Under the pieces are notes generated by a model. It had not been told where the DNA came from, searched no databases, and saw only the letters and a program-made list of their open reading frames with translations. A stretch of DNA of 64,000 nucleotides from Helianthus annuus. Its lineage: Eukaryota; Streptophyta; Magnoliopsida; Asterales; Asteraceae. The stretch lies in contig NC_035437.2 of NCBI RefSeq assembly GCF_002127325.2, forward strand, positions 156,213,880 through 156,277,879, written 5' to 3'. Below, piece by piece: positions 1 through 64,000 of the stretch (position 1 is the first letter of the stretch; the number at the start of each line of letters is the position of its first letter). A program made the position numbers and the translations under genes.

Positions 1-756
1 TCATAGAAGTACAAGATTTGAGTTGAAAACTTACAAGAATCGCGGGAAATCGAGAGAAAAGAGGGCTTGAGCGTGCTGGTCAAATGAGGGAGCTGTCACA
101 TCACTGTTGTGATGTGATAGGGGGTATTTATAGGTTGCCAAAAGAGGAAAGGTGAGCACATGTAACGGACCGGATGGCGAACCGATCGGATGGCCATCCG
201 ATCGTACGGATGACCATTCGATCGAATGGTCATTCGATCGATGGTTTGTCGCGGGTGAGTTTTGGCGTTTCGTTTTGCGTGTTGAGCGTTGCGATGCGTT
301 TAAGCGAGTATGCGACGCGATCGTATTAGACAACAACTACAAATAACTTAATCGACACTCACTATATCTAACATACAATCATCATAAATAACTTGCGTTT
401 AGCGTTTGCGATTCGATTGCGTTGCGATAGAGTTGCGATTGCGTTTTCGATTAGTCACCACAAAACATAAATAAACATGCACAAGTAACACATAAATGGC
501 ACACACACGTAAAACAATATCTAGAACGCATAATTCGAGTTGCGATGCGATAGCGATGCGATTAGCGATTAAACATTCGATAAAACCTCGATTATTAATA
601 GATACTCCACATAATACAACTAAGTCAAAATAATAATAGAATTCGATTAAAGTCAATGAAGCACAATCAATAGTTAAGCAAGGAGTGACAAATCGCAATT
701 AGCAATCTTTTCTTCCTTTGACTTGTACTTTGACTTTCGAAACACGGGGTGTTACA
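1..756. mobile_element. LTR, 3' part only, cut by window start
   Basis: This closely matches the last ~700 bp of the solo LTR at 21664-24116: the same TATA-like tatttatagg stretch, the same palindromic GATCGGATGG-type block and the same end, CGGGGTGTTACA at 745-756. The terminal CA plus the family's TGTCACACCCC start gives the usual TG...CA LTR ends. Whether it belongs to a full element or a solo LTR cannot be seen because its 5' side lies outside the window. The small reading frames through it are palindrome translations, not genes. Confidence 0.75.
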
Positions 757-1900
757 CACAGCCTGCTCACCTCGTCACCACCGAAAATCATAACCACCCA
801 CCCTTGTAAACCTCCTCCACCTTCAACACCATCCGTCAACCTCTGACCACCAATATTATCACACCGACATCAACCTCCGACATCAACTTGCTCACCCCGT
901 CAGCACCAGCATTAACCTCCGACCACCGATCATCATACCACCTCCGTAATTACCACCATCCTCTGATATAACTACCATAAATACCCACTAATAACTTGTT
1001 GCTTATGTTTTTCAAAGATATGTAGAAAGCTTGTTGTGTTTGAAGTTTCGAAGGAAAGAGACAAAAAGCTTGTTGTTGTTGTTGTTTGGTTTTTAGGGAA
1101 AGAACATAGGGTATGGTATGGCAGTTGGAATTTTTTTAAATTAGGTAGGATTTCTTGTGGAGTTGTGGGAGGTAGTTGTAGTTGGATTAAAAAAAGGGGA
1201 GACCTAAAACATGTTTTCCGGTTAGTTTGTGGTGGTGTTGTGGTGGTTGGGTTTTTTAGAAATAGAGAGATGAGGAAGAAGAAGATGAGGGGTAAAATAG
1301 ACATTTATCATATACTTAACTCAGAATTCTAACATAGGTTAGTGATAAGGATCACCCGAGTTTAAAAATTGCAAATACTGGGACTAACTCTGTAATTATT
1401 AAAGTCTTAGGACCAAGTCTGCAATATCTGCAAACCACAAGGACCAACCTTGCATTTAACTCTAAATTATATCTCTTCTTACAAGTGATAAGAGCATCAT
1501 ATTTCATAAGGTTGTATCATAACTCGTTTTGTTTGTTGACATGTTATAAAATCATGCATTATATAATGTAACTTTATGTATGCATTGTGTTTCATATGTT
1601 ACCAGTTTTGAATTTTGAAGAGAACATCAAAATAACCAAAGTTGTGGCATACGATCACAAGTTATAAACAAGAATGAATTGTGGTCGGTGTTCATTTATA
1701 ATATGACACCTGTAGTGTCTAACTCCCTAAATCTTAGTATATTTATGAAAGCTTGTAAGATTTTAGACCGATAAAAATTCATTACTCAGTTATATGACCA
1801 CTTCTCGGTTTATATCATGTGATGAGAAAATTACTTATAAGAATACATTGAATAAACCAATTTCCATTTGTCAAACTTCTGGATTTATATCATGTGATGA
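757..1900. other. Non-genic repeat-like sequence
   Basis: No gene is supported here. Positions 757-970 are C/A-rich low-complexity sequence (repeated CCACC, CAACCTC). Positions 972-1304 are open on both strands, but the translations are simple runs (poly-Val and poly-Thr from a gtt repeat near 1070-1085). Positions 1340-1470 resemble the degenerate 'ggactaa...tgcaaat' terminal sequences common in plant non-autonomous DNA elements. The rest is AT-rich and unassigned. Confidence 0.5.
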
Positions 1901-2111
1901 CAGGGCCATCCCTGAGAACTCAAAAAAATATAGGGCCTGGGCGACATAAAAAATGGTCCTAAAATTGTGGTTAAGAGGAAATAAATTAAAAAAAAAAAAG
2001 ATCTTAGTGTTGGAGCCAGACCTTGAACTTGAGACCTTTACGTAATTTAAGATGGTTTTTTCCACTCTACTACCAACATTTTTGTGTATAATAAACAGAT
2101 GCATATATTAA

Positions 2112-2112
<1 letters not shown>
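1901..2112. mobile_element. hAT-like element fragment (one end only)
   Basis: Starts with CAGGGCCATCCCTGAG, close to the CAGGGCCG terminus of the hAT element at 37585. The 'gggcctgggcgac' and 'cttgaacttgagacc' segments also recall that element. No second terminus is found before the (TA)n tract and the MULE, so it is probably truncated. Confidence 0.45.

Positions 2113-2161
<49 letters not shown>
2113..2161. repeat. (TA)n microsatellite flanking the MULE
   Basis: About 48 bp of pure TA immediately before the left terminus of the 12.3-kb element. Similar tracts lie at 14442-14456, 14678-14738 and 17073-17158, each at a terminus of a TIR element. Confidence 0.9.
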
Positions 2162-2164
<3 letters not shown>

Positions 2165-2212
2165 ATAATGCTTAGTAAGAAACCCTATATTCTTAGAAAA
2201 CTTAGCAAACTA
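2162..2212 (+). repeat. Left terminal inverted repeat of the MULE
   Basis: Contains TAAGAAACCCTAT followed by AGAAAACT with a 3-6 nt spacer. It matches the reverse complement of 14393-14442 with gaps. The repeat is short (about 40-50 bp) and imperfect, unlike classic 100-bp Mu TIRs. Confidence 0.6.
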
Positions 2213-2465
2213 TAATAGTGGCCATCATTTAGCCACGTAGCCCTCCCACACTTCTTGTTACTTTTTGCTTCAAGGTTATATATGTAATTTCGGTTAGGCA
2301 AGATATTATCCCCTATTTGAATTGACATCAGCATTTAATGCACATCAACTCATTTGTACAATGCACCCACCCCCATATTTCTTTTACAATTTCTCATTTT
2401 ATATATTCTTCAACAGAAGTACATAGTCATCTTCTACTCCCCTGTTCATTTCTCCATTTATATCC

Positions 2466-5400
2466 ATGGAGACAAATCCACCAACCTCAGAATTAATGTC
2501 GCCGGTCCATAGTTTCCCCAACCGGTTCTTTTGCAGCGACTTCTAAAATGATGAGGAATTTAATGCTCCAGGTTTGTCCATATATGTAATTTAACTGTTC
2601 TCGAAGTTCTGTTTTTTTTTTGTCTTTTACAACTTTTTAATCTAATAATCCAAACTATACTGCATGGCCATGTTCACTTGTTCCATTCGAAGCTTCTGTA
2701 TACACTTATATGCATGTTGATTGTTCTCGGTCATCTGAATCCCCTGTTAGATCCCCGGATGTTGTGATATCCAACAATTTCATGAACAGCGCGTTTAATG
2801 ATGACCAGGTTATGGATAATGAAGAAGGTTTGTTTTTTCTATACACTGGTTTTGTTTTTTTTCTTCCCCAGATATGGCATTGTTCAAACATATTCCATAA
2901 TGTTCACATGTAGCATCCCAAGATTCCCATATGCAGGCCATGATTGTTGGTGTTTCTGGATCATCTCATGGTCCTTCTATGTTTGCTGAATCATCACGCG
3001 GCCAGTTAGACGGTTGTATATATTACATGGGAGCCCACTTTATTCTCATATCACAGATTTCTAACCTTTTGTCATGCCATGTATAGCAGATTCCTAACCT
3101 TTTTCGTTTTATGATGCAGGGCCATCGAATCCATACTTTGTTTTTGATACCCCTCAGGGAACCCGTTACTGGATTCCTAACGTCGCTGATAAGTGCATAC
3201 CAGTGTGTAGGAAATCTTACCCAACTTTTGCGGATGTTCTTTCCATGTATGAACTTTATGCGTTTGAAGCAGGTTTTTCTATAAAAAAAGGGCAAACTAA
3301 AGTCTGGAATGGAATTCCCACACACAAGTATCTTCGATGCTCAAAATATGGAAAACCACAACCAAAGAGGACTTTTGACACCCTAGATGAATCTTCTGTT
3401 AAGCACCGGAGGACCAACTTCACATGGTGTGACTGTAAGGCAATCATACTAGTCTCGATCTCGAATGGTTCATACACAGTTCTGAGTTTCAATGATATTC
3501 ATAATCATGAACTTGTTGAGAGTTACAACCGTGATCTTAGCAAGATATCACGGAAGCTGTCATTCTCCACGAAACAATTCATTCACAATATGAGTCTAAA
3601 CCGCATCGGACCAATGAGAGCTTATAGATGTCTTGTAGCTTTAAAAGGAGGGCATCACAATGTCAATGGGACTCCGGTGGATTTTAAAAACTTTAGCCAC
3701 CAGTTGCGAACTTTTATTGGCGAACGCGACGCACAAGTTTTCCTTGAACGCCTGCGTGAGCGTTTTGACAACCTACCCAACTTCTATTTTGATTACACTG
3801 TATCAAATGGAAAGTTGTCTTCTGTATTCTGGGCTGATGAGATTTCAAAGCTAAACTACAAAGCTTTTGGCGATGTCCTCGCGTTTGACGCAACTTACAG
3901 CACAAACAGGTTAGTCCCCCCCCCATTAACATGTGTTAGGCCTGATCCCCAAGTATACAACCTTAACCCCAAAAAGTTTTACATATTGTTAACATCAAAT
4001 CAATTTTTTATTCATAGGTACAAGATGGTTTTTGTGCCATTCACGGGTGTGGATCATCATTTCCAATGTGTTACATTTGGAGCGGGTTTGATATCAACCG
4101 AGTCCATTGAATCTTATGTGTGGTTGCTTAAGGCTTTCTTGAAGGCACACGGTACTCAACCAACTCTCGTGCTGAGTGATCAAGACCCATCCATGCTACA
4201 AGCTGTTCCTATGGTCTTTACCGAATCACGACACCGTCTATGCATGTGGCATATAATGAAAAAACTACCCTCCAAGGTTAGCTTAATTTGTTAGCCTTTA
4301 ACATGTGTTATTCAACATAACACAATTTTTATATGTCTTCTCAAACTGTTTTAATCTAACTCGTGTTAGTAACTATTAACTTTTTCAGATCTCTGCCGAC
4401 GTTCTCGATAACACTGATCTTCGGTCCTGCATTCACCGGTTGGTTTGGAATGTTTATATCAAACCTGAAACGTTTGAGTCCCGCTGGAATGACCTCCTAC
4501 AAACATTTGGGCTTCAAGACCACAGCTGGTTGAACGACATGTACAACATCAAACATCTCTGGGTACCAGCCTACTTCAGGGAACTGCCCATGTGTTGCTT
4601 AATGAAGACCACCTCCCGCTGCGAAAGCTCTAACACTGCCTTCAAGGTCAACTCAACAAGCGCAAACACCCTTGTACAATTTATGATGTGCTTTGAAAGT
4701 AGGGTAGACAGCCAACGATATCGTCAACGTGTATCGGAGTACAAAACCTCATCCACGATGTTCACTGGCAATACTGATTTAGCGATAGAACAGCACGCGT
4801 TCGCCATTTACACAAACGCTGTTTTCGCGCAAGTTCAAAAAGAGATAATTAAAGGGAAGTTTTTATGCTACATCACAAACCAAACCGAGTCCAGCAATTC
4901 CAGCCTTCTGATAGACGTCACTCATTTGGATAAAAGGAACAACATCACAAACGTCTATCAGGTAACACATGTTAGGCAATTTCATTATTACCCATCCTCT
5001 AACATATGTTAGATCTAAAGGGCTTTTCTTTTTTGCTGTCTATGTTCAAAACAGGTTACGTATAACACTGTAGACCAATCCGCCAGTTGCTCATGCAGGA
5101 ATTTCACACGTATCGGATATCTGTGTCGCCATGTCTTTTGCGTCTATCGATTGAAAAATGTTGAAAGGATTCCACCACAATACATAAACGATAGGTGGCG
5201 TCTAGATGCCCTCCCCAAACAGGTTTTTTCAATTTCCAGTCGATACAGAGTCAACCCACACGCACCGTCCGTTATGCGGAATGAAATCCTCGACCTCGTT
5301 ACTGAATGCGTTGATGTGGCCAGAACCGATGAGGATTCGTTGGCAAAATTGGTTGACCAACTCAGGGATTTCAAGATTAATGTGCTTTCCAAGCAACCAT

Positions 5401-5723
5401 TGTCTACAATTCAAAATGAATCAAACGAGTGTCAAATGGAAGAAATAGTTGGACAGCCAATCAACATTCCAGTCGAAGTTGCTAATCCAGAAGTTGCACG
5501 GAATAAAGGATGTGGTACTCATACTCGCATTTCTGGGCCCGGTGAGAAGGCAAAGGCAAAACCACCAAAACGTCCAAAGCAGCTTCGTTTATGCAAGCGT
5601 TGTGGTCTGTATGTCGACGACCACGACTCACGCAACTGCCTTAAGGTGGCTGCAATGAAAGCAGCAAAGGCAGCTGCTGAACAACAAAGGCAGACCGCCA
5701 CTGGCGACTCACCCTCTGATTAA
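2466..5723 (+). CDS. MULE transposase, FAR1-related, with SWIM zinc finger and C-terminal zinc knuckle
   Basis: Cuts and pastes the element. Supported exons are 3120-3909, 4018-4276, 4389-4961 and 5055-5723; their phases chain without a break and give about 763 residues to the TAA at 5721. Domains in order: a FAR1-type N-terminal DNA-binding region (around SYPTFADVLSMYELYAFEAG); the MULE catalytic core with FDATY (first Asp), VLSDQDPSM (second Asp), the RLCMWHIMKK Cys-His motif and SRCESSN (probable catalytic Glu); a SWIM finger CSC...YLCRH; and a CxxC-x6-H-x4-C knuckle near the C terminus. Small N-terminal exons are likely: an ATG at 2466, DDQ|gttatg near 2809, and 2936-3006. They are less certain, and the 2466 frame meets a TAA at 2544 although it stays open afterwards as NDEEFNAPG, so either exon 1 is broken or translation starts later. 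All three certain introns carry the TAACATGTGTTA-type palindrome. Confidence 0.85.
3910..4017 (+). other. Transposase intron splitting the catalytic FDATYSTNR|YK motif
   Basis: GTTAGT...CATAG. Removing it joins AFDATYSTNR to YKMVFVPF, the conserved MULE order. It contains a C9 run and the palindrome at 3927-3938. Confidence 0.85.
4277..4388 (+). other. Transposase intron
   Basis: Donor AAG|GTTAGC, acceptor TTTTTCAG|ATC. It joins KKLPSK to ISADVL in phase 0. Palindrome at 4299-4310. Confidence 0.85.
4962..5054 (+). other. Transposase intron starting with the palindrome
   Basis: The donor GTAACA is itself part of TAACACATGTTA (4963-4974). A second form, TAACATATGTTA, is at 5000-5011. The acceptor ACAG|GTT joins VYQ to VTYNTVDQ just before the SWIM finger. 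Confidence 0.85.
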
Positions 5724-6410
5724 AATCTTTATTGTCGTTTTCTAGTACTATGTAATGGGAGACTCTCTTCATTTTGGCCTTCTTACACACATGTAACAGT
5801 CTTTTGACATCATCCTGCTCTTCTCTGTTACGTGTGTAAGAAGGTGGAACTATTTTGATCCCATTAACCATCAATAGGATTGTAAGAAACTCTATGGCCT
5901 TGGCCACTTTTGTGTTTGTAGCCCTACTTCTTTGGGGACCTCTGTTTGCTATTAATGGGCTTATCTTAATATTATCTGCATTTGATAATTGTGTTTTTGT
6001 GTTTTATTTTTTACAATGGCATAAAAACAGATGCTTAACACATGTTAGCCCCCATAATGCTTGGGTCTTTTAACTTGAAAGGATCAAAACAATCTGTGTT
6101 AACCACACAAAAACAGCTTATATATTAAACCACGTCAGGTTATAGAATTAGACTTCACCTCTAGCCAACTTAAACACACATTCTACTAATAGGTTACAAC
6201 CCCGCGTCTAAAACACATTGATGGACTAACGAGAAATGACATCAACCGATTGCAAAAAAAAAAAAAAAAAAAAAAACATAATAAAATACCAACAAAACGA
6301 CATGGGTATGTCGTTTTGTTACAACATAGGGTCATCAGGTTAACACATCTTCAACCATTTTCAACATACTAACTACCCATTGTTATCCTCCATCTCTAAC
6401 AAGCTTTTCA
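5724..6410. other. Transposase 3' region and spacer inside the MULE
   Basis: No gene seen. Contains the palindrome at 6036-6047 and a poly(A) tract near 6256-6278. An ATG-initiated frame at 5855-6073 is hydrophobic and has no recognisable family. Confidence 0.5.
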
Positions 6411-6878
6411 TCATGGTGTGGGAAATTCCTCATCATGAAAGTACAGAGGAGAGGGGCTGCGCTCACTCTCCCATGGGTCATGGTAACACCAGGACTGGAT
6501 TGTTTCAGGTGAGTATGGACACAACGGGCAACCACATAATTCATGGTCCGGATCCGTCAGCAACCTAACCAACTCATCTGGTAGCCCCTTCAACTTTTCA
6601 GCTTCTGGAACAACGTGTTCCCTACGGCGTGACGTTTCTTGCGACACACCAGCTACATCAGTTACATTTTTGGTTCCGCTTTCTGAAGCATCGTCACCAG
6701 AAGCTACTCCAGTTTTCCCGTCTTCTCGATTCTTGTGAGACACTTTTCTTTCGTAGCACATCCCGTACCGGCCCTCACATGCTTCCTTCCCCTTTTGCAT
6801 CCGCTTCTCCATGCCTGGTTGGGTAGCCGTAACCTTACCTTTACACGGGTCCATCACATTACAACACTTTGGAACCAC
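6411..6878 (-). CDS. Hypothetical 155-residue ORF in the MULE
   Basis: Not recognised. It is an uninterrupted ATG-to-stop frame of 155 codons on the strand of the protease gene, lying between that gene's 3' end and the 3' end of the transposase gene. The N-terminal half is Lys/Arg/Glu-rich (probably disordered). The C-terminal half has a Cys-rich patch CGCPLCPYSPE that could bind metal. Coding status rests only on length and position; it could be a third element gene, an alternative exon or chance. No intron or palindrome lies within it. Confidence 0.35.
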   Translation of the reverse strand: MVPKCCNVMDPCKGKVTATQPGMEKRMQKGKEACEGRYGMCYERKVSHKNREDGKTGVASGDDASESGTKNVTDVAGVSQETSRRREHVVPEAEKLKGLPDELVRLLTDPDHELCGCPLCPYSPETIQSWCYHDPWESERSPSPLYFHDEEFPTP

Positions 6879-7508
6879 TAACAGTTTATGGTTAACTGAA
6901 GTGGTGAAGTATTACAGAATATGACTTTGGTTCTTCACTACAATACTTATAGAGGTTTTCCCTGGGTACATTTAATATAGGTCTTTGTAACTTGACTTTG
7001 ATGTGACCATAAGGTGCCAAAAAGCAATGGTTCCTTTTCCCAATAAAGTTGTTTTATAGACACCAACCCCTATGTTTGTAGACTTATGCCACCAACTTTC
7101 CCCAATTTCCAATATTCCTACTACATTTTTAGAAAGAGTGTTCCCCTTGGAAGCAGCATTTTCTCATTTTCCTATAATGTTACACGTACCTTTATATAAT
7201 TTCAAACAACCTCATTTAAAACATTATCAACTACGTCAATCAACTAGATTAATAATATTCTAACACATCCAACAACACATCAATATTCTTTAGAGTATAG
7301 AATTACCAAGTTACTAAACATCAGATTGTATATAGATAGTCTATCCCCAAAAAGACATCGTGACGATGCCATATCCAACAAAACACCTACCCCGCAATAA
7401 GTTTAAAGCAACATCCCCAAATCCATCAAAATACATTACATGTTTCCAAAAACAAAGCTGGCGCAATTAATGCACAATGGTGCTACAGTAACTTCCGTTT
7501 CACCCCCC
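6879..7508. other. Spacer inside the MULE
   Basis: AT-rich, with no supported gene. It holds the 3' flank of the protease gene, and no clear polyadenylation signal could be decided. Confidence 0.4.
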
Positions 7509-7517
7509 TAACACGTG

Positions 7518-7829
7518 TTACTCTATTCGGCAATCCTGCTTGATTTTTGGCAGCAGCACATCCACCTCCGAACATAAGATGTGCGCAGCATACCTCTTTC
7601 TCAACTTTCGCACCTCCGCCATCTTCCTCGCCCCACTCATGCTGAACCCACAGTTAAAACTTTTGTTTTTCCCCATGTAGCACTCCATGTGCCGCATCAA
7701 GAAGACCCCACAATCAGTTGTGTTTGCGGTGGTCGCCCAAGGAACCGGCATACGCTGGATGTTGCAGTACTCTATGTCATCGGCTCGCGGATTCCCAACC
7801 TCCCGAAGATATTGCACAAACATATCTTT
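7518..7829 (-). CDS. Last exon of the Ulp1-like gene with catalytic Cys
   Basis: Begins after TATGCAG with KDMFVQYLREVG and ends QDCRIE-stop. The TTDCGVFLMRHMECYMG stretch is the C48 nucleophile motif. The TAA stop is the first triplet (minus strand) of TAACACGTGTTA at 7509-7520. Confidence 0.75.
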   Translation of the reverse strand, partial: KDMFVQYLREVGNPRADDIEYCNIQRMPVPWATTANTTDCGVFLMRHMECYMGKNKSFNCGFSMSGARKMAEVRKLRKRYAAHILCSEVDVLLPKIKQDCRIE

Positions 7830-7923
7830 CTGCATACACATATACAAGCCATGCTCAATAAAAAAGCAGATCCTCAATATTATCACACTTATTTGTTCAA
7901 CAATTGTCAGTTTAGTAACTTAC

Positions 7924-8201
7924 GATCTTATACGCTGTGTCCTTGTGGAGGTAGTAGACCTATCTTTTATCAACTGACCTTGGCGGGCTTTGTCATTATC
8001 AACGACATAAATCCCGGGGTCGCGTAACTCAAACACTAGCAAGTAAAAGTGTTTGTGCTCTAATATCGGGAAGAAAACAATGTCTTGATTTCGAAAGTCA
8101 GGAACATTTTCACCGCTGTCAACCGCACCTTTTATTCCAAGCCGAAACTTGTGCATCCGCGCCTCGACTCCGCCTTCCTCAGATGTTAGCATCCACGGAA
8201 A
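7924..8201 (-). CDS. Ulp1-like exon with catalytic His and Asp, frame-shifted near its 3' end
   Basis: Reads FPWMLTSEEGG...DIVFFPILEHKHFYLLVFELRDPGIYVVDND. The exon length of 278 nt is not a multiple of three although both neighbours require phase 0. The frame joining correctly to the next exon (..HKDTAYKI) differs from the frame of the His/Asp segment. This suggests a small indel, or a missed intron. Confidence 0.6.
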
Positions 8202-9510
8202 CTTTAAGCACAACAGAGAAATTAATAAGGTCAAAAAGTCGCCACACTGTAATCTCTATATACATGACACTCACCACAACTTTAGTACCAAAGAATTGCC
8301 TACTGTAAGCCTCCCGTGATTTCCGTTTCTCTTGGAAGTTTAGCACCTCCGCCCAACAGTCGATAATACCATCTGAGACCTCATTGCCAACGTTTAAACT
8401 CTTGAACATAGCCCGAGACGCTTCTACATGGGTAGGGCTTCTAAACAGCAACTCCCTGGTGTTAGATGTACAAATTATAAATTAAATTGCATACTTTAAC
8501 ACATGTTATTTATTATTTTACTAAATTTTGGTACGGTGACCCCCCTACTTACACAGCCATGTGTATCGGACTATCTACATCAACCACCGACGACGAACCC
8601 TGTTCCCTCCTGCGGAAAAAATCAAAATATAACGAATTATCTAGTGTGGAACTTGGTTGATGGTTTACCCTATTATTATAAAACAATAAACCACGTTGCA
8701 GTTCTACTTACATGTTTGCCTCCATTGCCCGCTTCCTACGAGAATGCCCATTTAAAAGGTGCAATGGGCTTTCATCAGCGTATATGTACTCCCACAGATT
8801 TGCTTCCTTCTTAGTTATTGGCAGACCCATGTCAACAGACCTTATATAGTAAGGTGATCTGTTTGGTTCCGCTGCCACTTTCTCTCTGAAAGGGAGCTTC
8901 CTTTTTTGGGCCCCCAACTCAGCCAACATACGCACACGGTTTGCAAGCGGAATATTGTCCTCCACCTCATTCATATCACCCCCACAAAATTCCAGACCAG
9001 TTTGCCCTTTGTGGATTGCAATGGCCGGGTCATAGGAGCTAACTGGTTCTACCATTATAACCATACTCAAGTCTGTGGTAGCCTCCATATCGCCTAAAAG
9101 ATATAAAATAAATAACTCACGTAACGCAGTAAAGAATACAACACTTTTCACAGTAAATGAATGTATTTCAGCTCACCGGAACGCTCCAGCACTGTTTCTG
9201 TCCGAGCAATATCATCCATCTTCCCACTTGTGCAACCTGCACGTTTAATGCAAATAAGTATATTACATATGACTCCTACTAACCCATCAATACTAAGTTT
9301 GTTTAATGCTCTATCGTACCGATTTCATGTGACACGTCTAATTCACCCCCAATTTGTGTCATTCCAAGACTCCAATTGGGGCCATCTAAATTCCGTTCAT
9401 CAAAAACCGTATCGCCTTCGCAGACTGTGTATATGATTAACACATGTTAACTCACTAAATGATACAGGTAGGGAAGCAGTTAACACATGTTAGAGCATGA
9501 AAGTCTTTAC

Positions 9511-9911
9511 CGTTCTTTTCCGGCTGCCACACCTCTTCAGCCGCTTTCCCTTTACCCTCGACATCCTGGGCCTTATCGAAACCTGCGCCTGTGACAGAGT
9601 CTACCACTGCGCTACTGCACCCTTGCATATTTACATCAGTTGAATGCATCCCATCATGCTCAATCTTACCTTCTTCAGCTGCATAAAACATTCTTATCAC
9701 ATCTCATGCACAACTTAGTACCAGAAGCTGCATAAATAATTACCGTTAAAATCACGGTCACACTCATCAACAGCCCCCTTGCCTTTGCCATCCAGAACCA
9801 CATGTTTGTCCTTATCATTAACAGCACCTTCCACAGATGCAAACACGACGCCACTACTCTCTTCTTTTCTTCCATCAGATGCAGCCCTAACTTCATTCTC
9901 AATCTTACTAT
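9511..9911 (-). repeat. Tandem duplicated exons, 168 nt each
   Basis: Exons 9511-9678 and 9744-9911 are each 168 nt with phase-1 borders, separated by a 65-bp intron. Their proteins align: KIE near the start, a VV.SV.GA.-DK block, then EGKGKAAEE versus DGKGKGAVDE, both ending NG. The acceptors also match (GCATAAA around each). This is direct evidence of exon-plus-intron duplication. Confidence 0.75.
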
Positions 9912-10714
9912 CTGTAGTTGCATAAACATTTTTCGAATAAATTAGACATGGCTAAACATGGCTAAACAAATAAAACGGTTTCCGAAGATTACCTTCATTC
10001 TCATTCCCTTTAACCTGTTTGCTATCCTTAACCTCCATCTCGACCATTTTGGCCACCTCTTGATCACAAATAAACCGTGCTTCGTAAATCTCATCCTTTT
10101 TGGCGTCATTCGCTTCTAGCTCGGTGTTCTGGTGATCATTGTCATTCGCAGCCACTTTATTGTCTGTATCCACTCTATGTTCATCTTTACTAACAAACTG
10201 CATGTCCGAACCACGGTAATCTCTCAAAACAAGATGCCCCATGTTAAAACAAATAAAGTAATACAGCACACTTTTAAAGTCAGACATTTTGAAAGGGCAC
10301 GAGGAACTACCACGTGCACCATGCACTTCTGCTGCTTTAATACGCAGTATTGCACGCATTAAACCCAGCGGCTTATGCACTTCTTCAGCATCACTTTTAT
10401 CCACGCTTCCTGCTCCTTTATTTTCTTCGGCCCCACCAATACTACAGTCACCTCCACTTGAATTACCAGCATCATGAACACTCTTATCACCTTCGACGAC
10501 TTCATTTGTTTTTTGCCCAAATTCACTAAACCCCAGTTCTCTCTCTTCCAGTTGCTTCTCAGTCTTGTTGAACCCTATAACATCACAGAAATATTAAAGG
10601 GGTTTCAGACACGTACGCATATTAGAGGGTAATAAATTTTAACGAGCAACAAACTACGCGTGTACTTCTAAATCTAAATGTATGATGAAACTGGTAACAC
10701 ATGTTACAGTTTAC

Positions 10715-11293
10715 CTGATTCGTTGCCATCATCCGTTTTTTCCCGATCAATCTTTATATTTGTCTTCGGGCAATTCGGGGTCACAAAGCTTGCTTTCATT
10801 TCAGGAGCATCCTTTAACTTATTCAGACGGGGAGATCTCCTTACCCGCAACGACATACCACCTTCTTCCAGCGCTCCGGTACACTCAGTTCCATCAGCAA
10901 CTACGCTTGATTCCCCCGCACCATCTGCTGCAACCACAATAGAATGTTATACTATACGATAATTATCACATTAACATGTGTTAGACTAAACATTTCATTC
11001 CATAACATATAGTAAAGGTACATAAACTCTTTTCGCGCTATAAACGTACTCTTAAAATGGTAATACATGTAACAATTTACCTTTTTCTTTGCCACCATCC
11101 GTGTATTGTCCACCAAACTTCATATTCGTCTTTCTTCTTTTTGGGGTCACAAACCCTTCTTCTGTCTCACTAACATGCTTTAACTTCCCGAGTCTTGCAG
11201 ATCTCCTCACCTGACCCGACTTTCCACCATCTTCCATCTTTTCAGCATAGTCTTCTCCACCATCATCTACGATTGATTGGCCCGCAACATCAG
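10715..11293 (-). repeat. Tandem duplicated exons, 213 nt each
   Basis: Exons 10715-10927 and 11081-11293 are each 213 nt with phase-1 borders. Shared protein core: VRRSARLGKLKHVSE versus VRRSPRLNKLKDAPE, then FVTPKRRKTNMK versus FVTPNCPKTNIK, then DGGKEKG versus DDGNESG. Their downstream introns begin almost alike (GTAAACTG and GTAAATTG), followed by the palindrome or a decayed version of it. Confidence 0.8.
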
Positions 11294-14200
11294 CTGCAAC
11301 CCTAAAAAATATGTCAATCAATACAGGTTGCCACACCGTCAAATGTGTTACCGTGATCACTTTAAGAATGATAACCAACACAACAGGTATCACATTAACA
11401 CGTGGTTCAGTGTTCATTTCATAAACATTGTCAGCACACCTTCTTGGGCATCAAAGTCTATTGCTGAAGATCCTACTGCTTTCAATCTACTTTTACTGAT
11501 TTTTTTGTTTTGCCGGATAAGCGACTTCCTGTAAAAGCTCGCTATTGGTGACCCATCCGAAAAATCGTCGTCCATGCCATCCCCTACGAAATCGTTTGCA
11601 CAACGATAAATGGATTCCAAATTATTAAACTAAATAACACAAAGAATAACAGTTACTAACCAGCGTTTTCTCCTTCGTTGATGTGAAACCTTTCATCATT
11701 TCTCAAATCTCCCAAGACCGAATTGATCTTGTGTGACGCTAAATCTACCGCGTCATCGTGATCCTTACTTTCACTAACTTTCTTCTCAAACATACTTTCA
11801 AACGTTGCCTTCAACGTTTGTACTTCTTCGTCATCATGGCTCTCCACCAGTAGCGATTCTAACATACCCTCAATTTTGACTTTGTTCTTCTTTGTCACAT
11901 TTATTAACTGTCGTACTATCGTCAACCTCTCCTGTTGAAAATAGTTTTTCAACATTTTCATACTAAGAATATATACTAATTGTAAAAAACACATGTTAGA
12001 GCATATAACTTTACCTCTTTACTTGCCCAGTGTTCCACGTTATAGTTTCTGGGACATGTTAATCCTTTAAACCGTCCTAGTCCAAACCCACCAGCAAGTA
12101 TTTCAAGCCTTTCTCTCTCCTTCAATCTTTTCAAGTTCCAAAAAGCTAAAGGACACACCGCACTGTCTACCTCCATCCCCATGCACTCAATGCTATCAAC
12201 GTACAACAACTACAAGAAACAACGATCCGTTCAGCCCGGAAATAATCAACTATTCTAACACATGTTAATTATCTAAAATAATTAAAAGTACACTTACCAT
12301 CAGAATCGTTAGAGGACCGACGAAGAAACTTTGTGGGTCAAGCCGATTCCAGGTATCTTTGCAAGTTCTCAGCTTTTCTACAACAAGGTCACACCAGTCT
12401 ATTGTTGCAAAGTCCATTTCGTCATCCAGATACTGATTTCTTCCCGTAAACAACTTTGTTTATGACAATCAACCAGCACTGCCACAAAACACATTACAAA
12501 ATCCATCCTGAAATCAAAACTGTCTTCGCCATCGGACTCATCTATCATTTTCACCATCTTTGTTGGAGGCACCATTACACCCGGGTATCTCGCCCTCCAA
12601 TCCGCAATGGCATCAGTCAGCATCGGCAGCTTACCAATCGAACTAATCTTTTGTCCACCAGTCGGAATCCCTAATAACTTATGTATCACTTTCCTGTTCA
12701 CCTTGATATCACCGGCAGGCGTACATATCACCATCTTATCCGGATTAAAATTGTCCACAACAAAATAACCTAACTTAGCCGGCAAACCATCAACGCTGAA
12801 AGTTAGCAAACGACTAAAGCCCATTTGCCTGACTGCGTCACGTTGTTGTTCTGTCAATGCCCGTACACACTTATAAAACTGCAGTGGTGCAGATCTTATC
12901 CTTATGCCTGGAAATTCATCCTTTTTTGCTCGCTTACGGGCTTTCTGAACCTTTTCCGGTTTATTACCAACTACCTTTGGTTTCCCTGCTTTACCTTTCC
13001 CATTGTCCTCCGAACCCTTCTTCTTTTTGGTCCTTAACGTCCCACCCTTCGATGTAGCCGTCACTTCTGCCCTACTTACTGAAATAACATTTTATACGAA
13101 ACCACAACAACCCAAACAATTAGTCTACTTTACAACCACCGATGACAACATGTAACAATTTTTCATTCGTAACATCCAAATATTTGAAGGGCTTAAAAAA
13201 TAACTAACCACGGTTTTTCGCATTACATTGCCAGAATTATCATCGGCGCTGTTTCTTTCCCCTGCTGATTATCACATGTTAGTGAATTTTCAAGGTCATG
13301 CCCAATTAACACATGTTAATCAAAGCCAACAATATTTAACTAACCACGTTTTCTTTTATTTCCACACCCAGAACTATCCCCGACAATGCTTTTCTTCACT
13401 ACAGTTTCAAACATGTTACTCAGATTTAACTGGATACGCAATTAGCCACTATTGTAACAAAAGGAACTTACCACTGTGCTTTTTGTTATGTCCCCGTTTG
13501 CTTTCCACACAACCTTCATTTAGCACCGATAGATTCGTTACGAAAACGATTAGCCCAACAAGACATTATACAAATTATAAACAATATTACTGGTTAACCG
13601 TTACCTGTTTTCCGTCTTTTCCCATGGCTTGGTGACACACTATCGGTATCATCATACACTGCAAGGCAGCCAACAAAATTCTGTTATGCACAATTTCTTA
13701 TCCAACACACTATCCATATATAGATCACCTTGAACTATGTTAAGTGTTCAGAGACATAAAAATTCTAACCTAACTCCCGTTGGGTCGGACCAAAGTCAGA
13801 TTGTTGTTTGGAAGGTCCTCGCTTGGGTTCGTCGGATATAATCACAACGCTACGGCTCTCAGACCTTTTTTGCCCTAATCTGTGTTTCGAAGTCCTACAT
13901 ATATAAAAGAAAACAAACTCAGGTGCCATTTTCCGATAAATCGGTTGAACAAAACCACCTTTTACATGACCGATTACAACAAACTAACCTTTTAATTGAA
14001 GTCTGAATCTTCCTTAATCGTTTCAGCTTCACCGACGACGACAAGATTATGAACGACTTCCTCATTCTCCAAGTTGGACACTATCGGCTTCTGTGTTAGG
14101 GTTCCGGAAGTAGCTTTTCAATGTTTCTTTTTGGACGAGAGAGAAACATGAACAGAGGAGAAATGAGTATAATGGTAAAGAAGAAAAATTTTTGAATTGT

Positions 14201-14392
14201 GTTTGCAGTTCTTGATTAGACGGCTACTGCATGGCAGTGATTTCTGTTTTCCAATGTCTTTGTTGACTTCTGAAAATGCCCTTCAATGGTACTAAATGGC
14301 AGTACTTTTTATTTCTTTTTAATTTTATTCATACCAAAATAATCATAGCCATTGATCAAGTTTGATGTAAGCTAATCAATGGTTCACAATGG

Positions 14393-14442
14393 GTTTCCAT
14401 AGTTTTCTTAAAAAGATAGGGTTTCTTATATAACCAAGCCCT
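14393..14442 (-). repeat. Right terminal inverted repeat of the MULE
   Basis: Read on the minus strand it gives TAGGGCTTGG, then TAAGAAACCCTAT and AAGAAAACT, pairing with the left end. It runs directly into a (TA)n tract. Confidence 0.6.
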
Positions 14443-14456
14443 ATATATATATATAT

Positions 14457-14676
14457 GGTGGGGTTCTAGAGTAAACACTAGTGTATTTGTGAATTGAGTG
14501 AACAAATCCTGGCCATTGATTTATATCATCAAACGTAAAATACACTAGTGTATTTTTATCATCAAATCCTGATCAAATCCTAGCCATTGATTTACACTTG
14601 TGTATCAATAGTCATGGGCTAGGATTAGTTCACACAGTTCACTATCAAGGGGGTTGTCCACAAATGAACCTAACCT

Positions 14677-14678
<2 letters not shown>
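14457..14678. mobile_element. Small MITE-like element between (TA)n tracts
   Basis: About 220 bp. Left subterminal 'gtgaacaaatcctggccattgat' pairs imperfectly with the reverse complement of the right side 'gtgaactaatcctagcccatgac'. Tandem 'acactagtgtattt' copies lie inside. Bounded by TA runs on both sides, so no TSD is readable. Family unassigned. Confidence 0.5.

Positions 14679-14738
<60 letters not shown>
14678..14738. repeat. (TA)n microsatellite
   Basis: About 60 bp of TA between two TIR elements. Open frames through it are only Tyr-Ile repeats. Confidence 0.9.
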
Positions 14739-14741
<3 letters not shown>

Positions 14742-17069
14742 AGCCGCTAAAATAGGAACCACCTCCAGTTGTAAGAACCACGAGAACCACTCTCCACCAA
14801 TCAGATTTTACCAACTCAAGGGGTATGTTAGTCATTTACTTAAAACCTGTCAATTTTTCCTTTTTAGTCTGACTTGCATGACTTGAAGACATAAATTATC
14901 ATCCTCCCCAAAAAAGTTGAATCCCCCATTCTCTCTCTCCCAAGCTTCGTTCACCACCATCATCTCTCCCCTTGGCCACCCCCTCTTCTCTGTTTGTAGC
15001 GGCTTCCGGCACGGACATGCACACCCATAACCCGGGGCTCAGTGAATAGTGGTGGTGATTGGTTTATGCCGCACCTCCTCCCCCTGTACCTCTTCCTTCT
15101 CCGGCCACAAGTCCGGCGGAGCTAACAAAAACTCCGGTAAAGACTGTCTTTTTTGCTTCACCACCATCTGATCACTACTACCACCCGGCTACCCCCTCCT
15201 TCTACTTTCTCTCTCATCGTTTCACCGTTAAACTTTATGGGGGGTTGCTCAGATCTGAACGGGTGTGGCGGCAGTGGTTAGAAATGGGTTAGGGTTTGCT
15301 CAGATCTGAACCGGTGGCCCCAAACAAAGGCGGAAGGCGGTGGTGGGGGCGGTGGTTTGGTGGGAGTTGTGCAGAGGTGGAAGGCGGTGGTGGTTTGTGG
15401 GGAGACCGATGGAGGTTTTGTGCAGAGATCGGTGTATAGCTTTTAGTTCTTCATAGATCTGAACTCTCTGGAGCTTTTGTTACCACTTGTTGATTTACCT
15501 GCTTCAATGGTGATTTTGGTGATTTTTGGTAAAGTTGTGAATGCTATTTCTTTTGGGTTTGTTGCTACTGTTATTTTGTTGCTACTGGCATTTTGATCTC
15601 TATATTTTTCTTTGTGGTTTAGATTATATTGGTATTGATCTATTGGTATTTCTTTGAAATTTTTGTGGGTTTCTTTGAATTTTTGTGGGTTTCGATCTGT
15701 TGGTATTGATCTGTTGGTATTTTAGTCCCCAGATCTCGTTTTGCCGTTTATGGATTGGGCAGGCGATGATGCAAAAAAAAAAAAAAAAACTCGTAGATCT
15801 TGATGACGATGGCGCGGCAAGGACGGCGGAGGGTAGGTTTTTTGAACCTGCAACCCCATTTTTGCAGCCTTTTGATAATCGGATATTCTGAGCCAAACCC
15901 CGTTTTATTTTCGAGATACACTTTGTTTCGATGTTGTTTTTTTCCCCCCTAGTCGATGATGATAATTATATATCTGAGACACCTCCCCGAGTGTGCGATT
16001 TCTGGGTGTGTTCGTTTTTGAGTAAAAAAGTTTTTGTAAAAAAAAGGGTTAAACCGTAAACTTTTTAACGTAAAACGTAAAATAGTAAAACGTAAAAAGT
16101 TTTACGTAAAACGTAAAAAGTTTTAGGTAAAACGTAAAATGTAAAATTTTTTAAGTAACCGGCGCGTAAAACGTAAAAAACGTTAACGTAAAAACGTAAA
16201 AAACGTTAGACGTAAAAGGTAAACTTTTTAACGTAAAAACGTTAAACGTAAAATGTAAAAAGTTTTTCGTAAAACGTTAAAAGGTTTACGCAACACGTAA
16301 AAAGTTTTTTGGCGGTCGTAAAACGTAAAACGTAAAAACGCAAAAAGTTTACATAAAACGTAAAAACTGTTACGTAAAAAAAGTGTAAAAAACGGCGTTA
16401 AAAATGTAAATTACGTTAACGTAAAAACGGCGCGTTGAAAAAACGGCATTAATAAACGGCGCGTAAAAAACGGCGTTAAAAAATTGGCGCGTAAAATCGG
16501 CGTTAAAAAACGGGGCGTAAAAAACGGTGTTAAAAAATTGGCGCGTAAAAAACGGCGTTAAAAAATTGGCGCGTGAAAAACGGCGTTAAAAAGTTGGCGC
16601 GTAAAAACGGGGGCGTTGAAAAAACAGCGTTAAAAACGGCGCGTAAACAACGGCGTTAAAAAATTGGCGCGTAAAAAATAACGACGCTTGAAAAAACCCG
16701 GCGTAAAAACGGCGCGTCAAAAAAACGTAAAACTTAAAAAGTTTAACGTAAAACTTGAATTGTAAAAAGTATAAAAAAACTTTTAAAAAAAATCTGAATA
16801 TGTTTTTAATAAAAAAGTTATGTTTAAAAAATAAAAAGTAATATAAAATACAAAAAAACTAATAAAAAACAATAAAGATAAAAAGACAAAATAGAGTTAT
16901 TTTACCAAAATACCCTTTTGGATTATAATACTAAAGACATAATAAGACAAAAACCATTCAATATTATTTTTTGTTACTTTTAATCTCATCCATCCATCTT
17001 GTTGATCTAAAGGCTAGAAAGTGGTTCTCATGGTTCTTACAACTAGAGGTGGTTTTCATTTTAACGATC

Positions 17070-17074
<5 letters not shown>
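14739..17074. mobile_element. 2.3-kb non-autonomous TIR element (MULE-like)
   Basis: The first ~56 bp match the reverse complement of the last ~56 bp: ACCACCTCCAGTTGTAAGAA versus ACCACCTCTAGTTGTAAGAA, then CACGAGAACCACT versus CATGAGAACCACT. It is bounded by (TA)n on both sides. The interior has a UTR-like CT/ACC-rich stretch (14930-15170), a G-rich 'ggtggtgg' region (15240-15420), a poly(A) at about 15774-15790 and the CGTAAA repeat island (16030-16740). A 77-codon Pro-rich frame at 15059-15292 could be a captured gene fragment but has no recognisable domain. No transposase is present. Confidence 0.7.
16030..16740. repeat. CGTAAA-rich and 28-bp CpG-rich degenerate tandem repeat
   Basis: Two sub-arrays. 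16030-16400 is a degenerate short-period GTAAAACGTAAAAAG repeat. 16430-16730 is a ~28-bp unit of the form CGGCGTTAAAAAATTGGCGC followed by GTAAAAAA, about ten imperfect copies. It is unusually CpG-dense against the AT-rich surroundings. No coding frame. Confidence 0.85.

Positions 17075-17158
<84 letters not shown>
17073..17158. repeat. (TA)n microsatellite
   Basis: About 85 bp of pure TA at the right terminus of the 2.3-kb TIR element. Confidence 0.9.
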
Positions 17159-17162
<4 letters not shown>

Positions 17163-17521
17163 TTGAAATGACCATCATGAAAGTTGTGTGGTTCCAATCC
17201 ATTCCCTGAAGTGAATGTGCTTATATATGATTAGTGAAAGAGTCGTGATCATGTACATAACTAAAGAAATTGTAATGATGCCACCATAAAAGTTAAAGTT
17301 GTGTGGTTATAATTCATTCCCTTAAGTGAATGTGATGATATAATGATAGGTGTAAAGTTCGTTATATGGTAATTAAGGTAATTGTTATGATGCTCATGTT
17401 GATAATGAGGTCACGATCATGGTAAATGAGGACCTGTAATGATCCTCATGTTGATAATGAGATCAAGCATTTTAATATTGAAATCAACCACATGAAGTGG
17501 TGCATTAAACATACACGAGTG
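17159..17521. repeat. Degenerate direct repeats, no gene
   Basis: Contains two diverged copies of 'aaagttgtgtggttN...cattcccttgaagtgaatgtg' (from about 17180 and 17289) and two of 'gatcctcatgttgataatgag' (about 17391 and 17441), so the stretch is a decayed tandem repeat. No ORF is supported. Confidence 0.5.
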
Positions 17522-17526
17522 CAACT

Positions 17527-18078
17527 TGTGAAAGCACCGGATCGATGACGAACATCAACATTGCACTTGATTCAAGACATGAAGAACAATCATAAACATA
17601 AAAGATAGAAAGATGTAGAAGATGAAACTCTTTATTTACGAATCAGTCATCACAGATTACAAACCGAAAGAGTATACATCATCTACAAGCTGGTTTAGAT
17701 CACAAAGATCTAAACCGAGCTTTCTCTCACTAACACATAGTGACTCTCTCTCTAGAAATGTGCACACACTATTGAGGAATAGCTAGGGTTTGTGAGAGGT
17801 TGCACCAAGCTGATCACCCAGATCCATTCTCACTGAGATGAATGAATTGTGATGGATAGATTCCCAATTCTAACCTATGCTCCCATAAATATAGGTTAGG
17901 GCAAACCCTGAGTCCTGACATGACATGTCCATAAATTCGGACAACATAACACATAATACTGTCCGAATTTAATAAATTAACACATACCATCCGAATTTAA
18001 TCCAACTTTGACTTGGCCTTTGACTTTTATCGAAAAGAATTGATAAAGCACAGTTACCCGACGAGAGTTGCACTTACA
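17527..18078 (-). repeat. 3' LTR of the 3.4-kb element
   Basis: Starts TGTGAAAGCACC and ends GCACTTACA on the + strand. Adjacent to the polypurine tract. Confidence 0.9.
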
Positions 18079-19079
18079 GACTCCCCCTTAACTGTTGCTA
18101 TCAGTTCTGTCTGGCATCGATAATCTTCAGTCACCGGATACTGCGCTTACAGACTCCCCCTTGACTGATGATGTCATGCAAGCTCTCTATTTTGGTTGAG
18201 ACTTGATCTTTCCGACACAGCACAACGATCTTCAACCCTTCTAATGAAAGACTTGTTGACGATCACTTAAATGGCCGCTTTGTGAAACCTGAAGCATCCA
18301 ACATCAAACACTGTAGATCCTCCCCATCAAACTACTCCCGAATCAAGTTAACGCGAACCAGTCTGCAACCAAATGTAAGAATATCGCTTGAAACCATAAT
18401 CTTCAAACCTAACCGGCAGTAGAAAGACACATTGGATTTCCAATTCCCAAAGATAAACACTTCAACTTCCGCAAAGACATGAAGTCAGTTTGATAAGTTA
18501 ATAACAAACTGAACTTGTAAATGTACATCTACCATCTTTATCAAAATCCGCAACCCTTCATGTATGATCTCATCTCGTCACGTCACGTCACGAATCTTCA
18601 TAAATTAATCTCCTATTTTCACGAATCCACTGAATTCCCGATAGCTTTCATCTCCGATTTTCCGCTTATCAAGAAGCACCACATTATTTCGAGAACTGAT
18701 TGGCAATCATCTTGGAAGAGAGAACAAGAAACCAATCTTCTCTACTCTAAACCACAACTGAACAAGGCTGAATCTTTAACTAGTCGTCAACCGAGAATCC
18801 AACTTCATCACGTCCATACTTGATTGAAAACACGAACATACTTGACAAAACTCCATCATATACGAGTCTTTTTACGTACAAGCTTTAGATTTACGAATAA
18901 AATAGGAAGTTTTTACTCTGCCTATTTCTTCGTAAACTGTCAACGTCCAAACCACGTCACCTTCGTATCTTCAAATGCCCGAAAACAGTCCCAAATTTGT
19001 TTGAAAACTCTAGAACGAAACAAATCCGTACACTGAGAATCTAGAAACCGAATATAACTTGAAGATTCCAAGTATAACC

Positions 19080-20180
19080 CATAACTTCGGACTTTACAAG
19101 TCGAAACACAAGTTTAAATTCGGACAAATGAGATGGATTAAGTGCTGACATGATGATATCCACAACAAATGCGGACAAGATGTTTGAGGATAAGTGCGGA
19201 CAAATTTTGAATTAACCAAATGCGGACACCTTGTCTCACAAATAAATGCGGACATCTTATCTCACAAGTAAATGCGGACACCTAGTCTCACAAGTAAATG
19301 CGGACACCTTTTCTTTTAAATGCCCACAAACAATCAACGAATAAGTTCTGATGGAATAATTAGTTAAGTGCAGACTAATGGACACATGATACTAAATCAA
19401 TTATGTGTGGACAGGTTACAAACTCACAAGTGCTGACAAATGTTAAACTTACAAATGCGGATGGACTGAATAAGTATGCACATTGTTTCAATGTCCAAAC
19501 TTAGAATACAAATGCTGATAATACTGAATGAACTAAGTGCGGATGAATTATAAAGACACAAGTTTTGATAACTTTTAAGTCCACAAGTTCTGATAACCTT
19601 TAAGTCCACAAGTTCTGATAACTTTTAAGTTCACAAGTTCTGATGAAAGATAAATTCAAAAGGTCTGACAAGTGAATAAATCACAAGTGCTGATGATGAA
19701 ATTAAGAGTTATATACGGACAAGATTATATCTAAGTGCGGACAGAAGTTGTAGAAGCTAAGTGCAGACAACTTCAACAAGTTCTGACATGTGTTTGATGA
19801 AACAAGTTCGAACCAGATGAAACAAATGTCCACAAGTGCGGACAAGGTCTGAGAAGTTTATGTGCGGACTAAATGAGATGTTCTAAGTTCGGACTCTTAG
19901 AAACACTCACAAATGCGGACTAGAGTATTTCACAAGTACTGACTAAATAACATCTCACAAATTCTGACAAATGTTAAAGCTTAAGTGCGGTCAAGCTATG
20001 TATTTCACAAGTGTGGACAAAATTTTCTGATGCAAGTGCGGATAAAGGAAATACAAGTGCGGACAGGGGTGTTTGATCGACAAATGCGGACTTATGAATA
20101 AGTATGACAAGTGTGACTTCACACAAGTCCTTGGAATAACAAATACGGACATCCAATACTTCTAACACAAAATTAAGTAC
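19080..20180. repeat. Dispersed AAGTGCGGACAA / CAAGTTCTGATAA short-repeat array inside the LTR element
   Basis: Dozens of 12-20 bp variants of ACAAGTGCGGAC, AAATGCGGACACCT and CAAGTTCTGATAAC recur with irregular spacing. 'aagtccacaagttctgataacttt' is tandem near 19575-19640. The array does not encode protein. Confidence 0.8.
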
Positions 20181-20394
20181 GCACAATACCTTTTTTTGGA
20201 TCAAAACACATATCTAAAGCAACTTGGAAAAGAAGAAAACTTCTCAGACGACGAACATCTTCAAAATATTCATTTTTTCTGCAGAATCTTTACGTCTCCA
20301 TGATGTTTGGCGGAAACAAACATCAAATCAAGAGCAATGGTGATTCGGAAGACAGTTAGACCATTCCGAATCGGTAACCATGCTCTGATACCAC

Positions 20395-20946
20395 TTTGAA
20401 AGCACCGGATCGATGATGAACATCAACATTGCACTTGATTCAAGACATGAAGAACAATCATAAACATAAAAGATAGAAAGATGTAGAAGATGAAACTCTT
20501 TATTAACGAATCAGTCATCACAGATTATAAACCGAAAGAGTATACATCATCTACAAGCTGGTTTAGATCATAAAGATCTAAACTGAGATTTCTCTCACTA
20601 ACACATAGTCACGCTCTCTCTAGAAATGTGCACACACTATTGAGGAATAGCTAGGGTTTGTGAGAGGTTGCACAAAGCTGATCACCCAGATCCATTCTCA
20701 CTTATATGAATGAATTGTGATGGATAGATTCCCAATTCTAACCTATGCTCCCATAAATATAGGCTAAGGCAAACCCTAAGTCCTGACATGACATGTCCAT
20801 AAATTCGGACAACATAACACATAATACTGTCCGAATTTAATCAATTAACACATACCATCCGAATTTAATCCAACTTTGACTTGGCCTTTGACTTTTATCG
20901 AACAGAACTGATAAAACACATTTACCCGACGAGAGCTGCACTTACA
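20395..20946 (-). repeat. 5' LTR of the 3.4-kb element
   Basis: Same length (552 bp) as the partner. The inner edge reads TTTGAAAGC instead of TGTGAAAGC. Adjacent to the tRNA-Met primer site. Confidence 0.9.
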
Positions 20947-20951
20947 CAACT

Positions 20952-21658
20952 AAAGTATATATGATTATAAACTAGAGGTTTATGGATCATGATTGTTTAA
21001 TAAATTGGGTTGACCGGTTAGAACATTCTGAGTCATTGATGATATGAAAAATATCGAAGAACCCAAAGATTCTTTATGGTACTTAAACATGCAGTTTTTG
21101 CTCTCAACAAAAGTTTATTTAAATAAATACCAATTAAAGTTGGGTTGGAATACCTAAATATTATGTAAATGATAAAAAAAATATGTGTATCTTGACATGA
21201 TGCCATTTTGTAATCTGAAACCGATGCATCGTTTATGGTTATTAAATCGCAACATGAATTTTGTGTGACTTGTGCCTTAGCTTATAAGGTAGCAAGCACA
21301 TTATTCTAAATTATCATATTAATCTTGATAAATGCAGTGATCTTGATTCCAGTTATACTAAAGATTAAGTGTTAAACTACATGTAACAAATGTTGATTGT
21401 ATCGATATGGAGCACAATGCTCAGAGTAGACCATCATCAACACTATCCACTATCGAAGTTAGGAAACCTCTTAGTAGAGATAGAGTTACGGTGATGTCTA
21501 GATCATCTGGAAGATGCTCTAGGAGAAATCACGCATCAAGTAGATCATATCAACCAGGTGGTGCTACGTCAGAGGCCTGAGCAAGGGCCACTGAGAAATG
21601 GCCTCCTAAATGAGAGTCTCCAGCCATGCACATATATTGATCATATCGAGAGTCCTGC
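20952..21658. other. Unassigned flank between LTR element and solo LTR
   Basis: AT-rich. A stretch near 21405-21650 ('cgaagttaggaaacctcttagtagagatag') looks like eroded coding DNA but carries no recognisable domain. Confidence 0.4.
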
Positions 21659-21663
21659 TTATG

Positions 21664-24116
21664 TGTCACACCCCAACCGATGGCGGAAACATCGGGGCAT
21701 GGCACTGAGCGAAACAGATTGTTCATGAGTATCCATAACAACTATTAATTACCAGATATTTATAATGTCATGTCCCATACCACAACATATCCAAATAAAC
21801 CAGTCATTACAAATAATTGTCTCAAAAACAAACACTGTTCCGACAACTCAGATTTAGCGTGACATAACTAGACCCCTAGCTTGATTCACCAAAGCACAAC
21901 ATTCCTAGCATCTTAAACACCTGTCACATACGTTAAAATAGAGGTCAATACACATAGTGTAAAGGTGAGCATACAAGTTTAATAGTATAATAGATAGAGA
22001 AAATCGTTTACGCATAACCAGCATGTAACATGTAGCAAAGTGAAACTAGTAGGTTATTGACAATGAAATATGCACAGACATGACTGCGAGTTGTAGAATG
22101 CGCAACACATATCACCACTGTGACACGTCAAGAAATAACCTTAACAACCCATGTCCACGACAGGTGCTGAGTCCAAACTATAGTACTATCATTGCTAAGG
22201 CGTCAGGCAACAATCACTATGTAAACATAACATACAAGCATTCATCGAATAACACGTATAACATGCAAGGCGGTTAGCGTATAAAAGTGATTGCGTTGTG
22301 TGATCGATGTGATTTGATATAAGTAACGTATGTAACACCCAAAAGTGCGTAAAGCAAAAAGGGATCGAGTATACTCACAGATAGCGTTTAACAAGCAAAC
22401 ACTCTCTTGGATTGAAGGGAGCGCTGAGAGATTAGCCTGAATAGTTAACGATAACATAAGTGAAGATCGGCGCATAAAACGGTGCAAGTGAAACAAGTGA
22501 CGAAGGGTCATCCGTTCGGACGACCATTCGGTCGGATTGCCACTCATTTGGGATGGATGTGTTTGTGTATGATGGCTTTGAAGTTTTCATTGTAGCATTT
22601 TAAAATCAGAGAAGTATCACTATCTTTCAGGTCGTTCGATCGAACGATCATTCGATTGGATAGCGATCCATCCGACGAGGTATTCCTCAGAGAACAAGTT
22701 CACAGCATGATTTTCATTCGATCGAATGGTCTTCCGATCGGATGGCAATCCGTTAGAAACTAATGATCTTTGAAAATTGTAAAATGTTAAGTGTTGAAGT
22801 CTAGATGCAATCCGATCGGACGGCAATCTGTCCCACAATCTGATCGTTTTGAAATTTGTTAAGTTTTGAAAGTTTTGCGGTTTAATCGAGACGGTATGAC
22901 TATGTGTTAAACAACGGAACCTCGTCAAGTCCAAGTCATCTGACCGAAGTGGGAATCACCCAGTCCGATCAGTTCACTGTTCATGACGGTTGTTCATGTT
23001 CAACCCGGAGTCGGTTATCTCGTTGATAGGATTCAGATCTCAGACCGACACCTCACTAGAGAAGAGTAGAAGGCCTGAATGAGCTCCGATTCTACCAGTT
23101 TTGAGTGCATTGAGTGTAAAAGAGTTGAAAGAAATATAGGAAAACATATTTCAATCCTTTTAACCTTGAAAGATGTTTAGATCCATGCGAGAATAGTGTT
23201 AAATCATATGGAAATCCGTTGGATCTGAGTTATTCTTGGTGGAATGAGGCCAAGTCTTGAAGTTCATAAGAACTCCATGATGACATCATCCTAGAACACC
23301 TCAAATCCGCTGATTTCACGGTTAAAATTTAAGATTCAAAGGTGAAAATGATGAAGAAGTGAGTGTAGATGATAGATGTACAAGATCTGAGTTGAAAACT
23401 TACAAGAATCGCGAGAAATTGAGAGAAAAGAAGGCTTGAGCACGCTGGTCGGAAGAGAGTGCTGTCACATTACTGTTGGTGATGTAACAGGGGGTATTTA
23501 TAGGTTGCCAAAAGAGGAAATGGGAGCACAAGTGTCGGATCGGATGTCACTTCGATCGGATGGCCATCCGATCGGATGGGCATCCGTTCAGATGGGCATC
23601 CGTTCAGATGACCATTCGATCGAATGGTCATTCGATCGAAGTGGTTCGGCGAGTTAGGTTTCTACGTTTCGTTTTGCGTGTTGAGCGTTGCGATGCGTTT
23701 AAGCGAGTGTCGATGTGATAGTATTAAACAATGGCTATACATACTATATCTAATATACAATCATCATAATTAACTTGCGTTTAACGTTTGCAATTAGATT
23801 GCGTTGCGATAGAGTTGCGATTGCGTTTCGATTAATCACCACAACATAAAGTAATCATGCACAAGTAACACATAAGTAGCACACACACGTAAAACAATAT
23901 CCAGAACACATAATTCGAGTTGCGATGCGGTTGCGATGTGATTAGCGATAAATAGATGCGATTAAACCTCGATTTGTTATAGATACTCCACATAATACAA
24001 CTAAAGCAACAAATAGTAGAATTTGATTACAAGTCAAGGTGTACAATCAGTAGTTAAGCAAGGAGTGACACGGAGGATGAGCGTGGTAGTGGACTTTCGA
24101 AACACGGGGTGTTACA
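21664..24116. mobile_element. Solo LTR, 2453 bp, perfect TSD TTATG
   Basis: Begins TGTCACACCCCAACCGATGG and ends CGGGGTGTTACA, i.e. TG...CA with an 11-bp terminal inverted repeat (TGTCACACCCC / TGTAACACCCC). TTATG at 21659-21663 is repeated exactly at 24117-24121. There is no internal domain, primer site or second LTR, so it is a product of LTR-LTR recombination. The 3' ~700 bp matches 1-756. A TATA-like tatttatagg near 23493-23502 precedes a palindrome block at 23548-23640. Confidence 0.85.
23548..23640. repeat. Palindrome cluster in the solo LTR
   Basis: Nested perfect palindromes built from GATCGGATGG/CCATCCGATC and GACCATTCGATCGAATGGTC (20 bp). The same block occurs at about 179-243 in the partial LTR and a looser version at about 22500-22760. 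It lies about 50-140 bp after the TATA-like sequence. Confidence 0.8.
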
Positions 24117-24121
24117 TTATG

Positions 24122-24740
24122 AGCAGACCTTACAACAGAGGATGAGCGTGGTAGTGGACCAAAGCGCACGGGTAGCCACAGTGATCATGAGTGGTATTAG
24201 TATGGTGACCGGGGTCATTGTTTGCATCGCAGTTGTACTCTTGTAAGAAATTGGATCGGGATGTGCTCCTAATCTACTAATATATTAGACTATTCTATGT
24301 ATTAGACACTCAGCGTGATGCTACTTGTCAATTTTAAAGTCCAATTCGACGTAGAACCTGATGTACTAGGATATTCGTTACAAGACGATGGTTTATTTAT
24401 CCATTCGTGCACGAGCATTGACATAATTAAATAGGATCATATTTCTTTAAAAAGAATGCGACGAAACATCGTCAAATATATAGAGGAATACTCTCGTGGT
24501 CATTAAGACAGGCACCCCTTCTACATTCCAACTTAGGAGGAGTTGGATTGGATCTCTTCTCAACATAACTTCAATCAGCCAACCCAAGATTACTAGCAGA
24601 TTTTTTTTTAAAATCTTTAGGTATACTCAACATTGTGTACCCTATAAAAGAACTAATGACATTTCAGTCCCTTAAACGGGATCTCGGGATAAGGGAATAT
24701 TAAGGTGATCATGCAAGACAATTATCAATACGGGTGCACA
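24122..24740. other. Unassigned, no gene seen
   Basis: Moderately AT-rich, with no long frame. 24138-24158 is an exact 21-bp copy of a segment inside the adjacent LTR (24073-24093). Confidence 0.4.
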
Positions 24741-24749
24741 TGTGATCAT

Positions 24750-25085
24750 AATTTGCAGTGCATGGGGATACCAAAAGACACTATTGTTTTCTAGTAACTC
24801 GAATCGGTTGGATTGACCCCAAGGACGACAACCCATTAGAATCTACATGGATAAGGCCACCTGGTCAATTGAAGACATTGACTCAGCTTGCATCCATCAG
24901 CTACTTATCAAGTATGCGAAGGATTGGTGCAAGATCCCAAATCTATGTGGGTTCAGTATTAGAGACCTCTTGGATATCCATTTGACTATTCAAGGCTCCA
25001 AGAAGAGGAGAAAGGTTGTTCGTGAAATAACTCTCATTACAATTTGAGGATTATGGAAAATGCGCAACAAATTTGATGGGTTAAT
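24750..25085 (+). pseudogene. LINE remnant, reverse-transcriptase C-terminal zinc-binding region
   Basis: The frame gives ...DWCKIPNLCGFSIRDLLDIH...KKRRKVVREITLITI, a TGA at about 25046, then GLWKMRNKFDG. This is the usual tail of plant L1 reverse transcriptases (W..IP..F.F...DLL..H...KK.......W.LWK.RN). Other frames and stops upstream show decay. No 3' poly(A) tail is found; the sequence runs into a copia 3' end. Confidence 0.55.
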
Positions 25086-25187
25086 CCGGTTCGTTCACGG
25101 GTCACGCGGGTCGTGGAGTCAAGCATCAAGTCGGGTCACAGGTTTGACCGGGTTACGGGGTCAAATAAGCAGCTAAATCGGGGAGAT

Positions 25188-25457
25188 TGTTGACTGAACT
25201 AAGTGGTGTGATGCAAAAGAAAAGGAGTACGTGGGCTCGTTCAATGCATGTTCAGTAGAAGAAGTCCGGTTCTTTAGGTTCAGTTAGTTTATTATTCCTT
25301 TTTAACGTATGGCTATAAATTAGCTTTTGTTCAATGAATAACATTAACCCTAATCATTTTATCTGTGTATCCATCTTCGAATATTTTTATCCTCTTCACA
25401 TTTTCATCAGGTTTGTGAGTGAATTAGAGTGTGAGTTTGAAGGGGCCTGAACCAACA
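25188..25457 (+). mobile_element. copia-type LTR (3' LTR or solo), 270 bp
   Basis: TGTTGACTGAAC...CCAACA, preceded directly by the purine tract AATCGGGGAGAT. The polypurine tract implies a 3' LTR whose internal region was lost. The region 25088-25180 with repeated 'cgggtca' is typical of the untranslated sequence before such a tract. Confidence 0.6.
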
Positions 25458-26490
25458 AAATTGGTCTAAAGAGTTGGCTATCATATGGAATGTGTGGAGA
25501 AGGCTTGATGTGTTGTGTAATTTTTGGTAGCTAGATGGCTTTGCTTTTGCTGTTGTGTAGTTCCTGTTTGGTGTATTTGTATGTACTTTTTGCTTAGCTT
25601 CTTGCTAAGGTGGTGAACAAATACTGTTTATGCCCACTAACACACCAACCAACTATACATAATACATGTTTACATGGAAATGAACATGTGCATTGGCTAC
25701 TCAGCAAAACTTGTGAAGGCTAACTTTATTTGCTCATTAATGCACAAAGTATATACTAATTTTCTAGTTTGAGATTTTTAGTACTTGCACAAAGTATAAA
25801 TGATTTGTTGAGAAGTCACCTTTGAAATCACATAAAAAGAATTTTAAAATTTATTGATTTTTTTTTTTTTGTATATATTAGATTAAATTAACTATTCACT
25901 TTCAAAGTATTTATAGTTGTTACAAGTTAAAAACATGTATTATGCTTGAGTATTTGTTGAAAACGATTTATTTTTAAAAACCAAAATTTGAGATGTATAT
26001 TTAGAATGTGACACTTTTAGTCTGTTATTAATATACTAATAATATTTTCTATTAAAATAAATATCAAATCCGGATATTGTTTGTTATAAGACGGTCGACC
26101 ATGTTAACTATTCTGATTGTATTGATAGTATGCACCAAAAAGATTTATTAGAAAAGGTTTGGTAAACTATTTTGCATCAGCTGAAGTTAACAAAACCTCA
26201 ACAAAAACAATACTCAAAACTTCCAGTAATCAAACTCTTGATGCGCATAACATTAGTACTCAGATATCCATGTTTGATGCATATTTCAAATGGTTCAAAA
26301 GTTATAAACTAAAACCACATTTGACCATAACTCCATAAGAAACCATATACTTCAAAAGGTAAAAGTAGTATCATTCCGATTACATTGATTGAAATAAAAG
26401 ACATGGAGAGAAACAAAGCATACATAGATAATAGATAATACCATAACAGAAAGTAAAGTGCATAGAAACAGCTTCACGCCACCATCAGAT
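25458..26490. other. 3' flank of gene A; no gene seen
   Basis: AT-rich. From about 26180 onward it matches the 3' flank of gene B (55980-56060 and 58020-58260, interrupted there by insertions), so the A/B duplication includes at least several hundred bases of downstream DNA. Confidence 0.6.
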
Positions 26491-28259
26491 CACTCCTGCT
26501 CCTGCATAAGCACCACATGTGCAAATTTCAGAAGAAGAAAACTAAGACTTACAAAACAAACTGTCTGGTCGAGTAAAAGAGGTCAAACGGGCCATTTTTT
26601 AAAAGTAACAATTTCCTTTGGGTGGTAACGATACTGGTGACAAACAATGGCCGTGTTTGGTGCTGACCCATTTGAATCCGTTCAAAATTAGCAGGCTTTA
26701 TAAAAGTAGGTCGTTTACACCTAAATGGACCCTTACACGAATTTCTTTTACCCAAAAAAATACAGAAAGGAAAAAGCTAAAGATGACATACCGTATATTA
26801 ACAGGAGAATATTGAAGAAAGATAGTCATGATCCTCAAGAAATATTTGAAGATTCTTCATCTTCATGAGGAACTCAATTGCTTCCTCATCAAACTCAACC
26901 AAGAAACCCAATCTGATCAGTTCTGAAAGCTGTGGCACAGCCTCTTCATTCTCCCACAACATCCCCTCAGCTATCACTTCTCCAAAATGACAAGCATGTT
27001 CTATCACACTCTTCTGACCACCACTTTTGTCCCTCTTCTGCATAAACAGTTTGGAGTTTTGTTTGTCCCAACGAATCATTCTCTTAGCTTCAGTCACAAC
27101 ATCTCCACAAGATAAAGACAAGACATACTTCACGGTCATTGGATCAACCGTCTCGAAAGCTTCAAGTCCCAACATATGGCTAACGGCTTCATGTCTTCTT
27201 TCTGTCTCAAGTTTAAGATTTGGATCAGCTAGAAAGCCCAAAATCAGTTTGACCAAACCTCTTTTCATAAACTTTTCTTTTGAACTAATGGGCTCCAGTT
27301 TCACTTGATCAACATTAGATAAAGTCTTCTGCGCAGATTCAGATATGGTACGGACACCAAGTTTTTTGTAGATATCCACAAGCTTGGTTCGGGTTAGAGT
27401 TTTAGAGCTTGGTTGAGGATACCAAACAAATATGGGACGAGAACATCTTTGAAAGAGGTCCGTTAGAAATAGATCATCACTTATGAAAACGTCACGCTTG
27501 TCTGACAGAAAAATACCATCAGAACCAGGAGATGATACTGGGAGTTTTGAAAAGCTTTTGTTGAACGTTTTCTCAGTCTCCGGGTTCAAGTTTTTAACCA
27601 CAAACTCCCAAAAAGCACAGCATTCAGTATGTGTTATCTGTTTTCCTGAAGCTTCCCATTTCTTCCATAGCATGCAGTAGTCATCAACAGACGGATGGAC
27701 CTTCACATTGAAAATGCCAGCAAAAAATCCAAGAATGTTCGTATCATACTTGTATCCTTCCAACACATATAAAAGACCGCTAAACAGATTCTTTTTGTCA
27801 TGAAGAACACAATCTTGAGGCGATACCCACTCTCCATTATTACTTCCTCTTGGTAGCCATATTTTTTTGTTGTCGTCATCAGCAGGCTCCCATTTGAAAT
27901 CAGACAAATATTTGTAGAAACGATTGATTCTTTCAAAACTGGATTGAGAGTGAAGGTAACTAGCAATCATCTGGCATCCCTTGTTAATATCTGTGATCAC
28001 TCCCAAAAGATTAAGCTCCTCCTTGTAGGAGTCAATATGAGATCCATAAAACTTTTCATCAATGAACGGTCCATCATCACATTTCAAGAAAGAATCCCAG
28101 TCTGAAGAGAAAAGCAAACACTCGTTCGGGCGTTTGTATCCGAAATAGGTTTTTAACCAGTTCTTCTGGGAGAGTTTATCAAGAAACTTAGCAGGGATCT
28201 CTGATGCACTTTCTTTGAGTCTTTTCACAGAATCTAGCAATGCACAACTGCTAGCAGGA

Positions 28260-28480
28260 TGATGCAGTTTCGCGTGCGATCAAATGGCTCAAACACAATG
28301 ATTCATTCAAAGACTTGGAACCGAATGGTTCAAAGAAACCTAAAGGTTTTCTTTACAATAATCAACTCAAAAACTGGAAAACAATAAACCCTAGATGCCC
28401 TATTTATACTAAACAATTAAAAAGATAAAATAGGAAATTTGAATTTTAAATAAATAAAAGATATGCATGCTCCTGCATCA
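28260..28480 (-). repeat. 3' LTR of the 1.7-kb element
   Basis: 221 bp, TGATGCAG...CTGCATCA. Identical by reading to 29745-29965. Confidence 0.95.
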
Positions 28481-29717
28481 TACTCCCCCTCTTTGAAAAA
28501 AACTCGTCCTCGAGTTTTGTCTTCGAACGAAATCCACCTGGGTCAAAGGGAACATCAACTCGGCTCACACTTGTTATTATCACCACGACTTGCCTAAACT
28601 GCTTAACTTCACGGGTCATCTTGCCTGACCCTAGACTTGTACCACCTGTTGTTGAAATATTGAGATGCGATAATAAGTTGCCATCACCATTGGAATTAAA
28701 TTTATTGGTAACTTTGTCATAAAGCTGCCCCATATATGTGTAGCCATGATCTTGAAATTCACGTGTATGTCCACTATGAAGGGGTTCATAATTTTCATTT
28801 AAATCATCCTCATCCACATTAATAACTTTATCTCCTTCCTTATGCAGAACAACCATGCAATCTCTAATTTTGTTTATATCCTTATCTTTGGCAACTTGAA
28901 TTTGTTCTTTATTTTGAAATTTTAAATTCTCGTGAGACCCCAAGTTTCGCAAGCTGCCAGTCAATCTCCCCATAATTTTCGGCAATACTCTTGGAACTTC
29001 CAACACCACGTTCGTACCTCCACCCAATCCATCGACACCAGCACCCACCACCGCATCACCCCCGGTATCCATTGCAACACCAATATTATTTTTATTTTGA
29101 ATTTTTAAATCCAAAGGTGATCCCAAAGTTTGTGTAATTCTAATAACATGAGACCTTAGCCGGACCATATAATCACCGAGATCACACCTCCCGAAGAAAC
29201 GTAAATGAATATGATGACGGTTCAAAAAGGAATCAAAAGCAGTACCTTCATCAGATTCAAACTGTTTTGATCGGCTACAAAAGGTTGGGTATTCAAGATG
29301 GTGATGAAACTCATAAATTTTCCTGAATTTGACATCGCTTATCTGACGGACTTCCAAGGTTTCGATCGCACACCCGGTCATCCAAGAATACCATTCCCCG
29401 TCCTCGTATTCATCATACACGGGAGGAGAATCAAAGATAGTGTCGCCGTTGGCAGGATGCTCCTCATCCCCGGATAACTTGTCCCGGACAAGTTCTTCCG
29501 GTTCCGTTTCCTTCCACGTCGACGGTAATACTAATCCCAATCCAGGGATTAGGGGTTGTAGTTGTCCAACCCGCTCAACCGATCCCAATCCCAGGGTAAG
29601 CCATGCGAGTTGTCGGTTATGCTCAACCTCACGATTGAGCAAATCCGAAGCATCTTCACCGTTGCCTCTATCGGCGGTTCTACGATTACGCGAATACTTA
29701 CTTCCACAATGAGCCAT
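28446..29717 (-). CDS. Intact ORF of the 1.7-kb element: gag-like start fused to polyprotein tail
   Basis: About 423 residues from the ATG at 29717 (MAHCGSKYSRNRR), right after the primer site, to a stop inside the 3' LTR. There is no protease, RT, RNase H or integrase motif. The C-terminal stretch VDVPFDPGGFRSKTKLEDEFF, ending over the polypurine tract, looks like the end of a Ty3/gypsy polyprotein. The N-terminal part (PPVYDEYEDGEWYSW and acidic segments) resembles the plant gag leader. Inference: an internal deletion of the pol genes left an in-frame fusion. The ORF has no stop, unlike the copia and gypsy remnants in this window. Function in packaging is possible but untested. Confidence 0.6.
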   Translation of the reverse strand: MAHCGSKYSRNRRTADRGNGEDASDLLNREVEHNRQLAWLTLGLGSVERVGQLQPLIPGLGLVLPSTWKETEPEELVRDKLSGDEEHPANGDTIFDSPPVYDEYEDGEWYSWMTGCAIETLEVRQISDVKFRKIYEFHHHLEYPTFCSRSKQFESDEGTAFDSFLNRHHIHLRFFGRCDLGDYMVRLRSHVIRITQTLGSPLDLKIQNKNNIGVAMDTGGDAVVGAGVDGLGGGTNVVLEVPRVLPKIMGRLTGSLRNLGSHENLKFQNKEQIQVAKDKDINKIRDCMVVLHKEGDKVINVDEDDLNENYEPLHSGHTREFQDHGYTYMGQLYDKVTNKFNSNGDGNLLSHLNISTTGGTSLGSGKMTREVKQFRQVVVIITSVSRVDVPFDPGGFRSKTKLEDEFFSKRGSMMQEHAYLLFI

Positions 29718-29744
29718 TTGAAAAACCAAAGCTCTGATACCAAC

Positions 29745-29965
29745 TGATGCAGTTTCGCGTGCGATCAAATGGCTCAAACACAATGATTCATTCAAAGACT
29801 TGGAACCGAATGGTTCAAAGAAACCTAAAGGTTTTCTTTACAATAATCAACTCAAAAACTGGAAAACAATAAACCCTAGATGCCCTATTTATACTAAACA
29901 ATTAAAAAGATAAAATAGGAAATTTGAATTTTAAATAAATAAAAGATATGCATGCTCCTGCATCA
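29745..29965 (-). repeat. 5' LTR of the 1.7-kb element
   Basis: 221 bp, adjacent to the primer-binding site. The 8-bp ends TGATGCAG/CTGCATCA are perfect inverted repeats. Confidence 0.95.
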
Positions 29966-32900
29966 CAGGAGTAATGCTACTTGAACACTCAGGTAAGTAA
30001 AGTCCAGCAGCCACAAACTTGGCACCATCTTTAAATTCTGTAGTTACACCTAACAGTTTAAGCTCCGCTTTATAATCATGGATCCCATTGCCGTAGAAAT
30101 TAGAACTGTCATCAATGAAAGGAAGGATTGTTATGGGAGTAATTGATTCCCACTCTGCACCAAAAAGAATGCACTCTTTCGGTGATTTGTAGTCACCAAG
30201 TTTAGTTTTTAGCCATTTATCTTCCCGTATGCACTTCGTGAGTTCTTCTGGAAACTTCAACTTTATCTTTTTCAGCTTTCTGTAGCATTCCAGAAACGAA
30301 AAAACATTTTCTTTTCTGATGGATGATGCTGAAGCCTGTTGCTTAAAAATGCGAGTAAATTCTTTCGCAGCATCTTCAAAATCAATCATAACACCGATTT
30401 TCTTTAGCTCTTTCTCCATGGAAAAGATGGAGCTTCCATAGAAGTTTGCATCAAGAATCGGGAACGACCCAAAGACCTGTAGAAGACAGCCCCACTTAGT
30501 TTCTGAGGTTACCAAAAAGCATTCAGATGGACATCTGTAGCCCAAGTTTGTCTTAACACATTTCTTGTTTTTAACCGCTTGCACCAGCTTATCCGATGAT
30601 CGTAATTTCTCTATGCACCTTAACAGCAGTAACATGGCTTCGGAAGACAATGAAGTCAACAACGATGAGGACTTAAGGTTGTCTGACACAAGCTGGTAAC
30701 GACTCTTGTCAAAATTCACCATCACACCCAACAGTTCTAATTCTTTCTTGAAAGAAAGTACTTCTCCATAGTAATCTTGATCGATGAATGGAATGTTACT
30801 TAATTGTGAAGCAGCCTTCCATTCATTACTGAACAGAACAGAGTTGTCTGGGGTCATGTCTCCTAGAGAAGTTTTAACCCATTTTCCTTGTTTGATTCGG
30901 TTAACAAGTTCCGTACTTGGGATATAATGTGCTCCCAAATACCGAATGAATTTTAGTATTGAAGCAACATTGTCTCTGGTAAGCTTTGAAGAAGCAGCAA
31001 GAGACATGAGACGCTCACCGATGAATTCGCAAGCCTCTTTATTTTCAAACCGCACACCAGCTGTTTTTAAGTCTTCTTTGTAATTCCATATCTCATTACC
31101 ATAGAACTTTACATCTACCAGCGGAATATCAACAAGAACTGATCCGTTTTGTAAAATACTCCCGCTGGAAGCTTCAAGCATGAATGACTCTGAGGGTGGC
31201 CTGCTGCCAGGAAAACCGCTTAAAGTGATTTTCAACCAGGAGCCATTTTTAATAGAAGACAAAAACCATTCAGGTAGATAAACATTCTTTTTTTCTCAAA
31301 TAATTAAGCCAGCGTAGAAGCAAGAATGCATTTGTTTTTGTCAAGGGCGACGACAGGGTAGGAACAGCAGCATTAGGGGGAGACAGAAAAGGAACATCAG
31401 CAGCTCCAACATTAGTTTTCATAAACGAAACAAGGTCTTCCCCTGATGCATTATTACCAAAATATGTAACAGACCGCGTGTAATCTTCTCCGAGTTCAAC
31501 ATAATTATATTGCCTCCAAGGATTAGAGCCAATAAGCTCTACCCATTTGCTACCTTTAGCAGGTACAAGAACCCCATCTCTTCTTACAGTTACTTGCCCA
31601 TAGTTATCAACAATTGGCATCTTAGTACAAAGATCTTGAATTTCATGCTCCATCAAATAATTCTTTTTCTTAGAGTGGTAAAGGAAATGAGCATAAGTAA
31701 CGGCAAGCTTGCGGTCTGTTTTAAGTGAAGAAATAAGATCATCAGCATATTGACCAACAGTGACGAATTTGACCTTCACCTCCTCCTTAAGCCACTTTTT
31801 CAAAGTATGTTTCTTCAAACACGATCGTATAGCTTTTTGTGTAACAGCAGGCAGAATAAACTTACTATTACAACAGTGAAACTCTGTGTTCCAGTTAATC
31901 AACCAGGAGATGTGATCAGAATCAGCAGCAAGCAGCTTGTTTGCACAAACATTGATTGAGAACAAATTAACTTTGCCATCCATCCCGACATACTTTATGA
32001 GTGGTATGTTCTTGATGTTTGTCATGTAAAACGAGGACCCCCAATTGTCTGCTATAAACACCAAAAGCTGCATATAAAGTTCTTCTTGAACGCCCTTTAC
32101 AAGATTAGAACCGGCAATGCATTTGCCATACCATTCGTTATCTACATATTTGATTTCCAAGAACTCCAAAATGGAGTTGTACTTCTCTTCATCAAAAGAA
32201 AAGGTGAGAATATAGGCGCCGTGCGATGATATGTTAGAAAAACTAACGCCTAAGCTCTTTGCACTGTTCAGTATGCTCCAAAATGCAGGCTTCAGCCTAC
32301 CAACTTCATTGGGTTTACAAAACAACTTTTGCCTCGTGTTTGACTCACATGGAACAATAGTCTCGTTCATTATTTTGGCCTTAATTGCATCCCGAACTTG
32401 ATTCAGTTTTGCGTGAGAGGATTCCTTGACAGGTAAGAACCTAAACTGATTAGGAAGACTAGAAATAGGAGCAGTTTCAGAAGACTTAATCAACGAGGTA
32501 AATGAATTCAAAAAGGCAACAGGCACACAATCAAGAATTCCCTGATTCCATTTGTTGTCCCAGAGGATATTTTCCCTTGATGAAGCCAAGAGAAAATCTG
32601 CTTGGATTATAAACGGAAAATTTGTAACCGTCTCGGTTGGTAAAAAGGAATAGATGCCAGGCATGCTTGCACCTCGTTTGAGTCTTTTCCCATTTGGGAA
32701 AGCCAATGTAATAACCCACTCCTCGACTTCTGATCGGACGTCAACTTTGTTCTCTTTCTTAACGGGAAACCTTTGTTTCCACATGTAGTAGCCACACTCT
32801 GTGTCGTCTTCGTTGCCAGAAACATCAGCCGTAAGATGCAGTGTGTACGATTCAGCATCCATGCTCTTTATCGTAACAAAGTTTTTCTCACTGGAGATTG

Positions 32901-33292
32901 ATATTGCACTCACCGTGTTTAGCTTAGGATCCTCATTGTCTTCCCTAACTGAAAGCCTCTTTATCTTTGCAAGAAATAAAAGAACTTCAGGATGGATGCT
33001 TGACAGTTGATCCTTCACTGGTTTGACCTTCTCTGACTTTAACGGTAACACCAGGGTGGTGGTTGGTAGAGCATTAGACGAACCATATACTCTTTGAATG
33101 GCAGATAGAGTTGAATCCTCAACCCATTCAGGTACAATATAACCAACATTACACTGTTGGCATGGTTTTTCGTTAAACCTTATCTTGTAGCCGTTACTGA
33201 AGATGTAAGGTTGAGATGTTATCAAAAAAACACTCTTGAAGCCAATACCTGATGAAAAAGTAGACAACGTATCAGAATAAGTACTACATGAG

Positions 33293-33458
33293 CAGGGGCG
33301 GATGTAGCATGTACCGGGGGGCAACCCCCGCTACGGCTTGGCGCGAAAAAATTTGACGTTTTTAGTGTAAATTTTGGAAAAAATTGATGTTTTTTCGATT
33401 TCGTTACGGCTTATTTATAAAACGTTACGGCTTGGCGTGAATCCTAGATCCGCCACTG
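33293..33458. mobile_element. 166-bp hAT-type MITE in intron 2 of gene A
   Basis: Ends CAGGGGCGGATGTAG and (reverse complement) CAGTGGCGGATCTAG. 8-bp TSD TACATGAG at 33285-33292 and 33459-33466. The intron of copy B lacks it. The open frame seen upstream of exon 3 (MPPGTCYIRPC) is this MITE plus intron, not real protein. Confidence 0.9.
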
Positions 33459-35130
33459 TACATGAGATGCTTATTACATATAAAAATATGGTAGAAGCAC
33501 ATGATTATTATTTAAAGTTATACATGACACATCTCATTGATAGATCTAAAACAATCTGCTAGATCTAACTTTTTTTGTAATATTTTTTTTTCCAAATTAC
33601 ACATTATAACAAATTTGACTATAAACATGCAGTCACATATAAACAATACGTTGAGTAAACAAAATCGACAATCACAAATACAAGCTATTCAGCATAACAT
33701 AAATTTGGCTAGGAGTCCCTTATATTATAGTAAGTAATGAGTAACCATTGGAATGTAACAACGTTTAAATAAAAAAAAGAAGTACCTTTCTCGCCAATAT
33801 AACCACGTTTACGCAGACCTTTCTTCGTAGACCGTCCCACACTACAAATAGATTCAACGTTTTTACGTGAAAACCCTTTCTCATTGTTGAAGACTAACAA
33901 AGTAGCCGGAGCTCCAGTGTTTGTTATATCCTTTGACGTAATCACAAACTCCAGTGACGGATCCACTCCTTCCGGATACTCATTATCCTCCGCGTTCTGT
34001 GAAAAATCATTTAACCAAATAGCACTTTATAACATATTTAACCACCAACTGGTCATTCTTAAATTTATAGGGCTAAAAGTTTCACATTCTAACTAGGTAT
34101 TTTTAAATACTACAAATCACATGCATTTTATGTTCAAGACTTCTTTTATGTATTGCATATCACTATCAAATTCAGAAACAAGAAGGTAATGACCGATTAT
34201 ACAGCATGTACATTAACAAGCGACAAATTCAATGTAAAGATTAATCACCCTAAAATTTACAGACACATTAGTTTCATAATGTAACTAGGTTTTTATGTCA
34301 AATACTATAAATCACAAGCATTATAAGTTCCAATCAACTTTAAGTATTGCAAATCAGTTAGAAAACCAGAAAGCACCATAAATATTAACAACCAACAATA
34401 TCAAACAAAATGATGTCGAAAAAACAAAATTCCCAATAGGACAATAGAAATTCATTCCCCAAATAAATAAGATTAAAACAAAAAATAAACGAATTCATAT
34501 CATATTCAATTAACAAATTAAAATAAAATACAATAAAAACCAAAGCAAAGAAACAATACAGTAAATATGTTTCTTGAAATAACATATACAACCTAAAACG
34601 GTTGAAAAATAAATAAAGCCCTGAATTAGGAAAGCCGATCATCCTCAAATTTTACATAGAAAGTTTCACAAAATTTAAGTCACTAGCATTATCTGTTAAA
34701 AAAATTGTTAAGTAGTATTGCGAAATGCAAATGACTATCCGATTCGGAAAAGAGAAGGTAACAACCGAACTTTAACAAACAACAAATTCAAATAAAAGTA
34801 CTCCTAAAATTCATTAAACTAAATACCAAAACAAAGTAAAGAAATGGAAGAATAATAAATGAAATGAAAACCTGAATAAGCTCCATCAAAAAGTGGACAT
34901 CTTTTGCGTAAAGCTCAGCAGAGAGATTCTTGACAGCCTGATGAAGATCTTCCGTTAACGGGTTCGGTTCTCCGCCTATTGAAAACTTGGTCCTCCGTAT
35001 CTCCTCCACATGCTCCTTGGCTGCCATAGTGCAAGTGAACAAACACAATGCAAATGCACAATTTGTAAGTATAACAAACAGTTAATTACTGATCACAGTG
35101 ATGCATGATGAAGCCAATGGATCAATGACG

Positions 35131-35141
35131 TTATATATAAC
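35131..35141 (-). promoter_or_regulatory. Possible TATA box of gene A
   Basis: TTATATATAAC lies 104 nt upstream of the ATG at 35027 in otherwise mixed sequence. Position fits a short plant 5' UTR. Single-motif evidence only. Confidence 0.35.
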
Positions 35142-35287
35142 AACTGTAAGAGAGAGAATTGATGGACTCCTCGTCTTCTTCGTCAGTTATGAGTCTTCGG
35201 AGTCTTTTCAATGCCTGCTTATTGACTAAGCCTTTTCTTTTCGTAAATTGCATTGGAATATTGTGAATTATTATATTGGAAATGGTG

Positions 35288-35500
35288 TTAGACCACCGGT
35301 AGTGGTTAAGAAAAATAATGCCGCCATCAACCACCATGGGGCATTATCTGATACGTGTCATTCCAGTCAGTATGGGGCGTTATTGCAAAAGTGGTGTAGT
35401 GGGAATAATGCCTAATAATGTCCCTTCCAATCATTAAAAAAAAAAACAAACAATTGCTCATTGGCTAGTCAAACCTTGGACCACTCCCCATAAGTTTTAT
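35288..35500. mobile_element. Harbinger-like MITE, approximate ends
   Basis: Begins TTA|GACCACCGGTAGTGG and shares 'ccatggggcatta', 'acgtgtcat' and 'caaaagtggtgtagtgg' with the element at 55315-55718 in inverted order. The right end is not clear. Confidence 0.5.
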
Positions 35501-35600
35501 TTATTTCTTGTAGTGACTATAGTACTAAGTCATTGGTTAACTCACACTTCTACTAATCGATGAGACCTAATGACATGTTTCTATCTCATTTCGGGGCTGA
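35501..35600. other. Unassigned spacer
   Basis: Between the MITE and the LINE, no feature seen. Confidence 0.3.
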
Positions 35601-37211
35601 AATTAAGCCACAAAAAAGTAGGGCTTTTTTTTTTTTTTTTTTTTTTTTTTTGGGGGTGGGGGGGGGGGATAGTGTGGTGGAAAGGGTGGTGAGTATCATC
35701 AATTACAAGGTTGGGAACTTCCCTTGCAAACACCTGGGCTTACTAGTGGGAGCAAACATGAACCAATACGACATTGAAAAGGTGTCGTAGATTGTTTCAA
35801 GGTGAGATTATCAAAATGGAAAGCGAAAACCTTATCCATTGGGGGGAGAGTCACTTTGTTAAAATCGTTTTTTGATAGCCTTCCACTATATTTTTTCTCA
35901 CTCTACAAAGCTCCTAAAGGTGTCATTGATTCATTAGAAGCTTTAAGAAGACGATTTTTTTTTTGGGGGGGGGGGGGGGTGAAGAAAAGGCAAAGACGAG
36001 TTGGGTGTGTTGGGAAAGAGTAAAAGGGCCGGTCGAAAAGGGCGAGTTGGGTTCGCTTTGGGATATGAATGTAAGCCTTTTATTGAAATGGTGGTGGAAA
36101 TATAAATGTGAATCAAATTCTTTGTGGCGAAAAGTAATCACGACTTTACATGCTCAAGAGAATTTGTGGTCTTACTTACCGATAAAAGATGGTTTGACGG
36201 GGGTTTGGAGTGGAATTCACAAATTAGGGAAGGATTTAACGAGCCAAAACGTGTGTGCTTATAATATGATAAAGGCGAAGCTAGGAAATGGTGAAACAAT
36301 GTGTTATTGGGTAGATTATTGGCTTGAGGACGGTCCTCTCTTGGAAAGATTTCCAGCACTTTTCAGTTTGGAATCTAATAAAAACGCTACATTGGCAATG
36401 CGACGTATGGGTTGGAGGTGGAAGCGAAATTTGGGCACTTCAGCTGAATGGGAAGAGTGGGGCAGGCTGCAAAATCTGGTACAAAACACTGTGGTGCGCG
36501 CAGAACATGATAGATGGGAGTGGACTATCACTTCAGACGGGTATTTCACAGTTGCATCATGTCACGATATGTTACAAAAGCATGTGATACCTTTTTACCC
36601 CTACACTTGGGTTAAGTAGGTCCCCAAAAATAAGCATTTTTGCATGGAGGGCAGAACAAGATCGATTGGCAACACTAAAGGGGCTGCAAAAATGGAACCT
36701 GCTAAGGGGTTCGGCAATATGTCGTTTATGTGGTGAAGCTGAAGAAGATCTCGAGCATCTGTTTGTATCTTGTTATATTGCAACGTTGATGTGAAATAAG
36801 GTGAGCGTGTCGTGCAATATTCCACAGCTCTTCGCGTTTAGGAGTGGCAGCGTCCAAACACAATAGGCGTATAATTCAGGTGATAATTTTAGTTTCTTGC
36901 TGGGGAAATTTGGAAGGCACGAAACGAACTAATTTTCGATGGAAAATGAGTAGCAATCGATAGAATTTTTGGCGAAATGCAAACCTTGGCGTTTATGTGG
37001 ATCAAACATAGATCAAAAAAACAATACTATACAATGGGATAGCTGGGTGAAATTTAGTATAACCTGAACTTGAGCTATATGTTTCTGTTTTTGTTTTTGT
37101 TTTTTACTTTGGGTGTAAGCTGAGAGTTGAAGTTTTAGTGTAAGCTCCCTGCTTTTGTAACTATATGGTGATGTTGGAATAAAACTCGTTGTTTGGCGAT
37201 AAAAAAAAAAA
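35600..37211 (+). mobile_element. 5'-truncated L1-type LINE with poly(A) tail
   Basis: Three frames join to give the end of a plant LINE reverse transcriptase: VGNFPCKHLGLLVGANMN (about 35710-35762), [20 protein letters not shown] (35806-35865), [41 protein letters not shown] and the C-terminal zf-RVT region (36630-36810). A 3' UTR and A11 tail end near 37211. Frames shift at two T-run/G-run junctions (about 35617-35669 and 35957-35979) and there are stops at 35788 and 36617, so it is dead. Confidence 0.8.
35963..36619 (+). pseudogene. Longest open segment of the LINE reverse transcriptase
   Basis: About 200 codons of the RT connection and C-terminal region (WWWKYK, ENLWSYLPIKDG, GNGETMCYWVDYWLEDGPLLERFP). 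Its beginning lies in an expanded G run, so the first residues are not genuine. Confidence 0.7.
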
Positions 37212-37576
37212 TCAATGAGGTCGTCTCGAAAAACCTTTAAAAAGTTTGGGCTCCGGATGAGTAGAAAAAACCCGGCCTCTATTAGGCCAAATTTTTAATG
37301 GGTTTAATTTTAATTCGGCCAACATTGAATGGGTTTAAAGTTTAGTAATGGATATTGATAAATAAAATTTAATGGATTTTTTTAAATGGGTTTCGTTTAA
37401 TGAACTTAAAATAAATAAATCAAGTTTTCGCAAGCCAATTTATATAATGTGTGTATATAGAGGGACGAGTTATATTCATAATTAACAATATATTGTGAAA
37501 GTGTGACGGTAATGTGACCATCTTGTAATATAAAAAACCATGTATAAGCGTATCATGTGATTATCATATTTCTTTT
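37212..37576. other. Unassigned AT-rich spacer
   Basis: No gene. Between the LINE tail and the hAT insertion. Confidence 0.4.
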
Positions 37577-37584
37577 AACATTTT

Positions 37585-39229
37585 CAGGGCCGTCTCCGAA
37601 AATGATAAAAAACTTTTGGGCCCCGTGCCAGTGGCGGAGCCACACTTTGAACAACGGTGTCGTCCGACACCATTGAATTTTGTGTAACAAATACAAGGTA
37701 TAATAAGGAAAATTCGAGCGACACCATTGTGTTTTTACGAGCGACACCATTGTGTTTTTACAAACAACACCATTGTTTTGTTTTCTTCTAAAACAATTAT
37801 ATAATAAACAAATTTATATTTAAAAAATTAAGTCCAGTTACTTGAATTTAATTAGTATACTTTAAAGCATTAAAGGTCCATGCTTAATTTTTATTTTTTC
37901 TAATCCAGTAAGCATTATAGTCTCATGTCTAATTAGTTTTGTTTCAATTGTTTAACCTAGCAGGATGTTTGATGATCACTTGAATGAGCACTTGTTTATT
38001 ATAATGAAAAAAAGGTTTTTTTTTTTCAAGTTGTCATTGAAAACATTATGAATCGTTTTCAAAACATGAAAATGAGTACATACCAACTATTAAATTCATT
38101 TTATTATATATTTCAAATGACTTTGTAATTTTATTATGTGTTTTAATTCAATGACATTTTACTTTTATTGTGATATTTGCTTTTATCATGTGATTTGACC
38201 CGACTAGATCTGAACCGATCCAAAAAAGTTCGACTCCGGGTTACTATAAACCGGGGTATTTATAAAAAATGACACCATAAGAAAAAATTTCTAGCTTCGC
38301 CACTGCCCCGTGCGAGACAAAAACTTTGGGCCTCTTTCCTATAATATAAACTCGTTAATCATATATAAAAAAACCACAATACGATGATAATTATTGTAAA
38401 ATAAACAAAACAAAAGTAGTGTAGCAAAATGAACAAAATTACTTACTTAAGCGAATCGTGAGCCTTTTTTAGCATTTTCAAAATAAAGTTCTAGATCAAG
38501 TATTTATATAATTCATGCCATTTCTTCTCTATATTTCAATGTATCATAGTTATCCATTTATCCATGTTCATAGAGTGAATGCTAGTATCGATTAAAAACA
38601 ATAAATCCTATTTTTATGTTACAAATAAATTAATACACATAACATTAGTTTCAACACTCTCTGGATAAGCAAAAATAACTAACACTTGAATCCTTAAAGC
38701 AAAAAAGAACTGTAATATGTGTAAACATATTCAAACTAATTTGGCAACACGAATCTTTTCATTCAAAAAAAGATAAATCGAGCAAGATATTGAGTTCTTA
38801 GTTTATATTGTAGATGGTTAAATGAGAAATTAGAAACCTACAAATTTAAACAAGAAAACATGTAAAGTTTATTATGTAAATGGTTAAATGAGAAGGAAAA
38901 AATTGAAGAAGCTTACAAATTTATTGAGGCCCAAATTTAAATCTCACGGGGTCTTTCCCCTTGTTTTATAATCAGCCTCCTTGAGGCCCAAGAAAAAACA
39001 TAACATTAGATAAAGAAAATAAGAATAGAAAAGTGACCAGCCTTGGATTCGAACCCAGGATGACCGATTCAACAGAAAGAAGGCGCATCCACTGCACCAC
39101 AAGGTGAACTTGTTAATACTTTTCTACACTAATTATATATATATTTATATATTTTAAATAATTTTGGGCCTCTAGATATTTTGGGCCCTGTGCGGTGGCA
39201 CCTCCCGCACAGGCCCAAAACCGGCCCTG
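37585..39229. mobile_element. hAT-like non-autonomous element, TSD AACATTTT
   Basis: Ends CAGGGCCGTCT and (reverse complement) CAGGGCCGGTTT. 8-bp TSD AACATTTT at 37577-37584 and 39230-39237. 'ttgggcc' motifs flank both ends. The interior has no transposase and contains a second hAT element (37629-38305), so the original was about 960 bp. Confidence 0.9.
37629..38305. mobile_element. Nested hAT-type element, TSD CCCCGTGC
   Basis: Ends CAGTGGCGGAGCCA and (reverse complement) CAGTGGCGAAGCTA. TSD CCCCGTGC at 37621-37628 and 38306-38313, lying within the terminal region of the older hAT. The interior repeats 'gcgacaccattgtgttttta'. Confidence 0.9.
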
Positions 39230-39237
39230 AACATTTT

Positions 39238-40290
39238 CTTAGGTTTAAATTGAACATTCTCTTTTTCTTTATACACACTTAAATTCCCATGAAAAATAAA
39301 AAGTAATCATAAAGGGAAAAGATAAAAGATGAAGATTCATGTTAACTAGTATTAAATCCCATGCATTGTGGCGGGGGCATAAAATCGTGTCAAGTTGCAC
39401 CAATATCACACTACAGCTAGTGACCATCAACACTGGAACAACTCGTATTAAAAAAAAATAATAAAACAGTATGAAATGAAAAGTAGACGTAAAAACGTTG
39501 AACCACATACATGAAATGTAAAACATAGAAAACTATAACTAAGTTGATCTAAGACCTGAGCATTGCAACGAGGCTGTGAAACGGGAAAATTAAGCGTAAA
39601 ATCATTGAACCACACGCGCACGTTGTGATGTGTTAACTCGCAAAATTTAGACCCAATTGTTTAACGAAAAATTTGTAATTTGGGAAAAAGTATAGGGACC
39701 AAAGTTGAAAATAAAAAATATTGGTATTAAATTGTAAAAGATGTAAAATTATTGGGCTAAAGTAAAATAAAAGTAAATCAAGTAGGGTACAACTATTTAT
39801 GCCAAAATTATAACCAACAATGCAACAAAATGTTGCAAATTAATATATAGTTAATTAATGTTAATGGGTTTAAGTGTTTAACAAAGTATATACTTTTTTT
39901 CTTTTATAAACAATATATATTTTTAAAAAAAATCGAGCCCCAAGGAGATAATCCAATACCACTAAAATTATGTCAGTAACAGTAAAATACCAACATTCCT
40001 TCCCCATTATTTTACCGATATCAATGATTAACTTAAACACTTGTCAAACAAACACTAAATTATGCATAAATAAATATGCAATGCGGATTAAACCCTCGAT
40101 ATCCATTTGAATACTTGAACCCTCGATATCCATTTGAATACTTGAAGTTAATATAGACATAAGTTCACAAATTCTATGTTTTTGCTTGACACGATATTTG
40201 ATGTACCATCACTTATACATATTTATAATATGAATTTACCCTAATTATGAATACTGTTGAGGTAATTTATGAAGGAAATACTACCCAAAA
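39238..40290. other. AT-rich spacer, no gene
   Basis: No supported ORF. A 27-bp unit (aaccctcgatatccatttg...) is tandemly duplicated at 40091-40144. Confidence 0.5.
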
Positions 40291-41613
40291 TAGTTTCTTT
40301 TAGTTTTTATAGGATTTGAAGGTCCAAAATAAAAAAGAAGCAAAAAACGATGACAAACGGACGAAAATATGAAGTTTCCAAAAAGCATCCCTGTGCACCA
40401 TAAGGCACGACCATGCCTCTCTCCCCAGCCTGCCATTAGAAAAAATCAGAACAGCATGGTGGGCAAGAAACAAAGACGGCAGACACGCCCATGCACACAT
40501 ATGCACGACTGTGTCCCCGTAAAAGACAAATTCAGTAAAGATAAAAGCTTGAGACCAAAGTACACTTGTTGCAACCGTTGTTGGGACAGATCACCATGCA
40601 CGACCGTGCATGGCTAGGCACGCCCGTGCCCAAGACCCCAGGAGACAGAAAATACAAATTCTCGAAGCTTCCAATGAGACCAAAGGACAAGCACGGTTGT
40701 GCCCCCTAGGTACGCCTGTGCACCCCTACCTTTGATTAACCTATAAATACCGGTCTCATTTAAGGCATGCCCTTATTTGCTCTCTTTTTCCCAGGTATAC
40801 TATAGCCCCAAGGCTAATAGACTTATGCCTCTAAGGCCATGTTCTCTCACCTTTGAAGGTTCTAGTCCCTTGGAGAAAGTGTGGATGATCCATGTAGCTT
40901 GACTAATCAATAGCTAAGTATACCATGATTATTATGCTTCCTAAGCCCCCTTTGCTTAGAAGTGAGAGGTTAATCCTTATGGAAGGCCTTCATGACGACC
41001 GAGACCTCTCCAAAGCTAGGATCTTACATCCTATCTTTGATCATCCATGTTAAGAATAAGGTATCATTAGATTAGTTCACTAAACATATGTAATAAATGA
41101 GAGTTGAGATGCACTTTTTGCACACATACTTGCACTTGAGCTAGAGCTTGAAGATCATGAAGAGTGGTAATCGTCATTGGTAAAAGTATTTCATATGGTT
41201 GTAATCTCTATGTCTTCTCAAACTCTTGGATTAGTTAATCTTATTAATATAGTACTTTTATCTTGTTTAATGTGTTTATCCTTTACTAATTTTTGGTTTA
41301 TCATCTTTCGTGACAGGATTGCATGACCCCTTTGAAACTAAACTAATTTAACATCTTAATTTAACTATATTAATTTAACATAACTAGACTTGAATAAGGT
41401 GTGTGTACGGCTTCTGGTACCCATAATCAGATCTGGTGCGCTTAATAAACCTTGGAAGGTGAAGATTATTAGTACACTCATGGCGTGTAATAACTCATAT
41501 ACTAATAAGGGAAATCCAAATTTGGATTATTAAGATTATTATTATGTAGACTTCTGGTATTGAAGTAGATTCAGGTGACAAGCTTCTACTATGGAACCAA
41601 ATCTTGGGATAAT
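40291..41613. mobile_element. Probable LTR/leader fragment of a gypsy-type element
   Basis: Contains repeated CACGACCGTGC / CACGCCCGTGC inverted-repeat motifs (40405-40720), a TATA-like 'ctataaataccgg' (40741) and a leader-like region, as in many plant Ty3/gypsy LTRs. Borders and TSD are not found. It was disrupted by the insertion at 41619. Confidence 0.4.
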
Positions 41614-41618
41614 CAAAG

Positions 41619-42301
41619 TGTAGGTCCCGCATCTCGGAGGATCGATTTCGAAACCAAATCCTTGTTTATATCAAACACGGTCACGAGTGCGGAATCCTCG
41701 TGACGATGCCAAACCAAACACAGATAAACACAACATGAAGTAACCAACGAAACACAATCAATTGATTAAAACGGATGAGAACAAGGATCAAACAAATACA
41801 CACAATGTTTGACAGTAGACTTTCACAGTGGGTATGCTCTCATAGTTTCACACAGAAACCATGTTGTGTTTATATAGGCAGCCCAGCCCAAGTGTTGACG
41901 AAACACTGAAGTGGGTTTGACGAAACACCAAAGTCGACGAAACACTAAGTGTTTCGTCACTGTTCACGGCGAAACTTGGATTGACCACCCAAGGGAGTTT
42001 CGTCATACATGTACTCGACGAAACATAGGTGTTTCGTTGAGGGCTGCAAAACTTGTATGTTGCAAACCGTCAAACAGTTTGCAGCAGACTGAATAAACAC
42101 ACAAACATAAACTTATCTACCCAATATGCAACATGCACAGTCTTTTAAACATTACATAACAGATGAGACAAACTGTCGGACACAAGTAGATAGGAGGATA
42201 TCCGACTTGGTCGACGGACGGAAATACAGACTCGATAATAAAAGACCGTAAATTACAACGCTTAAATAGAATAAGTTACAGACACAAAATATGCATCAAC
42301 A
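41619..42301 (-). repeat. 3' LTR of the 9.5-kb element
   Basis: TGTAGGTCCC...ATGCATCAACA. Contains inverted 'cgaaacactaggtgtttcgt'-type hairpins (about 41930-42040). Confidence 0.9.
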
Positions 42302-42414
42302 AACTCCCCCTTGTCTGTTACTTGGTCTTTGGTCTTCAATCTTCGGTGCTTCAGCGACCAGGTGCTTCCAGCGTGAATTCCTCGGTAAAAACAGTAACAA
42401 GCGACGCGCTGAAA

Positions 42415-43790
42415 TCACAACGCTTGATGTGCATCCTTGACTTCATAGAATATATCGTGCCGGAATAGCTTGCTGATGTCGATCGCGGACATGTTTACAA
42501 ACCACATCGTATCTAGCATCCGAAAGTTTTCACGATCACCCATAAACACAATCACCGCTTCGTGAGTATCCGAATCGTAACACCACAACCTCATGTCTTC
42601 CAAAAAGTTATGTTTCATCGGCATTAAAGGGATCTTGTCCAAAACCTTCACAGGTTGATAAACAAGCTTGTATCGCGCCGTGTTGGTCGATGGATCCAAA
42701 GTGAAGTTGATTTGCTGATGGATAGGAAACTAAGGCTTGTACAATTCGTCTTTCCAGCCTGTCCTTTTGTTCATCTTTATCTTTTGTGCAAACAACGTAG
42801 CACCTTCGAAGTTTGAGCGATTAATGAGCTCAAGCTTCGTCAAAGCTGCAACGTCGTAAAATGGTAAGGGCAAAATGCTCAGCAGCGACCTGAAATATTG
42901 AATACCGTATTCACGCTCGATTGCCATGCAGTGGATTTCCTTCACGAACATCCAGCAAAGAATCTTTCCATGTGGCTTAACTTTTTCGTATTGCAGGTAG
43001 TCAACTTCAACTTCTCTTGGAAAAGGCTTGGAAACTTTTGACAAGAACTGCTTTCGCCATTCTGTGAAAGCATCCGTGGCATTTTCAGAAGTATCACGAT
43101 TCTTCAACTGTTCATCGATAACGTCCACGTTCTCTTTCAACCATTCTTCATTAAACAAAGCAAACTCAGTCCCGTCTTCTCGCACATATGAGGACTCCTT
43201 ATTATCTCCTTCAAAGACTATCTCTTCCACATTTTCTAAGTTCGCTATTTCCGGTTCACTCGGAATTTTATCAATTTCAGCATCATCAACTTCTTTCATC
43301 GCATTCAGAGCAAGCAACTGCTCGTGCGAAAGATCCGCAACAATCTCTCCTTCTTCAATGATTTCTCCAGTAATTGGATGAACAGCCTGTAAAGCAAAAT
43401 CAGCAGTACTAGGAACAGAAGATGTACCAGGCAAAGAGCTTTCGACGTAAGAACTACTTTCAAGCTGTTTTATCTCTTCGATGGTTCCACTGGAGGTTCC
43501 TTGTGATGATCCAAGCTGCGAAGGCTTGAAGACAATGAGTTGAGTAGAGGTAGTTGTTGGCGGTTGCTCTGATGCGGCAGAAGGGTCAGGGTTTCCTTGA
43601 TCCTTAGAATCATGATCCTTTTTCTGTAACACTTCCTGCTGTTTACATCGATCGGCCCACAGAATATTGACACGCTTTCTAACAGATTCAAAGCCGTCAG
43701 TGATTCGCTTGACTCCATCAACTATCGTGGTGTTTCGAGAATTGTACCACTCCTTCATATAGTCATGACTTTCTTTGAGAGCATCAGCCA
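42415..43790 (-). pseudogene. C-terminal ORF of the 9.5-kb element (unknown family)
   Basis: Read from about 43790 down: ADALKESHDYMKEWYNSRN..., a Ser/Thr/Glu-rich acidic middle, then WRKQFLSKVSKPFPREVEVDYLQYEK and KDELYKP, a stop at 42730, then an open continuation to 42415 (DPSTNTARYKLVYQPVKV...). I do not recognise a domain and none of the RT/INT motifs occur. The N-terminal part is missing because of the gypsy insertion and deletion. Confidence 0.6.
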
Positions 43791-44352
43791 CTATCTCATT
43801 AGTGTAAACCTCCGACATCTTTTCTGACGTATAAGTCTCGCGTATTGGAATAAAGTGAGCACTCTTTGTCAATCTATCAACAACTACCCATATTGCATCA
43901 AATCCGCGGTTCGTCCTCGGTAGTTTGGTTAACAGGTCCATTGTAATATGTTCCCATTTCCAAACCGGAATTTCCAACGGTTGAATCTTACCGTATGGTT
44001 TTTGGTGTTCCGCCTTGACTTGTAGACATGTCAGACACTTCTCTACGTATTTCCCTACATCTCTTTTCATTCCGGGCCCCCAATAGTTTTGTTTCAAGTC
44101 GTTATACATCTTGGTCGCTCCCGGATGGATGGAATAACGGGATTTGTGAGCTTCATCTAGTAGAAGCTTTTTAACTCCACATGTGTTAGGCACCCAAATT
44201 CTGTTGAAACGTGTTTTCAAACCGTGATTGCCTTCTTCAAGATCTTTAAATTGGCCAACAATTCTTTCCTTTTTCCAATTTTCCACCTTCACTGCTTCAA
44301 CTTGTGCTTCTCGAATTCGTTCTAGTAAGCCCGAGGTCACGATAAGCTGCAT
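43787..44352 (-). pseudogene. gypsy integrase, N-terminal half, fused to host-element ORF
   Basis: HHCC zinc finger (H...H in HKSRYSIHPGATKMYNDL, then CLTCLQVKAEH), then MDLLTKLPRTNRGFDAIWVVVDRLTKSAHF with the first catalytic Asp. Normal sequence stops after EVYTNEIV at about 43787 and continues without a stop into the unrelated ORF 42730-43786, giving a 540-codon chimera. Confidence 0.8.
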
Positions 44353-44466
44353 TGATTATACTCGTCTCGGGGCGTAATCTGCCCTTCGGCTCAACGCATC
44401 TGCCACTACATTGGCTTTCCTGGGGTGATAGTGTATTTCACATTCGTAGTCCTTGACCGTTTCCAA

Positions 44467-44760
44467 TCATCGCCTCTGCCTCATGTTTAATTCCTTCTGA
44501 TCGAAGAAATATTTCAAACTTTTATGGTCGGTAAAGATGGTACATTTTACTCCATGCAAGTAATGTCTCCATATCTTTAAGGCAAATACCACTGCTGTCA
44601 GCTCCAAGTCATGAGTTGGGTATTTCTTTTCATGGATCTTCAGTTGCCTCGAGGCATAGGCTATGACCTTGCCTCGTTGCATTAAAACACATCCGAGCCC
44701 TGAATGCGACGCATCTGAATAAACTACCATGTCGTCAACTCCTTCCGGTAATGTTAACAC
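44467..44760 (-). pseudogene. gypsy RNase H
   Basis: [17 protein letters not shown] (first catalytic Asp), [21 protein letters not shown] (Glu) and [23 protein letters not shown]. Frame breaks on either side. Confidence 0.85.
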
Positions 44761-44922
44761 CGGAGCGTGAGTTAACTTTTCTTTGAGTGTTTAGAAAGCT
44801 TTCTCTTGTTCAACGCCCCATACAAATCTTTCCTCCTTGCGAGTCAATTTGGTTAATGGTAAGGCAATTTTGGAGAAATCTTATATGAATGTCCGATAAT
44901 ATCCCGCGAGCCCTAAAAAGCT

Positions 44923-45828
44923 TCAGATTTCTGAGGGATTCCTTGGAGTGTTCCATTTTAACACGGCTTCTACTTTTGACAGATCCACTAGTACCCCGTC
45001 GACACTAATGATATGCCCGAGAAACTGCACCTCCCGTAACCAGAAGACGCACTTCGAAAATTTTGCATACAACTTTTCTCGTCTGAGCGTCTCTAACACT
45101 TCTTGCAAATGATACACATGATCAGCTTCATTCTTCGAGTACACTAAAATGTCATCGAAAAATACAATTACCGACTTATCCAGCATAGGTTTGCGAACCC
45201 AGTTCATAAGATCCATGAAAGTTGCGGGTGCGTTAGTCAACCCAAAGGGCATCACGAGGAACTCATAATGCCCGTACCGCGTACGAAAGGCCGTCTTTGG
45301 TACGTCTTCCTCATTGACTTTCAATTGGTGATAACCCTATCTGAGATCAATCTTTGAGAACCAACTCGCTCCTTGTAGCTGGTCAAACAAGTCATCAATT
45401 CTTGGAAGTGGGTATCGATTTTTCACCGTGAGTTTGTTTAACTCTCGGTAGTCGATACACATGCGCATACTGCCATCTTTCTTTTTCACGAATAATACTG
45501 GTGCGCCCCACAGAGATACACTCGGTCGGATAAACCCTTTGTCGAGCAGTCCTTGGATTTGAGACATCAATTCTTGTAGCTCCGACGGCGCGAGCCAATA
45601 CGGCGCTTTAGCCACAGGTTTTATGCCCGGAATCAATTCGATTTCGAACTTTACCTCCCGTTCTGGTGGTATTCCCGGTAAATCTTCTGGGAACACGTCC
45701 TCATAATCGCGTACCACCGGCACGTCTCCAATTTTGAGGGGTTCTTTCTCCGACTCGCTTGCATATACTATATAAGCCTTGCATCCATGTTGCATAAGCC
45801 TGTGAGCTTCTAGCATTGTACATACCAC
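44923..45828 (-). pseudogene. gypsy reverse transcriptase
   Basis: Two open pieces (45337-45828 and 44923-45324) separated by one in-frame stop just after WFSKIDLR. They show [58 protein letters not shown] and the catalytic FFDDILVYS box, where plant elements usually have VFIDDILVYS. Confidence 0.85.
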
Positions 45829-45887
45829 CGGGTTACCTCCCTTTTCTCCGTATATCGTAACGTGCTTTCCGCTAGGGGACGTCAGTT

Positions 45888-46373
45888 TTATTTCCTTTCA
45901 GAAACATGCCACCTTTGCGTGGTATATCGGGACAACCAATCCATACCCACGATCACTTGAAATTCTCCCATCGACATTGGGATCAGGTCTATTGTGTATT
46001 CTTCATCATCAATGCTCAATTTGCAATTTTCACATACATCACATACAATAAAACTCTTGTTATTACCTATTTCTACTTCTAAAGGCATAGGTAATTTTGT
46101 TAAAACAAATGAAGGATGTCGAATAAACCCATATGAAATAAAGGATCTATTCGCACCCGTATCGAATAAAACGCGTGCAGGAATCGAGTTTACAGCAAAA
46201 ATACCTGAAACTACTTCGGGTTCAACTTGTACTTCTACGGCAGTCAAGTGGAAAGATCTAGCCTTTGCCTTCGGGGCTTCACCTTTCGTGTCTTGCCCGT
46301 CTTTCTTTCCCACTAGGTTAGGGCATTCCGACTTCTTGTGACCCGGTCGATAGCAATTGTAACAAACTGTCAC
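45888..46373 (-). pseudogene. gypsy gag zinc knuckle and aspartic protease
   Basis: CCHC knuckle CYNCYRPGHKKSEC followed by the retropepsin core LFDTGANRSFIS and MDWL (VGMDWLSRY). Frame loss after WLSRY. Confidence 0.8.
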
Positions 46374-47435
46374 TTTTTACGGGCATGATGAAGCCATATG
46401 CCCCGTTTTCCGACATATGGGGCAAGGTTTATCCTTGAAGCGACACTCGCCCTTATGACCCTTTCCACAGATCTTGCAACTTGGCGACCCGCCTTTTGCA
46501 TCAGATTTCTTCCCGGTTTCATTCGTTCGGCTTTCTTAGTAGGGCTTGGATTAACGTCATGTGCCCTTCGTTCGCCCCGTTCAACTTGCTTTTTCAACTC
46601 AATCTCCCGTTCCCGAGCAACGTTTATGATCTCGGTAAGGGTCTCATACTTTGAAGGAGTCATAAACTCCCTATACTCTGCGCTCAACATATTGTAGTAA
46701 TAATATATCTTCTGTTCTTCATTCGTTATCAATTCATCACAAAACTTCATTTTATCCATGAACGTTCCCGTGATTGTCTATGGACTCACCCTTGTGCCTA
46801 AGTTGCATGAACTCTTCTTTGATTCGATTAATGGCCTCCTTGGGACTGTAATGTTTAAGAAATGGCGTCTTAAATTCATCCCATGTCATGGCCTTAGCCG
46901 CTTCACTTCCAATTTCTTTCTTTTTGTTATTCCACCAGTCTTTCGCTTGACCCATTAATTGACCCGTACCATAGGCTACGTAGTCATCTTCATTACAATG
47001 GGTTCTCTCGAATACCCCCTCGATATCAGTTAGCCATCGCTGGCATACTATTGGGTCTACCTCCCCATTATAGACTGGCGGTTTGCACGCCATGAACTCC
47101 TTGTATGAGCAAGGCTTTCGTCCTTCGGACTTTTCCTTTGCTAGATTGGCACTATCTTCCAATTTCTTGATTCTCTCGTCCACTATCGACAGAACTGAGT
47201 TTTGAATTTTATCAATAAAACCAGACAAACTGTTTTCAATTGCCTTTCCAACCTCTTCGGCAATCACTTCTCTCATTTGCTCGGTGACTCTTGGCACCGC
47301 ATCATCGTTACTTTCATCCGCCATCTTTAATACTGAAATGTTTACATTAACTGTTAAACATTTCATATATAACATATGATTTACTTGTTTCGATTTAATC
47401 AAGTTCATAACTTGATTCAACCGTTCTTGTTTCAT
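46370..47435 (-). pseudogene. gypsy gag
   Basis: Two overlapping frames (46752-47435 and 46370-46759) together give the retrotransposon gag region: MADESNDDAVPRVTEQ..., PPVYNGEVDPIVCQRWLTDIEGVF, QAKDWWNNKKKE, TWDEFKTPFLKHYSP, then FCDELITNEEQKIYYYYNML and a basic tail. The change of frame near 46755 is a frameshift. It normally forms the virus-like particle. Confidence 0.8.
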
Positions 47436-47602
47436 GCATTTCCCATGTTTGAGTGAGCTTACACACTCTTTTCGTGCATATTAATTCATGTTTCATTTCT
47501 ATATTCTCTAAATCTACTTAAAACAATTAACTCTTACCGGATGCTTGATCAAGCTTGAACCGAACACACTTTATTGACAACCTTTAGCTCTGATTACCAA
47601 CT

Positions 47603-49817
47603 TGTAAGACCCGACTTAATATAACGAGATTAAAGATATAAGATAAGCATTTAGTACTAAAATATCGAGTTTACAAAAACTTTCCTGATTAAAAGATCAT
47701 ACTTGATCCTAATATTCTATTTAAAAGCAAATTATCCATTAAACGTACAAAACATAACTTCAAGTGTCTACTAGATAACGTTTGAAAACATAGTTCAAGT
47801 ATCTACATATTGCTAAAACAAAATAGATCAAGTGCGGAAGCTTTGTTTAGTGCGTTCGGTTCTTGATAATAGCTTGATCACCATCCGGGTTAGGTCCATC
47901 TTCACCTACGGTCAAAACAATGGAAATAATTAGTTTTGACTCTTTGATAATCAAGAATAAACAAGTTCCATACACAAAAGTATAAAAAAAAAAATTCTCG
48001 GATCTGGGGTGTTGGCGTCGCACGAGGAAGGAGAAGGGCGGTCGTCGCGCCGCGCCACCGCCGTCGCGTCGCGCGACGTTGCGTGTCTTCGGCTGTGGCG
48101 TGATGCCAGCATGCAATTTCGACAGACTGTTTGTTGTTTGGAGCTGCAATTCAGCCCAGCACTCTTTTTCTCAATTCCGAACTTTAAATCGACATAACTT
48201 TTGACTCGGGCGTCCGTTTTAGCCGATGCTTTTTCCTACGTGACCGTAATTTAATTACGGACACGTTTATCAACATGATTTGCATAAAAATATTATTTCA
48301 AAAACAGTTGTACTGTAATTCGTCTCTTGTTTATTTGACCCATTTATCTACAAGTTCTACAATATGTATTATTATCACCATAAATTTTAGGCCAATGCAC
48401 CCATTTCTACGTTTACCAAATATGAGCTTTTGCTCCCCTCCTGAGGGTTGCTTATGTAATAACCATCATGTTTATTTCCAAGAATTTAACCATGCCTTTC
48501 AGAATCATTTGACAAGCGAATGTTCCGAACTATAATCCTTCTACAAGGGCTCATGCTTTTGTAACGGATTTGCGTGTCCGATACATGACCTACGCTTGAT
48601 ATATAACCAATCACAAGTGATGGTTATTAACTTCTATGTTTGTAAGACAACTTGTTTTGACCCGTTTGGATGCCGAATGGGTGTCTCCATTGCTAGACAC
48701 ATCCAAACTAAATTTCTAACTCATGTTTTTGACCCGTTTTACTTGTCTAAGGCACTTTGTCACTCCCGTGACTTAACGGTTTTCCTTGTTTACCAAATTG
48801 CAATATAACTAAGTAAAACTAACAATTAACATAATGTAACGAAACTATAAGTCGCGTACCTTCAAAGTGTACCCTTCAAGCGTGTTTCACCTCCGGCTTG
48901 TCCACTTGACGATCCGGATGCTTTACCTAAAGAGTTCCATTCACCATCAATTTAGAACTCTTTTATAATCAATAATGGACAATTTATTATGATATTCAAA
49001 TCTGCGTTTTTGTCCGATTTAACATTTTATTCTTCATTTAGGCGTTTTAACAAACACCTAGCGGGTCAAATTCTTACATAATCATTATTAGTTTCTTGAC
49101 ATGTTATTTCCTTCTATATCCACTTCAATTGGGCAATTTGCAACAAGTTTCAACATCAATATTTTTCTGAATTTAACACATAAATTCAGTTTCACTAAAA
49201 TAGCAAATCATAATCTCAGTGTTTGTTTAACTTCTACAATTTCATTAACCACTTACCATGGTAATCACAAACCCTACAAGTATGATGCAAGGTTTTCACA
49301 AGAATCATCTAGGGTTTAACCCTAGACATCATATTACTTCAAGATTCATCCATGCATCACATATTTAAGCTCGATTTCAGTTTCTCACAATTAACCTAGA
49401 ATTTAAGATGAATCAAAACATCAAAATTTTACATACCTTATGATCCTTTCAACTAGGTGATCATGAATTTGTGCTTGAAAATCGATTTAGACTTGATTTA
49501 GGCTTCCAATTTTGAGCTTTTGTGAGGATTTGGGTTTGAAAAAGGAATCCCTGATCGCCCCCCTTGTTCTGATCGACCCAGACACGCACGTATGTGTGTG
49601 TTTGGTGTGTTAATTTCTATTTTAACATTCTACTTTCAATCTTTGCAAGTTTGGTTCCTTAGCTTTTGTTTAATTTATAATCTAGGTGTTTTAACCTTCT
49701 TATATGCCACTACAAGGCTCGTAGCTGATTGGGTTATAATTTCCTAGTTAGCTGCTTCCTGTTTAATTAGCACTTTATAATTCTGATTTAGAGTTTTATA
49801 AATTCCGGGTTGTTACA
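47603..49817 (-). repeat. 5' LTR of the nested gypsy element (2.2 kb)
   Basis: TG...CA ends with inverted TGTAAGACCCG / TGTAACAACCCG. Contains a CpG-rich island at about 48010-48085 in otherwise AT-rich sequence. Confidence 0.75.
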
Positions 49818-50426
49818 TTTCGTCAACAGTACCTTTGACGAAACACTAGGTGTTTAGTCGAAGTTCCTTTTGGCGAAACACTGGGGGGTTTCGTCGCTTA
49901 TGTCTTTCATCGAGATAAGGTCACGGATAGTTGGTGAGAAAGTTGGTGAGATTTTTCAAAGGAAATCTTATCTTTTTGTCTGACAAAGAACACCCGATTC
50001 AACTTACAACATGCCTATCTTACCAACCCAAGCATGGTGTCAATATTTCAATCCATTTTCAATTTATCTTTTAATTGTAAAATCAATAAATATCTCAAGA
50101 ACACTTTGAAGATATGAACAACACTGATGAACACTTGAACTTTCCGGCCAAGTTTTTCACTGGAGGATTTTCCGAATCACAGATTTGCACAAAACTTTCA
50201 CTAAAAACCCGGTTTTACTATGTAATCATGCAAACAAGGTTTTTGATAAAACTTTTTAGCAAACAAACAAGATCTAACAGATTATAAGAGTTCTTTTCCA
50301 GAAAAATATGAACTTCAAGGATAACAGTTTTCAGAAAAAACAACAACAACACAGTTTCAACACTTGATAAAATCCCAACTATGTTTGGTTTTAAACAAGG
50401 ATAAGAGCCAAGGCTCTGATACCACT

Positions 50427-51110
50427 TGTAGGTCCCGAATCTCGGAGGATCGATTTCGAAACCAAACCCTTATTTATATCAAACACGGTCACGAGTGCGG
50501 AATCCTCGTGACGATGCCAAACCAAACACAGATAAACACAACACGAAGTAACCAACGAAACACAGTCAATTGATTAAAACGGATGAGAACAAGGATCAAA
50601 CAAATACACAAAATGTTTGATAGTAGACTTTCATAGTGGGTATGCTCTCATAGTTTCACACAGAAACCATGTTGTGTTTATATAGGCAACCCAGCCCAAG
50701 TGTTGACGAAACACTGAACTGGGCTTGACGAAACACCAAAGTCGACGAAACACTAGGTGTTTCGTCACTGTTCACGGCGAAACTTGGATTGACCACCCAA
50801 GGGAGTTTCGTCATACATGTACTCGACGAAACATAGGTGTTTCGTCGAGGGCTGCAAAACTTGTATGCTGCAAACTGTCAAACAGTTTGCAGCAGACTGA
50901 ATAAACACACAAACATAAACTTATCTACCCAATATGCAACATGCACAATCTTATAACCATTACATAACAGATGAGACAAACTGTCGGACACAAGTAGGAT
51001 AGGAGGATATCCGACTTGGTCGACAGACGAAAATACAGACTCGATAATAAAAGACCGTAAATTACAACGCTTAAATAGAACAAGTTACAGACACAAAATA
51101 GGCATCAACA
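50427..51110 (-). repeat. 5' LTR of the 9.5-kb element
   Basis: Partner of 41619-42301. The same hairpin-forming 'gacgaaacac/gtgtttcgtc' motifs occur at about 50750-50845. Confidence 0.9.
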
Positions 51111-51115
51111 CAAAG

Positions 51116-51529
51116 GCTTATGATATTACATCGAGATCCTTTGGGAAGGCTTTTAGTAATGCACCAAGATCCTATTGGGGGTGTAGTTAAGATAATAACT
51201 TAATGGAGGAATAAGGCAATCCGGTGGAATAGAAGATAACAGGTGAAGGTCTATTGGTTCGCACGCACGACTGATGGGGTTTTGTTCGGCCCTGGGTTCG
51301 ACTCCTAAAGGCCTTTTTTAAGTCAATTAGTATCTAAACACATATTTTTGACATTATATTAGTTGGTATAACATATTAGAACATGTTAGATCATGTTCAA
51401 CTTGTCGTTTCCTTCTTATAGTCTGGTTCGCAACCGAAAGTCAAACAGTTTGACTTCTTCTTTGACTTTTGATTCTGACTCGTTTTAGTTAAGTTGGCTA
51501 GTGATTTGAAGTTGCATTATGATCTTACT
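51116..51529. other. Target-site flank, no gene
   Basis: Continuation of the sequence left of 41614. A 'ctgggttcgactcc' phrase near 51290 resembles a tRNA T-arm, but no cloverleaf can be formed. Confidence 0.4.
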
Positions 51530-51725
51530 TGTCACACCCCAACCGATGGCGGAAACATCAAAGTGAGATGAAAACACGATTGTTCATAGCATCATAACAC
51601 TAATTTGTGACAATAAAATTAATCAAGATTTCATAAATATTAAAATATCATACATGGTTCCAAAACATGGTCAAATTGTATCAAACATAAATCAAAACAT
51701 TGTTTATTTCTAAGTTGTGTTTCTA
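51530..51725 (+). mobile_element. LTR fragment of the TGTCACACCCC family
   Basis: Begins TGTCACACCCCAACCGATGG, GCGGAAACATC, like the solo LTR at 21664, then diverges. It stops where copia sequence begins. Confidence 0.55.
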
Positions 51726-51726
51726 A

Positions 51727-54700
51727 GTCCACCCTAAAGTTGGATCAGTTGTTACTCCTCATATTTCTCTCACTAATGTCTATTTTATTCCAAATCTTGC
51801 TTTAAACCTTGTTTCGGTTAGTCAGTTGTGCAAATCTGGTCATTTGGTGGTCTTCTCTGATTCTATTTGTTGTGTATTGGATTCACGTTCTATGAGGGTG
51901 ATTGGGACCGGTCATAGGGTAGGTGGACTTTATGTCTTGGATGATCTCAAAGAAATTGATGTTGCTGCTTCTAGTGTTGACTTGTCATCCTTTCATTTGA
52001 CTCATTCATCTCCTGACTTTTATCAGTGGCATTCTCCATTGGGACATGTGTCCGCGTCTCGTTTAAAGTTTTTGGTTTCTACAGGTGCTTTGGGTAAGTT
52101 GAATACTTGTGATATTTCTTATTGTAGTGGTTGCAAACTTGCAAAGTTTTCCGCGCTGCCTTTTGCACGAAGTACATCTTGTTCTTTGGCTCCTTTTGAT
52201 ATTGTACATTCTGATGTGTGGGGTCCGTCACCTGTATCCACTAAGGGTGGGTCGATTTATTATGTATCTTTTATAGATGACTATACTCGTTATACCTGGG
52301 TGTATCTTATGAAACATAGATCTGAGTTCTTTGGTATTTACAAAGACTTTAGAGCCTATGTTAAGACCCAATTTTCGGTTGTGATAAAGTGCTTTCGTTG
52401 TGACCAAAGGGGTGAATATACCTCCAATGTCTTTACCCAGTTACTTGCATCAGATGGTACAATACACCAGGTATCTTGTACCGACACACCTCAGTAGAAT
52501 GGTGTAGCTGAAAGGAAACATCATCATCTTATGGAAACTGCTTGCTCGTTTCTTTTATCCACCGATGTCCCGGGTATTTTTTGGGGAGAAGCACTCCTAA
52601 CTGCCCAACATGTAATTAATCGGATCCCTACTTCTCATAGCTCTGGGATATCTCCTTTTGAGAAACTGTATGGTGAACTCCCAGATTACGACGAATTAAG
52701 GGTTTTTGGATGTACATGCTTTGTTCTTCGTCCTCATGTTAAACGAGACAAATTGTCAAATAAGTCATCATTATGTGTGTTTTTGGGTTATGCCAGTGGT
52801 CCGAAAGGTTATGGCACTGCACAGAAAGGATATCGTTGTTTTGATCCTGTTAGTAAGAAGTTGTATGTGTCACGGCATGTTATCTTCCTCGAGCATATTT
52901 CTTTCTATTCGATTCTATCCGGATCACATAATGTAACAAAGTCAGATCTCCTAAACATTGACCCCTTCAATTATGACATTGATGCATCAACATCGTCCAA
53001 TGTTCCCGCTACGTTTGCTGATTCTGATGGGCCAATAGAATCTGATGGGCTGGTAGCATCTGGTGGGTCAGTTCAAGATACCCATACATCGCCAGACACA
53101 ACTTCAGGTTCGGCTATGCCCGAGACAACTCCTTCACCTGCTGAGACAGTTCCACGTCTGAGGAGGTCTTCTCGTGAATGTAAGTCCACCAAATTACCAG
53201 ATTTTGCCTACTCTACCTACTCGCCTTCGTTTGCCTCCTTCATTGCAAATATACATCATCTGTCTGAACCTGAATCATATAGAGAGGCTGTCTCTAATCC
53301 TCTTTGACAGAATGCTATGGCTGAAGAGCTCACTGCTCTTCATCAGACACACACATAGGATTTGGTTCCACTACCACCTGGTAAACATGCAATTGGTTGT
53401 CGTTGGGTATATAAGATTAAAACAAAGTCTGATGGATCTAGTGAGCGATATAAGGACAAACTTGTAGCAAAAGGATACTCACAAAAGTATGGTATGGATT
53501 ATGAGGAGACATTTGCCACAGTGGCACAAATGACTACAGTTCGTACTCTAATAGCTGTTGCATCAGTTCGTCAATGGAAGATTTGGCAAATGGATGTCAA
53601 GAATGCATTCCTGAATGGTGATCTCCATGAGGAGATTTTCATGATTCATCCCCCAGGCATTGCTCATATGTCTGGTGAAGTTTATCGGCTTCGGAAAGCT
53701 TTATATGGCCTCAAACAGGCCCGTCGTGCCTGGTTTGAGAAATTCTCTACAGTGATTACTTCTCTTGGTTTTGTTCAAAGTAATCACGATTCAGCATTAT
53801 TTATTAGTTGTACGAGTGCAGGGCGCATTCTTCTGTCTCTATATGTAGATGATATGATTATTACAGGAGATGATTATGAGGGTATTGAGTCCCTAAAGCG
53901 TGATTAAGATCACCGCTTTGCTATGAAGGATCTGGGTATGTTACGGTATTTTTTGGGTATTGAGGTGGCATAGTCTCAGAAAGGATACCTCCTTTCTCAG
54001 ATAAAATATATTTCTGATTCGTTTTAGAGGGCAAGGCTTTCTGATAACAAAACTATTGACACTCCTCTTGAAACCAATGCATGGTATTCTCCCACTGATG
54101 GTGTTCCATTGGTTGATTCGAGTTTGTATCGTACTGTTGTAGGCAACTTGGTTTATCTTACAATTACTCGTCCAGATATTGCTCATGTTGTTCATGTCGT
54201 TAGCCAGTTTGTTACTGCTCCTACTTCTGTTCATTGGGGAGCTGTTCTTCGTATTCTGAGATATCTTCGAGGCACTCAGTTTCAAAGTCTTTTGTTTCCC
54301 TCAACATCTTCTCTGGAGTTGCATGCCTACAGTGATGCTGATTGGGATAGTGATCGTAATGATCGTAAATCCACCACTGGTTTTTGTGTTTTCTTGGGAG
54401 ATTCATTAATATCATGGAAAAGTAAGAAACAAGATGTTGTTTCAAGATCTTATACTGAGGTTGAGTATCGTGCAATGGCTGTGACTACATGTGAGATTGT
54501 TTGGTTACGATGGCTTCTTGCAGATATGGGTGTTATAATCTCTCAACCAACCCCCTTACATTGTGATAACCAAAGTGCTATGCAGATTGCTAAGAACTCT
54601 GTTTTTCATGAGCGAACAAAACTTATTGAGATAGATTGTCATTTTACTCGTCAACATCTTCAGCTTGGAACAATTTCGCTTCCTTTTGTTCCATCATCCT

Positions 54701-54806
54701 TGCAGATTGCAGATATTTTTACAAAGGCTCAGGCGGCGTCTCGGTTCCGATTCTTGTGTGAAAACTCTCAATGCTTATTAATGTTGCATTGTGAGTTTGA
54801 GGGGAG
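51727..54806 (+). pseudogene. Ty1/copia polyprotein, 5'-truncated, with at least six stops
   Basis: Order protease-end/GAG-pre-integrase, integrase, RT, RNase H, as in Ty1/copia. Visible: HSPLGHVSASRLKFL and C..C knuckle (CSGCKLAKF), integrase SDVWGPSPV, YYVSFIDDYTRYTW and NGVAERKHHHLMETA, RT WVYKIKTKSDGSSERYKDKLVAKGY (in parts), MDVKNAFLNGDLHEEIFM, LYGLKQARRAWFEKF and the LYVDDMIITG box, RNase H ADWDSDRNDRKSTTGF and KSKKQDVVSRSYTEVEYRAM. Stops at about 52495, 53306, 53357, 53905, 53971 and 54026. gag and the 5' LTR are missing. A polypurine tract GAGGGGAGA precedes the 3' LTR. Confidence 0.9.
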
Positions 54807-54807
54807 A

Positions 54808-55136
54808 TGTTAGCGTAATAAAATAAGTTTAGTTGATTAGTTTATTGTGGGCGTTGGCCCGTTAACTAGTAAGCCCGTAGCCTGGCTATATAATGTTTAT
54901 TTTCTTTTCTTTTGGATTCAACACTTTTCAATTGAGTAAACCCTAGCCGTTTTTTCTCTATACATGTTTGCCTTTCAACAACGGCATCCGAAAAAAGAAA
55001 TCATCGTAGTCCAACGATCTGTATCGAGACCTACACTACTTGAAACCAAGTTTAAGTTTTGACGAGAGAGTGGGTTATCTGGATCAGGGTTGAGGATATA
55101 TATTACAATCCGGATCAGGGTTGAGGATATATTACA
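54808..55136 (+). repeat. 3' LTR of the copia element
   Basis: Starts TGTTAGCGTAAT right after the purine tract and contains TATA-like 'ctatataatg' (54894). Ends at one of two tandem copies of 'ggatcagggttgaggatata..ttaca' (55107 or 55136). Matching TSD not available. Confidence 0.7.
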
Positions 55137-55314
55137 GAAATGAGGTTTTATAATAATTATGTTATTTATTTTATTTTTTTATCGTTTAGCATTAAAGGTA
55201 AACATACATTTTACATGCACAAAACAAACACAAAATTAGCGTACGCCACCCTAAGGACTATTTGTGTTGCCTGCGAGCAAATAAAAGAAGCCAAAAATGT
55301 ACTAGTGATACTTA

Positions 55315-55718
55315 GACCATCCGTAGTGGGGCGTGATTTTTTAAAAACATTGAAAAAAAAACGCCCCAAAACGCCCCCTCCCCCACTACACTAGGCGTTA
55401 TGAGGCGTTTTTTTTTTTTTTTTGAAAATTTGCAAGCCAGCGTTTTAATTATAATTAATTATAACGCTAAATGGGTTGGAAGGAAAATGGATGTGGCCAA
55501 TGGAGTGTGAGGAGCACTTTGACTAGCCAATGAGGAGGACTTTGACCTGCAGCAACTACTTTCCTTTTTTTTTTTTTTTAATAATTGGAAGGGGGCATTA
55601 TAAGGCATTATGTCCACTACACCACTTTTGCAATAATGCCCCATGCTGACTAGGATGACACGTGTCGAATAATACCCCATGGTGGAGGCATTATTTTGTT
55701 CCACCCTTACACATAGTC
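55315..55718. mobile_element. Harbinger-like MITE, TSD TTA
   Basis: Left end GACCATCCGTAGTGGGGCG, right end (reverse complement) GACTATGTGTAAGGGTGGA. 3-bp TTA at 55312-55314 and 55719-55721. Inner CGCCCC-rich and GGCATTA repeats match the element near 35290. Confidence 0.65.
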
Positions 55719-55721
55719 TTA

Positions 55722-56065
55722 TAGACCAAAACCACAATATGCCAGTATAGACATACCATTAAAAACCATTCATGTAGTCAACTCTAAAGTAGATTACCTC
55801 TCGTTTCTATATCCTTTGTAACGTAACATTTTTTTTATTTATCATTTGGCTCAAACTCTAGGTGTATTTATGAACTAATATATGTTTCAACTCATCCACA
55901 CCCAAGACCAGTTGTTGACCGGAATGCTCATAATTCAATGGTTGTAAACCGATCAAATATGCAACCAAAACTCAACAATTGTGCTCTTTAACAAAAACAA
56001 TACTCAATAGTTTCTGGTAAACAAACTTTTGATGTGCATAACTTTAGTACTCTAAATCTTTTATT
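55722..56065. other. 3' flank shared with gene A
   Basis: Positions 55960-56060 align with 26180-26265 (acaaaaacaatactcaa..., cttttgatgtgcataac). No gene. Confidence 0.5.
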
Positions 56066-56070
56066 AATGC

Positions 56071-57443
56071 AAGAGTAAATTACAAGTTTTGTCCTTTATG
56101 TTTGTCCCAAATTTCAGGCGTTATCCTTTACCTTTAAAATTGATGAGTTTTGTCCTTAACGTGTCAAAATCTTGCACGTTATGTCCTTTATGACAAACCC
56201 ATTTAATTTTCAATGTTAAATCTGATCACATAGACCCCACATAAGGGCAAATTTGTCTTTTTACCCTTCAATGAAAATATTAAATATATATTTATAAAGT
56301 TTCATCTTCTCCACTCAGTCACTCTCCCTCACCTCTCTCTCTCTATATCATTCTCTCTAAAAACACTAGCTGCCACCGCCATCTACCATCCACAAGCACC
56401 GCCTTGTACCACCGCTTTCTACCACCCACTCTCACTAACCTACCCTCTCTCTGTCCATCGCCCACATCCAGCAACCGCCACTGAAAAGACAACACCAGCA
56501 GGATCTGACCCGATCCAGATCTTCGTCGGTGGGTGCCCGATCCAACTCCACCACCACCGCCGCCATACCTTTCTCTCTTCACCCAAACATTAACATAGGT
56601 GTGTAGAAAAAAAAACAAACAACTGGTTGTTACTTGTTACAGGTGAAAAAGCTAGGGTGTTATCTTTAGAGGCATGTTTCTCCAAGAGCCTAAACTTTAT
56701 TGCTAGATTAAAAACTGAATTTTATGTAGGCAGGACAAAAAGAATTCATATCTTAACCTACTTCGAGCTGTACAAAATTTTGGTTTTGCACTTTGGGTCA
56801 CTGTTGAACCCATTAATTAGTGGTGACTGTTGAATGTTGATATCGGGATTCTGTAGGATTTCTATGAAGCTTTTGCAATGCATTTCTTTGGGAGATATCT
56901 TGTCCATGCCCGAATCAGATCGAAAGATTATGAGTTCGATTCTGTTATACCCGATTCCAAAAAACTGGTTGGGTGAACGGGTTGAGGGGGTGAAAAAGTC
57001 CATTCTGAAGGATTGATCATCTGAAACGATGGTTTGGCCATTGGTTATGTTTTGGTTTGGTGTAATGGTACTGATTGCAGTTGTGGTTAACAAGAGAGTT
57101 GAAATGGTGAAGATGATGATGAGTTGATGAAGATTAATGATATGATTGTTGTGAGAATTGGGTTGAGAATCTTGTTGCAGACAGTTGATTTTGGAATTAG
57201 GATTTGGGGTTGAAGATGAAGAGGGTGTGTTATTAGGGTTTTAAAAGGGGGGAAATGACTGTTCTACCCTCGTGTGCAATGCACATGACATAACTTAACA
57301 GAAAATTCTAACTGGGTTTGCCCTAAAGGATATAACGTGCAGGATTTTGAAACGTTAAGGACAAAACTCATCAATTTTAAAGGTAAAGGACAACGCCTGA
57401 AATTTGGGACAAACTTAAAGAACAAAACTTGTAATTTACTCTT
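56071..57443. mobile_element. 1.4-kb non-autonomous element with ~125-bp TIRs
   Basis: The first ~125 bp (AAGAGTAAATTACAAGTTTT, GTCC...) and the reverse complement of the last ~125 bp match with few differences. 5-bp flank repeat AATGC at 56066-56070 and 57444-57448. The interior resembles gene DNA: a CCACC/CTCTCT-rich UTR-like part (56320-56590) and open stretches (56834-57016) without a recognisable domain. Superfamily uncertain; MULE-like by TIR length, but the duplication is only 5 bp. Confidence 0.75.
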
Positions 57444-57476
57444 AATGCAAAATATAATTGGTAAAAAGTTAAAAAC

Positions 57477-58007
57477 GGGGAATTGGCCTGTAATAATCTC
57501 AACTAGATGTCATTGCTATTGTCAGTCCCACCTTTGAATATTCCCCATGTCGGTCCCACCTTTCACTTTTTTTCCTCCACCGGTCCTCGGTTAAAAAAAC
57601 TTAACAGAGTTTAGTTTTTTTCTGAATTACAAGCTGACGTTTTATGGTTTTTGATCATAACGAGGATACGACTCAAATGATGTAAAACTTACTTTGAAAT
57701 TGTGCTCCAAGCGATGAAAACGATGCTTCAATTCAGGTGTTTAAACTTCCAATTAACAAAAATCAAGTCGTTTGGAGCACCGTTTCGAGGTAAGTTTTAC
57801 ATCAATAGATTCGTATCCTCGTTCTGATCAAAAGCACTAATACGTCAGTTTGTAATTCGGAAAAAAACTTAACTCCGTAAAGTTTTTTTAACTGAGGACC
57901 AATGGAGGAAAAATAAGTGAAAGGTGGGATTGGCATGGGGAATATTCGAAGGTGGGACTGACAATAAGCAATGACGTTAAGTTGGGATCATTACAGGCCA
58001 GTTCCCC
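57477..58007. mobile_element. 531-bp foldback element
   Basis: GGGGAATTGGCCTGTAAT at the left and the reverse complement GGGGAACTGGCCTGTAAT at the right. The two ~240-bp arms stay complementary almost to the centre (near 57740), so the whole element can form one long hairpin. The flank repeat is short and ambiguous (AAAC). Confidence 0.85.
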
Positions 58008-58395
58008 AAACGAAAACCATAGATGACCATGGGAAACCATATAATTTATAAGGTAAAAGTATCATTCCAATTACACTAGTTGTAATACATAACGAACCCG
58101 GAATGAGACAAAACATAGAGAATATCATAAAAGAAAGTACATTACATAGAAACAACTTCAGGCCAGCACCATAACCATCAGATTACTCCTGCATATAAAT
58201 TTTGTCATAATTAGTAGAAGAAAACTAAGTCTTGCAAAACAGACAGTCCAGTCGAGTAACAGGTCAAACAATCTATTTTATAAAGGTAATAATTTGGTTC
58301 GGGCAGTATCGGGTGCTGACCCGTTTGCACCCGTTTGATCTAAACCCATTTTACAAATTTCAAAGAAAACCAATTAACAAAACAAAAGGAAGAAG
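58008..58395. other. 3' UTR/flank of gene B
   Basis: Aligns with 26330-26790 of copy A. The last coding exon may be the short GAG-TAA after TATGCAG at 58186-58195 (minus strand). Confidence 0.5.
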
Positions 58396-61300
58396 TTAAA
58401 GATGGCATACCCATAATATGGAAGAAAGATAGTGATGGTCTTCCACAAATATTTGAAGATTCTTCATCTTCATCAAGAAATCTATCGCTTCTTCATCAAA
58501 CTCCACCAAATAACCCAACCTGATTAGTTCAGAAAGTTGTGGCACAACCTCTTCATTCTCCCACAACACCCCTTCAGCTATCACTTCACCAAAATGACAA
58601 GCATGTTCTATTATACTCTTCACACCACCACCTTCTTCCCTCTTCTGCATAAACAGTTTGGAGTTTTGTTTGTCCCAACGAATCATCCTCTTACCTTCAA
58701 CGGTCACAACATCTCCACATGATAAAGATAGACTATACTTCACTACCATTGGCTCAACCGTCTCAAAAGCTTCAAGTCCCAACATACGGCTAACGGCTTC
58801 ATGTCTTCTTTCAGTCTCAAGGTTAAGATTTGGATCAGCTAGAAAGCCCAAAATCAGTTTGACCAATCCTTTTTTCATAAACTTTTCTTTTGAACAAACG
58901 GGCTCCAGTTTCACTTGATCAACATCGGATAAGTTCTTCTGTGCTGATTCTGATATGGTATGCACACCAAGTTTTTTGTAGATATCCACAAGCTTGGTTC
59001 GGGTTAGAGTTTTAGAGCTTTGTTGAGGATACCAAACAAATATGGGACGAGAACAACTTTGAAAGAGGTCCGTTAGAAAAAGATCATCACCTATGAAAAC
59101 GTCACGCTTGTCCGACAGAAAAATACCATCAGAAGTAGGAGATGATACAGGGAGTTTTGATAAGCTTTTGTTGAATTTGTTGAATGTTTCCTCAGTCCCG
59201 GGATTCAATTTTTTAACCACAAACTCCCAAAAAGCGCAACATTCAGTATGCGTTATCTGATTTCCTGAAGCTTCCCATTTCTTCCATAGATTGCAGTAGT
59301 CATCAACAGACGGATGGACCTTCACATTGAAAATGCCAGCAAAAAATCCAAGAATGTTCGTATCATACTTGAATTGGTCCAACACATATAAAAGACCACC
59401 AAACAGATTGTTTTTGTCATGAAGAACACAATCTTGAGGTGATACCCACTCTCCGTTATCAGTTCCTCTTGGTAGCCATATTTTTTTGTCGTCGCCATCA
59501 GCAGGCTCCCATTTGGAATGAGACAGATATTTGTAGAAACGATTGATTCTTTCAAAATTGGATTGAGAGTCAAGGTAACTAGCAATCACCTGGGATCCGT
59601 TGTTAATATCGGTTATCACTCCTAAATGATTGAGCTCCTTTCTGTAGGATTCAATCGGAGATCCATAAAACTGTTCATCAATGAACGGACCATCATCACG
59701 TTTCAAGAAAGCATTCCAGTCGGAATAGAAAAGCAAACACTCGTTTGGGCGTTTGTATCCATAATGGGTTTTTAACCAGTTCTTCTGGGACAGTTTATCA
59801 AGAAACTTATCAGGAATCTCTAATGCCATTTCTTTAAGTCTCTTGACAGAATCTAGCAATGCATAAATGCTAGCAGGAGTAATGCTACTTGAACACTCAG
59901 GTAAGTAAAGTCCAGCAGCCACAAACTTGGCACCATCTTTAAATTCTGTAGTTACACCCAACAGTTTAAGCTCCGCTTTATATTCATGGATCCCATTGCC
60001 GTAAAAATTAGAACTGTCATCAATGAAAGGAAGGATGGTTATGGGAGTAATTGATTCCCACTCTGCACCAAAAAGAATGCACTCTTTTGGTGATTTGTAG
60101 TCACCAAGTTTAGTTTTTAGCCATTTCTCTTCCCGTATGCATTTCTTGAGTTCTTCTGGAAACTTCAAATCTATCTTTTTCAGCTTTCTGTAGCATTCCA
60201 AAAACAAAAAAACATTTTCTTTTCTGATGGATGACGCTGAAGCCTGTTGCTTAAAAATGCGAGTAAATTCTTTCGCAGCATCTTCAAAATCAACCATAAC
60301 ACCGATTTTCTTTAGCTCTTTCTCCATTGAAAAGATTGAGCGTCCATAGAAGTTTGCATCAAGAATAGGGAACGTCCCAAAGACCCGTAAAAGACAGCCC
60401 CACTCAGTTTCTGAGGTTACCAAAAAGCATTCAGATGGACATCTGTAGCCCAAGTTTGTCTTAACACATTTCTTGTTTTTAGCCGCTTGCACCAGTTTAT
60501 CCGATGATCTTAATTTCTCTATGCACCTTAACAGCAGTAACATGGCTTCAGATGACAAAGAAGTCAACGTAGACGAGGACTTGAGGTTGTCCGACACAAG
60601 CTGGTAACAACTCTCGTCAAACTTTACTACCACGCCCAGCAGTTCTAATTCTTTCTTAAAAGAAAGTACCTCTTCTCCGTAGTAATCTTTATCGATGAAT
60701 GGAATGTTGCTTAGTTGGGAAGCAGCTTTCCATTCATAACTCCACAAAACAGAGTTGTTTGGGGTCATGTCTCCTTGGGAAGTTCTAACCCAGTTTCCTT
60801 GCTTGATTTTGTTAACAAGTTCCGTACTAGGGATATAATACGATCCCAAATACCGAATGAATTTCAGCATCGAAGCAACATTGTCTCTGGTAAGTTCCGA
60901 AGAAGCCGCAAGGGACATGAGACGCTCACCGATGAATTCACAAGCTTCTTTATTCTCAAAACGCACACCGACTGTTTTTAACTCCTCTTTGTATTTGTTA
61001 ATCTCGGCGCCATAGAATCTTACATCTACCAACGGGATATCAACAAGAACTGATCCGTTCTGTAGAATACTCCCGCTAGATGATTCAAGCATGAATGACT
61101 CTGAAGGCCGCCTGTAGCTAGGAGAACCACTTAAAGAGACTTTTAGCCAAGAGCCTTCTCTAATAGATAACCAAAACCTTCTCGGTAGAGAAACTCCCTT
61201 TATCCTCAAATTATAAAGCCATTGTAGTAGCAAGAATGTATTTGTTTTGGTCAAAGGAGAAGACAGAGTAGGAACCGCAGCATCCGGGGGAGACAGATCA

Positions 61301-63161
61301 GGAACATCAGAAGCTTCAACGTAAGTTTTCATAAATGAAATAAGGTCTTCACCGGATGTATAATTACCAAAATATCTCATAGACCGGGTGTAATCTTCTC
61401 CTAGCTCAACATAACTTTGTTGCCTCCAAGGATTAGAACCAATCAGCTCTACCCACCTACTTCCATTAGCAGGTACAAGTACACCTTGTCTGCTTACAAT
61501 TACTTGCCCATAGTTATCAACAATCGGCATTTTACGACACATATCTTGAACTTCACTCCCCCACAAGTCGGTCTTTTTTAAGGAGTGATAGAGAAAATGT
61601 GCATAAGTAACAGCAAGCTTGCGGTCGTATTTGAGTGAAGGAATCAGCTCATTAGCATATCCACTAACACTGACAAATTTTACATTCACCTCCTCCATAA
61701 GCCATTTTTTTAAAGTATGCTTCTTCGAGCATGATGCTATAGCTTCTTGTGTGGCGGCAGGCAGAAAGAATTTACCATTAGAACAGTGAAACTCTGTGTT
61801 CCAGTTAATCAACCAAGAAATGTAATAAGATTCAGCAGCAAGTAGCTTGTTTGAACAAGCATTGATTTTGAACAAGTTCACTTTCCCATCCATCCCGACA
61901 TATTTTATGAACGGTATGTTCTTGATGTTGGTCATGCAAAACGAGGACCCCCAATTTTCTGCTACGAACACCAAAAGCTGCATATAAACTTCCTCCGATA
62001 CGCCCATTACAAGATTGGAACCAGCAATGCATTTGGCATACCATTCATTATCAACCGCTCGAATTTCCAAGAACTCTAGAATGGAATTGTACTCCTCTTG
62101 GTCAAAAGAAGAAGCAAGAAGATAGGCTCCATGAGATGAAATATTCGAGAAACTAACACCTTGGCTTCTTGCATGGTTTAATATGCTCCAAAAGACAGGC
62201 TCCAGCCTACCGACTTCATTGGGTTTACGAAATAACTTTTGCTCCGTGTATGACTCACACGGAACAATAGTCTCGTTCATAAGTTTGGCCTTAATTGCAT
62301 CCCGAACATGATTCAGTTTTGCGTGAGAGGATTCTTTGACAGGTAAGAACCTAAATTGATTAGGAAGACTAGAAATAGGAGCAGTTTCGGAAGACTTGAT
62401 CAACGAGGTAAATGAATTCAAAAAGGCAACAGGCACACAATCAAGAATTCCCTCATTCCATTTGTTATCCCAGAGAATATTTTCCCTTGATGAAGCTAAG
62501 AGAAAATCGGCTTGGATTATGAATGGAAAATTTGTAACCGTCTCGGTTGGTAAAAAGGAATAGATGCCCGGCATGCTTGCACCTCGATTGAGTCTTTTCC
62601 CATTTGGGAAAGCCAATGTAATCACCCACTCCTCGACTTCTGATCGAACATCGACTTTGTTCTCTTTCTTAACGGGAAACCTTTGTTTCCACATGTAGTA
62701 GCCGCATTCTGTGTCATCTTGATTGCCAGAAACATCGGCAGTAAGATGAAGCGTGTATGATTCGGCATCCATGCTCTTCAAAGTCACAAAATTTTTCTCA
62801 CTTGAGATTGATATTGCACTCACAGTGTTTAGCTTGGGATCGTCATTGTCTTCCCTGACTGAAAGCCGCTTTATCTTTGAAAGAAATAACAGCACTTCAG
62901 GGTGGATACTCGAGAGCTGATCCTTCACTGGCTTGACCTTCTCTGCCTTTAATGGTAACACCAGGGTGGTTGTTGGTAGAGCAGTAGACGAACCATATAC
63001 GCTTTGAATGTCAGATAGAGTTGGATCCTCCTCGACCCATTCAGGAACAATATAACCAACATTACACTGTTGGCATGGTTTTTCGTTAAACCTTATCTTG
63101 TAGCCGTTACTGAAGATGTAAGGCTGAGATGTTATCAGAAAAACACTTTTGAATCCAATTC
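58396..63161 (-). CDS. Sacsin/NO VEIN-like GHKL-ATPase-domain protein, copy B (exon 3; exons 1-2 beyond window)
   Basis: An uninterrupted ~1588-codon exon starting after TTTTTTTAG at 63161 with GIGFKSVFLITSQPYIFSNG, the GHKL G-box segment. Exon 2, with the N-box and IGEK, must lie just past 64000 because the end of the window matches the last bases of intron 2 in copy A. After the ATPase-fold region come five clear repeats of about 110 residues, beginning near 61160, 60800, 60475, 60125 and 59785 (W.KT...P.EC.LF...W, PFID..FYG, EL..LGV), and a weaker sixth near 59490. There is no frameshift or insertion, in contrast to copy A. Sacsin-like repeats with an HSP90-type ATPase suggest a chaperone-like or nucleic-acid-associated role; the cellular function of this branch is not known. 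The true 3' end may splice near 58410-58430 to a two-codon last exon. Confidence 0.88.
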
Positions 63162-64000
63162 CTAAAAAAAAGTAGACAATGTATGAATATCAGTACTAAA
63201 TGATATGCATAAATTAATAAAGATATAGTAGAAAATATATACAATGTATCAGAAAAAGTACCAATGAGATGTGCATTTTATAACAATACAAAATGGTAGA
63301 AAATATGTTCCTCTTTGAAGAAGTGACTGTAGAACTATTTAAAACTACTTGAAAAAAAAAAAGATAAGGGGCCTAAAATTCCCAAATACTATATATAGTA
63401 AATTTATTGATAAAAGCTTGTTATGGACTTTTGGTTTAAATCTGAGTGTTTTTAATTTACTTTTCAGGCTGTTTCTTGATCAAATTCAAGACAGTTAGAT
63501 CAGTTTTGAAGTGTGTTTTTGCTTTTTTATTTTTTTTATTTTTATTATTATTATTATTTTTTTTTTTTTGAATTATGTGTGTCCAGAATGTGTTTATGAA
63601 CACTATTTATTTTTATATGACTGCTTTAAAACTACAGCTTTATTTGATTCATGCACCTTATTTGACAGATTAATTTAATCTTAAAAAAATGCAATTTAGC
63701 TCATTCAGATTATCCCTAACCAACATTCAGTTTGGTTATCAAGTGGTTTAAACACACAAAGAGATTATATGTATTTCCAACTAAAACAAAATTTTATCAC
63801 GGTCCAAGCGAGAATCTATTTCTTTTTGTAGATTCTGATATACTTTTTGTCAACACGTTATAAAAAATTTAACTAAAATAATGCAGTCACATATTAAAAA
63901 AGACAGTAAACAATCAACAATCACAAATACAAGCTTTTCAGCATAACATAAAATTTGGATACGAAATAATGAGTAAGCGATAAATAAAAAAAAAAAGACA
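63162..64000 (-). other. Intron 2 of gene B (incomplete)
   Basis: 63850-64000 aligns with 33600-33785 of copy A ('cacaaatacaagc..ttcagcataacataaa'). The intron is longer than in A owing to extra sequence at about 63310-63790 (poly-T rich), and lacks the hAT MITE. Confidence 0.65.

Follow-up and report, generated by a model that had tools for sequence, protein, structure and literature searches.

Why does one 12-bp word recur so often inside a single transposable element of sunflower, and what might read it? The window, i.e. the whole stretch of 64,000 nt that was analysed (Helianthus annuus, NC_035437.2), contains a MULE of ~12.3 kb that holds all 16 sites of the motif. The scope of the analysis is this single element copy inside one window. 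An earlier note on this DNA had described the word as a palindrome close to the 5' splice site of most introns and had offered three ideas: a splicing signal, a binding array for the transposase or a host factor, and a scar of intron birth.

The element and its two genes

The MULE comprises the following features:

2163..2210, + strand: left terminal inverted repeat (TIR), preceded by (TA)n (blastn, end versus end)
2466..5723, + strand: transposase gene with FAR1, MULE and SWIM domains, about 7 exons in the model (Pfam and reading frames)
6414..6911, - strand: small ORF between both genes (ORF list)
7518..14065, - strand: large multi-exon Ulp1 gene, approximate model, Peptidase_C48
14393..14441, - strand: right TIR, followed by (TA)n (blastn, end versus end)

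The TIRs are imperfect and ~48 bp long, with 52 of 65 columns identical in the blastn comparison between the ends (80%, TA flank counted). (TA)n abuts both element ends, and together with the TIRs and the MULE transposase this is characteristic of (TA)n-targeted MULEs (MuTAnT, SaTar). The two element genes are convergent and encode a FAR1-MULE-SWIM transposase and a Ulp1-type protein. Exon lists were set by hand because the first script model skipped transposase exons in 4389-5723 and left out several of those in the Ulp1 gene. The resulting gene models are approximate; they comprise 27 introns over both genes and assign ~61% of the element to coding sequence.

The transposase is recognised by Pfam (MULE 9.8e-26, FAR1 1.4e-10, SWIM 4.8e-4). 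In the copy in the window an in-frame stop lies within its presumed first exon, which was placed by eye. The 147-aa part of the small ORF starting at the first ATG gave no Pfam match. Regarding sister elements, one transposase exon had no relative in viral, bacterial and archaeal genome contigs, nor did the N-terminal part of the Ulp1 gene have one in plasmids; both results come from non-plant collections and carry little weight.

The Ulp1 gene consists of a conserved N-terminal region (13007-12006), a variable repeated middle and a Ulp1 (Peptidase_C48) C-terminus within 8481-7518. Peptidase_C48 was matched at 4.1e-7 (30.5 bits versus a cut-off of 20.7) using joined exon pieces with an X at the frame break. 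Along 139 aa the product is 94% identical to a protein from Helianthus annuus. In the window copy the frame shifts at 12435 and apparently near 7965 too, and a script found no open solution for the last exons within the boundaries tried, which fits the latter break. Self-comparison revealed a 261-bp exon-intron tandem duplication inside the gene.

DUF1985 and DUF287 gave no Pfam match (E up to 1) in 10 window pieces, and at the same threshold none in a sunflower relative (P0024) and in 23 of 23 Deinandra relatives, the presence of both models in the library being assumed. A profile built from the 23 Deinandra proteins retrieved 24 proteins among the 7995 candidates sharing most words, namely the same 23 and one new protein from Helianthus annuus. 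The predicted structure of the latter is poor (mean pLDDT 42.6, pTM 0.24). The family profile had no match among solved structures at E up to 0.1, and NCBIfam matched none of the three family members scanned.

The 12-bp dyad and its placement

The motif class TAACAYRTGTTA is a 12-bp dyad of the form TAA-CANNTG-TTA. Exact matches occur 13 times in 3000-14200, and none lies in the ~53 kb that make up the rest of the window. Three further sites in 3000-14200 carry one mismatch (4357, 11987, 13270), giving 16 sites in total, and a single one-mismatch site lies in the other ~53 kb (1330). At two mismatches the count approaches background (7 matches in ~11.2 kb versus 23 in ~53 kb); one of these matches is located near the right end, at 13407. 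The sites, including the partner at 11061 discussed below, are:

3927..3938, + strand: exact, transposase intron 3910-4017
4299..4310, + strand: exact, transposase intron 4277-4388
4357..4368, + strand: one mismatch, transposase intron 4277-4388
4963..4974, - strand: exact, 1 nt inside transposase intron 4962-5054
5000..5011, no strand: perfectly palindromic TAACATATGTTA, transposase intron 4962-5054
6036..6047, - strand: exact, intergenic
7509..7520, no strand: perfectly palindromic TAACACGTGTTA, overlaps the stop codon of the Ulp1-type protease gene
8497..8508, - strand: exact, intron about 8461-8552, acceptor end approximate
9438..9449, - strand: exact, intron 9425-9510
9481..9492, - strand: exact, intron 9425-9510
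10695..10706, - strand: exact, intron 10575-10714, duplicate of 11061
10972..10983, + strand: exact, intron 10928-11080, antisense to the gene
11061..11072, - strand: 2 mismatches, duplicate of 10695 in the 261-bp duplication, outside the 16
11987..11998, - strand: one mismatch, intron 11932-12014, backed by a collinear sunflower protein
12256..12267, - strand: exact, intron 12210-12297, backed by a collinear sunflower protein
13270..13281, - strand: one mismatch, intron 13262-13344 (manual) or 13079-13471 (script)
13307..13318, - strand: exact, intron 13262-13344 (manual) or 13079-13471 (script)

Eleven exact sites are one and the same 12-mer in its two orientations (3927, 4299, 4963, 6036, 8497, 9438, 9481, 10695, 10972, 12256 and 13307), precisely the number counted in the earlier note. 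Markov models of order 1-4 predict 0.008-0.018 exact matches in the element. Within the window, exact and one-mismatch sites are confined to the element apart from the one at 1330. Calling it a palindrome is right for the class but not for the 12-mer itself; the perfectly palindromic forms are those at 5000 and 7509. If up to two mismatches to the single 12-mer are allowed, the window contains 51 matches versus a shuffle mean of 12 and a maximum of 22, with both strands searched and palindromic sites therefore counted twice.

Across the 12-bp core the sites are 94% identical, but in their flanks identity drops to 28% (null: mean 26%, maximum 29% of 200). This sharp fall at the edges of the 12 bp argues for a discrete binding-type site rather than a copied repeat. 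Half-sites alone reach 2.3 per kb in the element, scarcely more than the 1.9 per kb of 17201-64000, hence the full dyad is the unit. The sites are spread over the element body with spacings of 37-1473 bp. According to the approximate models 15 of the 16 are wholly non-coding, the remaining one being 7509. Fourteen are intronic, the exceptions being the intergenic site 6036 and again 7509.

A tandem-repeat origin of the motif array was considered and rejected: no tandem array detected includes the motif, and in the self-comparison duplicated stretches account for just two site pairs. These are 10695/11061 in the 261-bp duplication, with 11061 presumably the decayed partner, and 9481/11987, spanned by a weaker 37-bp match (E 0.003). 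The literature accessible to a search with both 12-mers as text strings contained no report judged to be related.

Candidate readers of the motif

We propose, with a probability of roughly 0.55, that all 16 sites serve to dock the element's own Ulp1-type anti-silencing protein, acting in the manner of VANC and KIU. Following this analogy, one DNA-binding protein, probably dimeric, would read TAACAYRTGTTA. The best candidate for it is the second protein of the element with its conserved N-terminal region, repeat-rich variable middle and Ulp1 C-terminus. As the word it binds is frequent in its own element but rare in other DNA, binding would mark the family and bring the Ulp1 (deSUMOylating) part to the element. 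Silencing would be lowered across the whole element, such that both genes could be expressed and the transposase would be able to act. Introns and intergenic DNA would harbour the sites because they are free of coding constraint and are where RNA-directed methylation of such elements acts.

This anti-silencing reading is supported by the density and sharp 12-bp limits of the array, by its non-coding placement in an element that is ~61% coding in the model, by its spread over the element body, by the pairing of a MULE transposase with a Ulp1 domain and by the Arabidopsis precedent described below. The 261-bp exon-intron duplication recalls the exon/intron tandem repeats reported for VANC. Several observations speak against the reading. 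DUF1985 and DUF287 were not detected, the protease gene is frame-broken in the sole copy examined, the motif is missing from every tandem array detected whereas the targets of VANC21 and VANC6 are tandem, and the terminal non-coding regions of the element are free of exact and one-mismatch sites.

The CANNTG core, moreover, would suit a host bHLH transcription factor, in which case the element would use the motif as an intronic enhancer. Each of the 13 exact sites is an E-box between an invariant TAA and TTA, and the cores (CACATG/CATGTG in 11, CATATG in one, CACGTG in one) are of types bound by plant bHLH proteins. However, both genes start near the element ends and no exact or one-mismatch site is found upstream of either, and the full 12-bp form has no exact match in the other ~53 kb, a stretch unannotated for host genes. 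We thus regard a bHLH factor as an unlikely reader.

Internal binding sites for the transposase (FAR1 or SWIM), e.g. for assembly of the transposition complex or for autoregulation, are slightly less likely still. The protein does combine a FAR1 DNA-binding domain with a SWIM zinc finger, and the sites reside within the same element. A MULE transposase, however, needs terminal binding, and the outer ~1.7 kb on the left and ~1.1 kb on the right, including the TIRs, hold no exact or one-mismatch site. Because the vicinity of the TIRs is devoid of such sites, a VANC/KIU-like product is the likelier reader. Among the three ideas of the earlier note, a binding array located in DNA free of coding constraint is the best match, although the transposase is not its likeliest reader.

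The other two ideas are highly improbable. Proximity to the donor seemingly suggests a splicing signal at first glance, as no more than 40 nt separate 9 of the 14 intronic sites from a 5' splice site, one of them starting 1 nt into its intron, and sense orientation prevails among the asymmetric exact sites in introns (8 of 10). Yet neither this enrichment (p = 0.16) nor the mean distance (p = 0.15) is significant, only 10 of the 27 modelled introns carry a site rather than most of them, 17 lack one, two sites are non-intronic, and an RNA signal does not need a DNA dyad. The reported sense bias is visible, but with two antisense sites among ten its one-sided p is about 0.055 (hand calculation). 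A scar of intron birth by introner-like insertion, or plain multiplication through intron duplication, could draw on the two duplicated pairs and on a flank identity a little over the null mean, but duplications touch these two pairs only, two sites are outside introns, and the flanks of all 16 sites stay inside the null range with hardly any identity past the 12 bp.

Relation to known MULEs

Sequence-specific anti-silencing of transposons, as preferred here for the sunflower array, is already documented in Arabidopsis VANDALs. According to PMC5735166, VANC21 binds YAGTATTAY in non-coding DNA of VANDAL21, be it in introns, between genes or at the termini. For VANC6 an association with AGTTGTCC/AGTTGTAC is described, again in the non-coding parts of its targets, and motif density matters for VANC targets. 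VANC proteins are described there as variable in some regions, with tandem repeats both of peptides and of exon/intron units. KIU, i.e. Ulp1-carrying VANC genes, reportedly target non-coding motifs of elements of their own kind (PMC13317346, citing Sasaki 2022). For non-coding motifs in MULEs with a Ulp1 gene, the VANC and KIU targets of Arabidopsis offer a reported precedent; the earlier note knew of no such motif in Kaonashi-type elements.

Like VANDAL21 and VANDAL6/8 with their VANC21 and VANC6 motifs, the sunflower MULE has a short word dense in its non-coding DNA and, within the window, rare outside, as well as a second, variable, repeat-containing protein. In contrast, the VANC21 and VANC6 motifs are 8-9 nt long, non-palindromic and arranged in same-orientation tandem arrays, whereas the sunflower motif is a dispersed 12-bp dyad. 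VANC21 also binds terminal regions while the sunflower element has no sites near its ends, and VANC has DUF1985 and DUF287, neither of which was detected here (all comparisons with PMC5735166). PMC13317346 likewise describes KIU/Kaonashi as MULEs with a Ulp1-type second gene (Hoen 2006, Sasaki 2022) and reports non-coding motifs as the basis of their family-specific hypomethylation; the sunflower motifs are non-coding, too. Those MULEs are non-TIR, and termini in the VANDAL/VANC group are non-TIR or degenerate-TIR; the sunflower element has imperfect ~48-bp TIRs and (TA)n flanks, and its N-terminal region is unrecognised as DUF1985. We thus call the element VANDAL/VANC-like by analogy and do not claim membership, as DUF1985 was not detected, the sites are dispersed and TIRs are present.

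The motif array in the Ulp1 MULE would extend VANDAL-type anti-silencing to asterids and would supply a 12-bp dyad target, a candidate reader and a handle on the role of the conserved Ulp1 domain. Among the accessible literature on VANC-type motifs in Asteraceae, a sunflower paper cites Arabidopsis VANC as an example. More tentatively, a separate asterid branch may exist in which a TE protein lacking any recognisable DUF1985 reads a scattered 12-bp dyad and undoes silencing by local deSUMOylation via its SUMO protease. If so, the dispersed dyad would show that target arrays need no tandem repetition.

Regarding its ends, the element resembles MuTAnT of Medicago (PMC4486113) and SaTar of guayule (PMC5907723), i.e. 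MULEs located between (TA)n microsatellites. In these papers AutoMuTAnT is a single transposase ORF and SaTars are small and non-autonomous, whereas the sunflower element of ~12.3 kb adds a Ulp1 gene and a motif array. It may represent an autonomous partner for the small (TA)n-targeted MULEs of guayule, also of the sunflower family. As described for guayule SaTar elements, a modular array of elements is found at this locus (2163-17064).

Dyad sites in the non-coding DNA of the MULE

The MULE measures ~12.3 kb from TIR to TIR and lies in a row of TIR-type elements.

2163-14441: first element, the 12.3-kb MULE
2163-2210: left terminal inverted repeat, (TA)n border; 52/65 columns match the right end, TA flank counted
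14393-14441: right terminal inverted repeat, (TA)n border; 52/65 columns match the left end, TA flank counted
Transposase gene: + strand, FAR1, MULE and SWIM domains
Large second gene: - strand, Ulp1 (Peptidase_C48) domain at its end
6414-6911: - strand, small ORF between the two genes, open frame up to 166 aa
14457-14678: second element, ~222 bp, ends paired by eye
14739-17064: third element, ~2.3 kb

The count of the earlier note, a 12-mer occurring in two orientations exactly 11 times and nowhere else in the window, was confirmed, with all occurrences (0 mismatches) within 3927-13318. The broader dyad class TAACAYRTGTTA (TAA-CANNTG-TTA) has 13 exact sites in 3000-14200 compared to none in the other ~53 kb, and the presumed chance count of well under one was borne out by Markov models (orders 1-4), which predict 0.008-0.018 exact matches for the element. 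One-mismatch sites number three in 3000-14200 (4357, 11987, 13270) and one outside (1330), while two-mismatch matches are near background (7 versus 23 outside). Allowing ≤2 mismatches to the single 12-mer on both strands yields 51 matches in the window, the shuffle mean being 12 and the maximum 22.

The underlying gene models are approximate, as 6 of 27 listed introns lack GT...AG as typed, whereas 9 of the 10 site-bearing introns show it. According to these models 14 of 16 sites (13 exact, 3 with one mismatch) are intronic; site 6036 is intergenic and site 7509 shares 3 bases with the protease stop codon. Intron 13262-13344 (sites 13270 and 13307) derives from a manual exon with an ill-fitting frame, and in the script model a single longer intron (13079-13471) takes its place; both sites are thus non-coding in either model, but their donor distances are uncertain. 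With a coding share of about 7.5 of 12.3 kb in the approximate models, the probability of 15/16 wholly non-coding sites is about 7e-6 (by hand from model lengths); the script gave 2.6e-7 for 16/16.

Hence the motif is largely intronic as proposed, but not carried by most introns, since just 10/27 modelled introns hold a site. The suggested placement near the 5' splice site was not significant, neither for mean distance (p 0.15) nor for enrichment within 40 nt of donors (p 0.16). Gene-sense orientation, described as almost general, applies to 8 of the 10 exact intronic sites with an asymmetric centre, the other two being antisense (hand-calculated p about 0.055). The regions 2163-3926 and 13319-14441 hold no site with at most one mismatch, the latter having a single two-mismatch match (13407); the TIRs and the 5' regions of both genes therefore seem to play no part. 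By eye, an imperfect inverted repeat (5781-5845, CCTTCTTACACAC...GTGTGTAAGAAGG) directly 3' of the transposase stop codon includes part of the motif.

Nature of the site

Turned to one orientation, the 16 sites share 94% identity across 12 bp. Their flanks (15+15 bases) reach a pairwise identity of 28%, random element stretches giving a mean of 26% and a maximum of 29% (200 draws). Conservation thus stays within the 12 bp, which speaks against the scar of an introner-like process considered earlier; the site resembles a protein-binding site and neither a copied repeat nor an insertion that gave rise to introns. Lone half-sites occur in the element at 2.3 per kb, barely above the 1.9 per kb of 17201-64000, indicating the full dyad as the unit.

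All 13 exact sites have a CANNTG core. The asymmetric centre (CA/TG) occurs in 11 of them and a symmetric one in 2. If two half-sites combined independently, as a simple model assumes, fewer asymmetric centres would be expected (P = 0.011 for at least 11), so a putative reader may prefer CACATG/CATGTG. Four pairs share an intron: 4963/5000, 13270/13307, 9438/9481 and 4299/4357. Spacing amounts to about 3.5-4 helical turns in the first three (37, 37 and 43 bp) and to 58 bp in the fourth, which may reflect chance or cooperative binding.

Local duplication contributes little. The stretches 10675-10935 and 11041-11301, 71% identical, form a tandem exon-intron duplication that carries site 10695 and its partner 11061 (two mismatches), and a 37-bp match (E 0.003) connects sites 9481 and 11987. 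As judged from these alignments, duplications account for two site pairs, not for the array.

The Ulp1 gene and the state of the copy

The Helianthus annuus protein P0024, a cluster of 24 member sequences, is collinear with the N-terminal half of the Ulp1 gene (identity 94% for 12851-12435, then 89%, 87.5%, 87% and 73% by successive pieces), which suggests sunflower or a near relative as the host. The comparison backs the introns holding sites 12256 and 11987; in another relative, P0004, one gapped match runs straight through the former. It also places a frame shift of the window copy at 12435. Together with an in-frame stop in the presumed first transposase exon (2466-2572, identified by eye), this makes the copy look damaged, while 13 of the 16 sites match the dyad exactly. 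An apparent second frame change lies near 7965 (by eye).

Through the duplicated exon, the protein encoded by the Ulp1 gene gains a repeat (RRSARL/RRSPRL-type) in its variable middle. As judged by eye, the Ulp1 domain has its catalytic-cysteine motif DCGVF in the window (7518-7829), whereas the motif is replaced in the Deinandra relatives P0002 and P0008, whose protease may therefore be inactive. Pfam gave no match for the 147-aa part of the small ORF that starts at the first ATG. This ORF could be a third gene; VANDALs, for comparison, possess vanB.

A possible target of an anti-silencing protein

VANC-type motif arrays in MULEs are already known, while no report of the present motif was found in open-licence PubMed Central papers, either for the 12-mers themselves or for VANC in Asteraceae. 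In Arabidopsis, YAGTATTAY is bound by VANC21 within VANDAL21, both in introns and in intergenic and terminal non-coding DNA; for VANC6 there is a link to AGTTGTCC/AGTTGTAC within non-coding DNA of its targets, and dense motifs accompany methylation loss across the element; the same source reports tandem peptide and exon/intron repeats in VANC genes (sections of PMC5735166). RdDM works on the same non-coding regions (section of PMC10398659). Passages of a 2026 review state that some VANDALs have Ulp1-domain VANC genes (KIU), that KIU genes likewise act on motifs located in own-kind non-coding regions (its source being Sasaki 2022), and that the Ulp1 function is unknown (PMC13317346).

The element has comparable parts: a MULE transposase, an Ulp1-type second protein whose variable middle carries repeats, and a word that, as far as the window goes, is restricted to the element's non-coding DNA. 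By this analogy we take the array to be targeted by an anti-silencing protein that the element itself encodes, a reading slightly favoured in our view (probability roughly 0.55). The Ulp1 part would remove SUMO from silencing factors. Several points count against a VANC-type reading: the sites are dispersed instead of tandem, the termini lack them, and DUF1985, a domain noted in VANC, was not detected in 10 window pieces, P0024 or 23/23 Deinandra relatives. Sister copies of the element were likewise not found in the collections searched, none of which is of plants. Our claim is thus that the array would work like VANC targets, not that the element belongs to VANC/VANDAL. A CANNTG-type core moreover suits host bHLH proteins, which argues against an element-encoded reader.

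The three elements of the row follow one another head to tail, and (TA)n borders every one of them. They resemble the modular SaTar arrays of guayule, (TA)n-flanked elements, as far as described in the relevant part of PMC5907723, but differ from these by including a coding-size member. The 2.3-kb element has a dense, nearly one-strand short-word array of its own (16040-16760), which could be a further array of the target type: CGTAAAA occurs there 31 times, all but one on the + strand (30), compared to 14 times in the remaining window, and GGCGCGT occurs 10 times, compared to none.
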